Shown here: piece by piece, positions 1 to 64,000 of the stretch | How the letters are laid out: every line of letters starts with the position of its first letter | Position numbering within the stretch: the first letter of the stretch is position 1 | DNA from: Sisyra terminalis | Lineage: Eukaryota > Arthropoda > Insecta > Neuroptera > Sisyridae | Length of the DNA stretch: 64,000 bases | Direction: 5' to 3' | Assembly: GCA_958496175.1 (NCBI GenBank) | Contig: OY292276.1 | Location: 57,487,080 to 57,551,079 of the forward strand | Position numbers and translations under genes: made by a program | Notes under the pieces: generated by a model | Databases searched by the model: none | What the model saw: the letters and a program-made list of their open reading frames with translations, nothing else | What the model was told of the DNA's origin: nothing

Positions 1-295
1 ACTTTCTTTATTCTGGAGGCCTGTAAACTTTTGAGCCTATTAAACCTAATTAGTGCGAAGCGCTATACTTTTAGTTTCAGATTAAAGAACAGTGCAGACG
101 ATGGACATCGTTTAAAAGATGTTAAGTTTAGTTTGGGTGTTTAAGAAGTGATAATTTTATTGGATTAAGGTTCAATAAAAGCTTGCAAGAACTTAACATA
201 AGTCATACAACAATTCAGTTTTAAACCATCTGAAGAGTCTAAATATACTTTTAATATAAGAAGCCTGAGTTTCACACTAACTCAAACCACGAGAC

Positions 296-1262
296 GATAA
301 AAATAAAATAAAATTTATTGCTCTTATAATATATATACAAAAACTTTTTTTTAAATTTAGTTTTTAAATTTTAAGTGTAGTGTACTTAGCATAAACCATC
401 CAAGCAGCGTCTGTAGATCCTGTTCTAGGATAGAGATTAGTTTTCGATATTGTAGTTGTTTATTTGAGTTGGGGAAAAATAGATGGTAATTCTTCAAAAA
501 CCCCGAATATTTTTTCTGTTTTCAGTTTGTTATAAGTCCATATGTCTTATTCTTTTATGTTTGTATTTTCTGTATTTGTGGAGTAGGCTTCCGAGGGTGT
601 AGTCATTGATGCTTTTAATTATTTGGCTAGGACTACTTTTACAATTTGAGTAGAATTTCCGCGACAAAGCGAGGATATATAAGTCTAGCAGTAGTATCTT
701 TAATTCCTCATGCAGATCGTGTACCTTGTATTTGGCTGGGTAGTTTCCCAGCATTTTTATTAATTTATTATGGACTCTTTGTTTTGTCAGATACTTGGTT
801 TTGCTTACTGAACTCCAGACTGGACATGTATATGTATGCACTGGTTTAAGCACTGTTTTATAAATTATTAATTTATTGCTGGTAGACAGCCTTGATTGTC
901 TGTTTAGCAATGGATATAAGAACTTAGTTCGGGCCATTAATTTGCTTTTCATTAGTTTAATATGTTCAGCAAAGTTGAATCTGGAATCCAGTTGCATCCC
1001 CAAGTATCTAATTGTTTTTGCCCATTCTATATTTTTCCCATTTACTAATACCTTTTTATGCTTGTTGGGTCTTCTACTAGTGAATAGGATAGCTTCAGTT
1101 TTCTTATCATTGGCCTTTATTTTCCATTTTTAAAAAATATCATTATTCTTTTTAAGAGCTTGGTTATTCTGTTGGCCACCGTATCAGCTCTCCAGGAGGA
1201 TGCAAAATTATATATAGAATAAATAGAATTAGTCCCATAATGGACCCTTGAGGAACTCCAGC
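296..1262 (-). pseudogene. Jockey-clade LINE reverse transcriptase, C-terminal relic plus 3' UTR
   Basis: Read on the minus strand this is the end of a non-LTR retrotransposon ORF2. It starts near 1262 with the RT motif AGVPQGSIMG. The catalytic YADD part is missing, apparently deleted. The frame is disturbed near 1140 and then continues through KWKIKANDKKTEAILF and RYLGMQLDSRFNF to the thumb-like region with IYKTVLKP and CPVWSS. It ends at a stop at 530-532. From 1003 down to 530 the frame is open for 157 codons, so the copy is only moderately old. The stretch from 529 to about 296 looks like the 3' UTR and ends in an AT-rich tail (attttattttattttta, minus strand). Such proteins copy their own RNA into a nicked target. 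This copy cannot be active because the 5' part and the catalytic residues are absent. Assignment to Jockey rather than CR1 rests on motif resemblance only. Confidence 0.85.
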
Positions 1263-1389
1263 TTAAATTAATCTGCTATTAGACATTTCATTTTTGATTT
1301 ACACACAAAATTGGCGTTCTTTGGGATAAAACCATAAGACGATGAGCGCTGTCTCTTCACGGGCAAATAAATTTTTAAGGGCGAAAGTA

Positions 1390-1790
1390 GAAGAGACTTA
1401 TTTAAAGAATTGTAATGGGAGATAAAAAATAAGATCCAATAATAATCCAAAGAGGATAAAGGCATCAATTTTAACTGAAAATAAATATTTTTGGTTATTT
1501 GCTGGGTATTTGTTGAGATCAGAACGGAGAAATCTACAATGAGTTACTTCAACTTAATGAAATTTCCACTGAGGAATGTAAGTATCAACAATTAATGCAA
1601 TTAAGCAGACAATTGAAGTTTAAACAACCTCTAACATACCAAAAAGGTCATCTTTTAACATGGACAACGCTTGGCCACATTTTGTAAATGTTATTAGGAA
1701 AACTGTAGAGATATTTCAATGGGAAGACTTACCATTGATATTCATTGGATACCAATTACTCAAAATTTTATTTTCCATGGTATGTAAAAA
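1390..1790 (+). pseudogene. mariner transposase relic (DDE/D domain)
   Basis: Pieces of a mariner-type transposase can be followed on the plus strand across several frameshifts. RIVMGDKK near 1404 matches the family's first catalytic-Asp motif (VTGDEKW). NNNPKR follows, then DQNGEIYNELLQLNE near 1515. MDNAWPH at 1660-1680 matches the DNARPH motif with the second Asp. WEDLP follows, and LDTNYSKF in another frame resembles the D34D region (LAPSDYHLF). Mariner transposases cut and paste DNA at TA sites. At least one stop and two frameshifts make this copy dead. The inverted terminal repeats were not found. It lies directly beside the Jockey relic, so one may have inserted into the other. Confidence 0.8.
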
Positions 1791-1799
1791 AATTGACTT

Positions 1800-2879
1800 T
1801 AAACTATCATTTTCCATAAATATTTTCTCGTTACAAGCTATTACTAGACAAACTATATTGACTCAAGTTTTGTTTTCTTTATAAAAAAAATACTCATCAT
1901 AAACATCAAATTATTTTCCAGACATGAAAGTTTTTGTTATTTAAATTGGCTTGTAAATATTTACAATAAATTTAGAAGTAACTTGAAAACAAAGTCGGAA
2001 AATGATGCAAACAAGAAACTAACGAATTGAGAATTTCAATATTTAAATGAAACGAGAATTCTAACGAAGTTTCTTTCTAGTTATAAAAAGCTTCATTTCA
2101 AAGCTTTCAAATTAAATCATTTCAGATGCATAGTTTTCCAAAGAGAGGCTCGTTATGGTTTTTCAACTAAATTCAACGATTTTTTGGGGAATTACAAAAT
2201 AAAAAAAAACACTTTTGATGCAAACATTTCCAAATGGATTTTCAACGACGAAGTTGTAATCATAAATGCAAGACTTACGAGCTTTTAAACGAGAGACACA
2301 GCCATTTTCATGAAATATCGTTACGGGTTTTATGAATCGTAAATACGAAGACATTTTCGATTACCAATACAAATTTTATATCTATTTCGTCAAAGGATAT
2401 AATTCACACGAATATGACACGACAAGGAGCCCAACAGGATCGTTTGCATCCGACGAGGATAGATGAGATTTGTATTGGGAAACATTCTCGTAATAATATC
2501 AGTCTTGTCTGTCCTTTTTTTGTTGCACTGAAAAACACGAAATAAACGTTACAAAGGCAACGGAATGGGGTCGAGTGTTGCGTTACTCTGGCTCTAGTGT
2601 TTTTCAACCCTTTTCCATATCCCGAAGGAGGAGTCCGAAAATATCGAAAGTTCGTAAAATAAATATATATAAAAAAAACGGACCAGACTGAAACAAAGAA
2701 CTCGATTTTACATTGTAATAAATAACAAAATTTGCCTCAAAAATCGTTGTTTTTTTCCATGGAAAATTTCACGAAAAAAACGGTTTTTCAGGGACTCTTC
2801 CAATTAATCGATTTACATGAAAGGGATGTCAAATCTCAAGGGTTTCAAAGGGAATGAAAAGGGTGGCGCCTTTGCCTGG
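1800..2879. other. unassigned sequence
   Basis: I see no coding region or recognisable element. The part from about 2400 to 2640 is less AT-rich and contains runs such as caaaggcaacggaatggggt. It could be single-copy DNA or an unrecognised repeat. Confidence 0.4.
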
Positions 2880-5375
2880 TAAGGATCCCAAACATTCTTC
2901 ACAAATCCACAGCTTATAATTGGCGTTACAATTCCATTTAAGAATGGACTTATAAAAATCACTAAACAACATGGAAGAATTCCAACGGACAAAAGCTTAG
3001 GGGTCGTTCATAAAATATGTCACGCTAAAATAAGCTTTTTATGACCCCCTCCTCCCCATTGTCACGGTGTGTCACACTTTCTGTGACCCCCCTAGAAATA
3101 TTTCGTCACAAAACTAAGACCCTCGACCTTGATTTATTTAGTAAATATATCAAGTTACAATTTACAGTAATAAAACTATGAACGTTCGAAACTTTATGTA
3201 TTTAATATTTACTAAATACAAAATGAATGACTTTTTATCATGATAAAAATTGTAAAAAGAAAATAGTCGAAGAAATGTTAATTTAAATTTTTTTGACAAC
3301 CGGTGAACGTCACACTTAGCAAGACCCTTCCCCCCTTGTATACGAACGTATTTTATGAACGGCCCCTCAGTAAAATATAGTGGAAAAACTATCATAGAAA
3401 CTAACTACTGAAATACTTGGTCTTATAAGAAAGCAGGTTTGGCCAATAATTGGCCACTGTAGAATGAGGAACCACTTTGTGGCATAGGATGAATCCACTT
3501 TTCCAAGAATCCATAATTTCACGTTGTTATGGAAAAATGTGGTGATCTTAATGAATGGAGATATGAGGAATTGGAGATATCGAGCCCTGGAATTGAAATA
3601 ATCGAAAAGATCTTAATGCACCGACTACTGAGGTTTGCATAGGTGCTTGGTCTTAACTAGAGACTGTAGAGAATGTAGAGAATGTAGGGACCCAAAAAGT
3701 ACTACAACCCCGAGGCTTAACTTATTTTATCCTGGAAAATCCAACTTAATAAAAAAAAATGATTACCCAAACCATCTTTGTTTGATCTGTTGGATAATGG
3801 TGCGAAATTAATGTGTCTTAAAGTAGTGTCCTTACTCATTGGACACAACTAGCCAACGAGTGTTTAAATTACGACTAATTGCAGTTATTTAAGAAGTAGA
3901 TGGTACCTAAAATTTGAGAGTAAAATAGGAAAAAAACATTCCAAGAATAAATCTTCACAGATCTACAGCTTGTACTTGGCGATGGAATACCATTAAAGAA
4001 TGGGTTTATAAAAATCTCTGCACAACATGGAAGAATACCAACGGGCAAAAGTTCAGTAAAAGATCAAAAAAAAAAACTACCACAAAAACTAATTAGTGAA
4101 ATACTTGGTCTAATAAGAAAGAAGATTTGGCTAAGAATTGCCTACTGTTGAATGAGGAACCACTTGGTGGCATAGGATGAAACTACTTTCATGTTCTTAT
4201 GGAAAAATTGGTGCTTTTAATGAATGGTGATATGAGGAATTGGAGATATCAAGCCCTAGAACTGAAATAGTCGAAAAGAACCAATGCACCGACTACTGAG
4301 GTTTGCATACCTGCTTGGTCTTAACTAGGGACACAATGTAAGGAATGTAGGGACCCAAAAAGTACTACAACCCCGAAGTTTAACTTATTTTATTCTGGAC
4401 AATCCAACTTAATAAAAAAAAAATGATTATCCAAACCATCTCCGCTTGAATATGTTATAAAATTGTGCGAAATTTATGCGTCTTAAAGTAGTGTCCTTAC
4501 TCGTTGGACACAACTAGCCAACGAGTGTTTAAATTACGACTAATTGCAGTTATTTAAGACGTAGATAGTGCCTAAAATTTAAAAATAAAAAAATCCAAGA
4601 ATAAATTGATGACACATTTTTAAGTTCTTTCTTCCTTTAAATTTTAAAACCGCTAAAGAACGGTTTAGATTTCATAGTTCAAAATAGTTTATTCAACAGG
4701 GTGCCACTTTCTTTTGACCCAATTTTCATTGGAATACTTCCCAATTTACAAAAAAGATATAGCACTTTTATTTAAGATACTTTAAATACTATTTAATAAA
4801 CGTTAAGGAAATTTTAGCAATTATTACAGGAAGCTAGTCTAGCTGTTTGGTCTTAACTAGGTCACGTAGGGACCCAGAAAGTACAATAACCCCGATGCTT
4901 AATTTTTTTTTATTCTGGAAAATATGACTGAATGAAAAAAATTAATCATCCAAACCATCTCCGCTTGAATATGTTGGAAAATGGTGCTAAATTAATGCGT
5001 CTTAAAGTAATGTCCTTACTCGTTGGACACAACTAGCCAACGAGTGTTTAAGTGACGACTACTTGCAGTTATTTAAGACGTAGATGATGCCTAAAATTTG
5101 AGAATAAAAAATATTTCAAGAATAAATTGACGACGCATGTTTAAGTCCTTTTCTTCCACTCAATTTTAAAATCGCGATAGAACGGCTTAGAATTCTTTGT
5201 ACAAAATTATTTATTCAACAGGTAGCCACTTTTCTTTGACCCAATTTTCATTGGAAAACTGCCCAATTTACAAAAAGGATAAAACATTTTTGTTTACGAC
5301 ATATTGAATGCTATTTATTAAAAGTTAAATAAATTTTAGCAAATATTACAGGAAGCTAATATTTTCTAAGCTTAT
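2880..5375 (+). repeat. tandem array of a LINE-3'-end-like unit
   Basis: Several related units follow each other head to tail. The landmark ggtcttaactag occurs at 3649, 4317 and 4849, and the landmark aagaataaat at about 3948, 4607 and 5113. Unit 1 (from 2880, interrupted by a MITE at 3000-3366) and unit 2 (from about 3948) are close copies of some 670-690 bases. The block 4607-5112 is partly repeated at 5113-5360. In unit 2 one frame reads IKEWVYKNLCTTWKN and then LGLIRKKIWLRIAYC, and unit 1 reads IIGHCRMRNHF. This resembles the end of the RNase H region of R1/I/Jockey-type LINEs (the GHC...H motif). The array may therefore be copies of a LINE C-terminus plus 3' UTR; that identity is tentative. 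Each unit also carries a stem-loop with arms ACTCGTTGG and CCAACGAGT. Confidence 0.6.
3000..3366. mobile_element. MITE with GGGGYCGTTCATAAAATA ends, 3-bp target duplication
   Basis: The 367-base element has terminal inverted repeats: ggggtcgttcataaaatatg at the left, and the right end read in reverse is ggggccgttcataaaatacg. Pyrimidine-rich runs of C lie just inside both ends. Motifs of this kind (GGGCCGTTCATAAA...) are widespread in insect MITEs. The neighbouring tandem unit preserves the empty site, aaaagtTCAgtaaaa. The filled site reads aaaagcTTA, element, TCAgtaaaa. This implies a 3-bp duplication (TCA, one copy mutated to TTA), which fits PIF/Harbinger better than a TA-specific mariner. 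It has no coding capacity. Confidence 0.75.
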
Positions 5376-6445
5376 CTCCAAATAAAAAGCTTTTGCTGTT
5401 GAAGAAATCAATACAGCATTGATTCCTTGTTAAACTTGGGAAACATAATTAATATCGATGCAACATTGCTTGCTGCATCGAAAACACTGCTTTAGAAATT
5501 TGATATAGAACAAAGTTTCAAGTAAAGTTTTTTTTTAATTACTTAAAACTTAATATCCTTTTTTGTTTCGTAAAAATTGGTAAAAATATATTAAGCTCAA
5601 CTTCTGGAAACATTCGTTTTCCTTATCAAAAATATAAGACAAGTGGAATTGAAGTATCAAAGTTAAAAAATGTCTTTAGTCGTGTAATGCCGTAGAAAGT
5701 ACAACAGTTTTTGCAATAAAGCACACATGACGTTGATTTTTTTGGATAAGATATAATTAGTTTTCTGACACCAACCCTTATATTTTACGTCATAGTTATG
5801 AGGGAAATTGTCTCAATTCAATTCATAAAAATTAAGCTTTCTTTTTTAAATTAATAAAGTTTGTGCAAAACAAAAAGAAAACTCGACTAATTTATAAAGC
5901 TCAGTTATGTAAAGTTTTACCAAGGAAAATTGCAACATAAAGTTGACGTAAATTAGTTAATACCAAAGGAAAAAGAAGTAAATAAAAATAAATCCACGCT
6001 AACATCACTTGAAATTAATTTTTCTCGACATCAATCAATAATTTTCGTAACACTTAAGGCAGAATTATCGGCCATCGTTTTCTATTAAGGTTCGGAAAAA
6101 TTGTCCCACTTCCCACTGAATTTATCACTATAAATTTTCATCGAAACTTGACACTCGAAATTGTCACCGTTTACGACCCATCTTTTCATATTTTCGTCAC
6201 TGATGCAGCATTTCGTTCGTAAATGGCCCACATAATCTTATTGGCAGTGCAGTTTTCGATAGTGAAACACCTAACGGAAAATTTAAGAGCTGTGAGAAAA
6301 TTGACATTTTATTTATTTCATGTCAAGCTTTTAAACAAAGAAAATTATGTGAGAAAATGGAAAAACGTCAAAAGTTTTCCTCTTTTATGATAATTGTTTC
6401 TAGTCAATTACTTATCATCAGAATAATTGGAACCATTTTATAAGA
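5376..6445. other. unassigned sequence
   Basis: No gene or element was recognised. A perfect 8-bp hairpin (TCGATGCA at 5455 and TGCATCGA at 5474) is present. The stretch 6040-6260 is clearly less AT-rich than its surroundings and has no frame worth calling, so it is a candidate for conserved noncoding DNA. Confidence 0.4.
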
Positions 6446-7010
6446 TACTAACTGATCCCCGCGACTACATCTGCGTAATGAAGGGGTAGATTATATTTTC
6501 TTTTTAAATTTGCTTTTTGTAGTGACATATGAAAATTATTATTTTTCTTATTTCTTGTACGAAAAACATAATCATACTTAAAAACATTTTTTTTAATAAA
6601 AAAAAGTTTACTGTAAGATTCGAACCCACGTCTTTATAATTAGGAGCATCAGAATGTCAAATACGTAAGCCAGTACGCTATTAACATCAACTATGTGTTT
6701 ATATTTCAAAGAGGCGATTTTTTAAACTTAAATTGAATTAATTGTGCTTTTTATCAGTTCAACTAAAAATATTTTTACGGATTATTTTATAACTTTTTAT
6801 TACCTTGCCAATGATATATAACTCGCCTGTCTAGTGTAAAAAATTATGTTTTCATCCCTAGAGAATACTATCCCTTATTATTTTTTGGAATGATTAGTAG
6901 CCTATAGTATGTGGGAAATTGTGTTGTATCTTAGTACCAAATTTCATTAAATTCGGTAGTTCCGTTCTTTTGTTATATCGGGACACACAGACAGACAGAC
7001 AGACAAAAAT
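6446..7010 (+). mobile_element. RTE-tailed SINE-like element
   Basis: It begins with ctgatccccgcgactacatc, a version of the AGCTGA-CCC-GC-GACTTCGT motif seen in 3' regions of RTE-type LINEs and their SINE partners. It ends with ccaaatttcattaaattcgg followed by a (cagacaga) microsatellite at 6988-7005, the usual tail of these elements. In the middle, read on the minus strand (6690 to 6605), there is a tRNA-like stretch with gggttcgaatctta (B box) preceded by tagcgtactggctta (A-box-like). Related beginnings occur at 48882 and 47400. No protein is encoded. Confidence 0.65.
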
Positions 7011-7599
7011 TTTAAAAATGTTAAATTTGGAATAAGGGCCTCTTGAAATAAATATTTACCCTAAAATTGGGTTCAAAATCGAAAAGTAACAGATTATGTA
7101 CAGATGTACAGATGAATATGTACAGATATACGTAAGAATTTTATATATTAGTATAGATACAATAGCTTTTATTATTATTATAAAGCTTTAAAAAAAATTA
7201 AAAAGTTTCCAATCAGTCCATAAATAGCGTGCGTACTCACGGAAAACGAACATCAAGACGTGTGAAATTTGTCGTTCAACTTCTTAAACAAGGAAAATTT
7301 ATCGAGAGCAAACTTTTGTACAAAGTGAAGCTTTCAAGCTTTCAAGTTTAAAAAAAAAACGACAAAGTGATATTTAAAAGAACAATCGAACAAAATGAAG
7401 TTTATCAATTACCCTCATTTATTGCAAGAGCTTCATAAACGAAGCAAAAAAATATGATCTAGTAAAAAATTCAGCAAATATTAGAGATTAAAAAAAACTT
7501 TTCAACTTTCATTGGGCAACAACACAAAAGAAAAATTATTGATTATAATTTAGTGCGTAAGTTAACGAAAGTAAGCACATTGCTACATAAGAATTAATA

Positions 7600-8290
7600 A
7601 ATTCTGCAATGAAAATAGATAACCTGTATTATATAAAAAGTTAAGCATCAGAAATAGATAATAATACAATGTTAGTAACTTCAGTATAATTAATTAGAAA
7701 ATTAAATGGCATAGGGCACTCGGACATGAAAATTTCCATTATTTGAATCGTTTATTTTGAAAGTGGTGTAAGTCCATTTCAAGGACGGTCTATATAGTGA
7801 TTCTTCTTCTTGTAACTAGAACAAAGTATGGTAATTATTAAACTGCTTAATTTTCAGAAATTAATGATTTCATTTTAGTTTTTAACAAAAACGCCAATTA
7901 TTCCCACCTCCTTAGTATCGTATGTTCCTATGGTTAAAAATGATAATACTATAGGGATTGTTCTTGAAAAGGATTTAAATCACTTTCAAAATAAACGGCG
8001 CATTTAAATAAGCAAATAAGTAGTACGAAATTTGATGAGAAATTTAAAGTATTGAAAGTAAAAGGACTAATTTTTCTTTTAAAAATAATAGTACTTTAAC
8101 AAATGAAATTAAAGAATTGATTCGGATTTAAATGGTTCACATTACACAACTAGCAATAGGGGGGGGAGGAAATTTCTTAACATTTATTGATGATTATAGT
8201 AATTGTTCAATGATTTTTTAAGCCGAAACTGCAAGTTGTTTTATAGAATTTGCTAATTTAGTGAAAAATCCACTTCTGCTAAAGTGCCAT
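7600..8290 (+). pseudogene. Copia (Ty1) retrotransposon polyprotein relic
   Basis: Fragments of a Copia polyprotein lie in order. AMKIDNLYYI near 7608 resembles the segment before the GAG-pre-integrase domain. WHRALGHENFHYLN near 7710 matches the WHRRLGHLN motif of that domain. DLNGSHYTTSNRGG near 8125 and GNFLTFIDDYSNCSMIF near 8170 match the start of the integrase core (DLCGP...YFLTFIDDYSR), and AETASCFIEFANLV follows. The integrase would insert the DNA copy of the element. The intervening sequence is scrambled by frameshifts and stops, and no LTRs or reverse transcriptase are visible, so this is an old internal fragment. Confidence 0.75.
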
Positions 8291-8639
8291 TTAAAATATT
8301 GCACGTTTTTTTTTTTTGAAAATCTATTAGTAAAGCTTTCTTTCCTTCGTAATATTTAAATTTAATTTTTTATTCCTTTAATTAGTTAAATGTTCAAAAA
8401 TATGATTAGATATATTATTACTTGAAATTAGTGGGAAATTATTTGGATTTAAATAGAATATATTATTTTAAAGAGGATCATTATTTCAAAGTCGTTTATT
8501 CATGTTACTGATAATAACATCCATTATAACATTCATTATTCACACTTATACGAAATCTATCGTTAGAATTATCCATTTTATTATTTTATTTCAATTTTGC
8601 CAATAAAAAATTTATCGCTGTTTAATATACAGTATTAAA

Positions 8640-9290
8640 ATATCCTAGTATTAAAAAAATCAGTCGTATTTTTTACCATACCAAATTGCGATATTCATAG
8701 CTGATGTTTGTTAGTATGATGACAAAGGTGTTGATTCTTCAGAAATTCGTAAAAATTATTTGAGCTGTTAAAAATAAAATAAAATTTTATAAACGCGGTC
8801 AAAATTGTGTTTCCTCGATATCTAATTTATTTGTTAACCTTTTCGGATAAAGAGATTTCAAAGAAAGTTTGCAGAACACCAACGAAAAATATAATTCCAG
8901 ATGTACTATTAAAAGTGCCAAACATTTTTCGCAATGTCTTATCTTTAGCCCACCAACGTGTTTCTACAATGGTAGAAAAAAATTTAAATTTACTAAATTC
9001 TCGCCATTCATTTAGTCGTTTATAAGATTCTATAAAAAAACTGTACATGTATCCGAAATACCAAATAGTGAGATCTTTGACCTGTGTAATTTTCATAATA
9101 ACTAAGTTTTATTAATTTGCATAACATCAAGTATAAACTTGATTTAACCATGCATTAAAACCTTTTTAAGTACCTTATATTTTCGCTGCATCAGTACAAT
9201 TACCGATACATTTACTAATACCAATTTTCATATTTTTTAAAATTTCGCATATTTGGTTACAGATATTTTTTCCTATTGTTGAAGTACAAT
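8640..9290 (-). pseudogene. hAT-superfamily transposase relic (zinc-finger MYM/TTF-type)
   Basis: On the minus strand from about 9280 a damaged frame reads ISKCIGNCTDAAKI, KGFNAWLNQ, then CYAN and NLVI, then FFIESYKRLNEW and VETRWWAKDKTLRKMFG (to about 8900). LTAQIIFTNF follows near 8760. This order (C-x-D-GA, H-W-C-A-H-x-LNLV, ESYKR, TRWWSKD) is typical of insect transposases with a DUF4371-like domain and a hAT dimerisation tail. The last 89 codons, 9096-8827, are still open. Stops upstream and downstream show that it is inactive. No terminal inverted repeats or 8-bp duplication were identified. Confidence 0.8.
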
Positions 9291-9436
9291 TAACATAGAG
9301 AAATGATAAAGTACAATTAACAAGCTAAATTGAAATAAATAGAAGTAACAATTGTAAAAAATGAATATCATTTCATTAGAAAAAATAAAAACTTGACTAT
9401 ATTTGTAGGTCAGTAGGCCCACGAAGATATTGCACC

Positions 9437-9650
9437 GGTAGACCAATCAAGGAAAAAGAACCTGAAAGATTTTATTAAATGTTTGATGAGTCTGAAAGGA
9501 TATCTTGTATCATGAGCTACTGTGAAATAGTGAAAATATTATTGGTAGACCAATCAAGGAAAAAGAATCTAAAAGATTTTATTTAATGTATGGTGAGTCG
9601 GAAAATATATCCTGTAATATAAGTTGCTGTTAAGTAGTGAAAATCTTATT
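9437..9650. repeat. 107-bp tandem duplication
   Basis: The stretch starting ggtagaccaatcaaggaaaa at 9437 is repeated from 9544 with scattered differences. The sequence just downstream (tatttcagacttctttgg... to about 9830) resembles 21130-21310, so this belongs to a longer dispersed repeat of unknown class. Confidence 0.75.
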
Positions 9651-9849
9651 TCAGACTTCTTTGGTTCAAAAATTTACTAATTGTTAATAAAAATTGACCA
9701 GCAAGGCCAAAATTCCGTAGTTGAAAAGATTTTTTGTTCCACTAGGACAACTATGATTTCACATGACTTTGATAATCAGGGAGAAGAAGTTCCAAAACAT
9801 TTGGAGCTAATTAAAGGAAGTTAATTTTCATACAATTGGCTGATAGAAC

Positions 9850-10929
9850 CCCAACCATACATACCACTTGAATTTAATTTTAGTATTAATCAAAAACTTT
9901 AGTATGTTTAAAAGTTCAAAATATTGCAGCAATTCTTCTTCCCTTCTGAGCTTTGAAATTTTCTGTCTATTTTTATTTTCAATAAAAAAAATCATTGGAT
10001 ATTATTTATAATTACAAATTTCAAAAGCACATCTTTATTAAAAGTTGAACAATGACTGATTGTTGCTTAAATGATTTCGAACAATTGGTTTTCGAAATAT
10101 TGTTTCCCAAACCCTTTCTAAATGCTTATTTAACATAACTTTAAATCGGATTGTCAAAAATTCTCTACTATTTCGCAAGTAAATTGAATAAAAATTGACA
10201 ACAATTTTGCAAAAATTAAATAAGGCAACAATTAGTGCCATAATAAGTCTCCATGATTCTCATTTGTATGGTTACCACCATCCGATTGGATGGTGCAAAT
10301 TTTTAAATAATAAATGGATATTGTGAGATTTGCTTTGGCATGAATTCACGAGCAACAAACGCGACAATAATAATTAATCTTCCTTATATTGGTTGCATGA
10401 AATGGGGAACAGCATCCAACAATAGTGCTCATAATAATATGCATGAAACAGGAACTGCTTTACCCGCACTTCACCTCCTCCTCATCATGTACCACGTCAA
10501 TACTACACTAGTTGTCTAGATTTATTATTAAATAAGCGTCCAACGTAACCTCGTTTTCCAGTGTTTCATATGGAATTTTTACAAATTTATAACAAACAGA
10601 AGGGTGGATGGATGGGTTTGAAGTGTTGGTATATTCTTAATGATTCAATAAATAGTTTAAGAATAGTTTCACCCCTTTTCATTAGGATCTTCTACTTGAT
10701 TAGGGTTTCTTTACTTACAGTGGGGCAAGTGGTTCAAACCACAGTCGGTTTTCATGAAATTTAAAGTTTATTTCATTATTCAAAGCCTTTAAAGGCTATT
10801 TTCTGTTAAATATACCTTTTTATTGCATAGTATGTATATTTAAACACCTGTTAATAATCGACTTTACAAATATGATTTTTTTTCATTCATCTTAGCTAAA
10901 AAATTGTAGAAGTTTTAAAGCTTTTTTTT
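9850..10929. other. unassigned sequence
   Basis: No gene was recognised. The part from 10240 to 10560 is less AT-rich and holds a perfect 8-bp hairpin (CACCATCC at 10276, GGATGGTG at 10288). It may be single-copy DNA. Confidence 0.35.
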
Positions 10930-12658
10930 GATAAAGGCCCTCGCCAGATAAGATGGTCTAAAATGCCCCCATTGCAATCGGGCTATTTTTCTTCTGAAAA
11001 TACCTTACAGTATGGACAACATCTCAGCCAAGTTTAAACTCTAAAATATTGCGCGTTTTTGTGTAAAAAATATTTTTTTTTTTTCAAATTCTATATACTC
11101 TGAAACTGTTTGATAATACCAAAAAAAGTGCTTATGAGTTTCAAAATATCACTATGTAGTATTCCGAGAAAATTTCGCTCATGAATCAGATCGATCGATC
11201 ATTGTTAAAAATACGATTTATTTTTTCAAAATTTTTTTTTTTATGCCAAAATCGTTTGGTATACCTTAGTTTTTTTTTCTATATAATCCTCTATCATCAT
11301 TCTACAATATATAATTTTTTCAGATTTTTAAAAATATTAGACAATAGTTAAAAAAAAGAAGAATTCCTTAACTTTTTTTCGTGGGCTAAAATCTTTTAGT
11401 ATCATCACATAATTTTTGTACATCATCCCCTTGTCTCAGTTTACTAAATATAATTTTTTTCGTATTTTGAAAAATGTAAGATAATGGTTAGATTTTTTTT
11501 TTAATTCAGTTTTTCAGCACTTGCGCACTTAGTTTTTTTTTCTAAAGTAATTATTCATCCCCTTAGTCATCAATATTATTATTATTTAAACATTTTCTAA
11601 GTAACATTAAAATATTTATATTTCATTTAGCAATTACTTTAGAAAAAAAAACTAAGTTCTTAAAAGTTGAAATAGTGAATTTAAAAAAAAAAAAATTTCT
11701 AACCATTATCTAATATTTTTAAAAATCTGAAAAAATTATATTTAGTAAACTGAGACAAGGGGATGATGTAACAAAAATTACGTGATGGTACTAAAAGATT
11801 TTAGCACACAAAAAACTTTTTAAAGAATACTTCTTTTTTAACTACTGTCTAATATTTTTAAAAATCTGAAAAAAATTATATATTGTTGAATGATGATAGA
11901 GGATTATATAGAAAAAAAACTAAGGTGTACTAAACGATTTGGCATAGAAAACATTTTTTGAAAAAATAAATCGTATTTTTATCAATGATCGATCGATCTG
12001 ATTCATGAGCGAATTTTTCTCGGAATACTACTTAGTGATATCTTGAAACTCTTAATCACTTTTTTCGGTATTAGCAAACAGTTTCAGAGAATATTGAATT
12101 TAAAAAAATATATTTTTATTTTTTACACAACAACGCGTCATATTTTAGAGTTGAAACTTGGCTGAGATATTGTCCATACTGTAAGGTATTTTCAGAAAAA
12201 AAATTAGCTCGATTGCAATGGGGGCATTTTAGATTAACTATTGCCTAATATTTTTAGAAATCAAAAAAAATTATATATTGTAGAACGATGATAGAGGATT
12301 ATATAGAAAAAAAACTAAGGAGTACCAAACGATTTTGGCATAAAAAAAATTTTTTTAAAAAATAAATTAATTTTTAACAATGATCGAGCAATCTGATTCA
12401 TGAACGAATTTTTCTCGGAGTACTACTTAGTGATATCTTGAAACTCATAAGCACTTTTTTCGGTATTATCAAACAGTTTCAGAGAATATTGATTTTGAAA
12501 AAAAAAATATTTTTATTTTTTACACAAAAACGCGTCATATTTTAGAGTTGAAATTTTGGCTGAGATATTTTCCATACTATAAGGTATTTTCAGAAAAAAA
12601 ATTAGCCCGATTGTAATGGGAGCATTTTAGACCATCTTATCTGGCGAGGGTCTTTGTC
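10930..12658. mobile_element. foldback element with long inverted arms
   Basis: The ends are inverted copies: left ccctcgccagataagatggt, and the same sequence when the right end is reversed. The left arm runs from 10930 to about 11552 and the right arm starts at about 11627, leaving a 75-base loop. Landmarks occur in both orientations: the gatcgatcgatc block at 11190 and 11988, the gatgatagaggattatat block, and the gcaatcgggct end block. The second half contains an extra direct copy of part of the arm (11838-12630, listed separately). No transposase frame is present, so it is non-autonomous. Flanking target duplication is not clear. Confidence 0.8.
11838..12630. repeat. 396-bp tandem duplication inside a foldback arm
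   Basis: Unit A (11838-12233) and unit B (12234-12630) are direct copies. Both start ttaactAYTG and end in a gggg/gggagcattttaga block. They share landmarks such as ctaaggNgtacNaaacgatt, gattcatgaNcgaatttttc and ttttacacaacaac/aaaacg. Only unit B continues into the terminal ccatcttatctggcgaggg. Unit A therefore ends as an internal arm segment, and the second copy regained the element's terminus. Confidence 0.85.
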
Positions 12659-14639
12659 GTAAATTTATTAGAAAACGAATAAAATTCACCCTCTAAATTC
12701 TAATTTAAATCACTGAGAAACATAATCAGTAAATTATTTCCATGATTTCATTGATTACGGTTTGCAATTTAAACGGCGTTCATGTTTCAGTAAAACTTTT
12801 CTTGCATTGAAACCAATAATAATTTTCACTCTTGCAGTTAACTCAATATTTGCAACACTTTGATCACATGAAACTGCACAAATATTTGCACAGAGCTCAA
12901 AGGATTTTAGAAAATCAAACCACGAAACTGTAATACATAAGCATCAAATTACAAAATCGCACTTTTGTTCAAATATCCAGTACAGAATGTATATGAAATT
13001 CGATACTTAAACTTCCATAAAACAGCGCTTATTAGTGCTTTTCTCAAAGCCGTAATCAATGTGAACGACCATTGAAAATAATCGAGAATTTTGATTACAT
13101 ATTTCCACAGTTTCCTCCACATTCGCTGACTTATTGGTTCAATTAAAGGGCCACCTGAAATCAAATCAAGCTAATTCCCGTACAATGAATACAAATGACT
13201 GCAGCAGTTGCACAAAGCTTTGCATTCCAACAAAACGATACGAATGGAAAAATTAACCACCCTCGGCTTTTTCTCATTTTCCATATCTCGGAAATTTATA
13301 TATATAGGTATGCTCACGTTCTCGATTCAAACTGTAATTTTATTCGCGTCATAAACTATGACAGACTTGGAATTAATGGTTTACCTTAACAACATTATTA
13401 ATAATAATAAAATATTTCCATGCTGCTTAGAATAACAAACATAGTATAAAGCGTTTTTTATTTGTTTTTGAGGAGAGTATTTTCTGGAAACAGTGGTGGA
13501 AAAATGACTCAAAATTATGTGTTTCCCCAAAAAAATTGCTACGAAAACCATTCGAAAGGAGTACGAATTTGGGTTTACGTAACATTAATAACATCTTATT
13601 TAAACACAAATTGTTACGTTTGATTATTAAAACATTTAATAACTTCCATCAAACTAGCCCATAACTTTTGGAATTTAGAAAAATAACTGGAAAAACTACG
13701 GAATATTTTGATGTTTTTTTGTCGTTTAAAAGTTCCGGAAAAAAAATTCCACTTGCATATTTTCTAGAAAAATCCTATGAAGTATTAACTTGCCGTTCAA
13801 AGCTTTTCTACTAATATTAAAATTGTGATTTTTTTTACCATTAATTGGTGTTTTTTTGTTATCTACTAATATTCGTCATTTGCTTACATAAATTTTAAAA
13901 CCTCAATATTAGAGAAATGTCCTTTTAACATTGTTTTCCAAGAAAATATGCTAGCAAAGAAGTTATTTCTTTCGGAACCCTAAGACGTTCCCACGAAAAT
14001 TATTTTTCTAGTCTTGGGATCCATTTTTCACCTCATCAAGAAATCGTTCTTTGTCATTGGTTGTATCTAATATGACTAAGTTATTGACGCCATAATGCAA
14101 TTGATTGAGGTACCTTCACCGAAATCGATGATGGTTTGACCCAAATAAAAGGTAAATATTTATTTCCAATTCTTGTCCAATCTAAAATCGTTCTTCATTC
14201 ATCTATAAGTCTATAAGTCGCATGAATCCATATCCGTAGTAAAATTAATATTCTATTGACATTTCCATGAATTTTGTTGAAAAAAGCAATTCATTACTCA
14301 TATCCTCTGAATAGTACACATTTTTACAAGTACAGTGTTCCCCATTGCTTTCCAATAACTAACTTTTCAACCTAAATATTACAAAATAAGTTGCTCATAA
14401 AGTTTTTCCTTTTTCAGTATTTAATATGATCGGGGTGCTAAGCTTGTGCAATGATTAATTTAACCGCTAATTTGAATAAATTGACAAATAAACTTTATCT
14501 AGTTTCAGAAGAAATCAAATTCAAGAAATAATGCTTCTAAATTGACATCATACCAAAATACGTACAAGTGAAAATCAAAAACACGTCACCAAGTGTCAAG
14601 AAAATACAATGATTAGCTGGGAAAGAAGGATGGATATTT
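12659..14639. other. unassigned sequence
   Basis: About 2 kb without a recognisable element. On the minus strand near 14100-14000 a short open frame reads NNLVILDTTNDKERFLDEVKN, but it is too short and isolated to assign. Confidence 0.35.
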
Positions 14640-15339
14640 TATAAAATAAAACACCTTTAAGTGAAAAAAAGATGAAATCAACTATCGTCTTTACAAAGCT
14701 CATTAAGAATTTCTAAACATCGTTCATCCATGTACAGTTGAGACTATTATTAAATCGACAAATTTATAAGGCCCAAAATAGAAAAAAAAACTAAAACTAC
14801 AACAAAAAATTAAGAAGACATTAAGATCAAGAAATACTGCAAAACTTCAACCAACAATAATTATCACAAATATCAAGTTCACCAAAGAAGAACTTATCAC
14901 ATTAAACAAAGGTCCAGAGTTTAATTTACCGAAATTCCAAAAGAACACTATATAAAAAAATATATACTCAAATCAAAAACAATCATCAGAACACTTCCAA
15001 AACAAGACCTCCAGGACGAAGCACTATCCATCATAAAAAGAAGCTGCTAGAGTTTAAAATCAAATTTACATGAAATTATTAACAAAATTAAATTTTCAAT
15101 CCATCAAAATTGATCCACCAATTGAACATAACAATATTAAAGAAAAAAGCACAAAATTAACGCTTATATCATAAAAACTGATAAAGAAAAGATCATCGTT
15201 ATCATTAACAAGGATGAATTTACAAACAAAGCGGAACAATTCATTAGAGAAAATAATATAATTCACATGAAAAAAGACCAACTCCGAACTTCACCAAAAC
15301 TTTATTCAGGACTATAAATGAAAGTGACTTTCTTTTTGA

Positions 15340-16545
15340 AAACGAATTTTCAAAAAGAATCCTCAAACTCTAATACTTCATGGTTTACCCAAAATCCATA
15401 AAATAAATATGCCAATCCGACCGGTAGTGGATTACAAGCTTGCACTTGGATATTGGTTAACCAAAAAATTATTACAAACCATCAAATCAGGCATCATATT
15501 GAAAGAAAATTATTCATTAAAGACACATTTAAAGTTATGAATAATACTAAGAACCTAAAACTACCACAGAATATCAAAATGGCATCACTTGACATTGTTA
15601 ACTTATACACAAATGTTTCTATTGACGAAACATTCAAAATTATGTAATATAATCTAATGCAACAAAAATATATAATTATATGGTAATCAACGATAAAATG
15701 AACTTGTTAACCACCATATTATATAAATACTATTTCATTTTTGATCAAAAATTTTCTCACTAAAAGGAAAGATTGGACATGGGATCTCCTTTATCAGGAC
15801 TACTAGCCAACATTTACATGAATCACTTTGGAAATAAATATATTTTGAACAATAACTTCAAAAATAAAATAATATATTATGGAAGATATATAGACGATAA
15901 ATTTATATTATTTACTGGAGCTACTCGACAGATTGACAATATGATATTCGATCTGAACAAAATTAACCAGAAAATAAAATTCACTTCAGAACACGATCTA
16001 AATAGAATAATTAATTTTTAGACACAACAATCACCAATGAAAATGGAAAGTTTTCATACTATATATAGAGAATACCAACAAAAACAAATACAATTTTCCA
16101 TAAAACATCATTTCACCCAAGAAACCAAACAATGGCAGCTTATAACAATCTAATGTACAGAACAATCAAGTTCCTTCTTAGCACCAAAGCTCGTGAAGAA
16201 GAAATTAAGACAATTAAGAATATAGAATATATGAAATTAAGATAATTAAACATATAGTTATTACAAACGGATACAACAGCTCAATCATAAACAAAATAAT
16301 ATCGAAATTTACTGAAAAATTCCATTCTTCCAACTTCACCAAAGGAAAACAAAAAATATATAAAATCAAACTTCAATAATATATTTACTTCAACAATCGC
16401 CAACTTCCTAAAGAAAAATAACTTCAATATCGAATTTTCAACAAACAACAATAGTTATAATGAAAATTCTTAAACCATTGGAGAACTACCAAATTACAAA
16501 AAGAAAACAAAACCGGAATATATAAAATTAAATGTGGTTCTATGT
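15340..16545 (+). pseudogene. PLE reverse transcriptase and start of GIY-YIG domain
   Basis: Motifs appear in the PLE order. LHGLPKIHKINMPIRPVVDY starts at about 15373. MASLDIVNLYTNVSIDETF (RT motif with the first Asp) is near 15580. MGSPLSGLLANIYM is at 15778. YGRYIDDKFILFTG near 15880 is the YxDD catalytic motif with IDD. RQIDNMIFDLNKINQKIKF follows, then INFLDTTITNENGKF across a stop at 16019-16021. After that come IYREPTKTNTIFHK-like residues and, near 16505, TGIYKIKCGS, the opening of the GIY-YIG nuclease. The two longest intact stretches are 15453-15647 and 15773-16021. The RT would copy the element's RNA at the cut target. It is inactivated by stops. Confidence 0.85.
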
Positions 16546-16559
16546 TCAAATAAGATATA

Positions 16560-17240
16560 AAGGACATATACCCAAGAATCATGTCATTGGTTAAAATCTA
16601 TTAAAGTTTTAATAACATATTCACTGATTGGTCGAAATAAAGATTGAGTTTTGTACGGTGTGTTATGATTGGCTAATGCATCCTGCGCCATTCAAGTAAG
16701 TACAGTGCCTTGATTTGTACAAAGTAAGCTTAGTATTTCTCGTTTAAAGTGACTTTTGAGTACAGAACATTTGGAACGATATTTTTTTCTATTTATAATT
16801 TATATATCGCAAGGAAACTGATTGTTATTTAAATAATTTTTCTATAAAACTGTTAATTATAATTTAGAATTAAGATTTTCAATTTAAAATTTACTTTTGT
16901 GGATGAAGATCGTTCATTCGTTGATTTGGTAAGGGTTATTTTCCTTCGGTCTTAATAAAGATCCGTAAATTGAGAACTATTAAATTTTTTTTCTTATCAT
17001 ATTTTGGCAACTTATTTTAATTTTGATTATTATCGCGATCAACGATCATGTCTTATTGTTTTTAAAGTAAAATTTTGACCTACAATTTAAAGTCTTTGAA
17101 TGAAGTCCAATAACTCTTTTTCACTGTTTGCATTTATGATTCTATTTTCTACGAATTGAAGGTCGAAAAATCACTTTCCACCAATTTTAATTCCATTATT
17201 TTTCTCTTCCAAAATTATTTCCAGTATTATTTCTCCTACA
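16560..17240. other. sequence interrupting the PLE GIY-YIG domain
   Basis: Between the GIY motif (ending near 16540) and the domain's C-terminal part (starting near 17245), about 680 bases do not translate into anything related. A normal PLE would have roughly 100-150 bases here. The start (cattggttaaaatctattaa, gattggtcgaaataaag, gattggctaatgcatcct) has repeated ATTGG boxes and looks promoter- or UTR-like. It may be an inserted element, the 5' region of another PLE copy, or a product of rearrangement. Confidence 0.55.
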
Positions 17241-17244
17241 ATAA

Positions 17245-17463
17245 CTTCAAATTTTACTAAACACCTTTATGACGAAAATCATCAATGCTTAAATATCGAA
17301 ACAAATTTTAAGCCTCTACATATTTGCAAGAAAGGATCACATATAAATATCCTAGAAGAATATGAAATATACAAAGTCCACAAATTAGATCCAAATAACA
17401 TCCTTAATGACAAATTATATAAAACAAAGAACCTCTATGAAATTTGTTTACAATTGACAAAAT
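17245..17463 (+). pseudogene. C-terminal end of the PLE GIY-YIG protein
   Basis: The frame reads SNFTKHLYDENHQCLNI near 17247, then FKPLHICKKGSHINILEEYE and IYKVHKLDPNNILNDKL, and ends in a stop near 17461. Known PLE proteins end with S-x-FAxHL, a hydrophobic KG-x-x-INxLEExEI segment and an LN(E/D)xL segment just before the stop. The match is good and the piece is open for about 70 codons, so the interruption upstream is the main damage here. Confidence 0.8.
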
Positions 17464-17472
17464 AATCATTAC

Positions 17473-17508
17473 CTGATGATGATAGCCAGGAACTGTTGAT
17501 ATACGTCG
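17473..17508 (+). ncRNA. decayed hammerhead-ribozyme-like motif in PLE 3' region
   Basis: Just after the PLE stop codon the sequence ctgatga (17473-17479) is followed by about 21 bases and then gatatacgtcgt. In PLE hammerheads the core is CTGATGA, stem II, GAAACGTC. Here the GAAA is changed to a GATA-like sequence and the stem is weak, so it would not be expected to cut. Confidence 0.45.
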
Positions 17509-17640
17509 TAATAAGGAAGAAATTTAGTAATAGGACATATATTATTTTCATTAATAATTGTGACTCGGAAATAAATAAAATGTTGATCAATATTTGTCTA
17601 CTTTTTATTCTAATATAAGCACAATATAGTACTTTCAACA

Positions 17641-19990
17641 CTTTTCATTGGATTTCTTTTCGGGAACAAATTTTTCAGTCACCAATTTTATTCAAATATT
17701 CCAAGTTTGTGGTTTTTATTTATTTATTTTTCGGAGTAACAGAAAAAAATACCAGAAATTTCAAATAGAAAATAACGTTGAAGAGTTGGATGGTATTGAA
17801 ATATATTGGGAGGTCAAAGTTGAATTGCTTATTTACATGATATTGCCGAATAAAGTTTATATTTTTAGAACTTTGGTGTTTGTAAGGAAAAATATATTGC
17901 AGACGAAATCAATTGAATAGAAGCAAGAAATTTGAATGTTCTGATTTGGTTATTTGGTTCGTCTCGAGGCCAACAGGCGAAGGAAAACGAATCGGGAAAT
18001 AATAAAAATATTTTTTATGGATTATTTGCCTGAAAAAATGAATTGCTAAAATCGGTTATTCCATATTTAAGTAAAGGAATATTTAAAAAAACGAAATTTA
18101 TCTTTAATTGTACAAAGTTATACAACAGAAACTCTTTACTAGAACTATAAAAAAATTTTTTTAATAGATTTCAACGAATTAAAATTTGTCAGAAAAAAGT
18201 TTTTTATCGAAAGATTGAAGAAAACTTTATTTTCTATGTTTATTTGAAATTAAATTTTTTTTTTGTACTCTCTTTCTAACTATGTGTTTATTACGAAAGT
18301 GTGACGGCAATTTTTCTCACCGGACAACTTTGCAAAAGCTCTAAACAAGGACATAAATAAAACGGAGCCGAGGATGAGAAATTGTTAAGGGAATTAACAA
18401 TAACGACAATGCCAGACCCCAAAAAGAAAAAAAAACTAACTCGTAATCAGTTTACTTCATTTCATTTCAAAGTTGATAATTTTATTTGGTTGGACTTTGA
18501 AGGAAAAACTTTGTTTGCCGTACAATTTAATGGTCGGGACGTGGAATGGACGGACGGAAAATCTACGACTTTTATGTCGACTCATTTGTGATTATTTCCA
18601 CGATAAACTGTAAAAAAGTAAAATAAATCTTGCAATGTATCGCCGCCTGTTAAACAGTATGCAGCAAAACGATTGCAGTTGAGAATAAAAAATCGGTCGT
18701 ATAATCAGGAAATAACGGAGAAATAAACGCTTGCCACTCATTCATCCGGGATGGGAATGGGGAGCTTGAAGGGAAAAGAAGGGAATATAGGGAATATGTG
18801 GGTGACACGGATGGAATGAACGTTGAAATTGTTATTTATCGTATGCTGAAGGCACCGACATGGAATCATTTCGTTCTGTAAACTTAATTTCAACAACAAC
18901 CGAAGAATTATTGGTCTCATAAACGGGAGAGTACGTTTGTTGAAAGACATTTGTCTTACGTTTTATTATAACTCAAACGTTGGGAAACTTACTGACTTGG
19001 GAAATTTTTGGCCGGGGGAAAAGTTTTACAACAAAAACTAGTTTTTAGTTGGCAAGTTTGAAATTTTCCCTGTAATAATAGAGAATCATATTTCACAGAA
19101 AATCAAACCCAATTACTGATTAAGTTCAGAGAAAATAGAATAAAGCTTAAAAGCACCTTCTTAGAATAAATCAAATCGTTCCACTCTTGCAACTCACATT
19201 TTTCCAAAGATTCCACCGAAAATTTTCAACAAATTTAAAATTCAACACAATTTTTATAATTAATACAAATATTTTAGGTCTCACCCCAACTAGCCACCGT
19301 TCCACTATCGAAATTGCCTGGTTTTTGGTATTGAAAAGTTTTAAAACCAGTCTGAGCCGAGCTGAAATGTTTTTACTAAGGATGATGTTATTAAACTTTT
19401 CGCGTCAACTTTTAATCGCTCACGAATTGAGTTCAGCGTTTATTATGTGATTTTTTTTGAGGCAAAAAAAATCGTTAAACTAATGACGAAACATACTCAA
19501 ACCGAACTTCATTTTCCATAATATTAATCCAAGCTCACTTCTGTGCGAAAGCTCCATTAAAAGTTTTTCAATATTATCGGTTCTTATCTCGCAATTGATC
19601 AAATTGCGTTTTAACGATCTATTCTCGTATGTTCGCCGAGTACTTGGTACCACACGGTTATATTTTTATTTTTACCTTAAGAAAGTATTCGGTGTTCTTA
19701 TAGTTGCACTTGGATAATAAAATATGATGAGGGAAAAACGTATGACTTTCTTATTCTTATTTGCAATTTTTGTTGCATTCAATGACAAGAACAAATTTCA
19801 GGGTGTAAATAAAGTAACTAAGAAGAAAAAATATAATATTTTTTTCGTCAAACTAACAATTTCATTAATATTTTTTATTTTTATTCAAGATTATTTAAAA
19901 CTGCTTAAACTTCTCAGGTTATTAGCGACTATAGCGCAAAAAACTATAAAAACTATGTAAACTATACCCACTACAATATATGGTACGTTA
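17641..19990. other. unassigned sequence
   Basis: No element was recognised. The stretch 18300-18960 is less AT-rich, with clean sequence such as gacggcaatttttctcacc and gtcgggacgtggaatggac. Short frames there have no recognisable domain. It may be single-copy noncoding DNA. Confidence 0.35.
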
Positions 19991-20325
19991 GACTAATTCA
20001 AAAGAAATGATTAATTTTTTTTTCTTTATTATATCGAAAATATTGTTGGGAATGACAAAAAAAATCCTGTGAAAGTTTAAGCTCTTAATACTAATACTAA
20101 GAGGTGCCGCATCGCAAATTTCGATTCTCCATTTAAATAACATGGGAACAATATTCTCTTGCACTTTGGAATTTTATAGCTCACGTTGGTGACAATATTT
20201 CGGAATAACCAAGGTATATTTTTGTAGAAAATTGAACGATCTATAAAAAAGGTCTTCTACAAGTTTTTGATATATTTATTCCTTCAAAAGTTATTCGAGG
20301 TCAAAGTTGAACTAAAGAGAAATTT
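19991..20325. repeat. dispersed repeat, copy 1 (TAGACTRA-end family)
   Basis: This starts near tagactaattcaaaag and contains aagaggtgccgcatcgcaaa, ctcacgttggtgacaatatt, ggaataaccaaggtatat and gaaaattgaacgatctataa. A close copy is at 60128-60412 and a diverged one at 46872-47190. The starts resemble insect repeats beginning TAGRCTGRCCCAAAA, which insert at TA. No protein is encoded. Confidence 0.75.
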
Positions 20326-20329
20326 TAAT

Positions 20330-20661
20330 ATTTTTTCAATTTCTTGACGCAACCATCAATTTTATGAGAAAATTTTATAGGATATTTCTTGTAGAGCACT
20401 TTTTTTTCCTATAACTTATCTCCATAAAAGTTTTTGATATTTTTCACAGGTCCTAAGTTATTTGCATTAAACTGAAATCCCCTGAATTATTATATTTTAA
20501 CATGAAAATTATTTTATTTATTTTAATTAAATAGCTAAGGACCTGTGAAAAATATCAAAAACTTTTATGGAGATAAGTTATAGGAAAAAAAGTGCTCTAC
20601 AAAAAATATCGTATAAAATTTTCTCATAAAATTGATGGTTGCGTCAAGAAATTGAAAAAAT
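20330..20661. repeat. palindrome with 127-bp arms
   Basis: The left arm (20330-20456) and right arm (20535-20661) are nearly perfect inverted copies, separated by a 78-base AT-rich loop. Landmarks are ttgacgcaaccatcaatttt against aaaattgatggttgcgtcaa, and ttatctccataaaagttttt against its reverse complement. The arms follow directly on the dispersed repeat at 19991 and may be part of the same element. Confidence 0.85.
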
Positions 20662-20676
20662 ATTGATCAAAAATTA

Positions 20677-21549
20677 TCATAAATTTCATATTTTCCCGAA
20701 AAAAGCCATTGATAAAAGAAACTCGATTTGGATTATTTTCCAAATATTGAAATTTTAATTTTCTTTTGACCCTTTAATTGGTGTTTAAGATTTTTGAAAG
20801 AAAATAACCCAAATCTTGCTTCATCTCTCAACGGCTTTGTATGAAAATATGAAATTTGTGAAGATTTCTCTTTAGGACCTCTTGAAAGACAAAAAACACC
20901 AATTAATGGTGCAATTTATTTTCGAAATACCAATATTTGGAAAACGACCTAAATCGAGCTTCTTCTTTACATGACTTTTTCAGAAGTCTTAGAAAATATT
21001 CCGTAGTATCTTTTTCCAAATTCCATAAGTATATTTTTAAATCGATGATATCGAGAAAAAAGGTCTGAAAAATTTAAGCTTGTGTTTGTTAGGACTGGAA
21101 GAATATCGTTAACCATATGCCACTGTCCAATGGTCAAAATTTTATTTCAGACCTTTTTGACCTAATAGTATCAATTGTAAACAAAAATGGACCAATAGAG
21201 GCCAGAATTAAGCAGTTGAAGACATATTGGATTTCAAGAAGAAATTCTTAGGCTTAACATGATTTTGATGAACTGGTAGAAGTTTCAGGAGTTTGGTGAA
21301 GAGATTCTTATTGATCTATTGAAAAATTGGGATTTAGTCTCAACTATCATTTGCTTTTTTCTATGACAAAAGCTCTTTATCGCGTAAAGCCAATTTAAAG
21401 AAATGTTTGATTAAAAATTGAGTATTTTATTTTTTTCTTAATATAGAAAAGTTATTTTAGAAAAATTGGATTAGCCATCCCTCTTCTTCTGAATCCAAAC
21501 ATTCTTGCCGAAGTGGAGGTAAAAACTTAGATAAATACATATATGCATG
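20677..21549. repeat. imperfect inverted repeat and dispersed repeat
   Basis: The sequence ctcgatttggattattttcc (20722) recurs inverted near 20941-20963, and tttaattggtgttt near 20773 recurs inverted near 20895, so 20677-20985 forms a second, looser hairpin. From about 21130 to 21310 the sequence resembles 9650-9830. No coding region is visible. Confidence 0.55.
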
Positions 21550-22432
21550 GTAATTAAAATTACTGTAATTTGGGAAAATCCAAATTGCTTAAGACCTGCT
21601 GGAGGATCCTTTTCCAATGATTACGTTATCTTTCTTGTCATGTTGCGTTCGCAAGACTCGAATCCTCGAGCTTTTCTATCACTTCTGTCCAAAGGATTAG
21701 TGATCACCTTTACATCCTTTTCCTTCAGTCGTCCCCGTACCATCTGCTTTTCCATGTCCAAAAAACTTGAGGGTTCTTCCAAAAGTCAATGAAGCGAATT
21801 TTCGGACTAGTTTGACTGTGTTCATGATAAAAACATTTATTCTTTTAGCCGTGCATTGATCTGCAGTATTCACTTTCAAACCCATATTTTCGTCACCAAT
21901 CAGCTGCACTAATAGTGCAAGTTTTCGAAATGTCAAAGATAGGAAAAATTAACGAATTAACATTCTGAATTTAGAGGCTTATCTATCTACTGGTGATTAA
22001 AATTATTGGCACTCGGGAAAATCCAAATTTCTGCTGGAGAATCTTTTTCCAATGATTAAGTTCTTTTCCTTATCGGGTTGCATTCGCAACACTCGAATCC
22101 ACGATCTTTTGCACTACTTCTATCCAAAGGGTTAGTGATCACCTTTGCACCTTTTTCCTTCAGTCGTCCCCGTACCATCTGCTTTTCCACGTCCAAAAAA
22201 CTTGAGGATTTTTCCAAACGTCAATGAAGTGAATCTTATGACTAGCTTGACTTCATTCACGATAAAAACATTAATTCTTTTAGCCGTCCATTGATTCACA
22301 GTATTTAATTTTAAACCCTCATCTCTAAGGCATCAATACGCCATTGATTAGCTGCACAAATAATGCAAGTCTTCAAAACATAGAAGATAGAAAAAACCAA
22401 CATATTAACATTCTGAATTTTAAGGCTTATAT
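21550..22432. repeat. 443-bp tandem duplication of an RTE tail
   Basis: Unit 1 (21550-21992) and unit 2 (21993-22432) are direct copies. Both contain ccttcagtcgtccccgtacc, catctgcttttccaYgtcca and attcttttagccgtNcattg. The boundary is exact enough (gtaattaaaatta against gtgattaaaatta) to show a simple head-to-tail duplication. Confidence 0.9.
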
Positions 22433-22514
22433 TATGTTGCAATCCTTCTATAATTTGGACAATTGTTCCATGGTAATCAAGGAATTTCAATGCGTCGGCT
22501 AATTTTGTATTCAC
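21696..22514 (-). pseudogene. RTE-type endonuclease-reverse transcriptase C-terminus, duplicated
   Basis: On the minus strand unit 2 reads NQWRIDALEM, then after a stop NQWTAKRINVFIVNEVKLV, FGKILKFFGRGKADGTGTT and KRCKGDH, stop. Unit 1 reads the same with small changes (RINVFIMNTVKLVRK, FGRTLKFFGHGKADGTGTT). These match the tail of RTE-like proteins, where R(I/L)xAFEMW is followed by a YFGHxxR region and a basic GKxxGxR segment. The copy in unit 1 is open for 79 codons. The reverse transcriptase core is absent, so neither copy can be active. Confidence 0.65.
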
Positions 22515-24790
22515 ATGAACCAGATTTATGTATCGTTAAGCATAAATCAATGTATATCTCAATATCTCAAGTAAGATACGGCATTTTTTGAAAAGGATGA
22601 TATACTAAAAATTTTTATATGATAGATAAAAGATAAATTAAGTTATGGAAGATGAGGATTTGCACATTTGGAATGCAGATCCTTCCGATGTAAAATAGAT
22701 CATTTCTTCAATTGAAATATCCTCATATGAAAACAAGTTAAGGAAAGTGTAAAAAAGCTGGTTTACAAAAGCAAAAACACGTATTTCAAAAATTCCATCG
22801 GATTGTAAATTTCACCACCATCATCACTTTCTATTCAAAAGCCAAGCTTTCCTTAATACCAATGAAAATACCACACAGCAACTGCAGGAAATGTAAAATC
22901 CACAATATCATCGCGAATAAAACTCAATGTTTATTTCTCCTGCATCCACTCCACCCCTCCCAGCCACCCCTTTTTCCAATTCCTTTCCGCGATTCTTTGT
23001 GTCCCGAAAACCGGTGTTCTCTTCTTCGTTTTATCAATCCTCGTCCATACAGTAAATATCACAGACAAACGCAACGTTTTTGTATCCATCATCGTTATAC
23101 CTGGAATCCCGTGACTTTACGTTGCATCCTGTTGGTTTTGCAAGACGACAACTGCATTTATTGTTGCATTTGCAATATTTATCCGACCACCCGTTTTTCC
23201 TTCCCGATCTATTCAATTCTTCAGTGAATGTTTCTCGAAAGAAAAATAAAGATCTAGCGCTTCTTTGTTGGGTTTTTTGTTGATTTTGAACAGCACTTGA
23301 GAAATATGAAAATAATAAAGTAAAAGGTGAGCTTGGAAGATAGCTATTGTTTTAGCTGAGTTTTCCTTGATTGGTCTTACCTTAGTAGCTTCGACTACGG
23401 GAGACCCCCGCGCGGGAGGATGAGTCTTTAATTAACTATCACTTCGGAGAAAACATTCGAGAAATTTTCTTTTAAAAGGCAAAAAAAAAATGGTTAATTT
23501 AATAAAGCTTTTCAAAGCTTTTTAATTTTAAAGTCTGAATAGTTTTTTTTCTGCAGAGCTTTTTTAAGTTTCACCTGATATTATTGACGGGAATATTTTC
23601 CAAGGATTAAACATATTTTTCAATCAAAATATTGAACATTACTACTGTTAAATCTTACGATTGAAACAAAGAGCTTTTTCTCTCATCCTTGCTTGATTTT
23701 TTCTCAAGTATTGTATTTTGTTTGTTATTATTACTTTTGTTATATTCCCCCTTTAAAAATCAAAAGCACTTCATAAAACCTTACGACATATTAAACAAAA
23801 AATATGGAAAAGTTTAATAAAAATATTGTACACATATCCCAACTTCAATGACCTTTCCCTTTGTTCAAAGACAAAGACATCCCTTATCAGACATATAACG
23901 GCAAAAGGGATGAGATTAAATTCAATAAATTGTTAATAATTTGAATCAAATAAAAAATAATCTCCGACTTGTTTTCATTTTTTATTACTCTTTTATATTT
24001 TGGTTGAATTTTCCAGTTTCAACTGCATTTATTTTATTTTTTTGTGGATTTAATTGATCAAAGCTATGAGCTTAACTAAGCTTTCTAGATTTGGAATGAG
24101 TTTAACGTTTTTGATTGGAAGAGAAAGGAGCTTAACTGTTTAGATTATTCCTTTGAAATAGAAATAATTTCCATTGAGAAAACAAAAATAAGTTAGTGTT
24201 GAATATATTAAGCTTAATTCATATAGTATGTACCATTGAAAACCTTCAATTTCTATGATGAAAAATATAAGCTTTTCAGGTTGAAATTTTATATCAAAAA
24301 CTGCATTTAATTCAATGCGTTGGTGGAAATTTTCAGATTTATTTAAACGTAAACAATTTGACATGAAATAAATGCACCTCTGGCCCGTAACGAGTTGCAT
24401 AGCTATTGTGCAATTAAAGAAGCTTTTTACAATGGAAAATTTCCGTGAAAAGATATAAAAATAGATACGCAAATAAAAGAAAAAATCATTTAGGTAAAAA
24501 AAATGAGAATTGGAGAAAAACGATGCCGAAATGTTGATGCATGAAAAAAGCAAATCATACAGCTGTCAAGTACAAACGGATGCTTCATTATTACAGAAAA
24601 TAAATTCGGTATTTGTTCCAGGATAAGCAGGACAAATGAAATAGATTCAGGATAAATTCTCTGTTTTTCGACACAAAAAAAGTATGTTTTAAAATTTGAC
24701 ATTGGAAATGAAATTGCATTTTAAAGTTTTAAAATTTTCCTATTTTCCTTATAAAATCCGCCTCCACCTCCCCCAATTTTAAGCCACCAG
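22515..24790. other. unassigned sequence with a GC-richer island
   Basis: From 22860 to 23240 the sequence is notably richer in G and C (catccactccacccctccca, cccgaaaaccggtgttctct) and opens chance frames of up to 121 codons with no recognisable domain. A 10-bp GC palindrome, cccgcgcggg, lies at 23407-23416. The rest is AT-rich and featureless to me. Confidence 0.35.
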
Positions 24791-25190
24791 AATCACAAGC
24801 TTGCAAATTTAAACTTTAAAGTTTATAATTGAATGCGAAAAAAAAACAGAAAGATAAAGTTGGACAGTTAAAAAGCTGTCTTTGATCGAAATTTATTTTT
24901 TTGTTATATTTTGGAAAAAGAAGCACGAATTGAATGAAAAATGAGTTTCAAAAAAAGCGTTATACTAACTTTAAATTTTCAATTGGCAACGAAAAAAAAT
25001 ATGGCAAAGTTATCTAAGGCTAGTACAGGAAAATCATCATTGAATTGTTGCAGAAAATTTTACATTTTATACCAATTTCTGTGAATTTATTTCGTTATAA
25101 TTTCCCTAAATGAAAAAGAATAAGCAAACCTTGAAAACTTTTTATTTATTTTTCTTTGGAGAAGTTAAAGAAAAATTGATTTGGCTATTG
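24791..25190 (+). repeat. dispersed repeat C, copy 1
   Basis: This copy starts tcacaagcttgcaaatttaa and contains gtttataattgaatgcgaaa, cgaaatttatttttttgtta and tttctttggagaagttaaag. A second copy in the same orientation is at 29637-30060 and an inverted partial copy at 34045-34320. No coding content or terminal repeats were recognised. Confidence 0.85.
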
Positions 25191-25459
25191 TTAAACTATT
25201 CAAATATTAAAAAAAACATAATTTTCAGGAATGAAAAGAATATACAACAATCGCTGCAACTTTCTTCTCTCAAGAGCTTTATAACTTCCACCAAAGTTAA
25301 GAACATCATAAACTGCCCAAAAACCAAAAAAAAAAAAAAAATCAGGAGTCAATTTTATCATTCAACTCTTTTAAAAAACTTTCTTCACAAAACTCTTGTC
25401 CATGTTCCAACCATCTACATGTAACAAACCTTTCTTACTTTCCGAAAGCATAGAAAAAC

Positions 25460-25850
25460 GCTAAAATCACTCTAATAAAAAAAGCCAACATACCTGGAAC
25501 TGATCTTAAAAGCTACCATCCTATCAGTTACCTCATCATACTGTACAAGATCTTTGAAAAATTGCTACTACCCAGTTTGGATTCTGTTCGGGTCATTTAT
25601 ATCCCCAACAATTACATCGAGTTACTGATAAAATATTAAGAACTTACGAAAGAAAATTAGTTTTTCAGAGTTTGGTACGCTGAACTCTTCTACAAATCAT
25701 AAGTCATCCTACCTAATACTACAGAATTCTGCAATGTTGCCTTTCCAATAAAACCTTCAACATCAAATATACCAACACCAGATCACTGGCTAAAAACATT
25801 AACACTGGAGACCCACAGGGAAGTGTTTTAAGTCTGCTTCTCTTACTGAT
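25460..25850 (+). pseudogene. Jockey/CR1-like reverse transcriptase relic
   Basis: The frame near 25490 reads NIPGTDLKSYHPISYLIIL and KIFEKLL, matching the SYRPISLL...KxFEKLL motif at the start of the LINE reverse transcriptase. Further on, in a shifted frame, IKYTNTRSLAKNINTGDPQG and SVLSLLLLLIY (about 25760-25850) match the AGVPQGSVLSPLLF motif. The middle, where the FLDVxxAFDxVWH motif belongs, is shortened and scrambled. The relic stops abruptly at the transposase fragment at 25851. Confidence 0.75.
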
Positions 25851-26131
25851 ATACAGGAGGAAATAAGAAGAGTAGTAACTCAAATTCCAGTACAGATGCT
25901 GGCCGACGCAATGGACTCTTTTCGGATGAGGCTTGATTCCTTTATTTTGGCTCAAGAGGGCCATATGGCCCGTATAGTTTTCAGATCTTGAATTTTGTTT
26001 TACGGAAAAAAATGACATGTATTGTTGAGTATTTTGATGTAATAAAAAAAAATGTTTTTCTCCACTTATTTTGACTGTTCTACCCATTTGAAAAATATGC
26101 GTTATTTCTGACGGGCCCTGTATATTATACA
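25851..26131 (+). pseudogene. C-terminus and terminal repeat of a mariner-like (DUF4817-type) transposase element
   Basis: The frame 25851-25991 reads IQEEIRRVVTQIPVQMLADA, MDSFRMRLDSFI and LAQEGHMARIVFRS, stop. This is the usual ending of insect IS630/mariner-like transposases with a DUF4817 helix-turn-helix (a helix IPxxMLxxVMxSFxxRL, then GHxEHI). The downstream sequence ends in gggccctgtata at 26131, which fits a CAGGG... terminal repeat next to a TA site. The piece just inside the end (gttttacggaaaaaaatg, ttgagtattttgatgYaata) recurs at 33990-34040. The N-terminal and catalytic parts are missing. Confidence 0.65.
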
Positions 26132-26339
26132 AGTGATCATTTTACGTTTTCAGGAATTACAGTGACCATATTTACAAACGACTTAATCTAGGAAGAAAAC
26201 CAAAGAGGGATATTATTTTTTCAAATGTACGATAATTAATTTTAGTTTAATGTTAGTAAAAATGGAATTCTTAAAAAAATCCTATATTCAAGAGAGATGA
26301 AAATAACAGAATGGCTTTAGCTGGACCTGATTAGCATAA

Positions 26340-26886
26340 GTATAAACTATGTTATGACTTTATACTCAAAATCAGATTTTTTTTTATTTCATCCTTCTCA
26401 TTATTTTTTTAAAGCTCAAAGTTGAGCTTTTTTCAACATGATCAGTTTTCACAAAAAAAATATATTGTTTTAGAACAATACTATTTTTGTCGTGACATCA
26501 AAAAGGTTTACAATTTGTAACAAAACATTGTACAAAAAATATGCATCTTTAATCGGTATGTGGTTTGCCACAGGACTTAATTAAAAGTCTTAAAAATAAG
26601 TACAAATTATTGAGTATAAACTATGTTATAACTTTATACTCAAAATCAGATTTTTTTTATTTTATCCTTCTCATAATTTTTTTAAAGATCAAAGCTGAGC
26701 TTTTTTCAACATGATCAGTTTTCACAAAAAAAATACATTGTTTTAGAACAATACTATTTTTTTCGTGGCATCAAAAAGGTTTACAATTTGTAACAAAATA
26801 TTGTACAAAAAATATGCATCTTTAATCTGTATGTGGTTTGCCACAGGACTTAATTAAAAATCGTAAAAATAAGTACAAATTATTGA
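26340..26886. repeat. 274-bp perfect-phase tandem duplication
   Basis: Unit 1 (26340-26613) and unit 2 (26614-26886) start gtataaactatgttatRact and end aagtacaaattattga. Only a handful of substitutions separate them, so the duplication is recent compared with the other repeats here. No coding potential. Confidence 0.9.
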
Positions 26887-27381
26887 AAATTCAGACGACC
26901 GCCATTTCATTACTAGTTGTACTAGCCCAGTTTTTTTATATAAAATGTACATATATTGTCCTTTCAAAAAACGCAATATTCATTCTTTGTAAAAAGTAAT
27001 TGTAGTCCACCATGCACAAGTGTAAAATGGACCGACGAAGTTTGGACTTCAAAAGCACTTAAGAAACCGGAAAACACAACAATTTTGACAAAGACAAGAT
27101 AAAGCTTAAAGCTTAAAGCGACAATGATAAAGAATATTTTTATATAACAACCAGATGAGTTATCAAGAAATTTTGAAATGCAAGCTGAAAAAAAATCAAT
27201 TTTCTGGCTAGTACAAAGTGTTTTTTATAATTTTTACTTATTTAGATTACTCTGCATTCTTGCCTGATTGGTTAAAATTAATTAAAAATGCTGCAGTACC
27301 TTTCTTCAAACATTCATTTTCAAAATAAAAATTGAATTTTCTGGATATGCAACATCGGGTCGCTATTTTTCTATCCTTTTA

Positions 27382-29624
27382 GAACATCAGAAAATATCTA
27401 TTGCTCTTACCAACTTCGTCTTTTTTACGGATAAGTTTTGGAAATACTGAATAATATTTTACTTAAAAAATTATTTAAACAATGAATAAAACTTTCTTTT
27501 CAAAAAAAATTTTCAAGGACTATCTCGTAGTGAAATTTCGTGATAATGGGGAATTCTGCTGCCTGAATAAAACTTTTTTTTTTTAATATTCTAATTCCAA
27601 TGATTTGAAGTGTTTTGAGGGAACAACTAAATTACTGAAGATGAGACTAATTAGATGGATAAAGTATATTGACTTATGATTTCTTTATACTACTATTAAT
27701 ATTTATTTAATTTATTTTACAAGTTTTCTTGAATTTGTGATGTTTCATACCAGTCCTATGAACAGATGTATTTGCATCTCTAAGGGCTAGATATTCTGGT
27801 TCTAATAAATAAAATAAAAAATTAAAAACTTATTGTTTGAAATTTTTTAGCTATTTTTAAATTTATTTTAAAAAAAAAGTCTTGAAACAAATCTATTTTT
27901 GAGTTAAATAGTTTAATTCTAAACATAGTTTAATGCTTTAATGCCATCAATTATCCCTTCTTTTTTCATTATTACACTCATTAGAAAAAAAAGAAGTTTT
28001 CAAATTTAAATGGAGTTTGTTTCAATGTAAGCCTTATTGAATAAAAAAAGGAATCTTTATGATTAGAACTCTTCTGTGAATAATGCAGTCTGACCCTACA
28101 AAAACAAATACAACTATTTATTCGGATCGAATTTCAAATTTTAAGTTTTCTTCGAATAGATACCGGCAAAAAATAAATCAATAAAAAAGAATTCAGCCAC
28201 TTTGCAGTTCTAGTACCCTAAGGATATACTTTAATTTGGTAATTCTAATCAAAAATGCAATGCACCCCATTTGTTGATTTCATATAAAATAATCCAAATA
28301 ATAATTCATGATAGTGAAAATAAGACAAAAAAATCTGTAACTTCGCAATTCTAGTACCCTAAAAATTTGCCTTAATTTTTTTATTCTTATCAATCTTATT
28401 AATTCATATGGATAATAACTCAGTGAGCCCCAAACACAGTAGGATTATTGCTAAGTACTGTCCCGAATCAATTGCCATGTTGATGACTTATCTACCATGG
28501 AATACAACAAAAATGCAATTTACTTGCAAAAAATATACTACAATGGATTTTTTTTTAACGTGATTACTGATTAGCTTTTATAATCAAAAGCCCAACTTTG
28601 CCCAAACTTTTAAATCCACGTTTCGTTTTTCCTTTTAAAAAAATGTTTACTTAATATTCTCGAATGTAGACTTTAAAAAAAGCTCGTTTTTCAAAAAAAT
28701 ATTTACCTAATTTTTTATGCCAGACACACTTCAGTAGCAAGTGATACTTTGGGATAAAAGATGAACATCAGAAAATATCTATTGCTTTTAACAACTAAAT
28801 CTTTTTTGGAGATAAGTTTTGGAAATACTGAACAATTTTTTATTTAAAAAATTATTTAAATAAAGAACAAAACTTTCTTTTCAAGAAAATTTTTCAATGG
28901 CAAATTCATAGTGAAATTTCGTGATAATAGATTTGCGCTGCCTAAATAAAACAATTTTTTTTTAATATTCTAATTCCAATTGAAGTGTTTTGAAGGAACA
29001 ACTAAATTACTGAAGATAAGGCTAATTAGATGGATAAAGTATACCGACTTATGATTTCTTTATAATATTATTAATACTTAATTTATATAACAAGTTTTCT
29101 TGAATTTGTGATGTTTCATACCAGCCCGATGAACAGATGATTTTGCATCTCTATAGGATAGATATGTCTTGTTTTGTATTTATATATGGATATATCTGTA
29201 ATATTTTTTGGTTCAAATAAATAAAATAAAAAAAAATATTATTTGGAAGTTTTTAGCTATTTTAAAATTAATTTTAATTAAAGTTTTAAAACAAAAACTC
29301 TTTTTGAGTTAAAAGGTAAAAAATTCCAAATATAGTTTCACATCCCCTCTTTTCCTATTGTTCTACTCTTTGGAAATAATAAAAAATTTCAAATTTAAAT
29401 GGAGTTTGTTTCAATGTAAGCCTTATTGAATAAAAAAAGGAATCTTTATGATTAGAACTCTTCTGTGAATAATGCAGTCTGACCCTACAAAAACAAATAC
29501 AACTATTTATTCGGATCGAATTTCAAATTTTAAGTTTTCTTCGAATAGATACCGGCAAAAAATAAATCAATAAAAAAGAATTCAGCCACTTTGCAGTTCT
29601 AGTATCCTAAGGATTTACTTTAAT
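27382..29624. repeat. direct repeats A1 and A2 flanking segment B
   Basis: Segment A1 (27382-28225) starts gaacatcagaaaatatctat and recurs as A2 at 28763-29624. They share long identical tracts such as caatgtaagccttattgaat and ttcgaatagataccggcaaa. The segment between them (B, 28226-28762) recurs inverted at 33345-33975. The last 200 bases of A1 and A2 are almost identical while the first parts are more diverged, which suggests more than one duplication or gene conversion. Confidence 0.8.
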
Positions 29625-29636
29625 TTGTATTTAATT

Positions 29637-30060
29637 ATATCACAAGCTTGCAAACGTAAACTTTAAAGTTTATAATTGAATGCGAAAAAAGAACAGAAAG
29701 ATAAAGTTGGAAAGTTGAGAAGCTGTCTTTGGTCGAAATTTATTTTTTGTTATATTTTGGAAAAAGAACACGAATTGAATGAAAAATGAGCGTTGACAAA
29801 TGTTTTTTTGTTCAAAAAATGCGTTATACTTACGTTAAATTTTCAATTGGCAACGAAAAAAAAAATAGCAATGTTATCTATGGCTAGTACCGAAAAATCA
29901 ACACTGAATTATTGCAGAAAATTTTACTTTTATTTGTACTAATATCTGTGAATTAATTTCACTTTAATTTCCCTAAATGAAAAAGAATAGGTAAACATTT
30001 ATTTGAAAACTTTTTTATTTTTTTTTCTTTGGAGAAGTTAAAGAAAAAATCAATTTGGCA
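29637..30060 (+). repeat. dispersed repeat C, copy 2
   Basis: A close copy of 24791-25190, from tcacaagcttgcaaacgtaa to gaagttaaagaaaaaatc. It lies directly after A2 and ends a few bases before the pogo-like element at 30074. Confidence 0.85.
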
Positions 30061-30073
30061 TTAGGGTATCAAT

Positions 30074-31042
30074 TAGGGTAGGGTGAGGTTTAAAGGTCCA
30101 ATTTTACTATTCCGTTTTATATTGTGAAAACCAACCCTATTAATTTGAAACGTAAAATGCTAACTAAGCAAACAAATATCCGGCCAGGTTTAATTTAATT
30201 TTTAATGGTATCATCTATATAGAAATTTGTCATTTTACATTTTTTCTAGACCTTGTCGTCTGTTTCTTTTTGCCCCTTAGTAGGGGGCAAAAAGGGACGG
30301 CTAAGGGGCATAAAGGTCCTGTATTTATTTTAAGTATCCGACAGGTGTTATGAATTTGTATCAGTATTTGAATCGTTGAAATATTTCTGGGTTTTCATTT
30401 GGAAAATTTTATTTACAGTCATTTTAAACACAACATAAAACTTTTGTTTCTTTATAATAATATTGTCATCAGTTGTAACATAAGTAATATTTTTTTAAAC
30501 CTTTATCTTAACTTAGATTCATGGTTTCCTAAATTACAATTACAACAAAAGAAGTAAACGAACCCTTGGTTAGAAATACAGTTTTCATGGGTCCATTGCT
30601 TGCAAAGATTGCATTGAATCCAACCTCCACGTGGCTGGGTAAGGAAAAGGTCCACGTGGACCTTTGTACCCCAGTTACGTTTAAGTGTTTTTACTAGGTT
30701 ATAACTATTTTACTATTTAAATTAGCAAAAAACTAATAATAAATCCTGAAAAACCACTAAATCTCGTATACTATTAAATTATGTTTTAGTCTAGCCAAAG
30801 CAAAATTACTGCTGTAAACCGAAAAGAATAATAATTAAAAAATTTTCTTTCGTAAAAATATCGAAGTGCCGTCGTAAATCTTCTATCTATGATATATCTT
30901 AACTGCTAGGGTGGCCTCAAAATGCTTTTTACACTTTCTCATCCTTACTATTATAGTTAAATTAGAGCGATATGCCACTAGTATTTTAGATACTCATGAT
31001 GGACCTTTATACCCGCGGACCTTTAAACCCTACTCTATCCTA
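30074..31042 (-). mobile_element. pogo/Tigger-like DNA element, internally deleted
   Basis: The terminal inverted repeats are about 26 bases: the left end starts tagggtagggtgaggtttaa and the right end, reversed, starts taggatagagtagggtttaa; both continue into aggtcc. The motif AAAGGTCC recurs inside on both strands (about 30092, 30313, an AAGGTCCACGTGGACCTT palindrome at 30646-30663, 30999 and 31017). Such repeats often serve as transposase binding sites. The only coding remnant is a PHD-like zinc finger (listed separately), which some insect pogo-type transposases carry at the C-terminus. At about 970 bases it is too short to encode a transposase. Confidence 0.65.
30503..30655 (-). pseudogene. 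PHD-like zinc finger, C-terminal fragment of a pogo-like transposase
   Basis: The minus-strand frame reads TQPRGGWIQCNLCKQWTHEN and then CISNQGFVYFFCCNCN, and ends LGNHESKLR, stop at 30503-30505. The W-x-Q-C-x2-C-x2-W-x-H-x2-C ... C-x2-C spacing is that of the second half of a PHD finger. In insects such fingers are found at the end of DDE_1 (pogo/CENP-B-like) transposases. The first Cys pair and the catalytic domain are not present. The location within terminal repeats supports a transposon origin rather than a host chromatin gene. Confidence 0.65.
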
Positions 31043-33344
31043 CTGGTACTTCTAATACATTTCTTCAAATTTCCGGGAAGACTTGCTATTTCCTTTTATA
31101 ATTGTAAAAGTTTAGCATATGTTTTAGCCCAGTTTTCGGTAATTGCTTGAAGATAAGATTGGCCACATCATCTGATCCAGATGCCGTATTATTTACTGCT
31201 AACAGTTATTTGATGATTATATGGGTTAATCTTAATATTATCCTTCATTTTGTATCCACTTTTTCTTCTTTCTGTCTCCTTTTTTTGGTGGAATCTTTTA
31301 CCATAGTTTCTTGAGCAGGAATTTTTGGCATATGTTTTGGCTAGTATCTTGGAGGTAAGGCTAGGATTCATAGTGATATTTCAGTTTGTTATCTTCAAGG
31401 TAATATATGAGTAATTTACGTTTTGTTCCATTAATCGCCTTTTTTTTTTCTTTCCATATTTCTGCCAATTTTGATTTATTGTTAATTAATTGTATAAACT
31501 TCTTTTGCCAAGATTTGTATATGGTGAAATTATATTCCCAGCTTTTACACATATTTTTTAAATAGGAACTTTTTCATAAAATCAAGTGTATTTTTTTAGT
31601 CCAGCAGTTGTAGAATTCAGTTAATCCATACCATTTTGGAGGCCTTTTCGGCATCTAATGTTACCCTAAATTTATGGTATTTATTCATTTTTTTGAAGCT
31701 TAACAAATAAATGTGTCAATGCAAACGAATTGATTTATTGTTGACTCATTCCTTCAGAATTTGAACTGATTTGGAGAAAGGTAATAACGTTAATGATTGT
31801 TCCACAAGTTGTAATTAATTTTCGATAGAATTTCTCATTTTTTTTCTGTCATTTTTATTCCAACGACTCTAATCATTAATTTAAAAACTTTTTTTTTCCG
31901 TTAATGTTTCCTTCCTAAGATAAACATTTTAGGTTTTTTCTCAAATAATTAATTCAATGAAAATTTCTACATAAGGTGAAGCTTTCTATGTTCACATTAA
32001 TCAATCAATGTGAACGAGAGCTTTTTTTTCAAAATATATTAAGATTAATTAGATCTTCAAATGAGAACCACAATTAATTTGAAGAAAAAAAAAATGTACA
32101 GTAGATTTTTTATACAATTTTTTTTTTTGGTAATCTCTCATGTAATTTCAAGTTTTGCAAGAAAAGATTTTTTATCTAAGGGATGAAATCTTGTGAGCTT
32201 TATCTAAAAGCTTTTCACTTCATTGTGCCTAGCCTACCTGGCATGATGATAAAATCTTCAGTGTAAATTTCTACGAAATCGAATTGAAAGACGAAATTGT
32301 TTTGTTTCTGACATCCAGATATATTTCATCTAAACTCATTCCAGTCGAAAAATCAAAATCAATTTTCCCGAAATTTGTCACGGCTAAATCCTTCAGACGA
32401 TAACAATTGAACGGTATGGATAAAAATACCCATACAAACCTCCACCATCCGAAAAAAAATAATATGAAAATTCATCACGAGTTTGCCCGGAAAAATCGTG
32501 TGAAAACACGGCCGTAAAGTTGCTTTTATTTGTGCTATACGACACTGATAATCTTGTCGTTCTAATCTTTCAGCATCTGCCGAAAATTCTATATAACGCG
32601 ATTATTTTTCTCATTTATTTTCGAATGTGTCAAAAAAATATTAGGAGACGATTTAAAAAGATTTTTTTCCTGCTCATTTATCATCGTTTTTACTTGGAAA
32701 AAGTTTCAGTCTATTGATAGTGTCATACTTGCGTTTTCCGTATGTGAAAGCTCTCACATGTTTTTGCGGTGCTATTGTGCTTTGAAAGCGCTCCTCAAAA
32801 ATTGAACACTGATTGAGGTAATTTTGTCTCCTTGCTATATGATACACCACTGATGGCTTGTTAAAAGAAAAATATTACTCCTCAATTTCTCGTTGAAATT
32901 TCAAATCTTGAGAAATATTTTTTCGGTTTGTCAATTGGTATATAATGGAAAACTAATGATTTATTCACTTTAAATTCTGCAAGTTAATTTCGAAAGAAAC
33001 ACCAAATTTCTTCGACTAAATCCAACAGAAATTTATCAATTTAAATTTTTGTCTTTTACATCAGTACTAAAATAAAAAACAAAGTTTCAAATATTTTTCT
33101 TCTCGTAGAAAAAATAATTTTTTTTAGCTCTCCATTTTTAATATTTATACATACTTGACAATTTTCGCAACAAATATTTGCAAACTTTCGGCAATGTTAC
33201 GATAGGGAAAAATCGTTGATTCAAATGATTGAATTAGTGAATTTTTTTTAAGGCAATTTTCGAGACGATTCCTCAAAGAAAGTTTCGTTTTCGTCTTGTG
33301 TCAATTTTGCCCGAATATTAAGTGAAGTGGGAAAAGAATTTGAA
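31043..33344. other. unassigned sequence
   Basis: No element was recognised. Two short minus-strand frames (31552-31361, then 31371-31189) are lysine-rich and have no known motif. A small hairpin (GTTCACATT / AATGTGAAC) lies at about 31990-32016. The stretch 32220-32720 is somewhat less AT-rich. Confidence 0.35.
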
Positions 33345-34320
33345 CTTGAACCTTGGCCTTTCTCTGACTCATCTTTTATCCCAAAGTATCACTTGCTACT
33401 GAAGTGTGTCTGGCATAAGAAATTAGGTAAATATTTTTTTGAAAAACGAGCTTTTTTAAAGTCTACAGTCGAGAATATTAAGTTAACATTTTTTTAAAAG
33501 GAAAAACGAAACGTGGATTTAAAAGTTTGGGGCAAAGTTGGGCTTTTGATTATAAAAACTAATCCGTAATCACTTTAAAAAAATTATTGAATTATATTTT
33601 TTGCAAGTAAATTGCATTTTTGTTGTATTCCATGGTAGATAAGGCATCATCATGGCATTTGATTTGGGACAGTACTTAACAGTAGTCCTACTGTGTTTGC
33701 GACTCACTGAATTATTATCCTTAGAATTGATAAAATTGATAAGAATAAAAAAATTGAGGCAAATTTTTAAGGTAGTAAAACTGCCAAGTTGCAAATTTTT
33801 TTTGCTTAATTTTTAACCGGTACCTCTCCAAAGAATATGTAAGGTTCTAAATTCGACTCTTATAAATGATTATATTTGTTTTTGTAGGGCCTGTCTGCGT
33901 TATCACTGAGTTATTATTAAGGTTATTCTATATGAAATCAACAAATGGGGTGCATTGCATTTTTGATTAGAATACATTATTTTGTTTTACGGAAAAAAAT
34001 GGCATGTATTTTTGAGTATTTTGATGCAATAAAAAAATTTTTTATTACTGTCTATAAATCGAAATTTAATTGCCAAATTGATTTTTTCTTTAACTTCTCC
34101 AAAGAAAAAAAAATAAAAAAGTTTTCAAATAAATGTTTACCTATTCTTTTTCATTTAGGGAAATTAAAGTGAAATTAATTCACAGATATTAGTACAAATA
34201 AAAGTAAAATTTTCTGCAATAATTCAGTGTTGATTTTTCGGTACTAGCCATAGATAACATTGCTATTTTTTTTTCGTTGCCAATTGAAAATTTAACGTAA
34301 GTATAACGCATTTTGAAATA
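33345..34320 (-). repeat. inverted copies of repeat segments B and C
   Basis: 33345-33975 is an inverted copy of 28240-28770. For example, atcccaaagtatcacttgct at 33372 matches the reverse of 28737-28756, and aaatggggtgcattgcattt matches the reverse of 28255-28275. 33990-34040 matches the end of the mariner-like element at 26000-26050. 34045-34320 is an inverted copy of repeat C. The order differs from the 28-30 kb locus because segment A is absent. Confidence 0.8.
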
Positions 34321-36752
34321 TTTTGTTGTTTTTTGGTCCTTTTTGGTTCTAGCAAAAAAAATTATTGCTTGCCAATTTTTTGCGTTAAAAGCTTTTGAAA
34401 GAAAAAGCTCTATTTAGGTATTTCTCAAATAGTGAAATTTCGAAACAAAATTCACCATTAATTGAAGATTTTTGTGGTTTGAGAGCTTCAAAAATAAAAA
34501 CTTAATCACTTGCATATTTTATCCAAAAACGCCATTGAAATGAAGAGCTTTATTTGGGCATTAAAATTATGAAATTTATATAAGAAAGCCAAAGATATCA
34601 TAAATGCAAACGTTAAGCTCTTTTTTCAGAACTCAAGCAACAAAAAACATCAATTAATAGCGCTAAGAAATCAAAATATTAATCATTACAAGAAAGCTCC
34701 TAATGTCAAGTAAGCACAAGGGATTATTCTTGTAATTAATTGGTTGAAAAGAAAATCTGAATGCTTGTGCTTTTCAAGGAATTAATTACGACTCATTTAT
34801 TTGTGATTTTTAAACATTTTTTATTACATTTTCCTTCTTATTACTACCAAAATAATTTAATTAAGTCGCAACGAAAGCTTTTTATGTTATTAAAAAAAAT
34901 GTCTTTACTCCATACATAAAAAGGTATTATACAAATTTTTACTTGAAATTTTTCCGTTCTTATTAATTAAATCAATGAAATTTTAATTAAAAAAAAACTT
35001 ATTAAAAATGTAATGTGCTTAATGAAAAGGTGAATTATTTCTTCCGATGATTAACTCTCCAGAGCTTTCAATTGAAACTCCCATATTTTGATATGTAAAA
35101 TTAATATTTCCTGTTTTTTGTTTTTTAAATAATATCGATGGGATTAAGTTTTTGTGTAACTTGAGACCAAAGGGGTTGAAAACCGAAAACCGGATTCATT
35201 AATTGGAGTAGAATGAGGAAAAAACTCATTAAATTTTTATTTTATTTTTTTTTTGTTGATATCAAGGAAATTTCGCTTTTTTTATTATTATTTAGATTTT
35301 TTATTTATATATTCACCGGATTTACGCCTTTTTAATATTGATGAAAGTGAAGAGATGGAACAAATGGGGACTGAAACGTAGGTACAATGATGGGACTAGA
35401 ATTTAAAATTGGATTTGAGTAAGTGGAAAGGATTTATTGAACGATTGAATGAGTTATGTCGAATATTTTGTTGGTAAAAATGAAAAAAACAATAATAATA
35501 AAGGATTGGATTTAAATATAGATTGGTGGTTAAATAAAAAGATATTTAAATTTACAAAGATATTTAAATGTGAAGACTGAAAAACTTAATTGTTGAAGAC
35601 TTTGTTGGGCCTCTTTTTCATGATAAAATATAGCCAAAATGTTCCTTCTATTATTTTTTGTTCCCATCTTTACTTTAAATGTTGCATAAGTTGCAGAAAT
35701 TGAAAAATCATTTTTTTTTTTGCTTATAAAAAATTGAGATATACTTTTCGCATGGACACGTTCAAGATGGTGTTTGGAACTTTAAAATGAATAATATTTA
35801 TTGGATTTATGAAAGCATTTTCCACTGCTCCTGAAAATGTAGTGCCGAAAATGCGTTTATTCTTTTTTAATTTTTTGGGATTTCAAGAGTTTCTAGTACC
35901 TCAATTATTTAGTTCGAGGGACTAAAATTTCCCTAAAATCAGGATCAGTTATTAAAGAATATATAAAATCAACAATTGAGCAAAAGGATCTTTTCTAAAA
36001 GTTTATACTTATGGATGTTTTAATAATGTGTTTATTGCTAGATATTATTTTGAAAATTGAAGATATTAATGCCTATAATTAATTCTTTTTATTTCAATTT
36101 TTTTCTTTTCAAGCATACTATTAATTTCAAACTATGAGGCTTACGAAAGCTAATTGTTACCAACTTTTATTGATATCAATTTATTAAGAAACAAACTTTA
36201 AATATGCAGAAAATGGAATATTTTGTTTAGGTAAACATCGTTTTGCATTGGATAGATTTAAATTGATTCCATATTATGTTAATTGGTACTGACGTGGAAT
36301 ATTCCTCTTGTGGAATAAAGTAACTACCCTACTGATTTTATCTTCAATTTTGATGAAACAGGCTTTTATTGAAAGAAATTGCCATCGAGGACGTTAATTT
36401 TCGAGAAGAAATTAGTGCTCCTGGATTTAAAGTGGCCAAAAATATCCACTGTTCTTTTGGGATCAATCTTTCTAGTTCCTTAAAACTAAATCCAATGTAT
36501 CATTCCCTGAATCCACCGATCTTTAACCATCTTGACAAAACCTCCCTGCCATTTTTTCTAGGGGTTGAATAAAAAGGGTTGAGAAAAGAGTTGATAAAAA
36601 GACTGGTAACAAAATTATTTTTGTTCTACAGTACTTAAATTTTGGGAACGAATTAACCTTACAAAGAAAGCCTTCTATTAGACAATGCTCTAGAGTTTCC
36701 GGAAAATCTTGATACCTTAAACATAGAATTGGATGTCAAGGTAATTTACATA
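34321..36752. other. unassigned sequence
   Basis: AT-rich DNA with no recognisable gene or element. A 67-codon frame at 36369-36572 has no motif I know and no neighbouring exon-like frame. Confidence 0.35.
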
Positions 36753-36760
36753 CTCTATGG

Positions 36761-36979
36761 CAGCGGTTCCTAACATTTTTCAGCAGCGGACCCCCAAGAA
36801 AATCAAGCATAATGCCAAGGATCCCTGAGTGGAAAAAAAGTGCAATTTTCAGACAATATTATACTTTAGTATTCCTTCATTAAATTTATAAAACAAAATT
36901 TTTCAAATGGGATCACGGACCTCCAAACATAGGCTCGCGGACCCCCAGGGGTCCGCGGACCACAGGTTAGGAAACAATA
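36761..36979. mobile_element. hAT-type MITE with 8-bp target duplication
   Basis: The 219-base element begins cagcggttcctaac, and its right end reversed reads tattgtttcctaac. The flanks are ctctatgg (36753-36760) and ctctaggg (36980-36987), a 7-of-8 match, as expected for hAT. Inside near the right end are gcggacccccaggggtccgc and ccacaggtt, a palindromic block usual in this class of insect MITE. Non-coding. Confidence 0.85.
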
Positions 36980-36987
36980 CTCTAGGG

Positions 36988-38097
36988 TATTAAGTAACCC
37001 TTGGTTCATGGTAATTTATAGCTATGAAACGAATTATTTGCATATAACATTAAGCAATGATTAAGGGGATATATACTTATTCCAACTTAACCTTGGAAGA
37101 TTATACGACTTTTTAAAAAGAATAACAAAGAATAGACTATTTGGGATGTTAAATTATTCTCAGAATTTGAACACGGAACTTACCCTTGTATCAACTATAA
37201 TAATTGTGTTCATTTTACGCTTTTTTTCAACACCGGTGTCTCTTGAATCCAAGTCCTGGGTTAAAAAGATGTTAACCATTTTTTTTGAAACAAGGATTTA
37301 TTGGTAAAAGTACCTAGTTTTTTAGTAAAAAAAAAATCCTTCGGGAAGACAAATGGATTTTTTTTCTCCATACACGATTACTAAAAATCATACTTTTTCA
37401 TTATCTCAATAGTTTCCTCTTCCCGCTTACTCCCAGTTGCTAGTCTCGTTTAATAATCAAAAAAAATAAAAACCATCTTTTTAACAGCTGGTAGTTTAGG
37501 AAAATCATAAGAAGTGCAAATATTACTATAAGTTTCTTAAGAAATACGTTGATATACCATATGCCACCTTTAATGTGATTCAAAACTTATCTAATGTATT
37601 CTTCTTCCCTCAAAAAATTTCCTTGGCATACAAATTTTAGATTGTATACTTTTAAATTTGCCAAATATTGTATTCAAAAATTAAAAATGATCGTTGAAAA
37701 TTGTGGTTTTGAAAAGGTTAATTTTTCGGGCAGGCAGTCTTTAATGATGCTTAAGTTGTGGGTGTATATTTTAGCCAATTTTTTTATGGTTATTGTTTAT
37801 TAAAGTGTAAGTAATGGAACATAACTTTCAAAACCTAGAAATCAATAAGTTTTTACAGAAAAATGTACTTACATTTTGTGATGAAAGAAATTTTGCATTT
37901 TGGTTTTGGTTGTTTTGGAGTTAGTTTCAAACCCAAGAAACGAAAGTGTCACTTACCTGAAAAAGAAAAATAAATTTTAATAAGAACTGTAAGCGAAAAA
38001 AAATAAAGTTCATAAACATTCGAGGATTCTAGAAATTGTTTTGAAGTTAATAATTTTACTAATATAAGTTGTTATTCACAAAAAAAAATTTTTTTCT
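36988..38097. other. unassigned sequence
   Basis: No recognisable gene or element. The upstream end of the RTE relic at 38098 is not visible here. Confidence 0.35.
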
Positions 38098-38660
38098 TTG
38101 CTGTATTGTCAATTTGATGTCTTTTATGGGATAAGCAACCGCATTATTATCCTAGAGAAGTCTTTACACTCTGGAGATCAAACTTTATCCCTTAAACTAC
38201 GTTTAAAAATGATCAAATACTATTTGTTCCCTATTGTCTTATATGGAATGGAAAGATGGTCTCTTACCCACAGGATAGGGAACGAAATTAACGTTCAAAA
38301 TGTGGATTTATCGCAGACTCATTAGGTCAGCCTGAGGAAATCACATTTGAAATAAAGAAGTACTAATATGACTAAAAACCAGAAAAGCTCTCATAATTTT
38401 CGTAAAGAAGAAAAAGTTTCTGTCGTAATATTAAATACCTCCTATTCTAGCTCTTCATTCATGGTCGAATTGAAGAAAGAAAAGCTCTGGGCAGGTGGTT
38501 TGGTAAAAACAGTTAAAGCTTTTTCCGCGCTGCGGTATATAAAATTTAAAAAAAAAAACAATGAAGATTGCCAATCTTCAACGTTGAAGAGGCACCAGAA
38601 GAAAAAGAATAATTGTCAATCTAAGCAAAGATCAGATGATAAATATTTTGAAATGATGAA
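38098..38660 (+). pseudogene. RTE-type reverse transcriptase C-terminal relic
   Basis: The frame reads LSLKLRLKMIKYYLFPIVLY, then YGMERWSLTHRI, and after a frameshift KMWIYRRLIRS and NKEVL. Later frames give IHGRIEERKALGRW and FFRAAVYKI, then KIANLQR. RTE-like LINEs of insects carry this order: LSLxLRxRxIKCYVxSxLLYGxExWTL, AFEMWxYRRxLRISW, xNxEVL, a GRxxGRR segment, and FRxAxxxxxxxxMIANLR. The reading frame shifts several times, and the long 112-codon frame at 38368 is only partly real. The reverse transcriptase core upstream is missing. Confidence 0.75.
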
Positions 38661-38799
38661 ATTATTTAAATGGTGCCAGTTGATCAAGTGGTTTTTAAAA
38701 AAATAGTCTTTTATTGCTATAAGAATTACTATTATTGTTATTGTTGCTATTGAATGTTAAAAATCTTTGTACTTATACAGCACTAATCTACTGGGACTA

Positions 38800-40142
38800 T
38801 AGACCAGGGTCGATAATTTTAAAAATGGTGAAAAGTGAAAAAAAATTATAGTAGAATGAAACCCATTAGAAAAGGTAGAGAATTTAACAAAAATGAAAGG
38901 AAAAATAAATTACTGGTGATCTGAGGTCGGGAAGGGGGAGGGGGTGAGTTTTTAAGGGTAAAAAACGGTTAATCTCGATTTTCGGGAAACTGCAAGTCCT
39001 ATGAAAAAAAGTTCAGTAGCAAAGTTGTAGGTAGTAAAAACATCTACAACTTTTGTATCGACACTTTTTTCACATAACCTCAAAATTTATGTGAAACATT
39101 CGCATAACCGAGCTTTTGGTTTTTTATTTTTAATTTTTGCAAAAAAACAAAAAAAAATATTTTTTTACGAAATTTGGTGAAAACTTACCTTTGTATGTTC
39201 CAAACATACAGTAATTTTTTTGATTTAAAATATTCATTTTTTCACCTTATTTTGACTTAATATCCAAAAAGCACCCTAATTTTCAATCGAAAATTCTCAC
39301 GTCAAAATATATGTTTTTTTTTAAAAAATTGGTGTGTTTTTTGTTTGTTGAAATCTCTACTTTCTGATGGTATGAAAAAAATATACACTATTATGGTAAA
39401 TGTACTCAGAAAATGCAAAATAAATAACGTCAAATAACAATAAATAACGTCTTCAGTAAAAAGTATTTAAATTCAATAGTACGATTTACATGTATATTTA
39501 TCTATTATGAGATTTTCTATGACATAAATGTAATGAGAATTTAATAAATCAAATTTATTACTGAAAAAAAAATTTCAGCAGTCACATTTTTCATACCATC
39601 AGAAAGTAGAGATTTCAACAAAAAAAAAAACATATATTTTGACGTGAGAATTTTCGATTGAAAATTATGGTGCTTTTTGGATATTAAGTCAAAATAAGGT
39701 GAAAAAATGAATATTTTAAATCAAAAAAATTACTGTATGTTTGGGACATACAAAGATAAGTTTTCACCAAATTTCGTAAGAAAATTTTTTTTTTTGTTTT
39801 TTTGCAAAAAATAAAAATAAAAAACCAAAAACCAAAAACTCGGTTATTCGAATGTTTCACATAAATTTTGAGGTTATGTGAAAAAAGTGTCGATACAAAA
39901 GTTGTAGATCTTTTTATTACCTACATTTTTGCTATTTAACTTTTTTTCATAGGACTTGCAGTTTTACCGGAAATCGAGATTAACCGTTTTTTACCCTTAA
40001 AAACTCACCCCCTCCCCCTTCCCGACCTCAGTTCGCCCGTAATTTATTTTTCCTTTCATTTTTGTTATAATCTCTACCTTTTCCAATCGGTTTCATCCTA
40101 CTATAATTTTTTTTGGTCTCAAAAATTATCGACCTTGGTCTA
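38800..40142. mobile_element. foldback element, about 570-bp arms
   Basis: The left arm (38800-39380) and right arm (39587-40142) are inverted copies. They share tagaccagggtcgataatt at the outer ends, a gaggtcgggaagggggaggg block, and ctctactttctgatggtatg at the inner ends. The loop of about 206 bases is AT-rich. The outer ends abut TA (ctaTAgacc and ggtcTActa), which would fit a Tc1/mariner-like origin. There is no transposase frame. A decayed relative follows directly at 40290. Confidence 0.8.
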
Positions 40143-40289
40143 CTAGTGCTTACATGTAATTGTCTATGGATTGAATGCACTTATTGCAACCCTATGCAGA
40201 TTGTGCAATTTATTTGAAAATAAAAAAAAAGAACTTTGTAAGTATTTACGAGTTTACAATTGACCAATGCAGAAGCCTTTGGAAATGCT

Positions 40290-41361
40290 AAAAAGTGGGA
40301 CAAAACTAAAGTAGGATGAAATCCATTGGAAAAGGAAGCGAATATAATAAAAATGAAAGAAAAAATAATTTACATAATTAAATAGTTAAGGCTCCATTTA
40401 TTCACGAATTACATTAAAAACAAAGTAGAAAATGCGACTTTACTAAAAAATGATATTGCTAGACAGAATTTATAGCTGTACCCGTGTACCTCTTGAGGAT
40501 ATTTTTTTAACCACAAAAGAAATGGTGGAACCCAGATTGTAAACTGATACCTTTTTTTTGTAAAACTAAAAAAATCTATATAATATTGAGAAAAAAAAAT
40601 CATTTTTCAGTTTTGAAGTTTTAATTTCCTTAACTAAGCAAAATAAAATTTGTTTTACTTTGTCCAGAGCCATCCAGAGCTATAAGATTCCCATCTTTAA
40701 ATCGTGGTGCCGGAAGAATCGTAGTTTTGCCAAATATTCCATTTTTGGGATATTTTGCCAGGGTTTTCTTTGTCTTATTGTCTTAGGGATATGTAATCCT
40801 GGAATTTTGCGAACAATATTTTGCGAAAGTTGATGAATGATATTTAAATTATATGCGTAGATGTCTATTTATTGCTATTTTAAGATAACTTAGATACCTG
40901 AGTTACCCATTTCTGTGAACATTTACCATAGTAATGTATATTTTTTTTATACCATCAGAAAATAGAGCTTTCAACGAACATAAAGCCTACCGACTTACAT
41001 AAGAAAGCAAATATTTTCGATTGAAAGTTGGGATGCTTTTTTACCAAAAAAATTTTACACCAAAAAAATTTTACTTTATCTAGATATAAAAAGTTAATTT
41101 TCCCCAAATATTGTACAAAAAAATTTTTTTTGTAAAAGTTAAAAATAACAATGGCAGCTATATTTTCTTTTTCATTTAGAAAACTTAAGTAGACGTATGC
41201 TGAAGTCTGATCACTGTTGAAAAGTTATGTGTTCAAGGATTCTAAAATGCTGAAGAAAGTTTCTAAAACTTTTGCTTACTTAAAACTAAAGATTTTGCGG
41301 TTAGCACAAAAAGGGTTAATAGTTCGGATTTGAACCGTGGTACGCCATTTGGTGACCCCTG
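40290..41361. repeat. decayed relative of the foldback family, hAT-like right end
   Basis: 40297-40400 (aaagtaggatgaaatccatt, tggaaaaggaagcgaat) resembles the outer arm of the element at 38800. 40945-41030 (accatcagaaaatagagctt, attttcgattgaaagttggg) resembles its inner right arm. The right side ends in ggtgacccctg (41351-41361), the reverse of a CAGGGGTCACC hAT end. The 8-mer gtctatgg follows it (41362) and also occurs at 40162-40169, but no left hAT terminus is seen at that point. Confidence 0.5.
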
Positions 41362-41369
41362 GTCTATGG

Positions 41370-42344
41370 AATTTGGATGATGATTACTTTGGCAAATAAA
41401 AAATAGCAAAAGTTGTATAAAATAAAAGCTTAGTTACATGAAAATATTAATTAATATTAGGAATAATATTAGAAGTCACATCCTCCCCTGCCGGACACTT
41501 TTTGCGATTTCAATCCTTCCGACACCCCTAAACTTAAACAAATGACTTAAATTCGTCAATAACGGTTGGATTAAAAAACAATAAATTTAGTCAATTTAAG
41601 TAAATTCAATAGAATAATTATATTTGGTTTCCACTCACACGTATGTATTTACAACTTTTATTCTCCGTTGGTCTATTATTAATGGTAGAGGGTAGAAACC
41701 ATACTAGGATCTAGCAATGGAGGATATGGTTTCTAATATTATTTCGAATAGAAAATAAAAAAAAGACCCTATACTTTTACGAAACTAAGCTTTTATTTTC
41801 TACATCTTTGCTACTTGTTACCTGCCAAAGTAATCACCATCCTAACTTCATAGTCGTTGATAATTTTAACTTTCATTGGGGACAAGTACAGAAAAATTTT
41901 CAACTTTTATAAAATAACGAAGGTCTGAACGTCGCGAAACTTTATTGTAACAATACTGTTAAAACTTTTTTATTATTAAAAGATTGGAAAATTTCAAGAA
42001 CTTTACTACAAATCTCAAAGAATTTAAAATGGAATTGTTGAAAATAAAGTTTTTCTCATTTGAAGAAAAATTCATCAGTGATTTATATCTGTAGTGATAT
42101 ATTTTTCTATTATTCTATAAATCAAAGTAAATTATCGATTACTTTAAAAAAAAATAATACGAAACTTTTGAGCAAAGATTCATTAAAATTTCAATGCAAA
42201 ACAAATTGTTTTACCTTCATTTTGATTATTAAAGCTCAATAGACTCGAAAAGCTTTTAAAAGAAATTTTATTTGAAACTTTATTTTATTTTATTTGAAAT
42301 AGTTATGATATAAACTACAAACTTCCCTAAAAATTAAGAAAAAT
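41370..42344. other. unassigned sequence
   Basis: No gene or element was recognised. The ggtctattattaatggtaga region (41670-41720) is not repeated elsewhere in the window. Confidence 0.35.
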
Positions 42345-42696
42345 AAATAAGAAAACAATTCAGGTTGTTTAAGATCGGTTTTTTTATTTAATATATTTAC
42401 TATTCAATTAGCTACGTTGCGTTACGTATCGTAACTTCATTAGGCTTCTAAAAAAAATTAAAATAATTACAAAATATGTATTATTTAATTTCAAATATTT
42501 TATATTACCTATATTATATATATATATATTATTATAGTTTTTAAATTTATGCATGATTGACATATTTTGTAATTATTTTAATTTTTGTTAGAAGCCTGAT
42601 GAAGTTACGATACGTAACGAAACGTAGCTAATTGAATAGTAAAAATATTAAATAAAAAAACCGATCTTAAACAACCTGAATTGTCTTCTTATTTAA
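42345..42696. mobile_element. inverted repeat with 136-bp arms, probably paired PLE termini
   Basis: The left arm (42345-42480) and right arm (42560-42696) are inverted copies around a 79-base loop with an (AT)n run. Each arm contains aagcctRatgaagttacgat, cagctaattgaatagt-like sequence and ccgatcttaaacaacctgaa. The right arm carries a hammerhead core. In the left arm, read on the minus strand, the same positions are mutated (CTAATGA, GCAAC). PLE terminal repeats often occur in inverted pairs and carry hammerheads, which suggests this origin, but no PLE protein is attached here. Confidence 0.7.
42596..42623 (+). ncRNA. hammerhead ribozyme core (PLE type)
   Basis: CTGATGA (42596-42602) is followed by one extra A, then a perfect 6-bp stem II (GTTACG 42604-42609, loop ATA, CGTAAC 42613-42618), GAAA (42619-42622) and CGTAGC. 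This is the conserved catalytic core of hammerhead ribozymes in the form seen in PLE termini (CTGATGAA, stem, GAAACGT). Stems I and III were not resolved, and the extra A between the core and stem II could matter, so activity is uncertain. Confidence 0.65.
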
Positions 42697-42699
42697 TAA

Positions 42700-43643
42700 A
42701 AAAGCTGAGGTCTGAATTTTATCATCTATTAAGAAAAATAAATTTACAAATTCACAAACAAAACTTGTCTCAGTTATAATTTATTAAGTCTGACGAAACT
42801 TAAACCGGATTTGACCCTTGGGCGATATATTTTGCGAACATTAACGTTATAAGATAGTGTCAGGGTTATTTTCTAATTACTAATTCACTCAAACTAATAG
42901 GATCTCAGAGCTTTAAATTCCATCCCCATAAATATTTCTCCCCCCACAAAAAAAAATCGTGTACCGAATAAATTATCAAGGTCAAAAAAAATGCATTGAC
43001 TGATACATCTCACTATTTTTTATAATGCCACCCCCATTTTCTCCACCCTTGCACTTAATGTACCGTCTCCATTTATTTGATTCAATAAATCATACCTATT
43101 AGAAAAACAAGCACGTAGTATCGTTGTTTCTTTCTCGCCCGTCTTAATCAAGGTGAATTTTTTTTGCCACCGCATTGAGGATAACGTGAAAAAAGAGCTT
43201 TTCAGACCTCTCGAGCTTTGTGTTGAATAAACAAAAAAAAAACCCTTCTCGTTATCTATTCATATCTAAAGCATCTTTTCATTTTCTTGGTGTGCCAACG
43301 AAATAAATCAAATTTTCCAAGCTTTTTCAAGCTTTTCCAAGTATTTAACGCAATTGTTTGTTTCGATTTACGTTGAATGATTTTTTTTTTTTTGGGGAAA
43401 CGTGTTTCAATAAATTAAGAGCTTTCTTTCGATTTAAAGTAATTTGAAGAAATATTTAATTATGCGTCAACAATTCAACGCTGATAAAATAAAAACAAAT
43501 ATAATTTGAGACCGGAAATTTCCGAAAAATAACCGGAAATTAACTAAGCATAGTTCAAAGGTTCTTGAATTTGCCTTGGGCAACATTTCCTTCATTTAAC
43601 AATAAGGGTTAGGTAGATACGTTAATGCTAATTTCAAAAACTT
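42700..43643. other. unassigned sequence
   Basis: No gene or element was recognised. Runs such as aagctttttcaagcttttcc near 43320 are part of the window-wide excess of AAGCTT-like words. Confidence 0.35.
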
Positions 43644-43647
43644 TTAA

Positions 43648-44511
43648 GGGGGTATTCTGGTCTAGAATTTTGAAAAAATCGATAATTTTTTTTGCATATT
43701 TTGAAAGTTTAAACATTCAAAAATATGATTTTAAAAGAATTTTTTAAAATTCGAATTATTTTCGAAGATACAGCCAATTTAAATAGTAAGGAAACTAGAA
43801 TTGACTGCTCTGAACTACGAGCTTCTGGTGCTTCAAAAGAAGGTAGATCAGCTCAATTAGCTGAAAAAACTTTTCAAGACCTGAATTATGAGAAGGAGGA
43901 AAGCCCAATGTATAGATCTGGGATCACCGATTGATGCAAAGTTAGTATTACATATTATTTTCAGAGTTATTCCATTAGAATTGATTCCTAAACTTTAAAC
44001 GCGTTTTTCTCGAAACTACTTTTTTTGAGGTGGTTGACATGATATTTCAAGTTCTACTGAACCGATTCCTTCGAAATTTGGTATATATCTTGTTTATACA
44101 ACTCTCCATCGCGTCTCCCATGGATTTTAAAAAATTTTGATTTTAAGTATTTTTAAAAAATTCGGAAAGGTCAAGAAAATCGGGTAAAAAAAGTTTTTTT
44201 TTTCAAGTCGACGCCATTTTGGTCAACGCGATAGCGACATCTTTATTAATGAAAAATTTGTTTGATTTTTTTGTTTTAGATCTCTACAAGGGTTGAAATC
44301 ATGTCAACCAGGACGCGCTGTTTTTTTTTTTGAAGCCCCCACTTCACCAACCTGTATCTCGGCGAATTTCGGTTTTTTTCCAATTATTTTTTTTTATATT
44401 CTCAAAATGTCAATGAAAAACATATAAAATTGATGGTAATTTTTTTTTTCATTTTTTTTATCTTGCTTGAAAAAATGCCTGAAATTCAGGCTTCTAGACT
44501 AGAACACCCCC
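43648..44511. mobile_element. TTAA-flanked DNA element (piggyBac-like target), non-autonomous
   Basis: The 864-base element lies between two TTAA sites (43644-43647 and 44512-44515). Its ends are inverted: gggggtattctggtctagaa at the left, and gggggtgttctagtctagaa when the right end is reversed. TTAA targets are typical of piggyBac. A 69-codon frame at 43725-43934 (with KEGRSAQLAEKTFQDLNYEK) is mostly polar and may be a leftover of the parent's coding region, but I do not recognise it. A short palindrome, cctgaaattcagg, lies near the right end. Confidence 0.7.
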
Positions 44512-44515
44512 TTAA

Positions 44516-46871
44516 ATTTATTTTATTCAGTCTCCTTTCATATGTATGTTTTATTCATTTGATGTTTTATCATTTCTTTTAAGGGATGCGAAAAATTGTC
44601 GGATAAGGAAATGAATTATGTGCGCTGATATGAATGCGGAAAAGAAAAAGGAGGCAAAGACAAATGAAATAAATGATCCATTGAAAAATAATGAGCTTAA
44701 AACATCGAATGAAAAGTTCTACTAATCAGATAAGTTGGTGCCTCGGTTGGGCTTTGTTCTATTCATCAAATAAATAACTTCAGGGAGAAAAAGCATCACT
44801 GCACCAACTTCATATGAAGCTTTTTGAAAGCTTCGGGAATTTATGAAACAAAACTTTTACTGAATGGAAAGCTTTTATGTGTTTTAAAGAAATTTAAGCG
44901 CATATATATTCTCTGTAACTCATCACTATTAATCTATGATTATAACGATTAAAGGTCAGAAACTACTTCCATATTAATTTCACTTATGTTGGTTATATTT
45001 TTAGATAAAATTTCAAAGGACACAAATCTCTAAATCTTGCAATTCAAATTCTAAATTGTATATCTTTTTAACTTTCCTCGTAAATCACATCGGTGACTCA
45101 ATAAAATCCGTCGTAATCCCTTCAACCCTTACACCAACCAACCATACATGTATTTTTGATAAAATTATTTCCTTTTTTTTCTCTCTTTCAAAAGGGTTGT
45201 CCAAAAAGGGCCAAGTTCCCATCAATTTTTCCATTTACCCATTCATTCGTCTGTGAAGACAAGTTTAAGATGTGTGTCGTTTTCGGGAGCGTAAATTTTT
45301 TTATGAGAAAACCCAACGCTTTTTTTTTTCTTTCTTTACTTCCTAACCAAAATGATTGATTCGCTTTTCAATTTAAAAAAAAAGCTTTGAGTAGCTTGTT
45401 TAGTCAAGATGATGGTGGTAAACAGCTTGAAAAGCTCTCGAATGTTGTAAATTTACAAAAGTCTTTTCAAACTACCAAAGTAAGGAATTTCACTTCGGAT
45501 AAACTTTTCCGGGATTGTCATCCGTTTTTTTTTTGTTGAGGGTGAGCTTTTGAATTTTGAATTTTCCGTCCGAGTCGATGGATTTGTTTGACATGATGCA
45601 ATGGTAGAAGTTTTATTTTTTTTTTAAAAAAATTCACCCACTTGATAGTTGAGAAGATTGAGATAGTAGCAAGGTGGAATAAGAATACATATTGTTTTGT
45701 TTCCAAACAAAGGAAGCTTTAAGTGCACCTGCACCTTTTTCAAGACGTGTAAAAGCTCTTCATTTATTCAAGAGTATTGGTAGTTTTGAACACTTGTTGC
45801 AACTGCAAAATTCCACCCACTTATCCTTTAAATGTAATGTTACAATATTTAAACTCCGACCCTCATCCGGATAGTCTTACGAGTCTAAGGCAATAGAAAC
45901 TTCATTTAAAACAACAAAAGATTCATGAAGGAGCTTATGTAATTATATAAACCGTTACGTTTGTCTTAAATCCTGAAAAAATTTTAAACTCAAAACTTTG
46001 AAACCATTTCTTTTAATTTCTCATTATTAAGGGCTCTTATGCCCACCACCTACATTAATTTTCATGTTTTATCATAGAAAAATATTTTCTTAGGAATTTT
46101 TTTTATATCTTAATCGCATTTTAAAATTTTATTTATCGAGATGCGTTGATAGTTCGGACGAATATTTTAACACTTAACATGCATTTTAATTGTCAAAAGG
46201 TCCCCTCAAGTAATCAGCTTCATTAGCTGAAATTTATTTCAAAATACTTAATACTTAAAGCCAATTTATAAACTTAAATATTTCCCTTAAAACTTCCACT
46301 GAGGTGGAAGAGACAATTCAAAATTCAAAAATAATATCCAGTAGGCACAAAAAGAATCCACCATTCAAAATAAATTGAAATGCCAAATTACCAATTTTCC
46401 ATTGCCCGACCATATAAAAGAGCTATAAATTCTTCAGATAAAGCAAAGTTTAATATAATTCAATATTAATTCAAAATTAGCTATGTAATCAACTTTACCA
46501 AATTTTCCGTTGCTCAGTTAAAAAATGCATTATATTTTCACTGACCATTAGTGCCGCATTATTAAGCCAATAATTCTTAAGCCAATAGACTTAGCAAAAA
46601 ATTATAAGAACTCTTTTTTGTAGAACGTTAAATTTACAATAAATATAACGCAATTTGATTACTTTCGGTTTATTTGTCCCTGAGTTATGGAAATTTAAAG
46701 AACAAATTACATTTTTCTTACGTTATTTCCATAAGAAACTTAAGTAGGAAAGCGGACTATCTTAAAGTTATTATTAAGAGCTCAAATTTTCAGGGAATTT
46801 TTTTTTATCAATTTGGAAGTAAAGAAATTCAAAAACACCCCTATTAAGGATCACTCTAATGTCTATACGTA
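44516..46871. other. unassigned sequence
   Basis: No element was recognised. The part 44700-45900 has many AGCTTTT/AAAGCT words and is somewhat less AT-rich than average. Its frames (up to 67 codons, overlapping on both strands) show no domain. Confidence 0.35.
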
Positions 46872-47190
46872 GGCTGGCCCAAAAAAATTTTTTATATCAT
46901 GTAAATATCATGTAAATATCGTTCAAAATGACGAAAAAAGTAATTCTTGTAAAGTTTGAGCATTTATCATTAATATTAACAGGTGAAAATTTGAGATTTG
47001 TATTTTTCCATTTAAAAATCATAGAAGTTTTTAATTTATTTTGTTTGGATTTTAAACGCGTTTGAACGAATTTTTGTTTAGTGAAAACGAAAACCTATTC
47101 TTGTAGGTAATTTAACGATCTATAAAAAAGGTTCTATATAATTTTTTGTTCAGTCTACTCTTTCAAAAGTTATTCGAAGTTAAAATTCAA
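46872..47190. repeat. dispersed repeat, diverged copy 2 (TAGRCTGR-end family)
   Basis: It starts taggctggcccaaaaaaatt, the usual beginning of this insect repeat family. It then shares attaatattaacaggtgaaa, tgtaggtaatttaacgatct and caaaagttattcgaagttaa with 19991-20325 and 60128-60412. It contains a 12-base tandem repeat (atcatgtaaatatcatgtaa). Confidence 0.6.
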
Positions 47191-47399
47191 ATTTAAATCG
47201 CAATTCGCAAATGGTAATTTTTGCATCTTTTTATATTCTATTACAAAATAATGCCTAAAAAAATACAATGTTTTATTTTATAAAAAAAATTTTGTTATAC
47301 CAAAAATATTAGATAAGTTTTACGAAACTTAAGATATTTTAATGTTTTTGAGTCATTATAGCCATTATCATTATTGATTATCGATGATGAGTACGTTCT

Positions 47400-47645
47400 A
47401 AATATAAAATACTAGCTGAACCCAGCAGACGTTGTCTTGCCAGCCTATGGTTGTAAATAAATAAATTGAATTTAGCAAAAAGAAGCTTATGAATTATTAG
47501 AATCACCTCCCGTATCAACCCGCAGTATCTCTCACTGTACCAATTATAACTTACTTCCAAGATATACGTTTATCAATTATGTTTAGAGAAAATTTGGTCT
47601 AACCACTGCACCATCATAGCAATGCAGTATTGACAGTTAGCGGCT
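47400..47645 (+). mobile_element. RTE-tailed SINE-like fragment
   Basis: It begins agctgaacccagcagacgtt (about 47411), the conserved start of RTE 3' tails in insects. Near 47600 it contains ggtctaaccactgcaccatc, whose reverse (gatggtgcagtggttagac) resembles a tRNA A box. It shares layout but not close sequence with the element at 6446. Confidence 0.6.
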
Positions 47646-47853
47646 ATTATATTGGCCGTTGAAAAAACCGTTTTCTTGCAATCGCAGGTATGTTATTGTT
47701 ATAAGAAAAAAATCTTTAAAGCGGATTGTATATATTGACATAATTTGAGCTAAATCAATGGTAAATTGTTTCAGTTTTTTGAAATCTACACAAACCAACA
47801 CCACAATTTTATATGTGTAGATAAAAGATAGATTATTCATTGTTTATTTAAAT

Positions 47854-48111
47854 CAGAGGTTGTCAAAGGTAGCCAATCCGCGAACCACAAAAGGCATCTT
47901 TGACAATTTTTTCGACCCGCGATATGCATCAGGCTTTCATAAAATATATACCTTTTATAATGACCGAATTGGTGAAAATCGAAATATTAAAATGATTACA
48001 GTGTATCTAAATTTAGTATGGAGAATTTGAAATATAACTTCAAAAGAGGCTCCCGGAGTTATGATGCATTTCCGAAGTGGCCCGCAATATCATTTGTATA
48101 GGCCACCCCTG
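47854..48111. mobile_element. hAT-type MITE
   Basis: It begins cagaggttgtcaaaggtagc and ends ggccacccctg, so the termini (CAGAGGTTG and CAGGGGTGG reversed) match at 7 of 9. The flanking octamers, atttaaat and atttcatg, match weakly. The interior has the usual cgaacc/ggcccgc blocks near each end. Non-coding. Confidence 0.65.
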
Positions 48112-48881
48112 ATTTCATGTATGCTGATTTTTCGATATCTTAAAAAAGAATATAGATTTTTAATTAAAGATTCCAATTTATAGCCAAGTAATGAGTGTCC
48201 ATTTATTTATTTTAATCGGCCTTCTTCGGAACGCTACTTTTATTATTAAAAATTAAACATTAATAGGCAACCTTTACTTCCGAAGAAAAACTAGTTGAAC
48301 TTGAATACAAAGTTTCTATCAAATCAGTAAAGCTGTCTTCAGATTGGAACCATATGTGAAATCAGAATAAAATATAGGTGCAACTATTTAGATTAGACTT
48401 GTTTGGGACCTTCATTGTATTTTTTTTTTTGGGGTGAAACACTAACATGGACCTGAAATCATAATATTATCGAAATTGATTAACCTGTTCTTCAATCATA
48501 CGGTAGAATTCAGGTAGACAAATATTATAGCACAATATTGTTGACCTTTGCTCCATAATGACCATTATTGTGAGCAAAATCGAATAAATTCCAAATAGGT
48601 GTGAAATTGAAAAGAATTTTACCTGTTCTCAACTTGCGATAATAAATAATATGGTAATGAGAAAAATGCAGAATCAAAGGTGTAATTTATGGACTCGAAA
48701 AAAGGTGTTAATCTATTTATAATTGACAACAAATAATAAATGTCTCAAACTGGTTCAGACTACTTAAACGATATATTTAAAGCTGACATTCTCTCATTTT
48801 GGCCTTCAAGTTTTAACTATGTTATTTCATATCACCAATTGATCATATCCGTGAATTTTTCGTATATTTATACAATATAGC

Positions 48882-49200
48882 TGATCCCCGCGACTTCGTC
48901 TGCGTAACGTAGGGGTAGATTATATTTTCTTTTTAGATTTGCTATTTGTACTGGAATATAACAATTTTTATTTCTCTTATTTTTTTTACGAAAAATATAA
49001 TCATACCTGAAAACACTATTTTGTTGACTTTAAAAAGACACATTTAATAAAATGAAAATTGAATATAGCCTATGTTGAACGGATATAGTTTAGCTTCCCA
49101 ACAATGAAAGAATTTTTCAAATCGGTAAAGTAGTTTCGGAGCCTATTAAATGCAAACAAATAATCAATAAGTATAAATCTTTCCTCTTTATAATATTTAG
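48882..49200 (+). mobile_element. RTE-tailed SINE-like element
   Basis: It starts agctgatccccgcgacttcg and matches 6449-6570 closely (taggggtagattatattttc, acgaaaaaYataatcatacY). The 3' part has gcctatgttgaacggatata, tttcaaatcggtaaagtagt and ctttataatatttagagtag, all typical of RTE tails. The CAGA microsatellite present at 6988 is missing. Confidence 0.7.
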
Positions 49201-50362
49201 AGTAGACAAGTGTCCATAGCTTTTAGCCTGCTACAATGGCTTTATTTTTTAAAATTCATGAAGCTTCGTCAAGGAAGTTAAACTTCAAAAAAAAGCTCTC
49301 GAGAAGGAACAAATATTAAACACACATTTCTGTATTTTATTGTCTTATATTTAGGACACAATAATGTAATTTTCTGCACTGAGAGCCATAATTCACAGAT
49401 GCCAAAAGAGCCCTTTAGTTCGTAAGATTTTCGACGTAAAATTTCTTAATTTATATTGAACAATTTACATTTAGTTTGGCACTTAAAAACGCACAAAAGT
49501 TATACCATGTCATTGCTGTGCAGAAGTTGAGCGATTGCAGTAACAGTAAAACTTAAATATGATATTGAAGATATAAAAGGGTTGCAAAACTTTACGGTCT
49601 CAAAGTCGTTATCGTTTTGATTACAACCCTTAGTAAAATTTCAGATTAAGCTGACAGCTTTCAAAGGGTTGATCGTTAAAAGTTATTTTTTTCATTGAGG
49701 AAATTTTAATGTTTGCCCAATTTTCGCAGCTTTCCATTTTCCATAAACAAATATTTCTTTCATACCATAAAATATTATTTCTCATATTCTCATAAATCAT
49801 TTTTCGTGATTTAGATGCAAAACATTTTCGCGCGTAAACTTTTTCATCGTCGATATTGCTGTCGTATGCGTATCATTATCAAAACGGGATAAACAGGGAA
49901 TGAATTGAAGTGCTGTTTTTTTTTATATATTTACGTTGTGCCAAGTGAATTTGTCCATAAATTTTATTTGAACAGTTCATGGTTTTATTGTGTGCACTAA
50001 ATGCGGAAGAGCTTCGGGAGATTTTTCGATGGAGATTGCACAAAAACTGCACATAAATCAATTACTTTACGGTAGGCTTTCGAAAGTTTTTTGTTTTTAA
50101 TTTTCGATTTTGTTCAAGTGAAAGGAAATCGGAAATTAATGGTCCTTAGTATGTTGTTTCGGGTGGATGGGGGAGATTGGTGGATTATTTGCTTGAATTA
50201 AAAAGAAAATTAAGGATTGCTTTGGGCTACAGGGACAGAGATGACCTCGAAACGTCAAAGTTACGATTAGAAGTTATTGAACTTGAAGTTAAGAAATAAT
50301 TTGATATGATCAACTTTGGAGCTTAAAAACTTGGTAATTATGGTTTGACCTTTTAGGGTTTC
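49201..50362. other. unassigned sequence
   Basis: No gene or element was recognised. Frames here are short. Confidence 0.35.
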
Positions 50363-51956
50363 GGGTCAGTCCAATTCATTCGGTGCAGCACTGGCCGCTT
50401 GATTATTTTTTTTTAATTCGAGTTTTTTTTTGCTGTCACTCCAACTTGTTGGTAATTCAAATTCATTATTATTTTAATTTTATTGTTTTTAGTTTTCCGG
50501 TGGTGGCCATATTAGTTTTACTAGGCGCAAACATTTTCGCACTTTGAAGGGTTTGCGGAAACTTGATTATCTCAGGCCCTATTTGTCCTATCAAAATGAA
50601 ACTAAAAGCAGTGTATTCATGAAAATACAGGCCATAAGGTTGTAATAAGACGTTTTCACCTAATTATAATTCTAAGGGGTGAAATTTCAGCCTAAATTTT
50701 TAGCTCTCATTTGTAAAAACTCCAAATTTTACGGAATGATTATGAAGGAAGGGAAAGAGTCTACACGTTAAAACTTTTTTTACAAATAATTAGGTACAAG
50801 TTGTATTCAAAAATAAAATTTGTAGTCTGAGACTTTAAGCCTTTTTAAAATAAAAAAAAAATAAAAATTTGGAAATTTTCAAAATTTGCAATTTTCTAAG
50901 CTCAATATCTCTGGTGGGGGACCAGATAAAAATCTGAAATATCACCTCAGTATAGAACTGTATGATAGTATTATGCACCTGCAATTTGGAGTTTGAGATT
51001 TGACTAGGAGCAGAGGTATTGCAAGCACAAAATGTCAAAATAATGCATACTTCAGTAAGTGAATTCAGTACATTCAGTAGATTAGTTGATGACTATGGGT
51101 ACGTCCATACATTATTAGCTTTCAGAAAGAAGTATATGATTTAAATTTAATATATGAATAACAGTTAGCCCAGATTATATGTTGTTTTGTGTAAAATGCC
51201 CTTTTTGCCAAGTATGTCACATATTAAATGGTTAAATACATTATATTCACCTACTGAAGTATGCATTATTTTGACATTTTGTGCTTGCAATACCTCTGCT
51301 CCTAGTCAAATCTCAAATTCCAAATTTTAGGTACATAATACTATCATACAGTTCTATAATGAGGTGATATTTCAGATTTTTATCTGGTCCCCCACCAGAG
51401 ATATTGAGCTCAAAAAATTGCAAATTTTGAAAATTTCCAAATTTTGTTTTTTTTTTTTTACTTTAAAAAGGCTTAAAGTCTCAGACAACAAATTTTATTT
51501 TTGAATACAACTTGTACCTAATTATTTGTAAAAAAAGTTTTAACGTGTAGACTCTTTCCCTTCCTTCATAATCATTCCGTAAAATTTGGAGTTTTTACAA
51601 ATGAGAGCTAAAAATTTAGGCTGAAATTTCACCCCTTAGAATTATAATTAGGTGAAAACGTCTTATTACAACCTTATGGCCTGTATTTTCATGAATACAC
51701 TGCTTTTAGTTTCATTTTGATAGGACAAATAGGGCCTGAGATAATCAAGTTTCCGCAAGCCCTTAAAAATGCGAAAATGTCTGCGCCTAGTAAAACTAAT
51801 ATGGCCACCACCGGAAAACTAAAAACAATAAAATTAAAATAATGATGAATTTCAACTACCAACATGTTGGGGTAACAGCACACTTAAAATTATTTTTTTT
51901 TAAATAGTCGAGCAACCATTTCATTTATTTTTGAACCACTTCATTTGGACTGACCC
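50363..51956. mobile_element. foldback element with 700-bp near-identical arms
   Basis: The outer ends are gggtcagtcc at both sides in inverted orientation. The left arm runs to about 51066 and the right arm from about 51246, leaving a 179-base loop. Most of the arms are almost identical, including ggtggtggccatattagttt, ggccataaggttgtaataag, gaaggaagggaaagagtcta and tctctggtgggggaccagat. The outermost 100 bases are more diverged. There is no transposase frame, and target duplication is unclear. Confidence 0.85.
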
Positions 51957-54149
51957 TTTTTTAATCAATTATGAATTTTTATAACATTATTAATGAAAAT
52001 ATCTAGCAAAAAGTTATTTTTATTTTTGAATAACAAAAGCACTGTTGTTATTGTTCAATTAACAATAATTTTGCTACAAACAACGTAACATGATAAACTT
52101 TTAACGAAACCTTCATACAATAATTTCACGGAAAAAGCTTTTCTTTTTTTCTTTGTAAACAACAATTGTTCGTATATTTTGCCACTAATTTTTGGCAAAA
52201 ACCGAAAAGAAAAATTAATAAGTCAAAAATGTTGTTATGAAAATATATTTTAAAGAAAATCATTTAATTTACTTTGTTATAAAAATTTTTTCCAACAATA
52301 CGGATTCACCCAAAGTAAAAAAAAAACATTCCCTCGAAATTTTATGTACAAATTAAATTTGAACTTTGCAATTCAATTCCGATATTTCCTTTCCTTTTAT
52401 TGACCAAACCTTTTTAAAGCTTTTACATAAACGCTAAACTCCCATGAATTTCCCTTCAATTATCCATTGTAATACTCACAAAAGGCCTAAGAAGTTATAT
52501 CGGTTAAAACGCCCTGAACGTTTTGAATAAGCCAAAGTTTTCCCTTTCTAAGGCCTAATTGAAATCTTTTTTTGGAGCTTCATTCATTAATTTGAATTAA
52601 ATTGGAAACTTTTGAGTACAAAAAATTTTGAATATAAACAAAGGAGAATAGCTTGCAGAATTAAAAGCTCTATATAAAAAAAATTTTGCTGAATTCCTCC
52701 ACATTTTATTTATTCGTCCGCCCACATATACGGAAATAATATTCGTACTAGTTAATCAAAAATGTGAAAAGCTCATTAAAGCTCTTTAATTCTGTTTGTA
52801 GATTTTACAGGAGAAAAAATGCGAATTTAACACCAACTTTAACTCGAAAATGAATGAGATAATTTAATTTCATTTTTTTTCTTCAGAATTTTGAATATAG
52901 TAAATTGTTAACTAAAAGCTCAATTACCTCGCGTGTTCATTCACTAGCGTCAAGTTAACTTCCATGAATTATCGCTAATTTAGTTGGAAATTGTGTAAGT
53001 TGAAATCAGGTTACCGGTGCCGTATCTAGTTAGTCAAGGAAGCTTAACGCTTTAATGAAGCTTTTCAAGGGAATATATTTATTAATAACAGTAATTTTTA
53101 AAAATTGAGTATTAAAAGCTTTTTTTAATATAATTTTTATAACTATTATAACCGGAGGTTTATAAAACCACCAATTTCCAATTTATAACTGGAAAAATAG
53201 AATTAAAATGCTGTGATTATTTTGTTTAGTCGAAGTTTTAAAATAGATGAATTTTCTATTATTTTTGTCGTATTTGTCGAGAATATTGATTGGATCTAGT
53301 TTGTGAACTTTATATCTTTCATGTTCTTCTTGGGTGTTTTATATGTGATCCTTTTTTTGTAAATATGTAGAGGTTTAAAGGTTGTTTCAAAATTTATGCG
53401 CTTATAATATTGTTATATTGATGTTTAATGTTCCTTTTATTTAGTTTTGAAAAAAATTCACTCGTTTGGTCGATTTAGATTTTTTTACATGAACTATATG
53501 AAATTTTATATTTTTCGTTTCTTTTTCTCAGTGTAATTAAGTCATTCTCCCAAGACTTAAGAAATTTTCAGGATGTTGATATTTGTCAAAAATGCGATGT
53601 AAATATTATGATTTTCTACAGGGCATTGGTGATAGTGATTGCCACTTTAATGTTGAAAATTAATTTTATATATTTTTTTGTTTATATGACTTAAACGAGA
53701 AAGATTGATTTTTTGGTAAATTTAGTTATTATTTTATCTATAGCTGAATATGCGATTTTAAAAAGAGGACATCTTGCATTTTGTGGTGAATACATTTTTT
53801 CAGATAAATACCTTCAAAATGCTTGCCTCTACCTAAAATGCTATTAATGAATATTTTTTGTTTATTTATCAGCAATATATATGAATCTAATAGTACAGTC
53901 TAGTAGCACCGAAATTTAAGAAATTTAAGATACGTTAATACATAACGTGAAATGATTTATTTTTGTGAATAGTGCTAAATGGATTGGGCAATGTCAATGT
54001 TGATTCTGTCTATTACAACAATAGTTATGCATTTTTAATGAAGTATTTAAATAAGTCATTTAACGGATCAGTATATTAGTTAACATTTCTTTACAACTTC
54101 TCCATTAATTTCCGATGATAAAGAAGTACAAAAGTTGAAGTTGGTTTCA
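51957..54149. other. unassigned sequence
   Basis: AT-rich DNA without a recognisable gene or element. Confidence 0.35.
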
Positions 54150-54860
54150 CACGACATAGGTATAGATAGCGATATATCAGAAGACTTAGCAACAAAGTCT
54201 GCGAATCGAAAAAAATCGAAAAAACGAGAGATAGTCAAGAAATTTGAGTTGCTTGGTAAAAAATAAGGAACAAAAAAGACGTCTTATAGACGGAAGGAAG
54301 AAGATGGAACCAAGAACTATGAAAATCGCAAGTAGCCTCATGCTATGATAATCAGGTGTAAATTTAAGATTACAAAATTTCTGAAATACACTTTTGTTAA
54401 TAAAGAAATACAATAAAAGATTTTTCAAGACTTTTGGAAATTGGCATGAGAACAAAAAAAATTTTCTCCATAATAGGGTAACCTGTTTAACAATTACAAG
54501 AAAAACTACACTGCAAATAAATCAAGAAGGACTTAAAGTCTATATTACTACTTAAATGTTAATGATTCACTGATAAGAATGTGTAAGACTATGTTTTTAA
54601 ATAATGTAGGAATTGGTCGATGGATCATTCTCAATTGGAAAACCTCAAAATTTGGAAAAAAAAATACCAAACCTTATCATTCAAAGTCTTTTAAAAAAAA
54701 GCGTAAAGAGCTTTATGAATTCTTCGATTCCCTACTAATGATGGAATTTCACAATTTCCGGACGACAACTTACAAAAAATATTTGTTACCGAAGTGTTCC
54801 TTTAAGCAACAACTATATGATATTAATTTTCTTCAACTTAATAATGTTTTACGGGATTGA
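54150..54860 (+). pseudogene. relic of an uncharacterised multi-copy insect protein family, transposon-like
   Basis: The frame 54579-54860 reads MCKTMFLNNVGIGRWIILNW, then KSFKKKRKELYEFFDSLLMM, EFHNFRTTTYKKYLLPK and FKQQLYDI. This is the order of a large insect family of unknown function (VCKxMFLxTLxIGxxxxxxW, a linker, then SxPxxxSHYxRxxTxxxYLxP). Upstream, in a broken frame from about 54190, CKFKITKFLKYTF and IFQDFWKLA match the family's Cys-rich segment (CKCRxKC) and FWxLGD motif. Its multi-copy nature suggests a transposon origin, but I know of no demonstrated activity. Stops at several points make this copy a pseudogene. Confidence 0.55.
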
Positions 54861-55371
54861 TATTATATTATTTTTGGCTCATGTCACTTTAAGAACCGTT
54901 AAACCGGAAAACGTTGCATTCTCTTCTTTGTTTTTAAATTAATTCGCGAATAAATCAACCCCTTTTAAAAATTAAGCCAAAAATGAGAAAATTTTATGAT
55001 TTTTGAAATGAATTAACAAAAATAATCGCGCATTGAATAAAAAACAAGGTAGAAAATACGTTGCCAGATTTGATGTTCTACAATGAATATGACCTTTATT
55101 TTTTAATAAACATAGTACTCTTACATAATTTAAGATATTTGTTCAAATAATTTAACTAATATGAAAACCTGCTATTTCCATTTTCGTATCAACTATTTTG
55201 ATAAGAAAACCAGCTAATATGATAAAAAGCTTTTTAATATATGGTAACTAAATATTTCAAAATGGTAATTAGTCTTTTAAGTTAAGAACTATTCAGTCTT
55301 CAAACGGTATTTCCGTTTTTCGATTAGAATTATTTTCAATTTTTTTCTGTCTTTTTATTGTACCCTGTATA
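54861..55371. other. unassigned sequence
   Basis: No recognisable feature. Confidence 0.35.
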
Positions 55372-55379
55372 ATTTGGAC

Positions 55380-55821
55380 CAGGGGTTTCCAAATTAGTAG
55401 CACCCAAGAGCACATTCTAGAATGCCGATCGAGCGGTGGGCACCATTTATTTTTTCATGGTATATTTACAGTTGGATATAACCAATAATACATACAGGTA
55501 ATACAGAAAAAATATTTAGTTCAAAAAATAAAATTATTAAATATAAAATTCTTGAAATTGGGTTAAATTGGGAAAACTCATTACTAGAGAGCATTATTAT
55601 AAAGACAGAGATAAACTTAGCTTCACCTAGAAGATGCATTTCAGCAGGCAAAATTATAACGGTGCAATTATTTTCAATTATATTTCTTTGTTTAAATACT
55701 GAACATTATTTTTATTATACACTTTATTGTTCACATAAATATTGTTTAATATGGTCGCACAGTGGCGAGCACACATCGGCAGGCGTAAGTGTGTCCATGA
55801 GTATACGGTTGGGAACCACTG
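55380..55821. mobile_element. hAT-type non-autonomous element with 8-bp target duplication
   Basis: It begins caggggtttccaaattagta and ends cggttgggaaccactg, so the termini CAGGGGTTTCCAA and CAGTGGTTCCCAA are inverted copies. The flanks atttggac (55372-55379) and atttagac (55822-55829) match at 7 of 8. GC-richer blocks lie just inside each end. The interior (442 bases in total) is AT-rich and non-coding. Confidence 0.85.
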
Positions 55822-55829
55822 ATTTAGAC

Positions 55830-56479
55830 TTATGTAGATAGTAGGTTTACACTCTTAGCCGATGATAAGCCCTTTTTGATTTCAAAAAGAAAAGGTTCGG
55901 CATAGTTTTAAAGCTTAATGTTTATCAATTAGAAGTTACGGAAATTTTTTTTACAAAAATCAAAAATTCAATTTTTTCAAAATCCTGAGAAATTGACCAC
56001 AAAAAATTATATAGATAGTGAAATTTCTGAAGAAATTTTTCTGCTTTTTATAATAAAAGGTACCTGCAGTAATTTACCAATCTAAAAGTATAGAATTTAT
56101 AACGGCAAAGAACATATTATTCATCTGAAATTTGCAGATACTGTACAAAATACTTTACAAAATTTTATGATGAAATACTGCAATGACCAACTGTAAACGA
56201 AAAATAGCCTAAAGATGAAAATTTAATAAAAAAATATATATTTAATTTAAGATTCTTAGAATACAAATTTCGTCAATTCATTAAATTCTTAAATTTTTAA
56301 ATAATTTAGTATAAGTAATTCTTAAAATTATATCAATTCAATACCATAAATTTTGAAAAGAGCAAATCGCATAAACCTAAATTATCTTGAATATACTTTA
56401 TGATTACGTTAACATCAAAATATATCTATAACTTTCGATTGCAAATTGATCCAAAAATATAACTCAAAAAATTTTGTTT
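55830..56479. other. unassigned sequence
   Basis: No clear feature. The minus-strand PLE relic may extend into the right part of this stretch, but I cannot follow it. Confidence 0.35.
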
Positions 56480-58010
56480 AAAATATTTGGTGTACTTCTT
56501 TACAAAACATTAGTTTTTTTCTCATTTACCGAATAATTTCAAAATTCAGGCAGGTATTTTTTTACAAAATTGCATTTTTATTTGAGCTTTTGTATTCAAT
56601 GGTTACGGTTTTGTGTACTATTATGTTGAATTTTTCTTCAAGTACTTCGGTGATACGACTGCATTTGATCGCTTTTTATACGAGGCTGTTATAAGCTATA
56701 ATTTTTTTATTTCTGCGGTAAACTATTGTATTAAGGATTATTGTGCTTGTAATAATAGGATTTCTTATATATATATTGTACGAAAATTTTCCGTTTTTGC
56801 CAGGAATTGTTTGTCTAAAATGATTTCATTTAGTTCATGTTTTGGAACAAATTTTATTTTCTGGCCAGTTTTGCTTAGATCAAAAATCATATTGTCAATC
56901 TGTCGGATATTTTTGTTCAATAATACAACGTTAATATGATTTTTTCATAATGTTTTTCTTATTAAAGTGGTTCATATAAAAATTCTGACTAAAGGCATAA
57001 CCAAGTATTTTTCCTGGTGATAAAATTTATGATCGAAAGTCCAATAGTATTGCCATAAGATGGTGTTTGGCAAGTTCATAATATAGTTGATTATCATAAA
57101 ATTATATACTTTTGATGTTAATAGATCATATTCCATGATCTTGAAAAATGTTTTTAAAGGGGCATTTGTGCATCAATGTCAAATGAAAAATTTTATGTTT
57201 TTTTTAATGAATAATTTTCCTTGGATATGATGCCAGGTTTAATGGTTTGAACTAGTGTTTTGGCCAACCAGTATCCAGGAATAAATTTGGAATTCACTAC
57301 TGGTCTAATTTGCATATTTTTCTTTTGGATTTTCGGTAGTCTATGAAGTATTGGAGCCTACAATTTCAGGGGTTGAAGAATTCTTTTGGAATTTTTTTTC
57401 CCAAATAGAAAGTTATATTTGCCATTCGTCTTGTATTAAAATTTGGTAAAGTTTCATTTTAGATCTTCCTCCATGTCTATTATTTTCTATAATGAATTGT
57501 TTAATTTTATTTGTATATTAATTTTTGTTGATGATTTTTTTGCTATGGGTAATGTCAAATATAAATTTAATGTTTTTTTAGTGAAAAATTTTCTTTGAAT
57601 ATGATGCCAGGTTTAATGGTTTGAACTAATGTTTTTCCTAACCAGAATACAGGAAGAAATCTTGTTTTGGTCTAATTAACATATTTTTCTTGTGGATTTT
57701 CGGTAGTCAATGAAGTATTGGAGCCTGCGGTTTTAGGGATTGAAAATTTTTTTTTGAAAATTCTTTCTCAAAAAGAAAGTTACATTTATCTATCGTCTTA
57801 TATTAAAATTTGGTTAAGTTTCATTTTGGATTTATCTTCTCCATGTGAATTATTTTCTTTAATGAATTGTTTCATTTTATTTGTATATTTATTTTTCTTG
57901 ATGATTTTTTTGTTATGGATCATTTTTAAAAATAAGCAGGAAAAAAGAATCCAAATTTTAAAATTATTTACAAAATTTTATGGTGCAATATTTGATTAAT
58001 TTATGCACTG
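56480..58010 (-). pseudogene. second Penelope-like element relic with internal duplication
   Basis: Read on the minus strand, the sequence first gives KKIIKKNKYTNKMKQFIKEN (about 57930). APILHxLPKIHKKNMLIRP follows at about 57700 and appears again as APILHRLPKIQKKNMQIRP at about 57330, with VVNSKFIPGYWLAKTLVQTI after it. Further down come RQIDNMIFDLSKTGQKIKF (about 56870) and YRRNKKIIAYNSLV. The residues match the PLE at 14.6 kb closely (RQIDNMIFDLNKINQKIKF there), so both belong to one family. The YxDD region is not legible, and stops are frequent. The GIY-YIG tail was not found. Confidence 0.75.
57190..57925. repeat. 364-bp tandem duplication inside the PLE relic
   Basis: Both units contain atgatgccaggtttaatggt (57237 and 57601), ggattttcggtagtcWatga and agtattggagcctRc. 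They are clearly diverged, so the duplication is old. It explains why the LPKIHK motif occurs twice. Confidence 0.8.
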
Positions 58011-60127
58011 ATTTTTTTGGTATTTATTTAAGGTCATTAAAGATCTTTGTAACTTCAATAAAAGGACAACAAACAAAGGTGGTTTAACGCTTATTTTATT
58101 CTATTCCAAATGATTATCTATTTCATAAATTGAAATATTGAAAGACGAAATAAAAAATAAATAAAAAATCCTTGAATTTATGCATTAGATACATTCTCGA
58201 TTTGCATAAGACTTTTATCAAATTTATTTGATTCAAAGGTCATTTCCAGTGCATGTAACAATAAATTTCTATCACAAATATACTGAAGGCGACAGAGAAA
58301 AGCTCGCGGTTGCCAGAAAATTTATTTCGTTGCAAATCTTGCACTTAATGTTCCCTCGCATAAACCTTTCATTTTCAACCATCTCCAACCCCCAAACGAC
58401 AGTAATTTTCACTTCTGAACGAATCCAAACAAATTCCTCTTGCAAAAAAATGCATTGCATTCCCAACTTCAGTCCCACCTAAATCACAAAACCAACAGTT
58501 TAATGATTTCAACATTTAAATATCCAAAAGAACAAAGAAAGTCAACAAAAAACCAGCCATTAATTCTCGAGGCTCATGAATTTTTACGAGGAAGTGTTTT
58601 TATCGGTTTATTTGATTCACTTAAAAAAAAAGCTTTTTTAAAATTTTTTTTTCGGTTCTGTAATAGTAGCAAAGCTTGAATGTATAAAAATTAAATTATG
58701 TTTATAAATAGAAAAAACTACGGACTACTAATGAGCAAGTTGAGCTTTGATTAACTGCCTCGTGAATAATTGGCAAGTGGTTGCAGGCCTTGCGTAAGTT
58801 GAGCTTTAAAGCTTGCCGCCTGTCAAATGAGTCGCATGGGTGTCGCAAGTGCTGACACATAAACTACGAAAGTCTTAGCACTTAAAGCACTTTTTCGTCT
58901 CGAAACTGTCGAAAAGACGACACATTAAAAAAATTTGTTTATTATTGTACTTACTATAAAGCTTGAAAAAAGTATTTACATTTCGAATGGAATCCATAAG
59001 ACGTTCATGTATAATAAAATTTGATTTATCGCAACATATTCGAAAAAGAAAAAAAAACGTCCCATAACACACCGTACGCTTTTTATTTGAAAAGCTCTCC
59101 TCTCCCAAAGCTCGCATATAAAAAGTTTTTATCGAACGAATATTAAGAGAGTATAAGCAGCGGGATTATGATAAAAAGAAGTTAAGTTTAAAAAAAGTTT
59201 TTATTATGTCTATTTATGAAATACTTTCTTTCCCTAATCCAAAGAATATTTGACTGATTTTTTTTTTGGTGCTTACTGAAATAATGGGCATGAATATTGA
59301 AAGATTTTCCGGTAGAACTTTGAATTGAGATAGTAAATTTTTTACATTAAAAATATCGGAAAAGGTATGAGAAAATTGAAATGTTTTAAGCTATTGTTGT
59401 AACTAACAATAATGTATTGACACAATAAAAATTTAATAGTAAATCGTAAATATTCATCAAAATTAATTAAAACTCGAGAATCAACGCTAATCACTTTCGG
59501 AATGCATTTAAAATTTATAAAGCGAAATAATTGCATTCCAATTTTATAGGTTGATTTATTAATGATTTGGTTCCCATATTTTTTTTGTTACACACTTTCA
59601 TTAATTTTTCACGAATAAGGGAAACTTTATTTTAGTTTATTTTTGAAATTATTGTTCAATTTAACTCTGTCATTATAATTAAACCATCAATAGACCCGAA
59701 TGACGTCAGTGCACTAAACTTTCCATTTATTTGCATATACTTATTCATATATTCACAGAACTTTGGGAATGGTTTTGACAAATTTTCTGAATTACAATAA
59801 TCAAATCAAATGTGTATCTGTAAATTTCACAATTCTATTGGCTAATAGCCTTGTGTATTGAGAAGTATATGTGCTATTATCAGAATTTAGAATATTACTT
59901 GCTTTAATCATAATTTATTAGTCTTTAATTGATTAATTCCATTTGATTAGGAACTAAAAGGTGGTCCAAGTGATAATTCCAATTGTGTTCAATTGATTAA
60001 AAGCTTCAAGGACTAATGATATGCTTATTATGGAGTTGTACTACTTAATGATTCAAAATATTCACTAAAAAATTTACTTTTGCAAATGAAAAAGATTTCT
60101 TATTACTAGACATCGGATTATATGCAT
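58011..60127. other. unassigned sequence
   Basis: No element was recognised. The stretches 58230-58480 and 58740-58870 are less AT-rich (aagcttgccgcctgtcaaat). Overlapping frames on both strands at 58228-58482 have no known domain. AGCT-containing words are frequent. Confidence 0.35.
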
Positions 60128-60412
60128 TAGACTGAGTCAAAAAAAAATGATGATTTTTTTTTATCTTAAAAAAAAATCCTGTGAAAATTTAAGTTCTTAA
60201 TATTAATATTAAGAGGTGCCCTATCGCAAATTTCGGTTTTCCATTTAAATAACATGGGAAAAATATTATCTTGCACTTTGAAATTTTATAGCTCACGTTG
60301 GTGACAATATTTCGGAATAACCAACGTATATTCTTGTAGAAAATTGAACGATCTACAAAAAAAGTCCCGTACAGGTTTATGATATATTTATTTCTTCAAA
60401 GGTTATTCGACT
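60128..60412. repeat. dispersed repeat, copy 3 (TAGACTGA-end family)
   Basis: This is a close match to 19991-20325: agaggtgccctatcgcaaat, ctcacgttggtgacaatatt and gaaaattgaacgatctacaa. It starts near tagactgagtcaaaaaaaaa. The similarity stops near ggttattcgac. Confidence 0.8.
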
Positions 60413-61109
60413 TTTAACCCCAACAAAACTGTCTGGTTTTTTGTAATTAAAATCTTAAATATTTAATTAATAAGCTGTTCAAATTTCAGAGTGAATCAAA
60501 CACTTCATTTTGTATTAAAAAAAAATCAACTTTGGGGGGCATTAATTATATATGAACCCCTTCAAAAATGTCTGCCATCTTGGATTCTGATTTAAAATTA
60601 CCTAAAAGTTAAGCAAGAAAAATACAAAAAAAAAGGAAACGAGGAATCCAATATATCGAATATATCGAAACCAATACCTGCCAGTTTTGGAGCGGTCACT
60701 TTGACTACTCGGCCACCAGTAGGCTAAAACATACATTTGTGGTTGTATGATATTTTTATTTCGCATAGTTTGTGTTTTAAAAACAAGAGTTTCTACGTTT
60801 TGCTGTGGTAACTATTAAAATCAAAGCCTTTTTTTAACCAGTCTGTGAAATAATATTGTGTTTTACTTTTTGAGTTTCACTTACTTTTAATAGCTTTTTT
60901 CATTCTCCTGTGTCATACTTTTGAGATATCCCAAGCGTTTTTTCGATTAAATCTTAATAAAGTCTTGACATTTGAAGACTGGTAATAATTTACAGTTGAA
61001 ACCATATGGGGTTCATATGGTTACCTTTCGATTAACATTTGTTGGCCTGTGAATCAAACACTTTTTTGGCTTATATTTTATTACACCCTTCACCCATGCG
61101 CAGTACCTG
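60413..61109. other. unassigned repeat-like sequence before the Jockey relic
   Basis: It contains a GC-richer block, ttggagcggtcactttgact (about 60690-60710), reminiscent of other insect repeats, and a 10-base tandem (atatatcgaatatatcgaaa). The word atcaaacactt occurs three times (about 60497, 61056, 61191). No coding match. Confidence 0.3.
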
Positions 61110-62390
61110 GTGTCCCGAGTTGGGTTATGCAAACACAGGTATTCCTACTTCTCATCCGATAGATACTATCCTTACAAAATTTCAAGGTGCATCAAACACT
61201 TCATGAAACTTGTGTTACTGGCTCTTAGACTAATCGAGCAAGTGCATCGCAACTATATTAGTAATGTACTGGAGAAAAAAAAAATTTTTGCAGGATTGTT
61301 TTTAGATGTTTCTCAGGTATTTGATCGTGTCTGGCATCAGGGTCTGTTGTATAAATTAGTAAACATTGTGCCCACCCAATTATTCAAACCTTTGGAGAGC
61401 TATCTAACGGATAGAAAGTTCTATGTTCAATGGAAGGATGAATCGAGTTCCAAACACAAAATAGCTGCGGGGGTTCCACAGGGCAGTGTTCTTGGACCAA
61501 CGTTTTATATAGTTTATACGGCGGATATTCCATTGGAGGAAAATATATTAACGGCAACAATTGCGGATGACACTGCAATCCTGTATGCAGGTCCAAGCCC
61601 ACACAGTACTACAAGGGAGCGGAGTGGGCAAAACGATGGATAATCAGGCTAAATGAGACCAAAACTAAATTGGTTACGTTTACTCTGAGGAAGAACTCTT
61701 GGGGACCCATTAAAATAAACGAGCACTGTATCTCAAATGATGTCTCCGTGAGATATCTAGGCTTTCACCTGGATCGACGCCTCAACTGAAAAACCCATAC
61801 TAACAAAAAAGTTGCTCAGACTACAGCACTGCACCATAGGATCGCCTGGATGACAGGCAAAAAGTCTCTGTTAAGTCTGTCATCCAAGGTAATCCTCTAC
61901 AAGGCAGTGCTCAGACCAACATGGGCATATGGGGTCCAACTCTGGAACGTGGCAAACCAAGTAATATCGAAATGATCAGAGGATGCTCAAGTAAAATCCT
62001 TCGGTTATTTCTTGGAGTTGGTCGATATATCAGGAATGACATCATTCAGCGGGACCTAAACGTTGAGGATGTCATTCAATTCATTAAGGAGCTCACAATT
62101 CGATACGTAAAAAGGGTGAAAGAATACCCAAACAAGTTGGCCTTGGGAACACTAAATGAATCCCCCCCCACAAGAGACTAAAAAGAGGGCACATTGATGT
62201 TTTCTTGTAATTTTAAGAATGTTAAACAATTTTTATCAAGCCGTTTTGTTTCTTTTTTTTCTTCTATATAGTTGTTAAGATTTTTGCCACCATTGTTCCC
62301 TCATAACGATGGTCAGAGGAATGTAAATATGTTCTAATTTTGTAAAGCCAGACTAATGTAGACTAAAAATTAGACTAAAAAAAAAATTTT
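61110..62390 (+). pseudogene. Jockey-clade LINE reverse transcriptase with 3' end
   Basis: This is the best preserved LINE of the window. LIEQVHRNYI and FAGLFLDVSQVFDRVWHQGL (61285-61345) hold the first catalytic Asp. AAGVPQGSVLGPTFYIVYTA follows at about 61462, and TIADDTAILYAG at about 61558 holds the Asp pair. After a frameshift near 61610 come EWAKRWIIRLNETKTKL, VRYLGFHLDRRLN (stop), LYKAVLRPTWAYGVQLWN, and then, after another shift near 61970, CSSKILRLFLGVGRYIRND and IIQRDLNVEDV. The coding part ends about 62213. A 3' UTR of about 165 bases leads to an A run at 62376-62386. The 5' half (endonuclease, ORF1) is missing, as usual for 5'-truncated LINEs. Confidence 0.9.
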
Positions 62391-64000
62391 TTTTTACTCT
62401 TGAATAACATTAACTTGTGATAGCTTACTAATTAATCGGTTAGATCCCTGATCTTTTATGACAAAAATTTTTTTTGTTGCACAGATACGGACGAACTCTG
62501 GTCCATTTTACAATTTACCTTGTAAATTTTTAAAATTTCTTCAGAAACATTTTATTGTTAATTTAACGCCATATAAAAGATAATTTTACGTTTTGACAAC
62601 GTCATAAGTCGTTAAAAATGACAAAACCAATTACATTTTACAGGAAAAACTTTTAAAGTGAATGAATATAATGAAGACTGACTTTTTTCAACTCCAAGTT
62701 CGTTCCATTTGTTGGCAAACTTCATAATTTCATTTTCATTAAATAAATTTTGCATCATAAACTTTCCGGAAACGCACCACAACTGTAAAGATTCAAGGGG
62801 ACGAAGAAAATCTATTTCAATGAATGTTTTATTTGAGTTTTCGACTGAAATTTTTGTTACAACGTCCCACTGGTTATATTATTTCTAAAAGGGAATCAAT
62901 CGGATGAAAATTAATTCTTTGTCTGAAAAGTTGAAAGTTTTTTTTTTCGAAGGGGGTTGAAGCCTTTGGGGATGAACTTTTCATTTTATTGAACAGTCTA
63001 GCTTCGATTATTGAATAGTTTGATTTGGCGTTGTTGCATTGTTGTGGAATGAGGGCGAAACAAAGTTTTTGGTCATTTATTTATAGTAAGGGTGACGTAA
63101 TTCGGGGGGATGAAGTCAACTGTTGCTTTGCATCCCCTTGCTATCCTTTCATTATAGAGAAGAGCTACAAATGAAATATATAATCAAAAAGCACTAATTG
63201 AAAATAACAACTCGACTCTATTTTGAATTCCGTTTATGTATTTATCTAAAGACAAATATGATTGAGGCAATTTTCATTAAAACCTCCCTGTTTATCGTCC
63301 GTTTTGTTTTCCCTTGCCAATTAATTTCGATTGGATTTTCGGTCAATGATTTATTATTTTCATCAGTCCCACGTACCTACCGTTCGAAGCAAATACATTT
63401 TAAAATGAGTAATTTATGGCTTTTTAGAAAAATATTTTCAAACTTATTTTCCAATAACGTTATTCATTAATTGGAAAAAAAATGAAATCAAAAGCTTTAT
63501 AATATTTATTTTTCAACTATGCTGCTCGATTTTTAAAGGCAAAAGTTATAAATGCAGTTGGGTGAATTTAATTGAAATTTGTTCCATTGTAATTAATTTT
63601 TATCTGATAATTTGGATTAACAGCGTATCGAATTTCAAACCATCAATAAAACAAACTATTTTATCTCGATTTTCGAAACAAATCCTCTTTAATTTACATT
63701 AACAATCAACTGCCTATTTTTTTCAGGATAAAAAACATTAAATTTAATTTTTCCTCATTAAAATTTGGTTAAAGATTAATATTATATTTCTTTGAATTCG
63801 TTCGGGAAATCGTATCAAAAATCAGGCTAATATTTAAATGCGTATGTTGTCGGAAAATTTCTGTAATGTTTTCCATGGAAATTGTTTCGTGGTATTCGTT
63901 TATTGAAATTTACTTTCTAAAAGAATTTCGTTTCTTGTTTATGAGCCGAAAATTGAATTTTCCGCAAATTGAATTGAAGTAAATATAAAATGGGGTGCAG
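62391..64000. other. unassigned sequence
   Basis: No gene or element was recognised. The frame at 63198-63470 (90 codons) has no known domain. Confidence 0.35.

What the first reader, a model, noticed from the sequence alone, without database searches (positions are those of the whole stretch)
42596..42623. Intact-looking hammerhead ribozyme core of PLE type
CTGATGA, a perfect 6-bp stem (GTTACG/CGTAAC) and GAAACG stand in the exact order of a hammerhead core. PLE termini are known to carry such ribozymes (Penelope-like hammerheads). An extra A sits between the core and stem II. The stem is perfect and both core halves are intact while most of the surrounding DNA is decayed.
Basis: partly seen in the sequence, partly recalled or inferred. 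Interest (0 to 1): 0.75.

Follow-up and report, generated by a model that had tools for sequence, protein, structure and literature searches.

The report
Hammerhead ribozyme in Penelope-like retroelement ends
The motif is one of thousands of conserved copies of a small, probably self-cutting RNA that sits at the ends of a known kind of jumping gene, and the copies also hint at how that jumping gene joins two DNA copies head to head when it inserts.

Summary
In detail: 42596-42622 carries CTGATGA, one extra A, a perfect 6-bp stem II and GAAA. It lies in the right arm of a 379-bp head-to-head inverted element (42349-42727) with a 16-bp target-site duplication. The 37-nt core has 4,533 copies in the own genome (up to 3 mismatches; reversed control 0). 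In longer copies the arm follows decayed reverse transcriptase and GIY-YIG endonuclease pieces, so the arms are 3' ends (pseudo-LTRs) of a Penelope-like element (PLE). Stem I partners exist (AGC/GCT around the cut site GTA^GCT); stem III is only the palindrome ACGT, as described for PLE 'minimal type I' hammerheads. The extra A sits where viroid CChMVd has A10. Cleavage is untested; copy 5' ends do not pile up at the cut; in the window the left arm is broken and the right arm prefers a competing hairpin. Side result: of 77 head-to-head insertions with both ends readable, 72 have exactly one 'tailed' end. A new member of a known kind.

The parts
42333..42348 (.). left target-site duplication ATTAAGAAAAATAAAT (16 nt); its last 5 nt also match the untailed element end
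   Evidence: exact direct repeat
42349..42479 (-). left arm: second PLE 3' end in inverted orientation, untailed, hammerhead core broken (CTAATGA, GCAA; at 42417-42443 on the plus strand)
   Evidence: inverted repeat 42344-42479 / 42560-42695, 96%; letters; arm alignment
42560..42727 (+). right arm: PLE 3' end with intact core and with the tail
   Evidence: 97.8% to the L035 arm over 138 nt
42593..42595 (+). stem I, 5' strand AGC (2.3-2.1)
   Evidence: pairs with 42627-42629 in the fold of the 51-nt core
42596..42602 (+). hammerhead core CTGATGA (C3-A9)
42603..42603 (+). extra A between A9 and stem II (same place as A10 of CChMVd)
   Evidence: A in 109 of 110 arms; PMC3705267 passages
42604..42618 (+). 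stem II GTTACG / loop ATA / CGTAAC
42619..42622 (+). core GAAA (G12-A15.1)
42623..42626 (+). C15.2 G16.2 T16.1 A17: helix III reduced to contiguous ACGT (with A15.1); predicted cut after 42626
   Evidence: sequence and hammerhead numbering (recalled; inference); dimer pairing model
42627..42629 (+). stem I, 3' strand GCT (1.1-1.3)
42662..42696 (+). conserved stretch just before the untailed end, likely RT-initiation region
   Evidence: this 35-mer has 2,981 copies at up to 2 mismatches, control 0; layout as in PMC11167929
42699..42727 (+). tail (about 29 nt), present at this end only
42728..42743 (.). right target-site duplication

Best explanation
The motif is a minimal type I hammerhead ribozyme of an endonuclease-bearing Penelope-like retroelement. 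Each arm of the window element is one 5'-truncated PLE cDNA: leader, hammerhead, RT-start region, with or without the tail. Two such cDNAs are fused head to head between a 16-bp TSD. Mechanism, inferred: the RNA folds stem I (AGC/GCU plus an outer helix) and stem II around the core. Helix III has no loop and is only ACGU, so it can form only between two molecules, or with protein help. Cleavage would fall after GUA (42626|42627). Insertion, inferred from end structure: the PLE enzyme starts one cDNA at each of two RT sites about 30 nt apart, one on each target strand, which gives exactly one tailed end. Shown: sequence, copy number, PLE context, stem I potential, one-tail pattern, TSDs. Not shown: cleavage, protein dependence, the order of events.
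For: Core in 4,533 copies, control 0. In 110 arms the mean mismatch is 2.3% over 12 core positions, against 5.7% (q46-70) and 5.5% (q71-99) outside; N7, free in the hammerhead rule (recalled), and loop II vary between subfamilies. Unconstrained folds of L035 and L043 give stem I + stem II + open outer stem I. In 133 arms with intact core (of 179) stem I pair 2.3-1.3 has mean probability 0.66 against 0.40 with shuffled flanks. ATTCAAG heads go with TTTGAAT in 23 of 25, other TCAAG heads with TTGAA in 52 of 62. RT piece of L041: RVT_1 E 7.4e-7, relatives in Cotesia, Diachasma, Callosobruchus and others, one of them, P0018, with GIY-YIG; EN piece of L068 38% identical to that GIY-YIG. TSD matches of 10 nt or more in 40 of 77 pairs against 2 of 228 swapped-flank controls. 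One-tail: 72 of 77.
Against: No Rfam match in the window at gathering score, nor any hammerhead among matches up to E 10 around the motif; RF00163 finds none in the genome, though it rang in none of 14 control genomes either; RF00008 did not complete. Part of the core-against-flank contrast comes from a few subfamily positions: without q50, q72 and q83 the outside means fall to about 3.7% and 4.1% (worked out from the table). Fold z-scores are not significant (-1.39 to 0.04). The window right arm prefers a competing hairpin in the 91-nt fold, and its stem I pair probability is 0.08 against 0.50 with shuffled flanks. The modelled ribozyme dimer (-14.5 kcal/mol) is weaker than the best duplex (-28.8) for the window sequence. 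Arm 5' ends do not cluster at the predicted cut: of 20 hits starting at q12-q80, one starts at q38; the exact two-arm junction tried there occurs once in the genome. The extra A is outside the consensus core.
Confidence: 0.88

Rival explanations
1. The conserved stretch works as DNA or as a protein-binding RNA site (promoter, PLE protein binding site), and its hammerhead likeness is inherited but no longer catalytic.
For: No pile-up of copy 5' ends at the cut; extra A and lack of helix III; in the anole PLE the ribozyme is silent without protein and its catalytic mutants still insert (PMC11167929).
Against: Core positions vary less than their neighbours while N7 and loop II vary; stem I potential kept across different 5' heads.
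Confidence: 0.25
2. A DNA transposon MITE or foldback element with long terminal inverted repeats; the hammerhead is a by-product of a palindrome.
For: 136-nt inverted arms, 96% alike, and a TSD.
Against: The two ends differ by the tail in 72 of 77 insertions; TSD length varies; arms are contiguous with RT and GIY-YIG coding pieces. No separate search for a transposase was made.
Confidence: 0.03
3. Chance resemblance to a hammerhead core.
For: The bare pattern CTGATGA...GAAA occurs 5 times in the window against 1.09 expected.
Against: With the stem requirement 4 hits in 400 simulated windows; 4,533 genomic copies.
Confidence: 0.02
4. A metazoan non-LTR retrozyme: a non-autonomous hammerhead element amplified through circular RNA and moved by a PLE.
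For: Solo type B arms share at most about 50-85 nt upstream of the core and then diverge, so a short non-autonomous RNA is possible.
Against: Retrozymes are tandem repeats of type I hammerheads with a (weak) helix III (PMC7229834 passages); here arms are head to head and helix III is missing. Tandem arrays were not searched for systematically.
Confidence: 0.05

Closest known systems
Minimal type I hammerhead ribozymes of Penelope-like elements (Cervera & De la Pena 2014; Lunse et al. 2017; neither paper held, known from PMC7761336 and PMC6155905 passages and recall)
   Same: CUGANGA, stem II, GAAA, open stem I, helix III stripped to its conserved nucleotides, in PLE pseudo-LTRs and dispersed in thousands
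   Different: an extra A between A9 and stem II in 109 of 110 arms; whether other PLE hammerheads have it could not be checked here
Poseidon PAc of Anolis carolinensis (PMC11167929, parts 1-2 of 4 and passages seen)
   Same: hammerhead near the start codon (cut 26 nt after it there, 28 nt after the ATG of CTGATGA here); two RT start sites giving a 30-40-bp tail (about 29 here)
   Different: here the reading frame from that ATG closes after 10 codons; in PAc C3 and G8 lie before the start codon, so the register differs
Penelope elements of Adineta vaga (PMC3846280, passages seen)
   Same: head-to-head inverted pLTRs, tail optionally on one of them, TSDs of 8-10 bp
   Different: here many insertions consist of little more than two 3' ends, in high copy number; TSD matches range up to 17 nt
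CChMVd plus-strand hammerhead (PMC3705267, passages seen)
   Same: extra A at the same place, between A9 and G10.1; moderately slows cleavage there
   Different: a viroid ribozyme; its other helices were not compared here

Membership tests
Endonuclease-bearing Penelope-like element | RT related to PLE RTs upstream of the arm | tested here: met
   L041 RT piece: YVDD, RVT_1 E 7.4e-7, 29.5 bits, just under the cut-off 29.6; 36 relatives at E 1e-8; 55% to P0018. None of the relatives listed bears the name Penelope; the PLE label rests on RT plus GIY-YIG and on layout
Endonuclease-bearing Penelope-like element | GIY-YIG endonuclease after the RT | tested here: met
   L068 EN piece 38% identical to the GIY-YIG of P0018, which Pfam recognises; Pfam does not recognise the piece itself; no PDB match
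Endonuclease-bearing Penelope-like element | pseudo-LTR with optional 30-40-bp tail at one inverted end | tested here: met
Endonuclease-bearing Penelope-like element | target-site duplication | tested here: met
Endonuclease-bearing Penelope-like element | pLTRs also in direct (tandem) orientation around the ORF | not tested
   no systematic look for direct pairs
Minimal type I hammerhead ribozyme | CUGANGA and GAAA cores flanking stem II | tested here: met
Minimal type I hammerhead ribozyme | stem II directly joined to A9 | tested here: not met
   one extra A; a natural active hammerhead (CChMVd) has the same insertion, so this lowers rather than ends the claim
Minimal type I hammerhead ribozyme | open stem I across the cut site, NUH before the cut | tested here: met
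   AGC/GCT and GTA
Minimal type I hammerhead ribozyme | self-cleavage, alone or as dimer | not testable with these tools
   no bench; dimer model only
Rfam hammerhead families | covariance score above gathering | tested here: not met
   window; genome, RF00163 only:
Metazoan non-LTR retrozyme | hammerhead with its own helix III | tested here: not met
   only ACGT without a loop
Metazoan non-LTR retrozyme | tandem repeats | not tested
   arms examined as head-to-head pairs; tandem arrays not searched for

The most novel reading that the evidence does not exclude
PLE head-to-head insertions obey a one-tail rule: each uses both RT start sites, one per target strand, on the same RNA or on RNAs of the same source copy. 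The two reactions would be coupled, and simple self-copying (self-priming) of one cDNA excluded. The hammerhead, with a fixed extra A and no helix III, would then be a structural or protein-assisted element of this two-site complex rather than an RNA cutter used before copying.
Probability: 0.35. Interest if true: 0.65.

Novelty: new member of a known kind. Interest (0 to 1): 0.42.

Why it matters
The role of PLE hammerheads is called a mystery in print (PMC7761336 passage), and the origin of head-to-head PLE insertions was left open between self-priming and other models (PMC3846280 passages). One genome with about 4,500 core copies allows statistics: a near-strict one-tail pattern in the sample, shared subfamily marks between the two arms of an insertion, and no enrichment of copy ends at the ribozyme cut. 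These make both questions testable. The fixed extra A offers a natural test of a core insertion that I know, from recall, only from viroid-like RNAs.

Tried and rejected
MITE/DNA transposon: rejected because the two ends differ by the tail and the arms run into PLE coding pieces. Chance: rejected. Rfam recognition: negative. Pile-up of 5' ends at the cut as a trace of cleavage: negative, with limits: one sample was chosen for an intact core, and the 16-nt junction pattern fits only TTGA-type arms without mismatch. L168 has its head-to-head junction at TTAGCTAA and L095 has one arm starting at q38; single cases. A first attempt to measure how far arms extend upstream was confounded because alignments run through the junction into the opposite arm; redone with solo arms, where an offset of -118 in 17 arm ends is probably still an artefact of a palindromic library arm. 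Not achieved: a genome-wide PLE protein search for other PLE families with their own hammerheads, so there is no between-family covariation test. The Lunse, Cervera and Terminon papers are not held (the DOI was mistyped, the PMC id was right).

Tail scoring depends on the method: (alignment end) gave 71 one-tail, 5 two-tail, 1 no-tail of 77; (tail alignment score) gave 72, 3 and 2. By eye L111 and probably L032 are one-tailed. L023, L078 and L119 have palindromic flanks and look like locus-level inverted duplications or assembly folds; L091 has partly palindromic flanks but one tail. L011 is a two-tail case in which no TSD was found; L080 has a decayed candidate tail. 13 of 90 pairs were left out because an end was not reached. 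Loci L001-L008, L047, L048 and L057 were left out as duplicates of other loci (L048 overlaps L069).

Full report
What is there. Window 42596-42622 reads CTGATGA A GTTACG ATA CGTAAC GAAA, followed by CGTAGCT. It sits in the right arm of an inverted repeat, 42344-42479 / 42560-42695, 96% complementary, 80 nt apart. A 16-nt direct repeat, ATTAAGAAAAATAAAT, stands at 42333-42348 and 42728-42743, which marks an insertion of 379 bp (42349-42727) with a target-site duplication. The left arm has the same sequence with both core halves damaged (CTAATGA, GCAA). No Rfam family matches the window at its gathering score; around the motif, the two matches up to E 10 are not hammerheads.

Not chance. A descriptor with a perfect stem is met at one place in the window and gives 4 hits in 400 simulated windows. 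The genome (376.6 Mb, 11 contigs) holds 4,533 copies of the 37-nt core at up to 3 mismatches; the pattern read backwards has none. The downstream 35-nt stretch has 2,981 copies at up to 2 mismatches, control 0. In viral and prokaryote collections a loose version of the pattern matches 22 times, never with a stem II above 3 bp.

What it belongs to. 38 loci were fetched from the similarity search, then 20 from the list of exact 37-mers and 60 more from the same list; the list shows only the first 100 places of the genome, all on contig C1. In several loci the arm follows coding pieces on the same strand: L041 (RT with YVDD, then GIY-YIG pieces, then the arm), L068, L050, L039, L038, L044. The L041 RT piece scores 29.5 bits with RVT_1 (cut-off 29.6). 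Its 36 relatives at E 1e-8 include proteins of Cotesia, Diachasma, Polistes, Callosobruchus and Melitaea, and P0018 joins this RT end to a GIY-YIG domain; the L068 piece aligns to that GIY-YIG at 38%. RT followed by GIY-YIG is the make-up of endonuclease-bearing PLEs (PMC11167929). The arms are therefore PLE 3' ends (pseudo-LTRs). The frames printed are short and broken; they were searched as pieces.

Ends and insertion. Arm ends fall into two groups: untailed (about q101-118) and tailed (q124-138, mostly 136-138). 90 head-to-head pairs were found; in 77 both ends are readable. Exactly one end is tailed in 72 of 77 by tail scoring and in 71 of 77 by alignment end, against 38.4 expected if ends were independent. 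The first sample was chosen by likeness to the window copy, which has one tail, and is biased to that form; the C1 sample was not chosen by tails and gives 48 of 51 by either scoring. The tail is on the left arm in 36 and on the right in 35. Of the five exceptions, three (L023, L078, L119) have palindromic flanks, one (L080) has a decayed candidate tail, and one (L011) is a two-tail case without a detected TSD. Exact TSD matches of 10 nt or more occur in 40 of 77 pairs, against 2 of 228 swapped-flank controls; in 11 of 77 no match of 7 nt or more was found. Subfamily marks agree between the two arms of one insertion (87 pairs, the three palindromic loci left out): q50 in 56 of 75 against 25.5 by shuffling, q11 in 71 of 71, q24 in 70 of 72; more weakly q72 in 50 of 74 against 36.6; whole-arm identity is 94.7% within and 92.6% between insertions. 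L030 has two different heads, so the two cDNAs are not always of one template. One tail at one inverted end is described for Penelope in print (PMC3846280, passages), and two RT sites on one RNA, with both DNA strands cut and extended, for the anole PLE (PMC11167929, parts 1 and 2 of 4 read). [quoted passage not shown] The numbers here suggest a near-strict one-tail rule. Copying of one cDNA by itself would give two equal ends, so that model fits poorly (inference).

The ribozyme. In 110 arms not chosen by an exact core (65 + 45), the 12 core positions have 2.3% mismatches, stem II 4.4%, N7 8.2%, q46-70 5.7%, q71-99 5.5%; without the subfamily positions q50, q72 and q83 the last two fall to about 3.7% and 4.1%. 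The core's own variation is scattered; arms are related, so this is not a strict test of selection. The extra A is kept in 109 of 110. All three forward frames close in or just after the core (TGA 42600, TAG 42625, TAA 42629), so coding does not explain its conservation. Stem I: AGC before the core and GCT after GTA. Without constraint L035 and L043 fold into stem I, stem II and an open outer stem I; many of the type B arms printed do the same, while a number misfold. Over 133 arms with intact core (of 179), the stem I pair 2.3-1.3 has mean probability 0.66 against 0.40 when only the flanks are shuffled. Heads with ATTCAAG go with TTTGAAT on the other strand (23 of 25), other TCAAG heads with TTGAA (52 of 62); this lengthens the helix in one subfamily and is not a true compensatory change. 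Helix III is only A-C-G-T, palindromic, so it can form between two RNAs; a nested dimer model exists (-14.5 kcal/mol), but the best duplex is stronger (-28.8). In print PLE hammerheads usually lack the non-conserved nucleotides of helix III and their role is unknown (PMC7761336 and PMC6155905 passages). The extra A has a precedent: CChMVd carries A10 between A9 and G10.1, with a moderate loss of rate (PMC3705267 passage).

Against activity. The window right arm prefers a competing hairpin in the 91-nt fold, z-scores are weak, and its stem I pair probability is 0.08 against 0.50 with shuffled flanks. Arm 5' ends do not gather at the cut: of 20 hits that start at q12-q80 one starts at q38, and the exact two-arm junction tried occurs at one place in the genome. 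This agrees with the anole PLE, where no RNA ends were seen at the cut, the ribozyme needed protein, and its mutants still inserted (PMC11167929). So cleavage, if it occurs, probably does not usually precede copying.

Verdict. It is a new member of a known kind. What is fresh is the one-tail pattern in numbers and the fixed extra A. Searches of the held library for PLE with hammerhead, tail, inverted repeats or twin priming showed no paper on such a rule in the listings and passages seen; most subscription papers are not held.

Noticed in passing
window 15525-16700 (+): Remnant of a second, different PLE-like RT (YIDD, MGSPLSGLLANIYM), about 30% identical to L041 RT and broken by stops and shifts, with a possible GIY start (GIYKIKCG) after it. 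The only CTGANGA...GAAA match in 13-21 kb, at 17473, was not examined for stems.
   Followed up: partly
window 530-1129 (-) and 61053-61643 (+): Open frames that look like non-LTR (Jockey-like) retrotransposon RT pieces (label recalled, not tested).
   Followed up: no
L023, L078, L119: The DNA outside both arms is itself inverted and nearly identical, so these loci are larger palindromes: inverted duplications of the locus or assembly folds.
   Followed up: partly
L048: A head-to-head insertion lies between open frames that look like exons of a DEAH-type RNA helicase, so the element may sit inside a gene (label recalled).
   Followed up: no
L054, L062, L086, L099, L110, L113, L114, L121: Solo type B arms share at most about 50-85 nt upstream of the core and then diverge, which could mark a fixed RNA 5' end or a short non-autonomous subfamily.
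   Followed up: partly
L168 about 169-176: Head-to-head junction at TTAGCTAA, next to the predicted cleavage site; a single case.
   Followed up: yes
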